IMG/VR virus record: IMGVR_UViG_3300047470_000257 | Location: 1-27,319 of that record | Direction: 5' to 3' (one strand) | DNA from: a virus | Length of the DNA: 27,319 nucleotides | In this document: in pieces, positions 1-27,319 of the stretch | Layout of the letters: each line of letters begins with the position of its first letter | Numbering within the stretch: position 1 is the first letter of the stretch | Notes under the pieces: model-generated | Told to the model about the DNA's origin: nothing | Seen by the model: only the letters and a program-made list of their open reading frames with translations | Database searches by the model: none | Made by a program: the position numbers and the translations under genes

Positions 1-84
1 GAACATTCTCCGATGCTCTGAAGGCCGCTAAAATCAAGGGGCGGCACTTTACTTGCGGAAACGAATTTGGTCTGTTTTTCGGCC
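1..84. other. Left edge, prophage end not resolved
   Basis: This stretch lies beyond the 3' end of the leftward integrase gene, where a lambdoid prophage normally has its attachment site. On the plus strand one frame is open from base 3 to a TAG at 93-95, giving about 30 residues that include TFSDALKAAKIKG, and it overlaps the last bases of the integrase gene. This could be the tail of a host or phage gene or chance. No tRNA, direct repeat or other att core can be defined because the other prophage end is outside the window. Confidence 0.3.
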
Positions 85-1152
85 TCATCGGGTAGGCTTT
101 ACGATCTCCCCGACGCGCCGGTAAACCGTCTCGGTGATGCGCTTGTCGGTGTGACCAAGCAGGCGACTTGCATGCCCCAGATCGTCGATTTCGCTGGCCG
201 CCTTTGGTCGAATATCCCTGAACTGAAATAGGCGAATGCTGGCCGCAAGATGGGCATCCTGATTCTCCAATGCTTCCTTGATCGCGGTATTGCGTGCATC
301 GTCAAACCTCAGACGAAGCATCGCTGCGGTCACCCGTCGACCATCCTCGGTGACAATCAGGTATGGGTTCCGGATGGCGCGTGCCTTCCGTTGCTCGAGC
401 AGCCTCTCAATCAGTTCGCCCAGGCCATTGATGACTTCTCCAGCCTCGAGCCGAATGCGTAACTTCTTCGACGTCTTGCCCTGGGCAACTTGTAGGAAGC
501 TGTCGATGACATCCGTGGCGCGCATAGACAGAACATCAGCAGGGCGCTGAGCGGTGAAATAGGCCAAGTCCATGGCATCCTTCAGCTCAGGCGATGCCGC
601 TCCGTACACGGCGTTCCAGATAGTCGCATCGGCGTAGAAGTCGCGGGGCGTTTCTTTATTCTTGCGCACGCCAGAGGCGGGGTTCTCCTTGTCGGTGACC
701 CCCCATTCCCTGGCGATGTTGTAGATGTGTGACAGCAGCGAGATTTCGCGGTTCGCCCGAACCTTACCGGTTCGTTTGTCACGGTACTGAGCGATTGCCT
801 GTGGTGTCACCGCGTTGATCGGCGCATCGCTGAATGCCTTCCTGAGCTGTGTCAGCGAGAGCAGATTGTCCTTCTGGGTTCTCGGCTTCTTGCTGGGGAT
901 GATCTCAGCTTCGTAACGGTCAAACACTTTGCCCAGCAAAGTGTTCTTCGCCGGTACCGGCTTGCAGTCGAGCTTCGCCCATTCAGCTTTGGCGATGTCC
1001 AAATCCCCCCCAAGAGGAATTTCAATCCTCTTCCCCGCGTCATCCTTCCCGTCATAGTAATAACCCACCCACTGCACACCGCTTTTCAGCGTCCTTACCC
1101 GCCGGATCATCCGAGGCGGCAGGTCTCTATTTGCTGCCTTTCTTGGGCGCAT
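85..1152 (-). CDS. int: Tyrosine-recombinase integrase (left end)
   Basis: This 355-residue protein should catalyse site-specific integration and excision of the phage. Residues 70-165 resemble the core-binding SAM-like domain, and 170-355 the catalytic domain. The catalytic set is readable: Arg203 in TAQRPADVL, the box-II segment FRDIRPKAA with Arg315 (the usual His of HxxR is Arg312, a substitution I believe occurs in this subgroup), His334 in LLGHT, and nucleophile Tyr344 in TVYRR. The N-terminus carries an arm-type region with GYYYDGK, as in lambda-type integrases. The start is three bases after the stop of the DUF4224 gene, so the two are probably co-translated from the leftward operon. 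It lies at the outer end of the early arm, the normal int position. Confidence 0.93.
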   Translation of the reverse strand: MRPRKAANRDLPPRMIRRVRTLKSGVQWVGYYYDGKDDAGKRIEIPLGGDLDIAKAEWAKLDCKPVPAKNTLLGKVFDRYEAEIIPSKKPRTQKDNLLSLTQLRKAFSDAPINAVTPQAIAQYRDKRTGKVRANREISLLSHIYNIAREWGVTDKENPASGVRKNKETPRDFYADATIWNAVYGAASPELKDAMDLAYFTAQRPADVLSMRATDVIDSFLQVAQGKTSKKLRIRLEAGEVINGLGELIERLLEQRKARAIRNPYLIVTEDGRRVTAAMLRLRFDDARNTAIKEALENQDAHLAASIRLFQFRDIRPKAASEIDDLGHASRLLGHTDKRITETVYRRVGEIVKPTR

Positions 1153-1155
1153 TCC

Positions 1156-1392
1156 TTACCCCACGCGTGACAAGTCCAGCGACCAGGCTTCGGCCGCAAC
1201 GTTTTCTGCTGATGGTCTGACCCCGGCTAGTTTCATTCGGGCATATACCCGACCGACGACAGGGCGGCGCGCACCGGTCAGCACGTACTTCCAGCCATTT
1301 TGATTGAGCCAACCAAGTTGGCGTGAAGGGAGTTGATAGCCGGTGATAGCCGCCAGCTCTTCATCGGCGAGAGTTTCACTTTGAATTTCCAT
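1156..1392 (-). CDS. DUF4224 protein, probable excisionase
   Basis: This 78-residue protein begins with the DUF4224 signature: TLADEELAAITGY at residues 7-19, followed by QLGWLNQNGW. The family is typically found directly upstream of integrase genes in phages of pseudomonads and related bacteria. A role as excisionase or recombination directionality factor is inferred from that position rather than shown. Its C-terminal half, with GARRPVVGRVYARMKLAG, is basic and could bind DNA. The stop is three bases before the integrase start, indicating one transcript. The assignment to the family is strong; the biochemical role is an inference. Confidence 0.8.
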   Translation of the reverse strand: MEIQSETLADEELAAITGYQLPSRQLGWLNQNGWKYVLTGARRPVVGRVYARMKLAGVRPSAENVAAEAWSLDLSRVG

Positions 1393-1433
1393 GATGCTGC
1401 TCCGTTCCGCGCGTGGCGGCAGAAGGTGGTGGA

Positions 1434-2159
1434 TTAGACGGCCATCTCGGCCTGGGTTTCTCGTTGCCAGATGGGTGAACTGTTGTGCGCTTCGATGCGA
1501 TCCGCTATGACGTTGGCGCGCTGGCCGGCGGTAGGCGGGGCGTACATTCCGAAACGGCTGATGCTGCCGCCGTTGACCGCTGCGTTTGTGGAGTCAGCCG
1601 AGGAGAATGGCAGGTGCTGGAAGATCGCTGGGTCGAGCATGCGCAGACCGTGAAGGCGGCAAGCGGGCCGACCTTGGTCGTCGCAGATGGCGTCCATCGC
1701 TGAGCCGATACGCTTCCACCATGCTGACGTTCCTGGGCTCGCCCACTGGCCGGAGCTGCCAATTGCCACCGTTGGCCAGTCAGCAGCCAGGCGAGCAAGA
1801 CGCTCGAGCGATTCATGCAGATGCCAAACCGGTACTCCGCGCAACTCCGCCGGCCATGCCGTCAGCAGTGCGTCGTTCGCGGCTTCGTCCCCATCGATGA
1901 CGTCGGGGATCAGCGCCCAATCGAAACCCGGGTGCCTGTGCCATTGCTCAACCCAACGGGTGTATCCGTCGACGTCAAGCTTGCCGCCTTTCTTCCAGAC
2001 CGAAAATGCACCGTTGTCGAAGACGAACGACCGGCAAACGTCGGCGACGATGCCCATGTCGTCTTGGCGCGGGAACGGCACGAGGGCGTGCCGGCCGGCA
2101 AGGAACCGTGCACCGTCTTGTCGAGTTCCTCCGATTGGCGTGCCGTGATACGCAATCAT
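1434..2159 (-). CDS. TGT/DpdA-like TIM-barrel protein (candidate)
   Basis: This 241-residue protein has the order of motifs that I associate with phage DpdA and tRNA-guanine transglycosylase-like barrels: FDNGAFSVW around Asp48, an IPDVIDGD strand near 84-91, VPVWHLHE at 109-116, TVAIGSSG at 130-137, LHGLRML at 169-175, and SSADSTN at 186-192 with Asp189. Such enzymes exchange guanine for a 7-deazaguanine base in tRNA or, for DpdA, in DNA. No Cys-rich zinc site of bacterial TGT is visible. No preQ0 synthesis gene lies in the window, so any substrate would have to come from the host queuosine pathway. It overlaps the preceding 89-residue gene by ATGA, so they are probably translationally coupled. 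The superfamily call is moderate; an unrelated TIM-barrel remains possible. Confidence 0.5.
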   Translation of the reverse strand: MIAYHGTPIGGTRQDGARFLAGRHALVPFPRQDDMGIVADVCRSFVFDNGAFSVWKKGGKLDVDGYTRWVEQWHRHPGFDWALIPDVIDGDEAANDALLTAWPAELRGVPVWHLHESLERLARLAADWPTVAIGSSGQWASPGTSAWWKRIGSAMDAICDDQGRPACRLHGLRMLDPAIFQHLPFSSADSTNAAVNGGSISRFGMYAPPTAGQRANVIADRIEAHNSSPIWQRETQAEMAV

Positions 2160-2425
2160 CCACTGAGCCTCATTGTTTCGATCTCGACGCCCTGGTGGGT
2201 GGCGATGATTGTTTGATTACCACCCAGCGCTTCAGACAGGCGATCGGCAATCTGTTCGTGCCAGCCTTTCTTGATGATCGCCGTCGCGGCCTTGATGTGT
2301 TCAACGTGGATCATCTTCGACGACCGAACCTCCAGCTGGTAGATGATCATTTCGCCGTCGGCTGGGCAGACGGCTGCGAAGGGGTGTCGGTAAATATTCA
2401 CGCGCAGTCCTCGCCCGCCGTTCAC
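2156..2425 (-). CDS. Unknown 89-aa protein, coupled to the DpdA-like gene
   Basis: I do not recognise this family. The protein is compact, starts with MNGGRGLRVNIYRHPFAAV and contains an alternating hydrophobic segment (EMIIYQLEVRSSKMIHVEHI) that looks like two beta strands, then a helix (IKKGWHEQIADRLSEALGG) and a final strand (QTIIATHQGVEIETM). An alpha/beta fold is likely. Its TGA overlaps the ATG of the TGT-like gene (ATGA), a common sign of coupled translation and joint function. It could be a partner or substrate-handling subunit of that protein, but this rests only on the arrangement. A shorter start at the internal methionine of EMIIY would lose conserved-looking sequence, so the first ATG is preferred. 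Confidence 0.7.
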   Translation of the reverse strand: MNGGRGLRVNIYRHPFAAVCPADGEMIIYQLEVRSSKMIHVEHIKAATAIIKKGWHEQIADRLSEALGGNQTIIATHQGVEIETMRLSG

Positions 2426-2565
2426 TGGCAGGCTGGTAGGTGGATTGTGGAAATCAGATGAGGGGCGGGAGGAAGGTTGAGTGGTTGGACTATGGTCTAC
2501 TCGTTCGTCTCGCCAGTTGCGTAACTCGCAGCTCCCCTTCCTGAAGTGACTGGTGGGGCGAACCC

Positions 2566-2622
2566 TCAGGTTCGAAGCCCCTTGCAGCAGTACACGTAGA
2601 CGAACCCGGCGAGGGCGATCAT
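2566..2622 (-). CDS. Possible 18-aa hydrophobic peptide
   Basis: A very short frame, MIALAGFVYVYCCKGLRT, starts with an ATG that overlaps the TGA of the ASCH-like gene (ATGA). It is hydrophobic with two cysteines and a basic end, so it could be a single-span membrane peptide. Only the coupling supports it. The rest of the 2426-2565 spacer shows nothing else that I can call. Confidence 0.25.
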   Translation of the reverse strand: MIALAGFVYVYCCKGLRT

Positions 2623-3290
2623 GGTGTCACCCGCTTGAATTCGACGACCCAGACCCATGGATTGGCGCTCCAATCACCGCCAACAGAATCCCAAAGGCCC
2701 GCAAAGGCCTTTGCTGCCGTCGTCTGCAAGCCGGTCTTCCCATCGTCAGGCCCGACCATATAGCCGGTGCAAATCGGCCAGCCGTCATCGGGTCGGAAAG
2801 CTACGCCGACGATGCCTTCGGCAATTGCCTGCGCTTCGCTGATGTCCTGCAACCGCTCGACGCGCACTTCGGTGATCTCCAGCAGGATGCGGCCGGAGTG
2901 CCTGTGCATGTGAATGCTTGGCTTCCACTTCACTGGGTACTCTTGACCCTCTGCCGACTTGCAGTAGATGGCGTCTGGGTTGGTGGCGCGATATACGATG
3001 TGTTCGCCGGTACAGCCCCCGTAGTGCCGGATCTGTAAGCCCCAGGACTCGCGCACCCACAGCCGGTCGCCGGGCTTGCCGAATGGGCAGCAATGCTTGG
3101 AGAAGTTGCGGGCAGTCTCGCGATCGTCAGTGCCGCATCCGAACTGGTGGCCTTCCCACGAAAAGCCAGAGTCTTCGGTTAGCACTGGCTGCGGATTCAC
3201 CGCCCTTCGCGTGACCGTCTTCCGGCCTTCCAGGATGGCGCGCACCATCGGGGCCGAGAACACGATCGGCCGTTCCTTTATCTCAGACAT
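2619..3290 (-). CDS. ASCH/PUA-like phage protein
   Basis: The 223-residue protein starts MSEIKERPIVFSAPMVRAIL and has EGRKTVTRRAV at residues 21-31, the start pattern of phage proteins with an ASCH (PUA-like) fold that are sometimes annotated as morphogenetic proteins. Further along come PGDRLWVRESWG (72-83) and ITEVRVERLQDISEAQA near 138-154. The last is the typical ASCH ending, where a strand is followed by a helix. ASCH domains are thought to bind RNA or nucleotides, but the biochemical role of this subgroup is unknown to me. The C-terminus (NPWVWVVEFKRV) closes the barrel. A good ribosome site (AAGGA) precedes the ATG. Two palindromes lie in its leader and may control it. Confidence 0.7.
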   Translation of the reverse strand: MSEIKERPIVFSAPMVRAILEGRKTVTRRAVNPQPVLTEDSGFSWEGHQFGCGTDDRETARNFSKHCCPFGKPGDRLWVRESWGLQIRHYGGCTGEHIVYRATNPDAIYCKSAEGQEYPVKWKPSIHMHRHSGRILLEITEVRVERLQDISEAQAIAEGIVGVAFRPDDGWPICTGYMVGPDDGKTGLQTTAAKAFAGLWDSVGGDWSANPWVWVVEFKRVTP

Positions 3291-3301
3291 GCGGATTCCT
3301 T

Positions 3302-3315
3302 GCCGCTATAGCGGC
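3302..3315. promoter_or_regulatory. 14-bp perfect palindrome in leader
   Basis: GCCGCTATAGCGGC is an exact palindrome that ends 12 bases upstream of the start codon of the ASCH-like gene, just before its ribosome site. In RNA it could form a small hairpin; in DNA it could be an operator. The central TATAGC could also serve as a weak -10 element. No function can be assigned. Confidence 0.4.
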
Positions 3316-3349
3316 TGACTTTGAAGGGGGAGGGAGTTACAGCTCGGCT

Positions 3350-3367
3350 GGAGTACAGATGTACTCC
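3350..3367. promoter_or_regulatory. LexA2-like palindrome GGAGTACA-N2-TGTACTCC
   Basis: The 18-bp palindrome can be written AGTAC-AGAT-GTACT, which closely resembles the AGTAC-N4-GTGCT box of LexA2 described in P. putida. It lies at the end of the 248-aa gene and upstream of the ASCH-like gene. A second AGTAC-N4-GTACT site occurs at 11277-11292. The alternative is a simple RNA hairpin at a gene junction. Confidence 0.4.
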
Positions 3368-4113
3368 TATCGGGGTTCTGCAAATTCGGTCAGCGTTTCG
3401 CCCTGGTCCTGCAGTTCCCGGTGATCAGGTTTGGCCCAGATAGCGATCACCTTGCGACCATCGCCCTTGTAGCTCGACAGCCACGGGCCTTCCATGCGCT
3501 CGTACGAAATGCTGAGCGGGCATGAGCGAACCTGCTTGCCATCCTTGAAGTCCGGAATGCGCAGCATTGCGTGGGTTTCAAGATCCGGGTCCAGGGTCTG
3601 GAGTTGCCGAATCAATTGGCGCACCGTCTTCGGCGCGGCCCAATTCACTGGCTCGCGCTTGTGCTTGGTCAACTCATCAATCCGCTGATCCGCTGCGTTC
3701 AGGCGCAGCTGCAGGGCGTCACGCTCGGCCTGTAACCGGATGACGTGGGCACGGTCTACCAGCTCAGTTCCTACGGGAAGCCGGTCAATTCCCGGCCGAT
3801 GCTCTACAACTGTTTCCTTGAAGTGCTCGCCTTCCTCATTGATCACGGCGACCACTTCAGGAAGCCTGCCAGCGACACCGTTCACACGCTGCTCGATCAT
3901 GTACCAGGCCGGCTCGTATTCGGGCCAGTCGCTCTCGATCACCAGGTACTGGCGTTGCGGGATGCGTACGTGATGTTCGTTCAGGCGATGAAGCGCCGCC
4001 ATGAATTGCTCCCGCACATCGTCACGCCAGAAGTTGTCGACGTCGCTGCGCTTGATGACGATGTAGCGGTCTTCACGCTGCATCGGCTCGGCCGGTTTGT
4101 TTTCTGTGGGCAT
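3367..4113 (-). CDS. Unknown 248-aa phage protein, coiled coil
   Basis: No enzyme domain is recognised. The N-terminal part (residues 14-55) contains DRYIVIKRSDVDNFW and QFMAALHRLNEHH, a module that I associate with early proteins of Pseudomonas and enteric phages. The middle has QYLVIESDWPEYEPAWYMIE. Residues around 120-150 (RLQAERDALQLRLNAADQRIDELTK region) form a coiled coil. The C-terminal 90 residues carry KTVRQLIRQLQTLDPDLETH, which looks like a separate small module, so this is probably a fusion of short phage domains. The start at 4113 is chosen because GAGG lies at the right distance; a longer version from 4254 would run into the divergent gene. It is the first leftward gene after the membrane cassette. 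Confidence 0.75.
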   Translation of the reverse strand: MPTENKPAEPMQREDRYIVIKRSDVDNFWRDDVREQFMAALHRLNEHHVRIPQRQYLVIESDWPEYEPAWYMIEQRVNGVAGRLPEVVAVINEEGEHFKETVVEHRPGIDRLPVGTELVDRAHVIRLQAERDALQLRLNAADQRIDELTKHKREPVNWAAPKTVRQLIRQLQTLDPDLETHAMLRIPDFKDGKQVRSCPLSISYERMEGPWLSSYKGDGRKVIAIWAKPDHRELQDQGETLTEFAEPR

Positions 4114-4183
4114 TGAGCGTCCTCGCGTTAACCGTTGCCGGCCTGATAGCATGAGTGTGACAAGTTGATAAAATGAGTTATTT

Positions 4184-4879
4184 ATGAAAGATAAATTTGT
4201 TTGGCTAGGTTGCTTTTTGTTGTTTTTGGTAGGTGTTGTGTTTGGAAGGCTCACCTTTCCCAGCGATTTTTTTAAAGTAGGAAATGTTCACGACCTTTTT
4301 GATATGTTTGGTTTGCTTGCAACTGTTTGTGCAATATTCGTAGCGTTAGTAGGATTGAATACATGGAGAGAGCAAGCAAAGGCTTCTGCAGATCATGAGT
4401 TGGCCGCCGAGTTAATAGTTGCATTGCGCCAATATCAGCAAGAAATTATTAAGTGTTGGTATTATGCTGAATCTTCCGTCGCTCAGATTAAAAACAATAC
4501 TTGGATAGGCAGCGGTGGTAGAGATAGCTATCTGGTAGATATCTATGAAAGGAGACTTAAGGATATGCAAGTTTCAAGGGTTGCACTTGAATCTCTTGAA
4601 TTGAAGTGCGCCGAGTTGTGGGGTGGTATCTTCGACTCAGGATTGAAGAAAGGTTATCAGGTAGAGGTTACATTTTGCTCATTCATAAATAGCTACTTGA
4701 CGCTATTAATAAGTGGGACGTTTGATCCAATTAAGGAAGGCATATCTGAAAGGGCATTGGCCCACTGGAAAGCTTTAATTGAGCGAGGCCTAGTGGACGA
4801 ACAGTCAGTGACGGAGTTTGTCGAGGGTCTATATTCGGATTTTCGGCTGCAACTCCGCCGGAAAATGATCACGGTTTAA
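4184..4879 (+). CDS. Membrane protein of opposite-strand cassette, gene 1
   Basis: This 231-residue protein has two predicted membrane spans, about residues 5-22 (FVWLGCFLLFLVGVVFG) and 40-59 (FGLLATVCAIFVALVGL), followed by NTWREQAKASADHELAAELI and a long, mostly helical cytoplasmic part. The layout of two N-terminal spans followed by WREQ and a helical domain recurs in membrane proteins of unknown function on mobile elements. The gene points against the surrounding early operon and is much richer in AT than its neighbours, signs of recent acquisition as a lysogenic-conversion (moron) gene. There is no good ribosome site before the ATG, so the start is uncertain. TAAAAT at 4169-4174 could be a -10 element, but no good -35 is seen. 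Superinfection exclusion is a reasonable guess but unsupported. Confidence 0.8.
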   Translation: MKDKFVWLGCFLLFLVGVVFGRLTFPSDFFKVGNVHDLFDMFGLLATVCAIFVALVGLNTWREQAKASADHELAAELIVALRQYQQEIIKCWYYAESSVAQIKNNTWIGSGGRDSYLVDIYERRLKDMQVSRVALESLELKCAELWGGIFDSGLKKGYQVEVTFCSFINSYLTLLISGTFDPIKEGISERALAHWKALIERGLVDEQSVTEFVEGLYSDFRLQLRRKMITV

Positions 4880-4913
4880 TTCGGCCCGGCATGGAGCCGG
4901 ATCAGGGGAATGA

Positions 4914-5411
4914 ATGCAAAAAAAGTTAGGTCTTGCCGTGCGCGCAGGCTTCGCACTGTTGGCGGTAACTGTCATCGCACTTCCCATAGCATTGCTCGCA
5001 AAGGCAATTACGTTTGGGACGTTCAGTGCAATTGCAGTTGTTTGGCTGTTGGTGTCTGCCGTCCTGATCTTAAACGACAGCATCACTGAGATTACGATTT
5101 GGAAGGCTTCAATCAAACGGGATGCAACTGCTACACGGGCTGCTCGCGAAGAGGTCGAGGCTATTCGTGATCAATTGCGGAAAATATCGGCCGCCTCGGT
5201 CGAAAACACTTACATAATTTCGGGTGAGTTATTGTTGCTGACGCAAAGGCTGTTTGGCGCCCAAGACGTGATGAATATTAAACAAAGCCCCGGAATGCTC
5301 AGGCTCATTCAAAATATGAATGATGTTTGGAAATTCGTTGAGCCTGACGAGGTTAAAGCGGAGCAACTGAGAAAACATATAAGGAAAGAACTCGGAATGC
5401 CGGACGAGTAA
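4914..5411 (+). CDS. Membrane/coiled-coil protein of cassette, gene 2
   Basis: The 165-residue product has two adjacent membrane spans, about residues 8-29 (AVRAGFALLAVTVIALPIAL) and 34-55 (FGTFSAIAVVWLLVSAVLIL), then a charged coiled coil around 65-92 (KRDATATRAAREEVEAIRDQ) and a helical tail. A ribosome site (AGGGGA) precedes the ATG. It follows gene 1 by 34 bases in the same direction and ends at a terminator-like hairpin, so the two form a self-contained bicistronic unit inserted in the left arm. Both are membrane proteins with cytoplasmic helical domains and may act as a complex at the inner membrane. No family is recognised. Confidence 0.8.
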   Translation: MQKKLGLAVRAGFALLAVTVIALPIALLAKAITFGTFSAIAVVWLLVSAVLILNDSITEITIWKASIKRDATATRAAREEVEAIRDQLRKISAASVENTYIISGELLLLTQRLFGAQDVMNIKQSPGMLRLIQNMNDVWKFVEPDEVKAEQLRKHIRKELGMPDE

Positions 5412-5421
5412 TTTGATATGC

Positions 5422-5451
5422 CGGATCCTGCCGAATTTTCAACAGGATCCG
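5422..5451. terminator. Hairpin between convergent genes
   Basis: CGGATCCTG at 5422-5430 pairs perfectly with CAGGATCCG at 5443-5451, with a 12-nt loop. It lies between the end of the membrane cassette and the end of the leftward DUF2303 gene. There is no strong T-run on either side, so it is a terminator-like hairpin rather than a textbook one. Confidence 0.5.
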
Positions 5452-5462
5452 CCTTGCAATGC

Positions 5463-6278
5463 TTACTTCGGATCGAACGCCCCGAGGGAGAGATAGGCGT
5501 TAGAGCCGATTTTGTCCTGGAGGACCGCCTTGAATTCCTGTGCGATATCCTCGCGCTGGACCTCTTCTCCAACCCAGCGCAGCTTTAGCGCCGGCTGTGC
5601 ACCGCTTGTAATTACGGAAATCCTCAAGTTTATCTGCTGCTCGGTGAGTCCCTCGTATGGGATCGTGCTGAACATAAGCGCGACCGGGAGAGTTTCTTTG
5701 CTGCGCGCTTCGATCTGGTCCATCGCGCTTCGGCTGGCGCCTGTCTCGCAAACGGTGTTCTCCGATTCGCTAGTCGCCTTGACTGTGATTGTGCGTACAG
5801 CTGCGATGGCCCGGGCGACAGGAACTTCCTTTCCTTCGTCATCTACTGGGGTCAGGTACTGATGCCAGTCTTCGATCCAGTCGCTCAGATCTTTCTGAGA
5901 CATCGCACGCCCGCCGATTGTCTGCGCAGCTTTGTAGCCGGCAGAGGCCTTCAGTCGCAGCACTGCGCGGTCATCGGCGTGGCCTGGCGCTTCATCAGTG
6001 CCGAGGTTGAACAACAGCGTGCAGGTCATTTCGTCCTGGTCAATGAAGCCCTTGGCGTTCTTCACGGCCCGATCAGCAACATAGGCGCTGAAGTCAGCCA
6101 GCGAATGAGTGGAGTAGATGCCACGGAAACGGCTGCGGCCGGCTTGCCATTTTTCCAGAGTGACAACTTGGCAACCTTCGGGAAGCACGATGGTAGGCGT
6201 TTGGGTGGCCAGCGCTTTGCCACTCGCTTCTAGCGCAGTGTCGGTGATGAGCTGGATCGCTTCTTTGGTCAGAGACAT
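5463..6278 (-). CDS. DUF2303 family (YfdQ-like) protein
   Basis: The 271-residue protein matches the YfdQ/DUF2303 family of lambdoid prophages (E. coli CPS-53 yfdQ). Supporting segments are VVTLEKWQAGRSRFRGIYST (38-57), DFSAYVADRA (62-71), a strand CTLLFNLG (86-93), and SQKDLSDWIEDWHQYL near 127-142. Length agrees with the family. Its function is not known; members lie in early operons near recombination or nuclease-inhibitor genes. A good ribosome site (AGGAA) precedes the ATG. The neighbour upstream (115 aa) is its usual small companion. It is the last gene before the inserted membrane cassette. Confidence 0.85.
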   Translation of the reverse strand: MSLTKEAIQLITDTALEASGKALATQTPTIVLPEGCQVVTLEKWQAGRSRFRGIYSTHSLADFSAYVADRAVKNAKGFIDQDEMTCTLLFNLGTDEAPGHADDRAVLRLKASAGYKAAQTIGGRAMSQKDLSDWIEDWHQYLTPVDDEGKEVPVARAIAAVRTITVKATSESENTVCETGASRSAMDQIEARSKETLPVALMFSTIPYEGLTEQQINLRISVITSGAQPALKLRWVGEEVQREDIAQEFKAVLQDKIGSNAYLSLGAFDPK

Positions 6279-6304
6279 TGTTCGGTTCCTTGATGGTCGG
6301 GCGG

Positions 6305-6652
6305 TTAGGTGCGGGGAGTGATAGGGGCTTGTTCACGGCTGAAGAGCTGATCGTGCTTCTCCGCGAAGAGAGTGATCTTGCCGCCGGAGCCGACATGCAT
6401 TGGTGTGTCTAGGCTGGTGTTCTCGCTGCGGGTACCGCGCTTGGTGGGCACCTTGTAGTCGAGCTTGTGCTTTATCTTCACCTGGCTGGATTCGCCGATC
6501 TGGCTGAAGTCCAGGGTGATCACCAGCTTTCCGGCCTTGCCATGGTCAACAACCCCGGAGGCTACTTCGGAAAGGGCGTGGCCGATTTGGCTGGCGAATG
6601 CGCCGCCGTTGAGCTCTTCGAGGAACTCGGCGGTATCGGTTGGGGTTGGCAT
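6305..6652 (-). CDS. Small companion of DUF2303
   Basis: This 115-residue protein of unknown function has an N-terminal helix (TDTAEFLEELNGGAFASQIGHALSE region) followed by beta strands (GKLVITLDFSQIGESSQVKIKHKLDYKVP region) and ends in a proline-rich tail. I believe proteins of this type sit next to DUF2303 in many lambdoid prophages, which suggests a shared role, but no biochemical activity is known to me. GGAG lies eight bases before the ATG. The stop is 26 bases before the DUF2303 start. The alternative reading of the spacer upstream (6562-6747) overlaps this gene out of frame and is not preferred. Confidence 0.75.
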   Translation of the reverse strand: MPTPTDTAEFLEELNGGAFASQIGHALSEVASGVVDHGKAGKLVITLDFSQIGESSQVKIKHKLDYKVPTKRGTRSENTSLDTPMHVGSGGKITLFAEKHDQLFSREQAPITPRT

Positions 6653-6743
6653 GGCTGTTTCTCCGGAAGGGCCGACAGGCCGCTGGGTGGAAGTTTGAAT
6701 TGCGATTGACGAAGGCGCTGGCGCACCTGGTTGTTGATGCGTC

Positions 6744-7205
6744 TCATGCTGCGACCTTCACCTGTTGCCAGGCCCCAGCGGCATAGAACAACTTCGCGGC
6801 TTGGGCCTCTTCGAGCGATACCTCCGCGGGAACTGCGATCCAGCCAGACGCCACCAAGTGGTTTGGGTTGCAGCTGTTCCGCAGCTCCAGGTAGTAATGC
6901 TCGATGGCATCCGTCAGGCGCTCGACCTTGTAGATGCCCTCCGGCGAGATCTCCACCGACTTGACGTACTCAACACCGCGCTCGTCTCGACACATGGCGC
7001 TGATGTAGATCGTCCATCGGTAGGAGAAGTCGAAAAGAGCGTTGGCAATCGCCAAGCTCCTGATCTGCCGGCAGCTCTTCCAGTTCGCCATGATCTGCGC
7101 GCCGCTGGGGTCGATGTTCACGACTGCGACGTGGTTCGTCCTGAGCAACGCCCGGCAACTGCGTTCGGCCCGGGCGAAACCGTTGTTCGCCTTGCGCTTG
7201 CTCAT
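6744..7205 (-). CDS. Unknown 153-aa early protein
   Basis: No family is recognised. The N-terminus is basic with Arg/Lys-rich MSKRKANNGFARAERSCRAL. The middle consists of alternating strands (TIYISAMCRDERGVEYVKSV) and the C-terminus has VSLEEAQAAKLFYAAGAW, where an acidic helix precedes a strand. A small DNA- or RNA-binding protein is possible. The ATG overlaps the stop of the 77-aa gene (ATGA), so this gene is translated as part of a run of three coupled genes (7794 to 6744). Confidence 0.75.
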   Translation of the reverse strand: MSKRKANNGFARAERSCRALLRTNHVAVVNIDPSGAQIMANWKSCRQIRSLAIANALFDFSYRWTIYISAMCRDERGVEYVKSVEISPEGIYKVERLTDAIEHYYLELRNSCNPNHLVASGWIAVPAEVSLEEAQAAKLFYAAGAWQQVKVAA

Positions 7206-7435
7206 AGCGCCTCCGTGATACGCCTCAGCGCGATCCGTTCTGCATGGGATGGGGAAGGGCGCCGGCGCTTCAGGACAGTGTCGGGGTCGATCTTGTTGGA
7301 GCGCGGTGGTCGGTGCTCAGGCTTGAAGGAGGCGGCCGGCTCTGCTTTGCCGCCGGCGCCGTAGAAATGGTCCAGCTGACGGTCCAGGTTCGCAATGATG
7401 GCGTCTTTCGGATTGGGCATTGGGCCTATGTTCAT
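7202..7435 (-). CDS. Unknown 77-aa basic protein
   Basis: The protein begins MNIGPMPNPKDAIIANLDRQ and has a helix followed by a basic, proline-rich region (EHRPPRSNKIDPDTVLKRRR). The start at 7435 is chosen because its ATG overlaps the TGA of the upstream gene (ATGA); an earlier ATG at 7492 would put 19 further residues inside the upstream gene, and a later one at 7420 has a weak ribosome site. Its own stop overlaps the next ATG. The function is unknown; nucleic-acid binding is possible from the charge. Confidence 0.65.
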   Translation of the reverse strand: MNIGPMPNPKDAIIANLDRQLDHFYGAGGKAEPAASFKPEHRPPRSNKIDPDTVLKRRRPSPSHAERIALRRITEAL

Positions 7436-7794
7436 CGCGACATACCCATGAACGCGAAGACCAAAAGCACCACGGCGAAAACCAGTGTCCAACGAGTCAT
7501 CCTGCTCGCCACATTGGTAGCAGTGAGGTGCGCGGCCTGGGTGAAATGAGCGGCGTGCTCAAACCCCTGAGCTGAGCGGCAGGCGTTCATGTGGCCGGCT
7601 ACTTCGGCGCACTGGGTGCCGGTCTGGCGATCAACCACACCGAACAGATTGTTTCCGTGCGGCACGACGGTGAAGCGCACTGACATGGCAGGAGAGGCGA
7701 TTCCTACCTTTTGATAAAACTCGGCGGTAGCCAGGGTGGCTCGCTGACGCAGCCCATCGAGGATGGCGCGGCGCTGTTGGAGAGTCTGATTCAT
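7432..7794 (-). CDS. Unknown 120-aa protein with C-terminal membrane span
   Basis: The N-terminal part is helical (MNQTLQQRRAILDGLRQRAT), the middle may form strands (VRFTVVPHGNNLFGVVD), and residues 98-118 (MTRWTLVFAVVLLVFAFMGM) are a clear single membrane span, so the protein is probably tail-anchored in the inner membrane with its N-terminus in the cytoplasm. A strong ribosome site (GAGGAAAGGA) precedes the ATG. Upstream lie a long hairpin and a terminator-like stem, so this may be the first gene of a separately regulated sub-operon. No family is recognised. Confidence 0.75.
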   Translation of the reverse strand: MNQTLQQRRAILDGLRQRATLATAEFYQKVGIASPAMSVRFTVVPHGNNLFGVVDRQTGTQCAEVAGHMNACRSAQGFEHAAHFTQAAHLTATNVASRMTRWTLVFAVVLLVFAFMGMSR

Positions 7795-7823
7795 GTCCTT
7801 TCCTCGGATGGTTGCGTGTATTC

Positions 7824-7877
7824 GTCAGCGCTCTGGCCGCCTGCTGGTTGCCGTTGGGCGCAGGGGAGAGTGCTGAC
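7824..7877 (-). repeat. 11-bp inverted repeat in leader
   Basis: The segments at 7824-7834 and 7867-7877 are inverted repeats with one G-T mismatch (GTCAGCGCTCT against AGAGTGCTGAC), separated by 32 bases. They lie 30 bases upstream of the ATG of the 120-aa gene. In the leftward RNA this would be a stem just before its ribosome site and might control translation or processing. Confidence 0.5.
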
Positions 7878-7896
7878 GGATAAAGGCAGGCGTAAA

Positions 7897-7920
7897 AAAG
7901 CCCGATCGGAACCGGGCTTT
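7897..7920 (-). terminator. Intrinsic terminator inside the left operon
   Basis: AAAGCCCG (7897-7904) pairs with CGGGCTTT (7913-7920) with an 8-nt loop. Read leftwards the stem is followed by TTTTTT, a good Rho-independent terminator. It should stop transcription coming from pL before the genes at 7.8 kb and beyond unless RNA polymerase is antiterminated, which fits the boxA in the pL leader. Confidence 0.75.
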
Positions 7921-8034
7921 GTTTGCGTCACGAAGACCTCCCTACGTGAGCGCCTCCCAGACCCGCTACTGGCGACGGCCTTGGTTTGAATCATCAGCGG
8001 TGATTTCTAACTAGGGGTGGCCTACCGATTGCTC

Positions 8035-8061
8035 GGCCGGTACGCGGTGACACCGCCGGCC
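8035..8061. repeat. Strong GC-rich hairpin
   Basis: GGCCG at 8035-8039 pairs with CGGCC at 8057-8061, and GCGGT at 8044-8048 pairs with ACCGC at 8052-8056, leaving a GAC loop and a four-base bulge (GTAC). The stem is strong in RNA from either strand. There is no T-run, so it is not an intrinsic terminator. Confidence 0.5.
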
Positions 8062-8410
8062 CAGATGTCCGCTGCCTGCCAGGTGTTGGGCGTAGCCTTC
8101 AGGCTTACTGCGCCACGCGGGTGAAGCGATGGTCTACTTCATGGCTGTAGCTCCTGTTGCGCGCTCACTGGGTTGGCAGTGGCCACCTATCGAAGCTGCA
8201 TTGGAATGTCGGTCCACACCATTTTCTGCAATTGACGTCCGGGTATTCGCCACAATCTGATTGCTCTGGAGATGCTTTTTTCATGACCCGCCGACATTCC
8301 GATGCAGCCTCTTTCGAGGTAATCGGGCTGGTGTCCTATGGCAAAACCAGCAATGTCTCCACTTCGTCTCAAGTGATGCAGGGGGCCGCATTGCGCGGTG
8401 CAGAAGTCGT

Positions 8411-8569
8411 CCGCATCGGAGAGTGATCGAAACACCAGGGCGCTACTCCTGCTTGTTTCCCGCCGCGTTTCTGGTATTGGCCGGCAGATCCGGCTCAGGA
8501 GATTTACGGGGCTTTGCGATCCTAGCGCTGCAGCCCGCTTGGGCACGCTTCGATCACTCTCCGATGCGG
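8411..8569. repeat. Perfect 21-bp inverted repeat, 117-bp spacer
   Basis: Bases 8411-8431 are the exact reverse complement of 8549-8569 (the left arm begins CCGCATCGGAGAG). A further short motif, CACCAGG, follows the left arm and, in inverted form, also follows the right arm on its outer side, so the two copies are arranged in a different order rather than as one extended palindrome. The repeat could form a long stem in RNA or be a pair of protein-binding sites. A transposon origin is possible, but no transposase lies between the arms. Confidence 0.75.
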
Positions 8570-8632
8570 CCTGGTGCTGGGAAGTACCAGGTGCTCGGGC
8601 TGTTATCGTCAGGCTGACGTAGCGCTGGTTGT

Positions 8633-9406
8633 TCAGTCGTAAAGGCCGTAGCAGAAGTCGTGCTCGTCGCAATCGATCACCAACTGGGCGCCACCGAAGT
8701 ACAGTGCAGCGGTGAGCTTTTCCCACCGTTTGTAGATCATGAAGTTGCGACCTATCGGTTTGCCTTCCAACTTCGCGCTATAGGCTTCGCCGAAGTCATA
8801 GCCCTGTTCGTTTTGACCGCGGATGCTGACACTGATCCGGTTTGCCAGCTCCCACTCACTACGCTTGCGGTCAGAAGAGTACCGGGCCGCGGAAGTGCGC
8901 TCTTCTGGTTGGGGGTCAAAGCAGATGTGTATGTGCTTGCTGATGCTGCTGTAGCTGTTTTCATCCTCGCGAATAGTGATGTGCGGTCGTTCCCACTGTT
9001 CATCGGTAGCGCGTTCTTTGTGCTCTTCGACGAACGCATTCAGCAAGTCGCTGAGGTTTACGAACGCCGGCACGATGTCGTCTTTCAGGGCCTCGTCAAT
9101 CGAGGCTTGGGAGCGGCGCAGCATTTCGCCAGTCACGCCCGATGATTCCCATTGGGCCTTCATTGCGGTCGCAATGAGGTCGTTGTAGCGGGACAGCTCG
9201 AAAAGGTTTTCGACGTTCGACGGGAGCGCTTGCTTGATGGCTTCCTTCACCAACTTGCCCATATCGCTGTACGAGCTGAAAGCATCTTTGATGATGTCCG
9301 TGAACATCTTTTCCACGCTCGCAGAGATGATTTCTGCTGGGCGCTCACTCGCGGAAAAGCGAGCGATGTGGTCGTGCATCAGGGCTTGAATCGTTTGTTC
9401 GCTCAT
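8633..9406 (-). CDS. Unknown 257-aa early protein
   Basis: No family is recognised. The first 110 residues are helical (MSEQTIQALMHDHIARFSAS, then KMFTDIIKDAFSSYSDMGKL and the helix LVKEAIKQALPSNVE). The later part is more mixed, with ITIREDENSYSSISKHIHIC and AALYFGGAQLVIDCDEHDF at the C-terminus. The N-terminal half suggests a helical oligomer. A ribosome site (CACGGAG) precedes the ATG; its leader carries copy A of the repeated stem-loop element. It is the last gene of the first pL block, before the structured gap. Confidence 0.75.
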   Translation of the reverse strand: MSEQTIQALMHDHIARFSASERPAEIISASVEKMFTDIIKDAFSSYSDMGKLVKEAIKQALPSNVENLFELSRYNDLIATAMKAQWESSGVTGEMLRRSQASIDEALKDDIVPAFVNLSDLLNAFVEEHKERATDEQWERPHITIREDENSYSSISKHIHICFDPQPEERTSAARYSSDRKRSEWELANRISVSIRGQNEQGYDFGEAYSAKLEGKPIGRNFMIYKRWEKLTAALYFGGAQLVIDCDEHDFCYGLYD

Positions 9407-9431
9407 TTGGTTCTCCGTGCTTGATCGGTTG

Positions 9432-9472
9432 TCATCCCGCTGCCCACTCAGTGAATGGGCAGAAGTGATGCT
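9432..9472 (-). promoter_or_regulatory. Repeated stem-loop element, copy A
   Basis: On the leftward RNA the element reads AGCAUCACU, then a stem, then GGGAUG. In this copy the inner stem is CTGCCCA/TGGGCAG (9440-9446 with 9456-9462), seven perfect pairs, and CATC/GATG close the outer stem. It lies between the stop of the 67-aa gene and the start of the 257-aa gene, 26 bases before that ATG. Confidence 0.7.
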
Positions 9473-9474
9473 TG

Positions 9475-9678
9475 TCAGAACGGCGCAGCGTCCAGTGCGG
9501 AATTGCCTTTTTCGGTGAGCGCCACCTTGCCGTCGATAACATGAGCAAACCCCTCACGCTCCATGTCAGCCCAAACCCGAGGGCCGATCGGTTCATGGTC
9601 ATCGATGAGGTGTTCCAGCGTGGCGTTGCCGGCGGTGTTGCGGATGTACTGCGCCACTTTTTTTAGTATCGGTGTCAT
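9475..9678 (-). CDS. Small winged-helix-like protein
   Basis: The 67-residue protein has the layout of a winged helix: helix MTPILKKVAQYIRNTAGNAT, helix LEHLIDDHEP, recognition-helix candidate GPRVWADMEREG, then a two-stranded wing FAHVIDGKVALTEKGNSAL. A small DNA-binding regulator is a reasonable suggestion, but the similarity is only by pattern. Its ATG overlaps the stop of the upstream 55-aa gene (ATGA), so translation is coupled. Stem-loop copy A follows its stop directly. Confidence 0.65.
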   Translation of the reverse strand: MTPILKKVAQYIRNTAGNATLEHLIDDHEPIGPRVWADMEREGFAHVIDGKVALTEKGNSALDAAPF

Positions 9679-9842
9679 TTCCCTTTATCCTTGCCGACTA
9701 TCAGCACCATCAAAAGCAACGCGACGAGCACCAGGTCGCCAACCATTGACAGGATCCGGCTGGCCGAGTCGACGAAGACGACCCCGCCAGCTAAGCCGTA
9801 GGCTGCCAGCGAGCGCGCTCTGTTGCTGAACCTGCCAAGCAT
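9675..9842 (-). CDS. 55-aa membrane protein
   Basis: This short gene encodes a protein that starts MLGRFSNRARSLAAYGLAGG and has a strongly hydrophobic segment at about 33-50 (MVGDLVLVALLLMVLIVG) ending in KDKGK. The first hydrophobic part (about 14-24) may be a second span. Its start lies two bases after the TerB-like stop, and its TGA overlaps the next ATG. The tight packing on both sides makes it a real gene despite its size. Function unknown. Confidence 0.7.
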   Translation of the reverse strand: MLGRFSNRARSLAAYGLAGGVVFVDSASRILSMVGDLVLVALLLMVLIVGKDKGK

Positions 9843-9844
9843 GA

Positions 9845-10282
9845 CTACAGGTAGTCTTTTAGGTTGAGGTTCATGATCTTGGCGGCCTTCTCCAGCACCA
9901 CCATTTCGGCGTCCTCGATGTCGCCGTTAGCCTCCGCCACGGTCAGCATGAAGTTCAGCACCGTAGCCGCGTCGTCGACGCTATGCGCCAGATCCTTCAG
10001 TTCCTTCTCGGCGTTCTGGCGAATGATGCGCGGGCCGCCGTCGTTGAAGTCGGCCTTGGCGCGGTCAATGGTGTTGCTCAGCTCGGCGCCGAAGCCCTTT
10101 AGGGCGGGAGAGTTGTTGATCAACTTCTCGATCTTCTCGAGCTCTTCTTTTTCGATGTCGCCATCGGCGGAAGCGACGTAGAAGACGCCGTAGACCGACG
10201 CCTGCATCAGATCGCGGTTGGTCATCACGGCCAGGGCCTGGCGGGCTTCGCCGGATTTCTTGCCAAACAGTTTGCCGAACAT
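9845..10282 (-). CDS. TerB-like protein
   Basis: The 145-residue protein matches the TerB (tellurite-resistance B-like) fold: an all-helical protein with two acidic repeats, ASADGDIEKEELEKIE (about 37-52) and AEANGDIEDAEMVVLEKAAK (about 112-131), which in this family bind divalent metal. The N-terminus is MFGKLFGKKSGEARQ. The start at 10282 has AGAGGA at proper spacing; an upstream ATG at 10318 would lie within the repeated stem-loop. TerB proteins in phages may act in stress or membrane-related defence, but the job here is unknown. It follows csrA and precedes the 55-aa membrane gene. Confidence 0.85.
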   Translation of the reverse strand: MFGKLFGKKSGEARQALAVMTNRDLMQASVYGVFYVASADGDIEKEELEKIEKLINNSPALKGFGAELSNTIDRAKADFNDGGPRIIRQNAEKELKDLAHSVDDAATVLNFMLTVAEANGDIEDAEMVVLEKAAKIMNLNLKDYL

Positions 10283-10304
10283 GGTGAATCCTCTGGGTTT
10301 GGTT

Positions 10305-10346
10305 ACATCCCGATGCACCCTGTCGCCAAGGTGCAGCAGTGATGCT
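10305..10346 (-). promoter_or_regulatory. Repeated stem-loop element, copy B
   Basis: Same architecture as copies A and C: AGCAUCACU, stem, GGGAUG on the leftward RNA. The inner stem is TGCACC/GGTGCA (10314-10319 with 10330-10335). It fills the space between the csrA stop and the TerB-like start. Confidence 0.7.
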
Positions 10347-10351
10347 TTCGA

Positions 10352-10525
10352 TCAGGCTTTAGCTGCATCCTGAATACGCTGGTAGATCTCTTGACGATGC
10401 ACAGCGACCTCTTTCGGTGCCTCAAACGCCAGCTTTACTTGCTGCCCACAAACACTCAGCACCGTGATGCTGATGTCGTCATTGATGCGGATGGTTTCGG
10501 TGGGCTTGCGGGTGAGTATCAACAT
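10352..10525 (-). CDS. csrA: Phage CsrA/RsmA translational regulator
   Basis: This 57-residue protein is a clear CsrA/RsmA: it starts [20 protein letters not shown] and continues [32 protein letters not shown]. The RNA-contacting residues Leu4, Arg6 and Arg44 are all present, as in E. coli CsrA. It would bind GGA motifs in mRNA leaders and change translation or stability. Being first in the pL operon, it would be made early on induction or infection and could act on host RsmA targets or on phage messages. Its own leader has three GGA motifs in the 30 bases before the ATG (GGGATG, AAGGAG, CAGGACC), as expected for autoregulation. Confidence 0.93.
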
Positions 10526-10543
10526 GGTCCTGCTCCTTGGTGG

Positions 10544-10585
10544 TCATCCCAAAGCACCCGGTAGCCCAGGTGCTTCAGTGATGCT
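10544..10585 (-). promoter_or_regulatory. Repeated stem-loop element, copy C
   Basis: Third copy, 18 bases upstream of the csrA ATG. The inner stem is AAGCACC/GGTGCTT (10552-10558 with 10569-10575), and the invariant AGTGATGCT and CATCCC of the plus strand are kept. The GGGATG of the element lies just before the csrA ribosome site. Confidence 0.7.
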
Positions 10586-10641
10586 GTCCGTGTTGCTGGC
10601 CGCTGTTACTCGCCACCTGCGGACTGGGCGATGATTTCTTT

Positions 10642-10655
10642 CCGTACGTTTACGG
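10642..10655 (-). promoter_or_regulatory. Small hairpin in pL leader
   Basis: CCGTA (10642-10646) pairs with TACGG (10651-10655) with a four-base loop, AACG on the leftward RNA. It could be a boxB-type hairpin for an antitermination complex. It is about 100 bases beyond boxA. Confidence 0.35.
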
Positions 10656-10683
10656 TTTGGCTTCTGGGGCCTGGCAATACGGC

Positions 10684-10715
10684 GTACCGAGGTGGGAGTC
10701 GCCCACGCCTGGTAC
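10684..10715 (-). promoter_or_regulatory. Large stem-loop in pL leader
   Basis: GTACC (10684-10688) pairs with GGTAC (10711-10715), and GTGGG (10692-10696) with CCCAC (10702-10706), giving a two-part stem. It lies in the 240-base untranslated leader between pL and csrA and has no T-run. Antitermination or RNA-stability functions are possible. Confidence 0.5.
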
Positions 10716-10733
10716 GTCAATGTCCGGCTGATC

Positions 10734-10768
10734 CAGAAGCTTTCTGCAGTTGGGTTGTTAAAGAGCGG
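10734..10768 (-). promoter_or_regulatory. boxA and adjoining hairpin (nutL-like site)
   Basis: On the leftward strand, 10768-10755 reads CCGCTCTTTAACAA, which contains the consensus boxA (CGCTCTTTA) for NusB/S10 binding. Just downstream, CAGAAAGCTTCTG (10746-10734) can form a short hairpin, in the place of boxB. The site is about 50 bases into the pL transcript. No N-like protein is identified, so either a small unrecognised protein or host factors would serve it. Confidence 0.65.
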
Positions 10769-10825
10769 TAAGCCTCTCGGCCCTTCGCAGCTGGCACCTG
10801 ATTGGGTTCCGGTTGCGATGGAGTG

Positions 10826-10868
10826 AATTTATCCCCGTGATAAATAAGTGTCAATATCATTTTGATAA
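10826..10868 (-). promoter_or_regulatory. Promoter pL with operators OL1 and OL2
   Basis: Read leftwards, TTGACA (10854-10849) and TAAATT (10831-10826) are separated by exactly 17 bases, a strong sigma-70 promoter. Operator OL1 (TTATC-CCCGT-GATAA, 10829-10843) lies in the spacer and touches the -10 box; OL2 (ATATC-ATTTT-GATAA, 10854-10868) overlaps the -35 edge. The same operator pattern occurs at pR, so CI should shut off both promoters. Confidence 0.8.
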
Positions 10869-10923
10869 ATTTGTCTGATGATGATCATTTCTTTACGATA
10901 ACTTTTTTATCTCGCCCACAAAA

Positions 10924-10945
10924 AAGCCCGCAAATAGGCGGGCTT
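10924..10945 (-). terminator. Intrinsic terminator after the DUF1654 gene
   Basis: AAGCCCGC (10924-10931) pairs perfectly with GCGGGCTT (10938-10945). Read leftwards the stem ends in a run of six T (10925-10920). It follows the DUF1654 gene and insulates it from pL. Confidence 0.85.
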
Positions 10946-10961
10946 CAGTCATTCCTATTGA

Positions 10962-11210
10962 TCAATCTTCCTTCGGCACAACCCAGAACACCTGTACGCC
11001 ACCATCATCCTGGTGAGCGACGGTCACGTTATCCGCCTCGTCTATAGCCTCCAGCAGCTGCTCCCAATCATCCTGCAATTCGTCCGGGGCTTTGTAGATG
11101 ACTGCGCGCTTTGCGGTCTGCGCCCCGGTCGAGTTAATGATTTTCTGCACCCGCATACCCAGCAGATCGAAGGAGGTAGGAGGAGTAGGTTCTTTCTTTG
11201 CCTTGGCCAT
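10962..11210 (-). CDS. DUF1654 protein, LexA-box controlled
   Basis: The 82-residue protein starts MAKAKKEPTPPTSFDLLGMR and continues VQKIINSTGAQTAKRAVIY, then DDWEQLLEAIDEADNVTV and GGVQVFWV. This is the pattern of DUF1654, a family found chiefly in Pseudomonas and its phages. The function is unknown. The start at 11210 is chosen because it begins at the conserved part and lies just downstream of a promoter with a LexA box, while longer frames would cross that promoter. It is a single-gene unit with its own terminator, and should be induced by DNA damage together with the prophage. Confidence 0.8.
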   Translation of the reverse strand: MAKAKKEPTPPTSFDLLGMRVQKIINSTGAQTAKRAVIYKAPDELQDDWEQLLEAIDEADNVTVAHQDDGGVQVFWVVPKED

Positions 11211-11227
11211 GATAGCTCTCTGATTAA

Positions 11228-11268
11228 CTGTATGAATAAACAGTATTTTATCCATGAGTAAAAGGCAA
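11228..11268 (-). promoter_or_regulatory. SOS promoter with LexA box
   Basis: CTGTATGAATAAACAG (11228-11243) is a perfect CTGT-N8-ACAG LexA box. Read leftwards, a promoter TTGCCT (11268-11263), 17 bases, TACTGT (11245-11240) overlaps it at the -10 element, so LexA would block RNA polymerase directly. The DUF1654 start lies 18 bases beyond. Confidence 0.85.
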
Positions 11269-11276
11269 GACGAGGA

Positions 11277-11292
11277 GAGTACTTTTGTACTC
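11277..11292. promoter_or_regulatory. LexA2-like palindrome GAGTAC-N4-GTACTC
   Basis: AGTAC-TTTT-GTACT resembles the AGTAC-N4-GTGCT box of the LexA2 repressor of some pseudomonads. It lies eight bases upstream of the -35 of the LexA-box promoter. A matching AGTAC-N4-GTACT site is at 3350-3367. It is a possible second regulator site. Confidence 0.4.
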
Positions 11293-11436
11293 CTTTGGAG
11301 CGCCTGGTATAGAAAGGCCATTCAACGGCGAGACGACGGGTGCAGGCCCGACAATCAGCAGGCCGTTGCGTCATGTGCAGGTCGATGTCTGCGAGGGGAG
11401 GGGGTAATGTAGGGATGAGAAGGGTAGATAAGAAAA

Positions 11437-11454
11437 GCTCGACGCTGGACGAGC
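11437..11454 (-). terminator. Terminator after the RelA/SpoT-like gene
   Basis: GCTCG (11437-11441) pairs with CGAGC (11450-11454); read leftwards it is followed by TTTTCTT. It lies 44 bases after the stop of the nucleotidyltransferase gene. It would close a leftward operon that begins at the CI repressor. 11322-11430 otherwise shows nothing that I can call. Confidence 0.6.
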
Positions 11455-11497
11455 GTTCAGGTTAATAAGCAGCAGGAAGAAATTGGTTCTTTTTAGT

Positions 11498-12484
11498 TCA
11501 ATGACTCGGACGGCGATCAACATCGCTCAGGATGGTATTTAGGGTGTTCCAGTAGCCGGGAAGTGGCCATCTATCAATCAAGTCATCGGTATCATGATTT
11601 AGCGCTAACCAGTAAACGAAAAGAACCGCTGCTTGATTAAACATCGGCACTGTAGCGGCTCTCTTGGCAATATTGAGCGCTATATATTTTTTTTGGCTCA
11701 GGAACGCATAGATCTGAGCGGCTAAGCTGTCACCGACCAGCTCTCGGAATTCATCCGCTAGCACTGAGGCACTCTTGTCGTCAGCGGCGAGATATTGTTC
11801 TCCAATTTTTTCACTGTAGATATCCGTGAGCTCCTTCAAGAGTTCCACTTTAGGGGCGTTAGCCTCCCTTAGAAGCTCCATCGTTCTGCAGAACAAGTCA
11901 TCTGTGGTTTCCATCAGCGCCATGCTTCGCGCAACATGGCGCTCCGCCTTAGCTGGGACAAAGCCAGAAGGCTTGTATATGTTGTCGTGGACCATTTCTG
12001 CATAGGCGTGCTGAAGAAGGGTTCTGACCTGAACCTCGCAGCACATATCGACGGTGATGGTGAATCCCTCCAGCTCTATGGGCTGTTTTGGACGGACTTC
12101 AAAATGCTGTGACTGATAGTCGAAGATTTTTGTGTTTTTCTCAATCTCCGCAGCGAAGTCCCGAGACACCTTTGCGCTCCACAACTCTTCGTTTTGAATA
12201 GCTGCGCAAATGATATCGATTTCATCGGAGAGGAGGACGACGAAACGGACACCGACCAGGTCCGTCATTTCCAGCAAAGGGTCGGTGTATCCTTTGCGAC
12301 CCAGCTTACCTATCGCGGACTCTATGGTCTTCACCCTAGGCTTCACCGGAATCTTGATGAAAGCGTCGAATGAAATCCCAGCACTCTTCAGTCTCTTCTC
12401 TACCGTACTGGCGACGAAAGCCCCCCACTTGTCGTAGGTCGATTGGGAGGCATGGAGATAATGTCTGAAAGCTTCAATGTCCAC
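11498..12484 (-). CDS. RelA/SpoT-type nucleotidyltransferase
   Basis: The 328-residue protein has a complete (p)ppGpp-synthetase-like domain at about 45-172: KPRVKTIESAIGKLGRK with Arg50, Lys52 and Ser56; MTDLVGVRFVV with the metal-binding Asp75 and Arg80; YQSQHFEV at 123-130; and CEVQVRTLLQHAYAEMVHD with Glu150, Gln152, Arg154 and His159. The catalytic residues look intact, so pyrophosphate transfer to a nucleotide or to tRNA is plausible. There is no HD hydrolase domain. The C-terminal 150 residues are helical and unknown. The start is GTG in TAGTG, overlapping the stop of the NdpA-like gene, a strong sign of coupled translation. Related prophage proteins (CapRel, Phrann gp29) act in anti-phage defence, which is the best guess here. 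Confidence 0.85.
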   Translation of the reverse strand: MDIEAFRHYLHASQSTYDKWGAFVASTVEKRLKSAGISFDAFIKIPVKPRVKTIESAIGKLGRKGYTDPLLEMTDLVGVRFVVLLSDEIDIICAAIQNEELWSAKVSRDFAAEIEKNTKIFDYQSQHFEVRPKQPIELEGFTITVDMCCEVQVRTLLQHAYAEMVHDNIYKPSGFVPAKAERHVARSMALMETTDDLFCRTMELLREANAPKVELLKELTDIYSEKIGEQYLAADDKSASVLADEFRELVGDSLAAQIYAFLSQKKYIALNIAKRAATVPMFNQAAVLFVYWLALNHDTDDLIDRWPLPGYWNTLNTILSDVDRRPSH

Positions 12485-13581
12485 TATTGCTGCCTTTCAA
12501 GGTCTCCCTTGATTTTTATGACGGTCTCGCCGTCGTTGGATGCATCAATTTCGATCAGGTCCGTTGCCTCGCCTGGCGGGGTGCTGAGCCAGACTCCGTT
12601 GGTGAACACATACTTTCGCCTCCGCTTGAGCTTGGCCTGAATGTAGCCAATGTCCTTGCTGATGGCATTTTCTGGGAAGCCTTTCGTAGTCATGAAGCCA
12701 GAATATTCTGAGCGTATGGACTCCGGCATGTGCTTGGTCGAAAAGCTCGCAACGGAGATGGTAGCATCCTTGCTTCTCAACTCAGCTCGCAACGCCTCGT
12801 GAAGGTCCAGCTTCTCGTCTGCAGTGACAGGAGCTGTGTCAATGAATGCTCGAGTGAATTCAAAGAAGTCCTGCGTCAGTTTCTTCGAAGACTCCTGAAT
12901 ACTCATGCTAAGGAAGTGACTGTAAAAGTAGGCGGCAGCGCTTCTTGTCTCTGTTGCGGTCATGAGGTGGTCGAACAAGAATGCGCGGAAATTTCCTGCT
13001 GCGTATCCATCCGTTCCCGCAGGCTTGCTGGCTACCTCCACCAAAAAACCGATCTTGTAGAGTCGTTGAGAGTCCGTGAGCAGGATATTTGATATGTACT
13101 CAACGTCTACCTGGCCGTCATGCTCGTTCGCTCTGAACCCGTCCTGAGGTTCTGCTTTGATGACAGCCAGAAACGGAAGTGCATTCTCCCCCACGCGACC
13201 AGCAATCACAGCCAGCATTCCTCCCGGCGCGTTGGTTTGTTGCTGGGCCTTGCTAAGGGATTTCGCCAGCTCCTTTGATGCATCAATGAAGCTTTTTTCA
13301 GAAGAGTGATTCATTCCAGCGGCTATTTGGAAAAAGCTTCCGTTTTCGCTGCTGGCAATAGACATCTCAATGCCATGGGATTTGTTGCCCAGGGCATGCT
13401 GGATCCTTTGTTGCAATGTATCTAGGGCTGCTTGCGGAAGCTTCACAAGCTGGCTGCTAGTGGTGGGGGCCACGAACTCTTTCTGAGCCGATCTTGGAAA
13501 GATGCGATGTACAATGACCCGCTCGATCATCACCCCTTCAAACTTAAACTGAGTCTCTAGCGGTACTTCGATTGCACTCAT
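12484..13581 (-). CDS. NdpA/YejK-like nucleoid-associated protein
   Basis: The 365-residue protein resembles the 37-kDa nucleoid-associated family (NdpA/YejK) in order and pattern: an N-terminal strand-helix part (VIVHRIFPRSAQKEF), a central GGMLAVIAGRVGENALPFLA followed by DVEYISNILLTDSQRLYKIG and the FYSHFLSMSIQESSKKL helix, FFEFTRAFIDTAPVTADEKL, SFSTKHMPESIRSEYSGFM, and the C-terminal GETVIKIKGDL. The similarity is distant and judged by eye. Family members bind DNA nonspecifically; some mobile-element versions accompany defence proteins. An AGGGG ribosome site precedes the ATG. Its stop overlaps the GTG of the nucleotidyltransferase. It may be the sensor or the neutralising partner of that enzyme, but which is unknown. 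Confidence 0.6.
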   Translation of the reverse strand: MSAIEVPLETQFKFEGVMIERVIVHRIFPRSAQKEFVAPTTSSQLVKLPQAALDTLQQRIQHALGNKSHGIEMSIASSENGSFFQIAAGMNHSSEKSFIDASKELAKSLSKAQQQTNAPGGMLAVIAGRVGENALPFLAVIKAEPQDGFRANEHDGQVDVEYISNILLTDSQRLYKIGFLVEVASKPAGTDGYAAGNFRAFLFDHLMTATETRSAAAYFYSHFLSMSIQESSKKLTQDFFEFTRAFIDTAPVTADEKLDLHEALRAELRSKDATISVASFSTKHMPESIRSEYSGFMTTKGFPENAISKDIGYIQAKLKRRRKYVFTNGVWLSTPPGEATDLIEIDASNDGETVIKIKGDLERQQ

Positions 13582-13614
13582 CTGTTGTCCCCTTAATTTG
13601 TTGGTATCAATCCT

Positions 13615-13658
13615 TGTCTAGGGGGATAAAGGCCTGAATTTTGGTCCGTCCCTAGACA
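13615..13658. promoter_or_regulatory. Inverted repeat upstream of the two-gene module
   Basis: TGTCTAGGG (13615-13623) is the exact reverse complement of CCCTAGACA (13650-13658), with 26 bases between. A third partial copy, CTAGACTC, follows at 13672. The repeats lie 34 bases upstream of the NdpA-like start codon and could be an operator for autoregulation. I see no clear -35/-10 pair, so the promoter of this module remains open. Confidence 0.5.
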
Positions 13659-13684
13659 CTTTTCTTGATTGCTAGACTCAGGTG

Positions 13685-13783
13685 TTAGGCGACGCCCATC
13701 AGGTCCATCACCGACCACTTCAGGTCGGTAGCGACGCCCTCGAGGTCATGTTTTAGATCTTGCTCTGATTTATTGAGCTCCAT
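13685..13783 (-). pseudogene. 32-aa truncated paralogue of the next gene
   Basis: The frame begins MELNKSEQDLKHDLEGVATD and continues LKWSVMDLMGVA before a TAA. It matches the first 30 residues of the 79-aa gene to its right (MPLTKPNQQLRRDLKQAAAL, LKWSGVDLLQAA): the pattern L-x-K, Q-x-L, DL, A, LKWS and DL is kept. It has a good ribosome site (AGGAAG). So this is a tandem duplicate that lost its C-terminal half, perhaps when the NdpA/RelA-like module was inserted just beyond it. A short functional protein cannot be excluded. Confidence 0.65.
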
Positions 13784-13811
13784 GGAGCTTCCTAGCAAAC
13801 CTCTGCTGCGC

Positions 13812-14051
13812 CTACTCAGCCTTGGCTCGCGTCACTCGGCCATCCCGCACCTCTTCCGCATACCCCGTCAGCATGTCCTCAATCTCTTGAAAGCTCATGG
13901 CGATCTTGAGCAGCTCCTGAGCTTCGGCTTCCTGCCCGGTCTCGGACAGCTTCCTCGCTGCCTGGAGCAGGTCCACGCCTGACCACTTCAGCAGAGCAGC
14001 GGCCTGCTTAAGATCGCGGCGCAGCTGTTGGTTGGGCTTGGTTAGGGGCAT
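13812..14051 (-). CDS. Unknown 79-aa helical protein
   Basis: The protein begins MPLTKPNQQLRRDLKQAAAL and has LKWSGVDLLQAARKLSETGQ, EAEAQELLKIAMSFQEIEDM and a charged tail. It is wholly helical with a regular spacing, perhaps a small helical bundle. An AGGAG ribosome site lies six bases before the ATG. It follows the CI repressor by 35 bases and is probably read with it in the lysogen. The neighbouring 32-aa frame is a truncated copy. The function is unknown; immunity-region genes of this kind may modulate the repressor. Confidence 0.75.
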   Translation of the reverse strand: MPLTKPNQQLRRDLKQAAALLKWSGVDLLQAARKLSETGQEAEAQELLKIAMSFQEIEDMLTGYAEEVRDGRVTRAKAE

Positions 14052-14086
14052 GAGGGCTCCTGCGAAAGAGTGGTGAGCCTAGTGAC

Positions 14087-14797
14087 TCAGTAGCTGCGCC
14101 CGGTCCACCAGTAAATAATTTGGGCCAGGACCTGGATGTCACCTTCGCGATCGGCAGGCACATCAATCTCACGGTACTGGCTGTTGTCCGAAATGATAGT
14201 CAGACCATCCAGATTTCTCTGGATGCGCTTAATGTGCTGCTGCCCGCGCATCAAAAAGAAGTAGATAGCATCCGATTCAACGGAGGTGACCCCGGCGTCG
14301 ACAATCAATGCATCACCGCTTCGGATTGTGGGTGCCATGCTGTCGCCACGGCCAGATATCAGCTTGAGATTTTCGATGGCGGTGTAGACCAGATTTTGAC
14401 GAACCCACCCGGCATCAAGGCTCATATGCTCAACGACCATATTCATGTCTGGCGGCTCCGTGCCTGGCCCCATTGATCCTGCAATATCAAACCGTTCGAT
14501 TTCGACTACCGCGCGATAGCTGGTTATTTTTTGAGCGAGAGCAGCTGGCAAGAACGACAGATCGACTGTCTCGCCCGGTTCTTTTGAGTGGGCACTATCC
14601 AGCCACCCCATAGGCAAGCCTTGAGCGGACTCAATTTTTCTTGCTAGTTGATGCCCAAGATTCCGTTTCGGGTTTGGCGATACGATCAGGCTTATCACGG
14701 ACGGCGCGGTGCCGCATGCGGCTGCGAACTCGGCCTGCGTGCCATATCGAGCCGCAAGGGCTCGTAAGTTTTCTCTGCGAATGCTGTTGGTATCCAT
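14087..14797 (-). CDS. cI: CI-like repressor, S24 peptidase type
   Basis: The 236-residue protein is a LexA/CI-type repressor. Residues 5-60 hold a helix-turn-helix (YGTQAEFAAACGTAPSVISL). The C-terminal S24 domain has catalytic Ser153 in GRGDSMAPTI and Lys190 in QQHIKRIQR; the Ala106-Gly107 bond in FDIAGSMGPG is the probable cleavage site. It keeps the prophage silent and should be inactivated by RecA-stimulated self-cleavage after DNA damage. The start at 14797 is preferred because a longer frame from 14848 would run through operators. The operators TTATC-N5-GATAA lie just upstream and recur at pL. Its leftward promoter has no strong consensus (TTGATC near 14848), as usual for a maintenance promoter. 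Confidence 0.93.
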   Translation of the reverse strand: MDTNSIRRENLRALAARYGTQAEFAAACGTAPSVISLIVSPNPKRNLGHQLARKIESAQGLPMGWLDSAHSKEPGETVDLSFLPAALAQKITSYRAVVEIERFDIAGSMGPGTEPPDMNMVVEHMSLDAGWVRQNLVYTAIENLKLISGRGDSMAPTIRSGDALIVDAGVTSVESDAIYFFLMRGQQHIKRIQRNLDGLTIISDNSQYREIDVPADREGDIQVLAQIIYWWTGRSY

Positions 14798-14816
14798 CCC
14801 CGAATCATCCCTACTT

Positions 14817-14847
14817 TTATCTAATTGATAAATAATCTCTGTGATCA
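14817..14847. promoter_or_regulatory. Operators OR-a and OR-b
   Basis: TTATC-TAATT-GATAA (14817-14831) is a full match to the operator pattern, and TAATC-TCTGT-GATCA (14833-14847) keeps only the inner ATC-N5-GAT. Their centres are 16 bases apart, one and a half helical turns. They lie between the repressor start and pR, so they should tune the leftward repressor promoter. Confidence 0.65.
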
Positions 14848-14855
14848 ATCGTCTC

Positions 14856-14884
14856 TTGCCTTCAAATTATCAATGAGATAAATT
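14856..14884 (+). promoter_or_regulatory. Promoter pR with operator OR-c
   Basis: TTGCCT (14856-14861) and TAAATT (14879-14884) are separated by 17 bases. The operator TTATC-AATGA-GATAA (14867-14881) lies in the spacer and overlaps the -10 box, the same arrangement and -10 sequence as in pL. The Cro-like gene follows after 28 bases. Confidence 0.8.
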
Positions 14885-14912
14885 TGATATATCTCGCAAG
14901 AAGGTGGTGAAC

Positions 14913-15149
14913 ATGAAGACCCCAATTCCCGACATGCAGGCCTGGCTTACCAAAGCTGCTCCTGACGAGCGCCAGCGGGTTGCCGATGCGTCGGGAATCT
15001 CCGTTGGTTATCTCTGGCTGATCGCCGGTGGACACAGAAAGCCCTCTGAAGATGTAGCCACAAAACTGCATAAGGCCACCCAAGGGCGCGTATCTGCTTT
15101 TTCGTTCTTCCCGAAACTCGCTGCTATTGCTGCCGAGTCCGCCGCCTAA
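14913..15149 (+). CDS. cro: Cro-like antirepressor (HTH)
   Basis: The 78-residue protein starts MKTPIPDMQAWLTKAAPDER and has a helix-turn-helix around 20-50 (QRVADASGISVGYLWLIAGG followed by HRKPSEDVATKLHKAT), like the YdaS/Cro-type regulators of lambdoid phages. It is the first gene read from pR and faces the repressor, the position of cro. The ATG at 14913 has AAGAAGG eight bases upstream; two GTG codons just before it are less likely starts. It should bind the same TTATC-N5-GATAA operators and favour lytic growth. Confidence 0.85.
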   Translation: MKTPIPDMQAWLTKAAPDERQRVADASGISVGYLWLIAGGHRKPSEDVATKLHKATQGRVSAFSFFPKLAAIAAESAA

Positions 15150-15185
15150 CTCAGCCCCGTCACTCTTAATTGCGGAAGCGAAACC

Positions 15186-15530
15186 ATGGCCTACGGAAAC
15201 AAGTCGCATCGCAACACCCATCAGCTGAAGTCTCGCCTGAATGACGACGCCTACGCCGCTATTCAGGTGGAGGCGCTGAAGCGTGAGGTTCAGCCGGGCG
15301 CCTTGGTTCGTGACCTCACGTTGGCGGCTTTGCGGTTCAAAGAGAGCTATGGGTACTTCCCACTGATTGACGACAACGAGCTGGATGGTTTTCCGGCACT
15401 GGCCGAGCTGGCCCGAGAGCTGAAAATTCAACCTGCTGTACTCGCACGCGATCTCATCCGCGCAGCTCTGCAAGCAAGACGAGAGCAGGACGTCATTACC
15501 CAGGTCAACGACAAGAAACTCAGCGCCTGA
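15186..15530 (+). CDS. Small regulator with duplicated RHH-like half
   Basis: This 114-residue protein contains two copies of one motif: ALKREVQPGALVRDLTLAAL (about 29-48) and ARELKIQPAVLARDLIRAAL (about 76-95), sharing QPxxLxRDLxxAAL. The first copy is preceded by a strand (HQLKSRLNDDAYAAIQVE), as in ribbon-helix-helix proteins. It may be a fused RHH dimer that binds DNA on its own. GGAAG lies seven bases before the ATG. It is the second gene of the pR operon, after cro, where small regulators are common. The exact family is not recognised. Confidence 0.7.
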   Translation: MAYGNKSHRNTHQLKSRLNDDAYAAIQVEALKREVQPGALVRDLTLAALRFKESYGYFPLIDDNELDGFPALAELARELKIQPAVLARDLIRAALQARREQDVITQVNDKKLSA

Positions 15531-15549
15531 CTAGGCCATGGAGGGAGCA

Positions 15550-15801
15550 ATGCCTGCAATACCTGAAGTAGGGCAGTACACGCAGGACGAGAAGGACCAG
15601 CTTGAACAGTGGGCTGATGAAGTCGGAATCGGCATGGATCAACTCGCTGACCGGATTCTGCAAATGACGGAGCGAGCGATAGAGCGGCGCAGTGCGGCTC
15701 GACTCGCAAACGATGCAGCAGCCCGGCGAAGCCGTCTTGCTGCTCATTCTGCGCAAGAAGCCCAGGCAGAAAACGTGGTGTCAATTTTCCCTTCGAGGTA
15801 A
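15550..15801 (+). CDS. Unknown 83-aa helical protein
   Basis: The protein begins MPAIPEVGQYTQDEKDQLEQ and is helical, with WADEVGIGMDQLADRILQMT and then a basic, alanine-rich part AIERRSAARLANDAAARRSR ending NVVSIFPSR. The ATG at 15550 is chosen because GGAGG lies at the right distance; an ATG at 15538 would lie before that ribosome site. A small DNA-binding or adaptor protein is possible. It is read with cro and the preceding gene. Confidence 0.65.
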   Translation: MPAIPEVGQYTQDEKDQLEQWADEVGIGMDQLADRILQMTERAIERRSAARLANDAAARRSRLAAHSAQEAQAENVVSIFPSR

Positions 15802-15815
15802 CGGTCCGGCCCCTT

Positions 15816-15865
15816 ATTAGGTGCCGCGACAGCAGAGATTGGACCAGGCGGGGCTGGCACCTAAT
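15816..15865. repeat. 10-bp inverted repeat
   Basis: ATTAGGTGCC (15816-15825) is the exact reverse complement of GGCACCTAAT (15856-15865), with 30 bases between. It follows the stop of the 83-aa gene and lies upstream of cII. In RNA it would be a stem without a T-run; in DNA a pair of operator half-sites. Confidence 0.5.
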
Positions 15866-15894
15866 TCGGAGCCACATAGAAAAAAGGGTCATGG

Positions 15895-15919
15895 GTTCAT
15901 CCGTGATCAGTTGATGAAC
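15895..15919 (+). promoter_or_regulatory. Hairpin upstream of cII
   Basis: GTTCATC (15895-15901) pairs with GATGAAC (15913-15919) with an 11-nt loop. It lies 56 bases before the cII start. It may be part of a regulatory leader together with the inverted repeat at 15816-15865. Confidence 0.4.
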
Positions 15920-15975
15920 GAATGATCGCCTGGTTGGCATAACGCCACCACGGAAACAGAAACGAGGTTTTACGA

Positions 15976-16398
15976 ATGGACAAGTTCCTGCGGGCCTGCC
16001 ACGACGCGGTCAAGGACAACGAAGCAAAGTCGCTGAGCGCCAAGATGGGTGTTCCCCATGTGAGCCTGCTCCAGCGCTCGAACCCGGACAACGACGCTCA
16101 CCATCTGACCATCGAACATCTGTTCGGGATCTTGTTGCACACCGGCGATATGCGGCCATTGACGACGCTCGCTGATCAGTTCGGTTTCGACCTGACTGCG
16201 CGGGAAAAGCCTGCGGTCAAGCCATTGATGATTGCGCTTGGGCAGCTTTCGGCTGAGTGCGGCGATGTTGGCCGGCTGATCTTTGATGCAGCTGAGGACA
16301 ACCACATCAGCCAGCACGAAAAGGCCCAAGGCGAAAAGGCCATCCAAGAAGCCATCGACGCGCTGCACGTTCTGCGTGAGTCGCTGAAGGCTGCCTGA
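15976..16398 (+). CDS. CII-type regulator (CP76 family)
   Basis: The 140-residue protein matches the CP76/CII family of phage regulators: an N-terminal helix MDKFLRACHDAVKDNEAKSL, then SAKMGVPHVSLLQRSNPDND (a helix-turn-helix) and HHLTIEHLFGILLHTGDMRP, the most diagnostic part. The C-terminal third is a helical tail with KAQGEKAIQEAIDALHVLRE. It would help choose between lysogeny and lysis by activating promoters, as CII does in lambda, though the promoters are not identified. It ends just before a strong terminator. Confidence 0.85.
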   Translation: MDKFLRACHDAVKDNEAKSLSAKMGVPHVSLLQRSNPDNDAHHLTIEHLFGILLHTGDMRPLTTLADQFGFDLTAREKPAVKPLMIALGQLSAECGDVGRLIFDAAEDNHISQHEKAQGEKAIQEAIDALHVLRESLKAA

Positions 16399-16410
16399 AT
16401 TTAAGACACA

Positions 16411-16439
16411 AAAAAGCCGACGGTCGAGGTCGGCTTTTT
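16411..16439. terminator. Bidirectional intrinsic terminator
   Basis: AAAAAGCCGAC (16411-16421) pairs with GTCGGCTTTTT (16429-16439), with a seven-base loop and T-runs on both strands. It follows cII and separates it from the replication genes, so rightward transcription must pass it, either by antitermination or by readthrough. Confidence 0.9.
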
Positions 16440-16469
16440 CAACAGCGGCAAAACTTTGTGGAGATGATT

Positions 16470-16691
16470 ATGCACAACCAGATCACGACCGGCAATACCC
16501 ACCATGTCACGACACCTTTCGATCATTCGCAAAACGTGTCGCAACGTTGCACCACCCATCAATCTGCCGCCATGCACGCAGCGTTACTGGTTCGTTTCCA
16601 GTACTCCCGTGAGTCGAAATCCCGATTTCGCCGAGAATGCCTTGATCACCTGAAGGCGTCCCTTTCCTCGGAACAGAAGACTTCAGCATGA
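16470..16691 (+). CDS. Unknown 73-aa protein before the O gene
   Basis: The protein begins MHNQITTGNTHHVTTPFDHS and contains a helical basic part (RFQYSRESKSRFRRECLDHL, then KASLSSEQKTSA). The ATG at 16470 has GGAG six bases upstream; a GTG at 16458 is a weaker choice. Its stop overlaps the ATG of the O-like gene (ATGA). A similar small gene precedes the initiator gene in many Pseudomonas phages, but its role is unknown to me. Confidence 0.6.
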   Translation: MHNQITTGNTHHVTTPFDHSQNVSQRCTTHQSAAMHAALLVRFQYSRESKSRFRRECLDHLKASLSSEQKTSA

Positions 16692-17485
16692 GCAATGTCA
16701 TTCAACTTCACGCAAGTAACCCGGGGGGCTTTACCCGGATGGAAAACGATCTTTACGGCGCCCTGATCCGCGCCGACCTATCAGGTAGGGAACTTCGTGT
16801 CGCCCTGGCCATCCACCGCCAGACCTCAGGCTACAACGTCGCCAGCGCCCGCATAGCGGCTTCCTACATCGCCGAGATGGCCAATATCCACCGAGAGGAC
16901 GTTTCACGCATCATCGGTGAGCTGCTGCGCCAGCGTGTGATTTACCGCGAAGGTGGAAGCAAGGCGCCTATAGGGATTTCACCGGTGAGTGCATGGCGGA
17001 TTGACGCTAAAAACAACCGTAAATCCACCACCAAAAAAGAGCCACAGTGTGGCGTTTCCACCACGTCCTTAGTGGCGTTTCCACCACACAATAAAGACAC
17101 AAATACAAATACTACCTCTGACGAGGTAGTCGTCGACGCCGAGCGTCAACCGGAGGCTCCGGCGGGAAAATTCTCCAGGACGAAAGCCGATTCATGCCCC
17201 CACCGGGCCATTGTCGACCTGTACCACGAAATCCTTTCCGAGTTGCCAGCCGTAACCCTGATCAATAAAACCCGCCAGCAGAACCTGCAGGGTCGGTGGC
17301 GTGAGCACGAGGCCCATCGCGACCTGGCGTTTTGGCGTGAGTACTTCGAGTCGGTGAAGGCGTCGAACTTCCTGATGGGCAAGGTGGAGGGCCGTTTCGG
17401 CACCAAGCCGTTCCGCGCCTCGTTCGACTGGCTGATCGCCCCTCGCAATTTCGTGAAGGTCGTCGAGGGGAATTACCATGCGTGA
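16688..17485 (+). CDS. Replication protein O-like initiator
   Basis: The 265-residue protein has an N-terminal phage replication protein O-type winged helix: NPGGFTRMENDLYGALIRAD, LSGRELRVALAIHRQTSGYN, and IAEMANIHREDVSRIIGELL. This domain binds the origin iterons. A low-complexity linker (about 110-165) includes repeated codons from the origin itself. The C-terminal part (ALINKTRQQN-like region, then WREHEAHRDLAFWREYFESV and KPFRASFDWLIAPRNFVKVV) is the type that recruits or loads DnaB. It overlaps the DnaB gene by eight bases. Together they form the initiation module. Confidence 0.9.
   Translation: MSNVIQLHASNPGGFTRMENDLYGALIRADLSGRELRVALAIHRQTSGYNVASARIAASYIAEMANIHREDVSRIIGELLRQRVIYREGGSKAPIGISPVSAWRIDAKNNRKSTTKKEPQCGVSTTSLVAFPPHNKDTNTNTTSDEVVVDAERQPEAPAGKFSRTKADSCPHRAIVDLYHEILSELPAVTLINKTRQQNLQGRWREHEAHRDLAFWREYFESVKASNFLMGKVEGRFGTKPFRASFDWLIAPRNFVKVVEGNYHA
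17041..17087 (+). repeat. Iterons, candidate replication origin
   Basis: GTGGCGTTTCCACCAC occurs twice, at 17049-17064 and 17072-17087, 23 bases apart, and each contains GTGG-N5-CCAC. GCCACAGTGTGGC at 17041-17053 is a 13-base palindrome overlapping the first. An A/T-rich stretch follows (17088-17115). This is inside the initiator gene, exactly as in the lambda origin. Confidence 0.75.
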
Positions 17486-18857
17486 CCCTCACAGCATTGA
17501 GGCGGAGCACAGCCTGCTTGGCGCTATGATGCAGCGTCCAGAGCTGATCGATACCCTCTGCGAAGACCTGTCCGCCGAGGCGTTTTATTTCCCGGCAAAC
17601 GCCGATGTGTACCGCAGCATCATGGCCGTTCGTTCGTCTGGTCAGGCGGTGGATTTCCTAACTGTCGGTAATCACATCGGTTCGATGGACGACGGCAGCC
17701 CGGCATTCGCCTATTGCGCCGAAATCGTCAAAAACACACCGAGTATCGCTAACGCTCGAACATACGCCCAGATCGTTCGCGAGCGGGCCATTGACCGGGC
17801 GCTCTACGACCTTGGCAGCCAGGCGATGGAAATTTCCCAAGGTACTGAGGACACGCAGGCGAAGATCGCAGCGGTCCAGGCGGCGGCCATGGCGATTGAT
17901 TGCGGTTCGGGTGATGACGACATCGTCAAAGTCGGCGACGTGCTCGTCGATCAGCTTGAAGTCTGGCAGGACCGCCATGATCGCCATTCCCGGGGCGAGA
18001 CCCTCATTGGTCTGTCGACTGGCTTGAAAGATCTGGATGAGAAGCTCGGTGGGTTGCAGCCTGACCACCTGTACATCGTCGCCGGGCGTCCGGCTATGGG
18101 CAAGACCACGCTTGCCATGGGCTTTGTCATCGACGCAGCTGTACGCCAGAGCAAGTCGGCACTCGTTATCAGTTTAGAAATGAACAAAGGTCAGTTGCTG
18201 GACCGCGCCGTGGCTTCGGAGGGGCGTATTCCACTGAACCTGGTGAAGACTGGCACGGCTTGCCAGAGCCATGGCGCCGAACTGGCGGCAGCGGCTGGGT
18301 TGTTGCGCAGCGCCCCGTTATACATTGCCGACCGTGCCGGCTCGACGATTGGGCGCATTCGCTCTTTGGCCAGACGCCACAAGCTTCGGTATGGCCTGGA
18401 CCTGCTGATGATCGACTACCTGCAGCTTGTGGAAGGGGACGGCGGCAACCGTACCGAAGAGGTGAGCAGCATCAGCCGCGGCTGCAAGCTGCTTGCCAAA
18501 GAGTTGGGCATCCCTGTCGTGCTGTTGAGTCAACTGTCTCGCAAATGCGAAGAGCGTCCCAACAAGCGCCCGGTGCCCTCCGACTTGCGTGAATCGGGTG
18601 CCATCGAACAAGACGCCGACGTGATCATGTTCGTCTACCGCGACGAGGTCTACCACGAAAACACCGAGGCAAAAGGCATTGCCGAAATCATCATCGGCAA
18701 GGGTCGTGACATCGAGATGGGCACCGTCCGCACGGCCTTCCTTGGCCAATACAACCGATTCGAAAACCTTGCTGCCGGGTGGAAGCCAGAACCTGTCGAG
18801 CAGCCGGAAAAGGTAGCAAGCCTGGCCAGTCGATATGCCAAAAAGGAACGATTCTGA
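17478..18857 (+). CDS. dnaB: Replicative DNA helicase DnaB
   Basis: This 459-residue protein is a full-length DnaB. The N-terminal domain (1-100) begins PHSIEAEHSLLGAMMQRPEL. The RecA-like motor has Walker A GRPAMGKT (203-210), a SLEM motif near 232-235, Walker B DLLMIDYLQL (308-317), and SQLSRKCEERPNKRPVPSDL followed by RESGAIEQDADVIMFVYRDE, the DnaB-specific C-terminal motifs. It unwinds DNA at the phage fork and lets the phage do without host DnaB. It overlaps the O-like gene by eight bases and its stop overlaps the next ATG (TGATG). Confidence 0.96.
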   Translation: MRDPHSIEAEHSLLGAMMQRPELIDTLCEDLSAEAFYFPANADVYRSIMAVRSSGQAVDFLTVGNHIGSMDDGSPAFAYCAEIVKNTPSIANARTYAQIVRERAIDRALYDLGSQAMEISQGTEDTQAKIAAVQAAAMAIDCGSGDDDIVKVGDVLVDQLEVWQDRHDRHSRGETLIGLSTGLKDLDEKLGGLQPDHLYIVAGRPAMGKTTLAMGFVIDAAVRQSKSALVISLEMNKGQLLDRAVASEGRIPLNLVKTGTACQSHGAELAAAAGLLRSAPLYIADRAGSTIGRIRSLARRHKLRYGLDLLMIDYLQLVEGDGGNRTEEVSSISRGCKLLAKELGIPVVLLSQLSRKCEERPNKRPVPSDLRESGAIEQDADVIMFVYRDEVYHENTEAKGIAEIIIGKGRDIEMGTVRTAFLGQYNRFENLAAGWKPEPVEQPEKVASLASRYAKKERF

Positions 18858-19087
18858 TGAGCGCATCCGTAAAGCAGATATCCAGGGCCAATCCCCACCT
18901 GGCTCCAACTAACGCCGCCGAATATCGCTACGCCGTGCATTGCTGCGCGTACAAGCTCGACCTCACGTACAAACCGGACAGGGCAGTTGCGCTCTTCGAG
19001 CATGAAACAGCTGCTAAAAAGTTCGGCAGTCTGATGTGGCCAACCACCTTTGAAGTGGTCGATCGATTCACCGGAGAAACAATATGA
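18857..19087 (+). CDS. Unknown 76-aa protein
   Basis: The protein starts MSASVKQISRANPHLAPTNA and has AAEYRYAVHCCAYKLDLTYK and a C-terminal part KFGSLMWPTTFEVVDRFTGE. It is a small alpha/beta protein with a vicinal cysteine pair; no family is recognised. The ATG overlaps the DnaB stop (TGATG) and its own stop overlaps the VRR-NUC start (ATGA), so it is certainly in the replication operon. A longer frame upstream would run inside dnaB and is not used. Confidence 0.65.
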   Translation: MSASVKQISRANPHLAPTNAAEYRYAVHCCAYKLDLTYKPDRAVALFEHETAAKKFGSLMWPTTFEVVDRFTGETI

Positions 19088-19515
19088 CGCCAGCGGCTCC
19101 CAAACTATTCAAGCAGAAGCTCATGCGAGCCAAGCCAGTTGACCGGGAAGGGCAGGAACAGGCAGCGCTGATGCGCGAGCTTGAGCTACGTTACCCGGAG
19201 GTGTTCGAGTTGATGTATCACGTGCCCAACGGCGGGCATCGCGTGAAGGCCGTCGCTGGCAAGTTGAAAGCACAAGGCGTGAAGGCCGGTATTCCCGATC
19301 TGGTTTTGACCATGGCCCGTGGCGGCTACTTTGGTCTGTACATCGAGTTCAAGGCCACGCCGCCGAACGATGCTGCGATCTCGCCCAATCAGCACGAACG
19401 CATTCGCAAGCTCAATGACCAGGGTTATCTGGCGGTCGTATGTCGCGGGCATTTCGACACGACGGAGCAAATTCGCGCCTACCTGCGGCTCGCTCCGACA
19501 GTGGTGGCCGCATGA
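19084..19515 (+). CDS. VRR-NUC domain nuclease
   Basis: The 143-residue protein is a stand-alone VRR-NUC nuclease of the PD-(D/E)XK fold: REGQEQAALMRELELRYPEV at 21-40 with the acidic helix, HVPNGGHRV at 46-54, then GIPDLVLTMARGGYFGLYIE at 69-88 with catalytic Asp72, and IEFKA with Glu88 and Lys90. Phage members of this family are thought to process DNA structures, perhaps Holliday junctions or forks. It lies between replication genes and a second recombinase, so a role in recombination or in resolving replication intermediates is likely. Its stop overlaps the recombinase start. Confidence 0.9.
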   Translation: MTPAAPKLFKQKLMRAKPVDREGQEQAALMRELELRYPEVFELMYHVPNGGHRVKAVAGKLKAQGVKAGIPDLVLTMARGGYFGLYIEFKATPPNDAAISPNQHERIRKLNDQGYLAVVCRGHFDTTEQIRAYLRLAPTVVAA

Positions 19516-20792
19516 CCAGTGCTGCCGTGAAGATGTCCGACGCCGAAATCAAACGGCAGGCTGCCGGCGATGTCCGGGATCTGCGCGACATTGAGAATCG
19601 CGGCCTGTACCTGCGCTTCACCCGGGCTCGGAAACGTGCGTCTTGGTACTTGGTGGTGAAGGGCGAGTGGAAGCGAATCGGCGCCTTCCCGGATCTCAAC
19701 ACCAAGCAGGTGGTCGCGGCGCTGCCGGCTATCCGTCTCCGCTTGGAGGCCGGTACCGGGGCGAACCTGTCGAAGTGGGTCACTGTTGGCGAGCTGCTGG
19801 ACTGGTACGCCGAGCGCATGTCGCGTGACCGCAATCTGTCGAGCAAGCGCAAGAAGACCGGCGCCTCGGCCATCAAGTGCCACCTCATCCCGCGCCTGGG
19901 TGACCTGCCACTGACCGGCATCGACAAGGCGACCCTCGACAGCCAGCTCATGTGGCCGCTGCAGGAAAGCATTTCTATCGACTACGTGCGCTCGGTGTTC
20001 CAGCTGCTGGCCCTGGCCTTTCGCCAGGCGTTCAAGCTGGGGCTGATCTCGGCCAACCCGATGGCAACCATTAAGTTCAACGACTTCTCCAAGGCCAAGG
20101 TCGGGATCAAGCCGTCTCGCCTGCGTGGGGTGCAGCTGTCGGGTCTGCTGGAGCAGCTGGACGCCGTCATGGTATCCGCGCCGCTGGATGCCATGCTCGC
20201 CTTGATGATGCTCTGCCACGGCACGCGCATCGGCGAAACCCGTCAGGCGCGCTGGTCGCACATCAGCTTGGCTGAGCGCGAGTGGTTCATCCCGGCCGAG
20301 CACACCAAGACCGGCGCCGAGCATCACCTGCCATTGACCGAACAGGTATGTGCGCTGCTGATGTGGTACCGCGACGGTCAATACGCCCGTGGCTATGACG
20401 GCCAATTCCTGTTCCCGGCACGCAACGGAAAGGCATTGAGCGAAGGCCAGGCCAGCGCCGTGTTCGCCCGATTGGGGCAGGGCGAGTGGACAAGCCATGA
20501 CCTGCGCAAGGTGGCCCGTACCGGATGGGCAGACCTTGGCATTGACCACCTGATCGGCGAGCTGCTGATCAACCACGCGATGGGCCACAACGTGAAGGTG
20601 TACATCCAGTCGGACGTGATGGGTCGCAAGCGTGATGCCTTGGAACAGTGGCACGCCCATCTAGACCAGAAGGGTTTTGCCCTGATTCACGGATTGACCG
20701 GCTTTAGATTCGGAGATTCTGGTAATCCGCTGGAAGCCGCAGAACATAAGGCCTGCGAGGCCATTCAAGAATCAACCATAGGCGAGGTTTAA
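19512..20792 (+). CDS. Second tyrosine recombinase
   Basis: This 426-residue protein is a tyrosine recombinase distinct from the left-end integrase. An N-terminal DNA-binding part (11-60: AEIKRQAAGDVRDLRDIENR) resembles the P4/CP4-type arm-binding domain. The catalytic domain has Arg239 in CHGTRIGETRQARW, Lys266 in EHTKTGAE, His329 and Arg332 in SHDLRKVAR, His355 in INHAMGH, and Tyr364 in VKVYIQSD. All catalytic residues are present. It is coupled to the VRR-NUC gene by an ATGA overlap, so it is expressed with the replication genes. Its job may be multimer resolution or a replacement for a Holliday-junction resolvase, rather than integration. The start is the ATG at 19512; longer frames overlap the nuclease gene. 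Confidence 0.9.
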   Translation: MTSAAVKMSDAEIKRQAAGDVRDLRDIENRGLYLRFTRARKRASWYLVVKGEWKRIGAFPDLNTKQVVAALPAIRLRLEAGTGANLSKWVTVGELLDWYAERMSRDRNLSSKRKKTGASAIKCHLIPRLGDLPLTGIDKATLDSQLMWPLQESISIDYVRSVFQLLALAFRQAFKLGLISANPMATIKFNDFSKAKVGIKPSRLRGVQLSGLLEQLDAVMVSAPLDAMLALMMLCHGTRIGETRQARWSHISLAEREWFIPAEHTKTGAEHHLPLTEQVCALLMWYRDGQYARGYDGQFLFPARNGKALSEGQASAVFARLGQGEWTSHDLRKVARTGWADLGIDHLIGELLINHAMGHNVKVYIQSDVMGRKRDALEQWHAHLDQKGFALIHGLTGFRFGDSGNPLEAAEHKACEAIQESTIGEV

Positions 20793-20794
20793 AA

Positions 20795-20995
20795 ATGATG
20801 ATTTTGCTCGATAAGGCATCCGGCCTCGCCGTGAATCCAGCCGAAGTCAGCTCGATGCGGTACGAGGATTGGAATGGCGGTAAGCACCTGGTGCTGACCA
20901 TGCAAACCGGCAAGGAGCTTTCCGTGCAGCACTGGCCTCATGGCGATGGTCCAAACGTCTACCGCCTGCACGAGCAACTGCTGGAGGCTCAATGA
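20795..20995 (+). CDS. Unknown 66-aa protein
   Basis: The protein begins MMILLDKASGLAVNPAEVSS and has a beta-rich pattern (MRYEDWNGGKHLVLTMQTGK, then ELSVQHWPHGDGPNVYRLHE). It is probably a small beta-barrel-like domain. A ribosome site (GCGAGG) precedes the ATG. Its stop overlaps the start of the zinc-binding gene. Function unknown. Confidence 0.65.
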   Translation: MMILLDKASGLAVNPAEVSSMRYEDWNGGKHLVLTMQTGKELSVQHWPHGDGPNVYRLHEQLLEAQ

Positions 20996-21306
20996 AGAAG
21001 CTCCACGGATCACTCCAGAAGCGCGAGCTGAAGTTCATCGTCGAATGCAACGTCTGCCTCGGTAAGGGCGAACGGCTCGGGCTTTTCCACTATCTCGAGT
21101 GCGACCACTGCCTAGGGTCGGGCTGGGTCTGCGGCCATACGCTCCAGACTCTGCCGTTGAGTGACGTTGTGCCGGTACTCAATGCGCGATTGAAAGACGC
21201 GCTCACCGAAATCGCCAGGGCCCGTCATGTTATCGGCGGTGCCCAGCAGCAATACGAACAGAACAACCGCCGCGGCGCCGGCGGATCGAACTACACAGGG
21301 GATTGA
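20992..21306 (+). CDS. DnaJ-type zinc-finger protein
   Basis: The 104-residue protein has two CxxCxGxG motifs: CNVCLGKG (Cys19, Cys22) and CDHCLGSG (Cys37, Cys40), with a further Cys47. This is the zinc-binding half-site of DnaJ-type fingers without the J domain. The C-terminal half is helical (SDVVPVLNARLKDALTEIAR). Such small zinc proteins occur before the late-gene regulator of lambdoid phages and may bind nucleic acid or protein. It is coupled to the preceding gene. Confidence 0.75.
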   Translation: MKKLHGSLQKRELKFIVECNVCLGKGERLGLFHYLECDHCLGSGWVCGHTLQTLPLSDVVPVLNARLKDALTEIARARHVIGGAQQQYEQNNRRGAGGSNYTGD

Positions 21307-21309
21307 GCG

Positions 21310-22005
21310 ATGATTTATCCAGGCATTTTGAATGCAGTTGTTTCGGCCCTTGCAGCTGAAGCCATCGACAACACCAGTAAGCAGGCATGGCAGAAGCTCT
21401 ACAACTCTGCCGACGAGGATGAAGGTGGCGATCTGGCGACGCTTGTTCGATCCCGTGGGGCCAGTAGCATTGATCGATCTCAAGTGGATTGCTGGGTGTC
21501 GGCCAGGTTGCATCATGGGCTTGAGCCGAAACATTGGCATGCCCTAGTCGCCAAATACAGCACGCACAAAGGCCGCAAGGTGCAAGCGATCGCAGCGCTG
21601 CAAACCATCATCAATACGCCGGCGCCGAAGTTGTTCCTCTATAAGGCGGTCACTGCTTGGGCGATCCCGCAATTGAAGGGCGCCCGGCCAAAGGTTGTGA
21701 GTTCGGTATCTGTGGAGATTCCGCTTGATGCGCCGGCATGGCGTCGCGAAGCGATGGTGAAAGCAGCTGTTGCAGCTGGTCAGGCCAAGGCCAAGAAAGA
21801 TAACTCCCGATCCGCCGACATGATCGTACTGAAGGACAGCTTCTACGACATGAACACCTGGGAGAGCGGCGGCACACCGGAGTCAACCCGCAGACGCTGG
21901 CGGCAATCCATCCAACAGGCGGCTGACGATCTGGTTAATGAGGCGCTGGCTCATGCTGGGGATATCCTGGAGCACGAAGGTTTGCTCATCGAACAGGCAG
22001 CGTGA
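21310..22005 (+). CDS. Unknown 231-aa protein in the Q position
   Basis: No family is recognised. The protein begins MIYPGILNAVVSALAAEAID and has QVDCWVSARLHHGLEPKHWH, LVAKYSTHKGRKVQAIAALQ and TAWAIPQLKGARPKVVSSVS in the middle, where the basic part could bind nucleic acid; the C-terminus has STRRRWRQSIQQAADDLVNE. It is the last gene of the rightward early operon and directly precedes a promoter with two terminators and the lysis genes. In lambdoid phages that place belongs to the late antiterminator Q. The HTH and zinc motifs of known Q families are not evident, so the role is inferred only from position. Confidence 0.6.
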   Translation: MIYPGILNAVVSALAAEAIDNTSKQAWQKLYNSADEDEGGDLATLVRSRGASSIDRSQVDCWVSARLHHGLEPKHWHALVAKYSTHKGRKVQAIAALQTIINTPAPKLFLYKAVTAWAIPQLKGARPKVVSSVSVEIPLDAPAWRREAMVKAAVAAGQAKAKKDNSRSADMIVLKDSFYDMNTWESGGTPESTRRRWRQSIQQAADDLVNEALAHAGDILEHEGLLIEQAA

Positions 22006-22012
22006 TTGCCTG

Positions 22013-22041
22013 TTGACATCAGTGAGCGGATGAGCGAAATT
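22013..22041 (+). promoter_or_regulatory. Candidate late promoter pR'
   Basis: TTGACA (22013-22018) is a perfect -35; 17 bases later GAAATT (22036-22041) is a moderate -10. It lies just after the putative Q gene and 40 bases before the first terminator. Lambda pR' has the same kind of organisation. Confidence 0.55.
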
Positions 22042-22083
22042 AATCCCATCATGTCGATCTTGCGCGTTATGAGAGACGACACC

Positions 22084-22110
22084 AAAGCCCAGCCATCCGC
22101 TGGGCTTTTT
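22084..22110 (+). terminator. Strong intrinsic terminator (tR'-like, first)
   Basis: AAAGCCCAGC (22084-22093) pairs perfectly with GCTGGGCTTT (22099-22108), followed by a T-run (22106-22110). It would stop transcripts from pR' after roughly 60 bases unless they are antiterminated. Confidence 0.9.
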
Positions 22111-22124
22111 GCTTTCTACTCCAG

Positions 22125-22149
22125 GCCTCGCCATCGTGCGGGGCTTTTT
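22125..22149 (+). terminator. Second intrinsic terminator
   Basis: GCCTCGC (22125-22131) pairs with GCGGGGC (22138-22144), with one T-G pair, followed by five T. It follows the first terminator by 15 bases, giving a tandem block in front of the lysis genes. Confidence 0.75.
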
Positions 22150-22180
22150 CGTTTTTGCTCCCCGCGAGGGAGGACACCGG

Positions 22181-22198
22181 ATGCCTTCCCATGCCTGA
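22181..22198 (+). other. Possible five-codon leader frame before holin
   Basis: ATG CCT TCC CAT GCC TGA lies at 22181-22198, well spaced from the strong ribosome site GAGGGAGG (22166-22173). It overlaps the holin ATG at 22191, which is itself far (17 bases) from that ribosome site. Translation of the small frame could control the holin. Confidence 0.4.
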
Positions 22199-22505
22199 CA
22201 AACCAGACACTTGGGCCAAGATCTGGCTGGCCTTGAGCAATCCGCTATGGCAGGGCGCAATTATGGCCATCACCGTCTCCCTACTGCGCGTGATGTACGA
22301 CGCAAAAGAAACCAGCAAGCGTCGAATCTTCTTCGAATCGCTGATCTGTGGAGCGCTGAGCCTTGTTGCATCCAGCCTGATTGAGTGGATGGCCTGGCCC
22401 CCGAGTCTCTCGGTTGCCGCCGGCGGATCGATTGGCTTCCTTGGCGTGACTGCTATCCGCGAGTTGGTGACCCGATTCATTGGTCGCAAGGTGGATGCCT
22501 CATGA
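22191..22505 (+). CDS. Holin, lambda S type
   Basis: This 104-residue protein has the pattern of the lambda S/class I holin family: three membrane spans, at about 17-36 (NPLWQGAIMAITVSLLRVMY), 48-68 (FFESLICGALSLVASSLIEW) and 72-90 (PPSLSVAAGGSIGFLGVTAI), with a C-terminal basic tail (ELVTRFIGRKVDAS). It forms lesions in the inner membrane at the set time of lysis. The next gene, Rz, overlaps its stop (ATGA). No endolysin lies between them. The start is the ATG at 22191, which matches the family's N-terminus; the unusual spacing to the ribosome site is noted separately. Confidence 0.85.
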   Translation: MPDKPDTWAKIWLALSNPLWQGAIMAITVSLLRVMYDAKETSKRRIFFESLICGALSLVASSLIEWMAWPPSLSVAAGGSIGFLGVTAIRELVTRFIGRKVDAS

Positions 22506-22891
22506 AGGCTATCGCTGCAGCAATCATCATTGCCCTGGTCGCCGTCCTGCTCGTCGGCATCCAGCAGTACCGGGTCATCGCTCTGCGCGGTGAAATGCAG
22601 ATCGAGACAAAGAGCAAGAACGATGCAATCGCGGCTAACACCGAGAGCCAGGCAACGATCACCACGCTGCGAGCGGAAGCCCAGCGCAATGCTGATTATC
22701 AGCGCGATCTCACCAAGCGGCTTCAGGCCAGCCAAGCCAAAGCCAGAAAGGCGGAGAAGAACTTTGAAGACCTCAAGCGCAACAGCCCGGCTGTTCGTGA
22801 TTGGGCTGCTCAGCCTCTTCCTGACGGCCTGCGCGGGAAGCCCACCGCCAATGCTAACAAAGACAGCGGCGGTAAGAGTCGAACCCCCTGA
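22502..22891 (+). CDS. Rz-type i-spanin
   Basis: The 129-residue protein begins MKAIAAAIIIALVAVLLVGI, an N-terminal membrane anchor, followed by a long periplasmic coiled coil (ESQATITTLRAEAQRNADYQ, then LTKRLQASQAKARKAEKNFE) and a C-terminal region with LKRNSPAVRDWAAQPLPDGL, the conserved end of Rz. With Rz1 it spans the periplasm and fuses the inner and outer membranes in the last step of lysis. The ATG overlaps the holin stop. The reading frame of Rz1 starts inside it. Confidence 0.9.
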   Translation: MKAIAAAIIIALVAVLLVGIQQYRVIALRGEMQIETKSKNDAIAANTESQATITTLRAEAQRNADYQRDLTKRLQASQAKARKAEKNFEDLKRNSPAVRDWAAQPLPDGLRGKPTANANKDSGGKSRTP

Positions 22892-23039
22892 GCTAATCCC
22901 GTGCGAGCGCGTTGATGAAGCTGCCTACGACCTACGTCTGAATGGCGATGTTTGGCAACTCAAGGATCAAGCCATCAGTTTGTTGGACACGTGCGCCGAC
23001 CAGGTGGACGCGCAGATCAAGCGCAGTCAGAGCAAGTAG
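22764..23039 (+). CDS. Rz1-type o-spanin lipoprotein
   Basis: In a different frame inside Rz, a 91-residue protein begins with TTG: MKTSSATARLFVIGLLSLFL then TACAGSPPPM. It has a short signal sequence and a lipobox LTAC with the lipidated Cys23, then the proline-rich start typical of Rz1. GGAG lies at suitable distance before the TTG. The gene runs 150 bases beyond the Rz stop, so the pair is partly nested rather than fully embedded. Rz1 is anchored to the outer membrane and contacts Rz. The non-ATG start is chosen because no in-frame ATG precedes the signal sequence. Confidence 0.85.
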   Translation: MKTSSATARLFVIGLLSLFLTACAGSPPPMLTKTAAVRVEPPELIPCERVDEAAYDLRLNGDVWQLKDQAISLLDTCADQVDAQIKRSQSK

Positions 23040-23070
23040 TGAACACCCTTTGTTAGCGGAGACACGGCGC

Positions 23071-23394
23071 ATGTCCAGACTCAAAACTCTGCCGCCTCGA
23101 ATGAGCATGGCTGAGGGCAGGTCGTTCGCCATCCCGGTTGCACCGGAAGGTGCAGACGGCTGGGGTTCGGGCCGCGGGGGCCGACCTTGGCGACGTAAGC
23201 GTGCCGCGATCCTGGTACGTGACGAGTACACCTGCCAAGCCTGCGGCATCATCACGCTGCACCTCGAAGTCGATCACATCGTGAACCGCGCTCGGGGTGG
23301 GTCGGACGATGAAGAGAACCTTCAGGCGCTCTGCATCCCGTGCCACAAGTTGAAGACCGCCGCCGAGTCGGCCGAGGGGGCAGGGCGAGCGTGA
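23071..23394 (+). CDS. HNH endonuclease
   Basis: The 107-residue protein has a classical HNH motif: Cys55 and Cys58 in YTCQACG, then LEVDHIVNRARGGSDDEENL (His69 is the catalytic general base; Asn83) and CIPCHK (Cys88, Cys91, His92). The N-terminus is basic (SGRGGRPWRRKRAAILVRDE). HNH proteins next to terminase are needed for cohesive-end cutting and packaging in HK97-type phages. Its position directly before the terminase genes fits that role and suggests cos packaging. Confidence 0.93.
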   Translation: MSRLKTLPPRMSMAEGRSFAIPVAPEGADGWGSGRGGRPWRRKRAAILVRDEYTCQACGIITLHLEVDHIVNRARGGSDDEENLQALCIPCHKLKTAAESAEGAGRA

Positions 23395-23495
23395 TGTCCG
23401 ACGTTTTCGCCGTTCCAATGCGAATCGGTATCGATTGGCCAATGTGGCACGTCAGTGCCCCGGGGCGGGTCGAAACCGTGGAAGGTTTTGCATAG
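23394..23495 (+). CDS. Possible 33-aa protein
   Basis: MSDVFAVPMRIGIDWPMWHV followed by SAPGRVETVEGFA starts with an ATG that overlaps the HNH stop (TGATG). Coupling supports translation, but no family is known. The next 54 bases (23496-23549) lead up to the small-terminase start; together with this frame they are the interval between HNH and terminase in which a cos site may lie. Confidence 0.4.
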   Translation: MSDVFAVPMRIGIDWPMWHVSAPGRVETVEGFA

Positions 23496-23549
23496 GACAC
23501 CGCCCCCGACCGCACGCAGAGATTTTTTCCCTCAATCAGGAAAAGTTAA

Positions 23550-24017
23550 ATGGCATTAACCGACAAAAAGCGCCGGTTTGCGGACGCTCTTTTGTCTGGG
23601 TCCAGTAAATCTCAAGCAGCGATCGATGCTGGATACAGCGCGAAGACCGCGCCGCAGGCTGGTTCCAAGCTTTACAAAGACCCAGACGTGACCACCTATA
23701 TGCATCGGTGCACCGCTCTGGGCCCCTCTCCGCAAAAAGTTAAGTCGGAGGTTAAAGAAGTTAACTGCGACGAGCCGGCGGCTCAGCCCTCAGCGACCTT
23801 TGACAGCCGGGCACTACTCGAGCGAATTGCGCTCAACAATGAGATTCTGAATCCAGACCTAGCCGCCAAAATTGCGTTAGGGCTGATGCCGTATGACTAT
23901 CCCAAGAAGGGCGACATCGGTAAAAAGGAGTCGGCAGAAGCTGCCATGAAAAAGGTGGCCAAGGGGAAGTTCGGACCCTCCGCGCCACCACCATCCCATC
24001 TACGCTCGGTGAAATGA
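23550..24017 (+). CDS. Terminase small subunit
   Basis: The 155-residue protein has the Terminase_2-type N-terminal helix-turn-helix: LTDKKRRFADALLSGSSKSQ, AAIDAGYSAKTAPQAGSKLY, DPDVTTYMH. This part binds the packaging site. The C-terminal part (SRALLERIALNNEILNPDLA, AKIALGLMPYDYPKKGD) has the oligomerisation/large-subunit contact pattern. It is read with the large subunit. GGAAAAG precedes the ATG. Confidence 0.88.
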   Translation: MALTDKKRRFADALLSGSSKSQAAIDAGYSAKTAPQAGSKLYKDPDVTTYMHRCTALGPSPQKVKSEVKEVNCDEPAAQPSATFDSRALLERIALNNEILNPDLAAKIALGLMPYDYPKKGDIGKKESAEAAMKKVAKGKFGPSAPPPSHLRSVK

Positions 24018-24191
24018 ATGTCAAAGGAAGAATCAGCACTGTCCCGCAAATTTAACGACCCATTGGAATTTTTGTTGGCGATGATGAACGATCAGACGCT
24101 TTCTGCTGCAGATCGAATTGAAGCAGCTACTGCCCTGATGCCTTACTTCCACGAGTCGCTCAACCCTATTGAAGATGATCAGGACGATTGA
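24018..24191 (+). CDS. 57-aa terminase-associated protein
   Basis: The protein begins MSKEESALSRKFNDPLEFLL and continues AMMNDQTLSAADRIEAATAL, MPYFHESLNPIEDDQDD. Its LxxMxNDxxLSxxDRIxAAxALMPY pattern resembles the C-terminal segment of the small terminase just upstream (ALLERIALNNEILNPDLAAK, IALGLMPYDY). So it may be a duplicated terminase module working with the small subunit. The ATG immediately follows the small-terminase TGA. Confidence 0.65.
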   Translation: MSKEESALSRKFNDPLEFLLAMMNDQTLSAADRIEAATALMPYFHESLNPIEDDQDD

Positions 24192-24305
24192 TGGCGCGCG
24201 TCGGCAGACCTGCTGAGCGAGCGGGAAATTGCCCGATTTTTCGATGATTACCCTGGGATCGAGGGGGTAATGCTCACCCCAAAGATTTCCCTAATGGACA
24301 GATAG
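24191..24305 (+). pseudogene. Frame-disrupted small gene before terL
   Basis: ATG at 24191 overlaps the preceding stop and opens MARVGRPAERAGNCPIFR (18 aa, ends 24247). In another frame, the same stretch reads on to TAG at 24303 as ADLLSEREIARFFDDYPGIE and GVMLTPKISLMDR, which looks like real protein. Joining them needs a +1 shift near 24204. So this is a small gene broken by one frameshift, one with programmed frameshifting, or a sequencing error. Confidence 0.45.
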
Positions 24306-25994
24306 ATGAGCGAACCCACCTGGGACACAGCGTGCCCAGACTGGGAGTCGCGCATCGTCAACCGACAATCGCTGGTTCCGTTTCCGCCCCTCTTTCCGGA
24401 TGAGGCAGCCGCGTGCATGCAGGTTCTCAATGACCTGCGGATTGTCGACGCACCGGGTAGCCCGCTGATTGGCGAATCCTGTGCGCCGTGGATCAGTGAC
24501 CTGGCCGGCGCTATTTTCGGTGCCTACAACTCCAGTACTGGCGAGCGGCTGATTCAGGAGTTCTTTCTCCTCATCAGTAAAAAGAACGCTAAGAGCACCA
24601 TCGCTGCCGCGATCATGCTCACGGTGCTGATCCGGAACTGGCGCCAGTCAGCCGAGTTCATCATCCTGGCGCCGACGATCGAGGTGGCGAACAACGCCTA
24701 CGCGCCGGCTCGCGACATGGTCAAACACGACGAAGAACTTTCGGCGCTGCTGCATGTGCAGGATCACGTTCGGACGATCACCCATCGTGAGTCCGGGGCG
24801 ACATTGAAGGTGGTGGCCGCCGATCAAAACACTGTCGGTGGGAAGAAGGCCGCCGTCGTCCTGGTCGACGAGCTCCACCTCTTTGGCAAGAACCCGCACG
24901 CGGCCAACATGCTGCGCGAAGCCACCGGTGGACTTGCCTCTCGGCCCGAAGGGTTCGTGATCTATCTCACGACGCAGTCTGACCAACCCCCGGCGGGCGT
25001 ATTTCGCGAAAAGCTCCAGTACGCCCGGGGTGTTCGTGACGGCACGATCATTGATCCGAACTTCCTGCCGGTGATCTACGAGTTTCCGAAAAAGATCCTT
25101 GAGGGTGATGATCATCGCAAGCCCGAGAATTTCTACATTACCAACCCGAACATGGGGTACTCGGTTAGCGAGAAATTCCTGATTCGGGAAATGAAAAAGG
25201 CGGAGGAGGCCGGTGAGGCGGAGGTGCTGGGCTTTATGTCCAAGCACCTTAACGTCGAGATCGGCCTCGCGTTGCGCTCAGACCGGTGGGCAGGCGCTGA
25301 TTACTGGGTCGGCGCAGCAGAAAAGAAGCTCACCCTTGATGATGTGATTGCCCGATGCGACGTCATCGACATCGGGATCGATGGCGGTGGTCTGGACGAT
25401 TTACTGGGTTTCGCCGCGGTGGGCCGGGACAAACGAACCCGAGATTGGTTGGTTTGGACTCACGCTTGGGCGCATCCCTCCGTGCTCGAGCGAAGAAAGG
25501 CAGAAGCCCCACGCTTCCATGATTTTGAGAAAGACGGCGACCTGACTCTGTCAAAGCGAATCGGCGATGACGTGCTCGAGGTGGCTGACCTGGTTGAACA
25601 GGTGGAAGAGTCGGGCCTGCTGGACAAGGTCGGCGTCGACCCGGTCGGGATTGGCGCGATTTACGACGCGATGATCGAGCGCGAAATCCCTCCGGAAAAG
25701 ATTGTTGCCATCAGCCAGGGCTGGAAGCTCGGCGGGGCGATCAAGACGGCGGAACGCAAGCTCGCCGAAGGCGGCATGAAACACGGCGGCCAACCCATGA
25801 TGGCCTGGTGTGTCAGCAATGCGAAAGTCGAGCCGCGCGCGAACTCCATCCTGATCACCAAGCAAGCCAGTGGCTCGGCCAAGATCGATCCCTTGATGGC
25901 TCTATTCAACGCGGTGACCTTGATTTCTCTGAACCCCGAAGGCCGGGGCAACGATGACTTCATGGCAGCCATTCGGAATCCGATCATCGTATGA
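24306..25994 (+). CDS. Terminase large subunit
   Basis: The 562-residue protein is a Terminase_1-type packaging motor. The ATPase has the Walker-A-like SKKNAKST at 91-98 and Walker B AVVLVDELHLFG at 183-194. Q-motif-like and coupling segments follow (VIYLTTQSDQPPAGVFREKL). The nuclease domain begins at CDVIDIGIDGGGLDDLLGFA (about 350-370), with the metal-binding aspartates, and includes VDPVGIGAIYDAM. It cuts and packages concatemeric DNA into the prohead, docking on the portal encoded next. Length is normal. Confidence 0.95.
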   Translation: MSEPTWDTACPDWESRIVNRQSLVPFPPLFPDEAAACMQVLNDLRIVDAPGSPLIGESCAPWISDLAGAIFGAYNSSTGERLIQEFFLLISKKNAKSTIAAAIMLTVLIRNWRQSAEFIILAPTIEVANNAYAPARDMVKHDEELSALLHVQDHVRTITHRESGATLKVVAADQNTVGGKKAAVVLVDELHLFGKNPHAANMLREATGGLASRPEGFVIYLTTQSDQPPAGVFREKLQYARGVRDGTIIDPNFLPVIYEFPKKILEGDDHRKPENFYITNPNMGYSVSEKFLIREMKKAEEAGEAEVLGFMSKHLNVEIGLALRSDRWAGADYWVGAAEKKLTLDDVIARCDVIDIGIDGGGLDDLLGFAAVGRDKRTRDWLVWTHAWAHPSVLERRKAEAPRFHDFEKDGDLTLSKRIGDDVLEVADLVEQVEESGLLDKVGVDPVGIGAIYDAMIEREIPPEKIVAISQGWKLGGAIKTAERKLAEGGMKHGGQPMMAWCVSNAKVEPRANSILITKQASGSAKIDPLMALFNAVTLISLNPEGRGNDDFMAAIRNPIIV

Positions 25995-26152
25995 ACCCAT
26001 TACACGTTTTCATTTTGACCGCTCTGTGCGGATTCGGCCTAGCCGTCGCGGGCGTTTACATTTTGGCAGGCCTTGGCTGGTCTTTGCTGGCCGGCGCCGG
26101 CGCTCTGTTTCTTATCACGGGCTTTGTGCGCAAGGGGCTGACAGGTGACTAA
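25991..26152 (+). CDS. 53-aa membrane protein between terL and portal
   Basis: The protein begins MNPLHVFILTALCGFGLAVA and has two hydrophobic spans, about 6-28 and 30-46 (LGWSLLAGAGALFLITGF), ending VRKGLTGD. The ATG overlaps the large-terminase stop (ATGA) and its end overlaps the portal start by eight bases, so it is a real cistron of the packaging operon. Small membrane proteins in this place are known in some HK97-type phages; the function is unknown to me. Confidence 0.75.
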   Translation: MNPLHVFILTALCGFGLAVAGVYILAGLGWSLLAGAGALFLITGFVRKGLTGD

Positions 26153-27319
26153 ATCCTTATCGGTCGTAATCGGGCGCGCTGCCCGCAAGCCCAGCGCTTC
26201 TTTGGGGGGGTGGTTCGGAAAGTCGATCAAGTTGAGCGACGGCGGTTTTTGGGGCCAGTTTCTTGGAGGGCAGTCGAGCTCCGGGAAAACGGTCACCGTC
26301 GACAACGCCATGCAACTGTCGGCGGTCTGGTCCTGCGTGCGGATCATCTCCACCTCGGTGGCTGGACTTCCACTCGGGGTCTACCGCCGCGAGGTGGACG
26401 GCGGCAGGAGTGACGCTCGCGACTTTCCGATTTACGACGTCATCCACACCAGCCCGAACGAAGACATGACCGCCTTTCAGTTCTGGCAGGCGATGGTTGC
26501 CGCCATGTTGCTGCGCGGCAATGCATTCGCAGAAATCCTGCGGATTGGCGGACGGATCATCGCCCTGGATTTTCTGCTGCCGTCACGCGTGGACCTTGAG
26601 CTCGACAGTGATGGCCGTGTTGAGTACTGGTACCGACCGAAAAAAGGCGCCCGGCGCAAGATCGAGCGCGAGAACATGCTGCACATTCCGGCTTTTAGCC
26701 TGGATGGCCGCGTCGGGCTATCGGCCATCCGCTACGGCGCGGACGTGTTCGGCGCGGCCATGTCGGCGGACGACGCCGCCAATGGCACGTTTAAAAATGG
26801 CTTGCTGCCAGCCGTGGCCTTCAAGGTCGATCGAGTCCTGAAGCCCGAGCAGCGCGAAGAGTTTCGTGACTATGTGAAGCAGGTATCGGGTGCGCTGAAC
26901 GCCGGTCGCTCGCCGGTGCTCGAGCAGGGCATCACGCCGGAGTCGATCGGCATCAATCCGGTCGATGCGCAGTTATTGGAATCTAGGGCGTACAGCATTG
27001 AGGAGGTCTGTCGCTGGTTTGGTGTGCCCCCATGGATGGTCGGCAAGACGGACGCCGGTAGCAACTGGGGAACGGGCCTTGAACAACAGATGATCGCGTT
27101 CCTCACGTTCAGCATCAGTTCGATCACCAACCAGATACAGCAGTGCGTGAACAAGCGCCTGCTGACGGCCGTTGACCGCCGAACCTACTACTCCGAGTTC
27201 GCTCTTGAAGCCTTCCTCAAAGCCGACAGCGCCGCACGGGCTGCGCTTTACAGCACGATGGTGCAGAACGGCATCTACACCCGGGACGACTGCCGGGTTA
27301 AAGAGAACCTGCCCCGAAT
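26145..27319 (+). CDS. Portal protein, HK97 type (partial, 3' end outside)
   Basis: The frame starts at GTG (26145), after AAGGGG, and stays open to the window edge (391 codons). It matches the HK97-family portal: VTVDNAMQLSAVWSCVRIIS followed by TSVAGLPLGVYRR near the N-terminus, IYDVIHTSPNEDMTAFQFWQ, LLRGNAFAEILRIGGRIIAL, and ENMLHIPAFSLDGRVGLSAI; later EQGITPESIGINPVDAQLLE and WFGVPPWMVGKTDAGSNWGT. The portal forms the dodecameric ring at the prohead vertex through which DNA enters. Homologues are about 400-450 residues, so only the end is missing. Confidence 0.95.
   Translation, partial: MTKSLSVVIGRAARKPSASLGGWFGKSIKLSDGGFWGQFLGGQSSSGKTVTVDNAMQLSAVWSCVRIISTSVAGLPLGVYRREVDGGRSDARDFPIYDVIHTSPNEDMTAFQFWQAMVAAMLLRGNAFAEILRIGGRIIALDFLLPSRVDLELDSDGRVEYWYRPKKGARRKIERENMLHIPAFSLDGRVGLSAIRYGADVFGAAMSADDAANGTFKNGLLPAVAFKVDRVLKPEQREEFRDYVKQVSGALNAGRSPVLEQGITPESIGINPVDAQLLESRAYSIEEVCRWFGVPPWMVGKTDAGSNWGTGLEQQMIAFLTFSISSITNQIQQCVNKRLLTAVDRRTYYSEFALEAFLKADSAARAALYSTMVQNGIYTRDDCRVKENLPR

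Follow-up and report, generated by a model that had tools for sequence, protein, structure and literature searches.

The stretch of DNA analysed here, referred to as the window, is a 27-kb virus fragment (27,319 nucleotides; IMG/VR record IMGVR_UViG_3300047470_000257) from a Pseudomonas prophage, which carries a two-gene module on the minus strand. The gene at positions 1434 to 2159 encodes a DpdA-like guanine transglycosylase of 241 amino acids, identified by its match to phrog_887, its AlphaFold2 model and its similarity to the DpdA protein of phage MED16, whereas the gene at 2156 to 2401 encodes a partner protein of 81 amino acids, assigned to phrog_37496, for which the AlphaFold2 model and matches to PDB structures indicate a miniature QueF-Like fold. 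The genes for an excisionase (1156 to 1392; DUF4224, E = 2.8e-9; phrog_4764 excisionase, E = 3.3e-30) and a tyrosine integrase (85 to 1152; Phage_integrase, E = 1.3e-8; phrog_1, E = 8.7e-36) were located directly downstream of dpdA on the same strand, as expected from an earlier, sequence-only reading that had placed dpdA beside the integrase. Upstream of the pair, also on the minus strand, the gene at 2619 to 3290 encodes a phrog_874 protein (E = 7.3e-75) that matched ASCH below the cut-off only, and phrog_874/ASCH-like genes were present in 57 fetched loci, a number in which overlapping fetches are counted.

A few features elsewhere in the window were also noted. Two divergent membrane-type ORFs of no clear family, possibly morons, were located at 4184 to 5411 on the plus strand, inside the early minus-strand operon. 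The minus-strand gene at 11498 to 13581 encodes a protein with a RelA_SpoT domain (Pfam, 4.9e-14; PADLOC PDC-S33, 8.6e-11) and overlaps the upstream gene for an NA37 nucleoid-associated protein by about one base, and these 2 genes may represent a defence or toxin-type pair. In addition to the integrase gene at 85 to 1152, a second tyrosine integrase gene was identified at 19440 to 20792 on the plus strand (Pfam, 3.9e-18), with 80% DNA sequence identity to Pseudomonas phage PseuP_224.

The stop codon of the partner gene and the start codon of dpdA overlap in the sequence ATGA (2156 to 2159), through which the 2 genes appear to be translationally coupled, and a Shine-Dalgarno sequence, GAGG, is located within the partner gene 8 nucleotides before the ATG of dpdA (2168 to 2171). 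The partner and dpdA genes have remained adjacent in most of the related loci. The sequence-only reading had described the overlap correctly but had assigned a length of 89 amino acids to the partner, starting from the GTG codon at 2425. The GTG codon at 2401 is the more likely start, since it is preceded at a distance of 6 nucleotides by a Shine-Dalgarno sequence, GAGGA (2408 to 2412), the homologues share this first residue and in most cases use ATG or GTG as the start codon, and the PHROG and tblastn similarity of the 89-residue ORF begins at residue 8 to 9.

The DpdA protein contained the 5 ordered motifs on which the sequence-only reading had based its identification: DNGAF (residues 48 to 52), IPD (84 to 86), VAIGSSG (131 to 137), LHGL (169 to 172), and SADS (187 to 190). 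In an alignment of 25 diverse homologues, residues D48, D86, G134, S135, H170, L172, S187, D189, and S190 were invariant, and the motifs are therefore not due to chance. The probable catalytic residues are D48, D86, and D189 (codons at 2016 to 2018, 1902 to 1904, and 1593 to 1595), which would be equivalent to the catalytic residues of the tRNA-guanine transglycosylases (TGTs). The protein matched phrog_887, named queuine tRNA-ribosyltransferase in PHROGs, with an E-value of 8.6e-68, and tblastn searches identified 141 phage records at an E-value of 1e-5. The sequence identity was 40% to the DpdA protein of MED16 (tblastn, E = 7e-39) and 25% to that of CAjan (tblastn, E = 2e-5), and the DpdA proteins of CAjan, Seurat and 9g were more remotely related to the window protein than that of MED16.

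No match to the DpdA protein was obtained in Pfam, NCBIfam, or PADLOC. The canonical TGT domain, PF01702, had no match in the window at an E-value of 0.001 and none on the DpdA protein at an E-value of 1. The structural zinc site of canonical TGTs consists of clustered cysteines in a CxCxxC-type motif, whereas the DpdA protein had 3 scattered cysteines and no CxCxxC cluster. Because PF01702 was unmatched and the zinc-site cluster absent, the protein of 241 amino acids is, as judged from its sequence, a compact DpdA and not a canonical TGT; it is much shorter than the bacterial and archaeal TGTs, with which it shares the TIM-barrel topology and the ordered Asp/Gly motifs.

The AlphaFold2 model of the DpdA protein (pLDDT 89.4, pTM 0.87) was examined by a structure search, which the sequence-only reading had proposed as the means to tell a DpdA from a member of another TIM-barrel family. 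With Foldseek alone, the YdjI aldolase and other TIM barrels ranked highest, with weak E-values, but realignment with VIA brought the TGTs to the top, and another family such as that of the aldolase was rejected. The best structural alignment was to an archaeal TGT (Z = 16.0, 3.3 Å, 220 amino acids), followed by human and bacterial TGTs and Cap10; nearly all of the top alignments were to TGTs, with Z-scores of 14 to 16 over 210 to 222 amino acids. The proposed TGT/DpdA-like identity is thus borne out by phrog_887, by the similarity to MED16 and CAjan, and by the structural alignments. It was also noted that the third-best match was 9ntn_B, the Cap10 protein of a CBASS system (NDG modification), which hints at a kinship between the deazaguanine DNA enzymes and CBASS Cap10.

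The partner family, phrog_37496, is of unknown function in PHROGs. In an alignment of 30 sequences, for which relatives were gathered by further scans, the invariant residues were N2, Y4, F8, C12, P13, Y21, E49, A52, G61, H69, and G71. Cys12 (codon at 2366 to 2368) was the only conserved cysteine. His48 was replaced by Gln in some members, whereas the adjacent Glu49 (codon at 2255 to 2257) was invariant, and residue 15 was either Asp or Asn. Both genes of the module have evolved under purifying selection, with median dN/dS values of 0.064 and 0.079. Searches with partner profiles against Pfam, NCBIfam, and the PDB sequence profiles yielded nothing significant, and the hhalign comparison to QueF was not significant (probability 0.6%). 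For Nup54, lumazine synthase, and Bdr, the E-values were above 0.01 and no motif was shared, and these matches were attributed to chance.

The AlphaFold2 model of the partner (pLDDT 96.3) had the strand-strand-helix-helix-strand-strand order of a β2-α2-β2 T-fold. The top ten Foldseek matches were all to archaeosine synthase QueF-Like (best E = 2.3e-4, probability 1.00), and the next group was GTP cyclohydrolase I. With VIA, the model aligned to QueF-Like of Pyrobaculum calidifontis (5jyx/5k0p) over 81 of 81 residues with a Z-score of 13.2, an rmsd of 1.1 Å and 22% identity, as compared to a Z-score of 9.7 for unimodular QueF. The T-fold cores can be fully superposed, and the 2 proteins share the nucleophilic cysteine of the CP motif, the anchoring glutamate of the HE motif and the GVE strand. 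The partner profile was in register with the QueF-Like sequence for C12-P13 with C21-P22, for a further E, for H48-E49 with H62-E63 (HE-x-A shared), and for GVEIE with GVEVE, where the QueF-Like sequence used was that of PDB 5jyx (100% across 101 residues). Only 3 of 4752 shuffles were not outscored by this profile alignment, which is suggestive and is the sole hint of the similarity at the level of sequence.

The partner also differed from QueF-Like in several respects. It is shorter (81 versus about 109 amino acids), and it is paired with DpdA whereas QueF-Like is paired with an archaeal TGT. The general acid/base of QueF-Like, Asp28, aligns with Ile19 of the partner, and with Asp or Asn at the nearby residue 15 we consider the general acid not to be conserved. 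Since this defining residue is lacking, the partner is not filed here as a QueF-Like orthologue, although its modelled fold and its proposed action resemble those of QueF-Like; it was assigned on the grounds of its structure, its conserved residues, and its linkage to DpdA. The ESKSxKLY motif for NADPH binding in QueF, which QueF-Like also lacks, was absent from the partner, which reads VEHIKAATA, and a QueF-type reductase that yields dPreQ1 is disfavoured by the missing motif. Likewise, GTP cyclohydrolase I (FolE) has a Zn-binding set of Cys and His residues, and this identity is disfavoured by the single conserved cysteine of the partner. The sequence-only reading had called the DpdA stand-alone with a coupled small partner; with a QueF-Like fold in the partner, which is therefore not a generic small protein, the module is not truly stand-alone. 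No paper linking phrog_37496 to QueF-Like or DpdA was found in a literature search, which is not proof that none exists.

To describe the linkage between the genes, 166 distinct dpdA/partner nucleotide pairs were compared. Both genes were present in 144 of these, 21 contained DpdA only, and a single one contained the partner only, such that 145 distinct loci had the partner and all but one of these had DpdA as well. DpdA was also found in all of the 80 loci that were fetched via the partner alone. Among 199 genomes of the genus Pseudomonas, the partner was identified in 9, each with an adjacent DpdA gene, and a close DpdA in 10 (Fisher P = 9e-15 for the association). The gene order was partner-DpdA in most lineages and reversed in some others, which include Acidovorax, Variovorax, and a Microcystis phage. 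At least 9 changes in the presence of the partner were mapped onto the DpdA tree, indicative of repeated gain and loss, and partners with 78% to 88% identity to that in the window were located next to DpdA proteins with identities of only 53% to 55%. The partner is thus an optional, yet DpdA-specific accessory. It had no match on plasmids, and no relatives are encoded in MED16, 7-11, or SPN3UB, for which reason it was rejected as the missing dADG enzyme of these phages.

The single exception was a partner homologue with the invariant Cys and Glu residues on a contig of 40.9 kb with no detectable DpdA (L316, 3501 to 3740), which could be explained as a fragment or as a case in which the protein is used independently. 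As a separate observation, the Pseudomonas genomes L375 and L378 contained a different TGT-like ORF of about 300 amino acids (DNGAWS...VVLPDIVAGG) beside a helicase-like ORF. This ORF matched the DpdA profile weakly (E = 2e-4) in 5 genomes, and may encode another deazaguanine or defence enzyme.

No genes for preQ0 synthesis were identified in the 27-kb record, a result that applies to the fragment only and is in line with the sequence-only reading, which had assumed that the base is supplied by the host. Both QueC and QueF were encoded in 7 of 7 host genomes of related prophages, and host preQ0 would thus be available. Genes of the YhhQ family (PF02592), to which preQ0 transporters belong, were located beside DpdA in L080, L304, and L111 and were present in Rhizobium phage RHph_X2_30. 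In L080, the transporter gene occupied the slot of the partner, whereas in L327 (2273 to 3770) it was the middle gene of a tight operon of 3 genes, flanked by those for DpdA and the mini QueF-Like partner. QueD-like (PTPS) genes were found in L099 and L112; that of L099 adjoined DpdA, as did one with a borderline score in Caulobacter phage DMCA. Genes for cytosine DNA methyltransferases were frequent neighbours.

We propose, with a probability of about 0.62, that DpdA and its partner constitute a DNA hypermodification module in which preQ0 is inserted and its nitrile is then converted. In the proposed scheme, DpdA would exchange selected guanines in the phage DNA for host-made preQ0 (7-cyano-7-deazaguanine), after which Cys12 of the partner would attack the nitrile of the inserted base to form a thioimide, with the purine anchored by Glu49. 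Release would most likely yield the formamidine dG+, with ammonia, or the amide dADG, with water. In the absence of the Asp, more than one final nucleophile is conceivable, and dG+ is therefore named tentatively as the first guess, with dADG as a somewhat less likely second. The modified DNA would probably resist host restriction; none of the enzymes tried on MED16 DNA was visibly affected by its low level of dADG. QueF-Like itself acts on preQ0-tRNA and needs a base bound to nucleic acid as well as free ammonia (PMC5485725). The points that count against the module are the unconserved Asp28, the lack of similarity to QueF in sequence profiles, the dADG of MED16 and 7-11, which do not have the partner, and L316, which contains the partner with no detectable DpdA.

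Some of the same observations could be explained if the partner instead were a binder or carrier that holds preQ0 as a covalent thioimide in its T-fold pocket and delivers the unchanged base to DpdA, in competition with host QueF, while DpdA still modifies DNA. The unconserved Asp28 agrees with this, as does the finding that QueF-Like and free preQ0 form a thioimide that is not turned over by ammonia (PMC5485725), and the optional partner is sometimes replaced by the gene for a YhhQ-family transporter (L080), which would likewise serve the supply of the precursor. The closest fold is however that of a converting enzyme, and an invariant cysteine would be needless in a carrier, which makes this explanation unlikely. 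A catalytically dead T-fold that merely regulates or scaffolds DpdA, in its assembly or DNA targeting, would account for the loss of the general acid, the extreme reduction to 81 amino acids, and the tight coupling, but hardly for the invariant Cys12 and Glu49 and the low dN/dS values. Moreover, DpdA proteins of the same group occur without the partner, and that of MED16 yields modified DNA in its absence, so we regard a purely regulatory or scaffolding role as improbable.

It is equally improbable, in our view, that the pair modifies host or phage tRNA, for example with a G+-like base that tunes translation after infection, even if the founding families of TGT and QueF-Like are tRNA enzymes (PMC5485725) and the PHROGs name of the DpdA family points in the same direction. 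Against it stand the lack of a PF01702 match and of a TGT-type zinc cluster, the modified DNA of the phages with the closest studied relatives (MED16 and CAjan), and the cytosine DNA methyltransferases often encoded nearby. By analogy with these relatives and from the gene context, DNA is favoured over tRNA as the substrate of DpdA.

DpdA without genes for preQ0 synthesis is an already published class, a point that the sequence-only reading had missed. The DNA of MED16 contains dADG, with dpdA as the only pathway gene (PMC8306585), and the DNA of CAjan contains dPreQ0, which is lost upon deletion of dpdA (PMC6884629). The window protein shares family, size class, and motifs with the stand-alone phage DpdA proteins (MED16 gp38, cluster DpdA/TGT_1; the 'third group' of Hutinet et al. 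2019), and also the lack of preQ0-synthesis genes in the record. In contrast to MED16 and 7-11, the window dpdA gene is coupled to a partner with a QueF-Like fold, and in contrast to the MED16-type systems, it resides in a prophage. A TGT-type inserter combined with a nitrile enzyme of the QueF family follows the same logic as in Streptococcus phage Dp-1, which encodes DpdA and QueF/QueF-L, whereas halovirus HVTV-1 encodes QueF-L without DpdA (PMC6884629). Phages of the Dp-1/HVTV-1 type have their own genes for the preQ0 pathway, and their QueF-type protein can be recognised from its sequence, with dPreQ1 as the product (PMC6884629); in the window, by contrast, the record lacks preQ0 genes and the partner was missed by sequence searches. 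The new element is the small partner with the predicted QueF-Like fold.

No published group is larger than that of the phages with DpdA only, for which the modification status has been described as difficult to predict (PMC6884629). Phage 7-11, a member of this group, has dADG but no known enzyme to make it, and since both MED16 and 7-11 have dADG without the partner, the partner is not required for dADG. Some of the phages in the group would thus carry a probable finishing enzyme that sequence profiles have overlooked. It is conceivable, but somewhat doubtful, that phrog_37496 represents a new, minimal family of DNA-acting, nitrile-converting T-fold enzymes with a general acid unlike that of QueF-Like, which converts dPreQ0 to dG+, dADG, or an undescribed product in many temperate phages thought to have DpdA only. 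A specific, measurable base is predicted for temperate Pseudomonas phages, and the 2 small coupled genes are a possible portable tool for marking DNA. If the module acts as proposed, the chemistry of the T-fold would reach from tRNA to DNA, by means of a very small protein.
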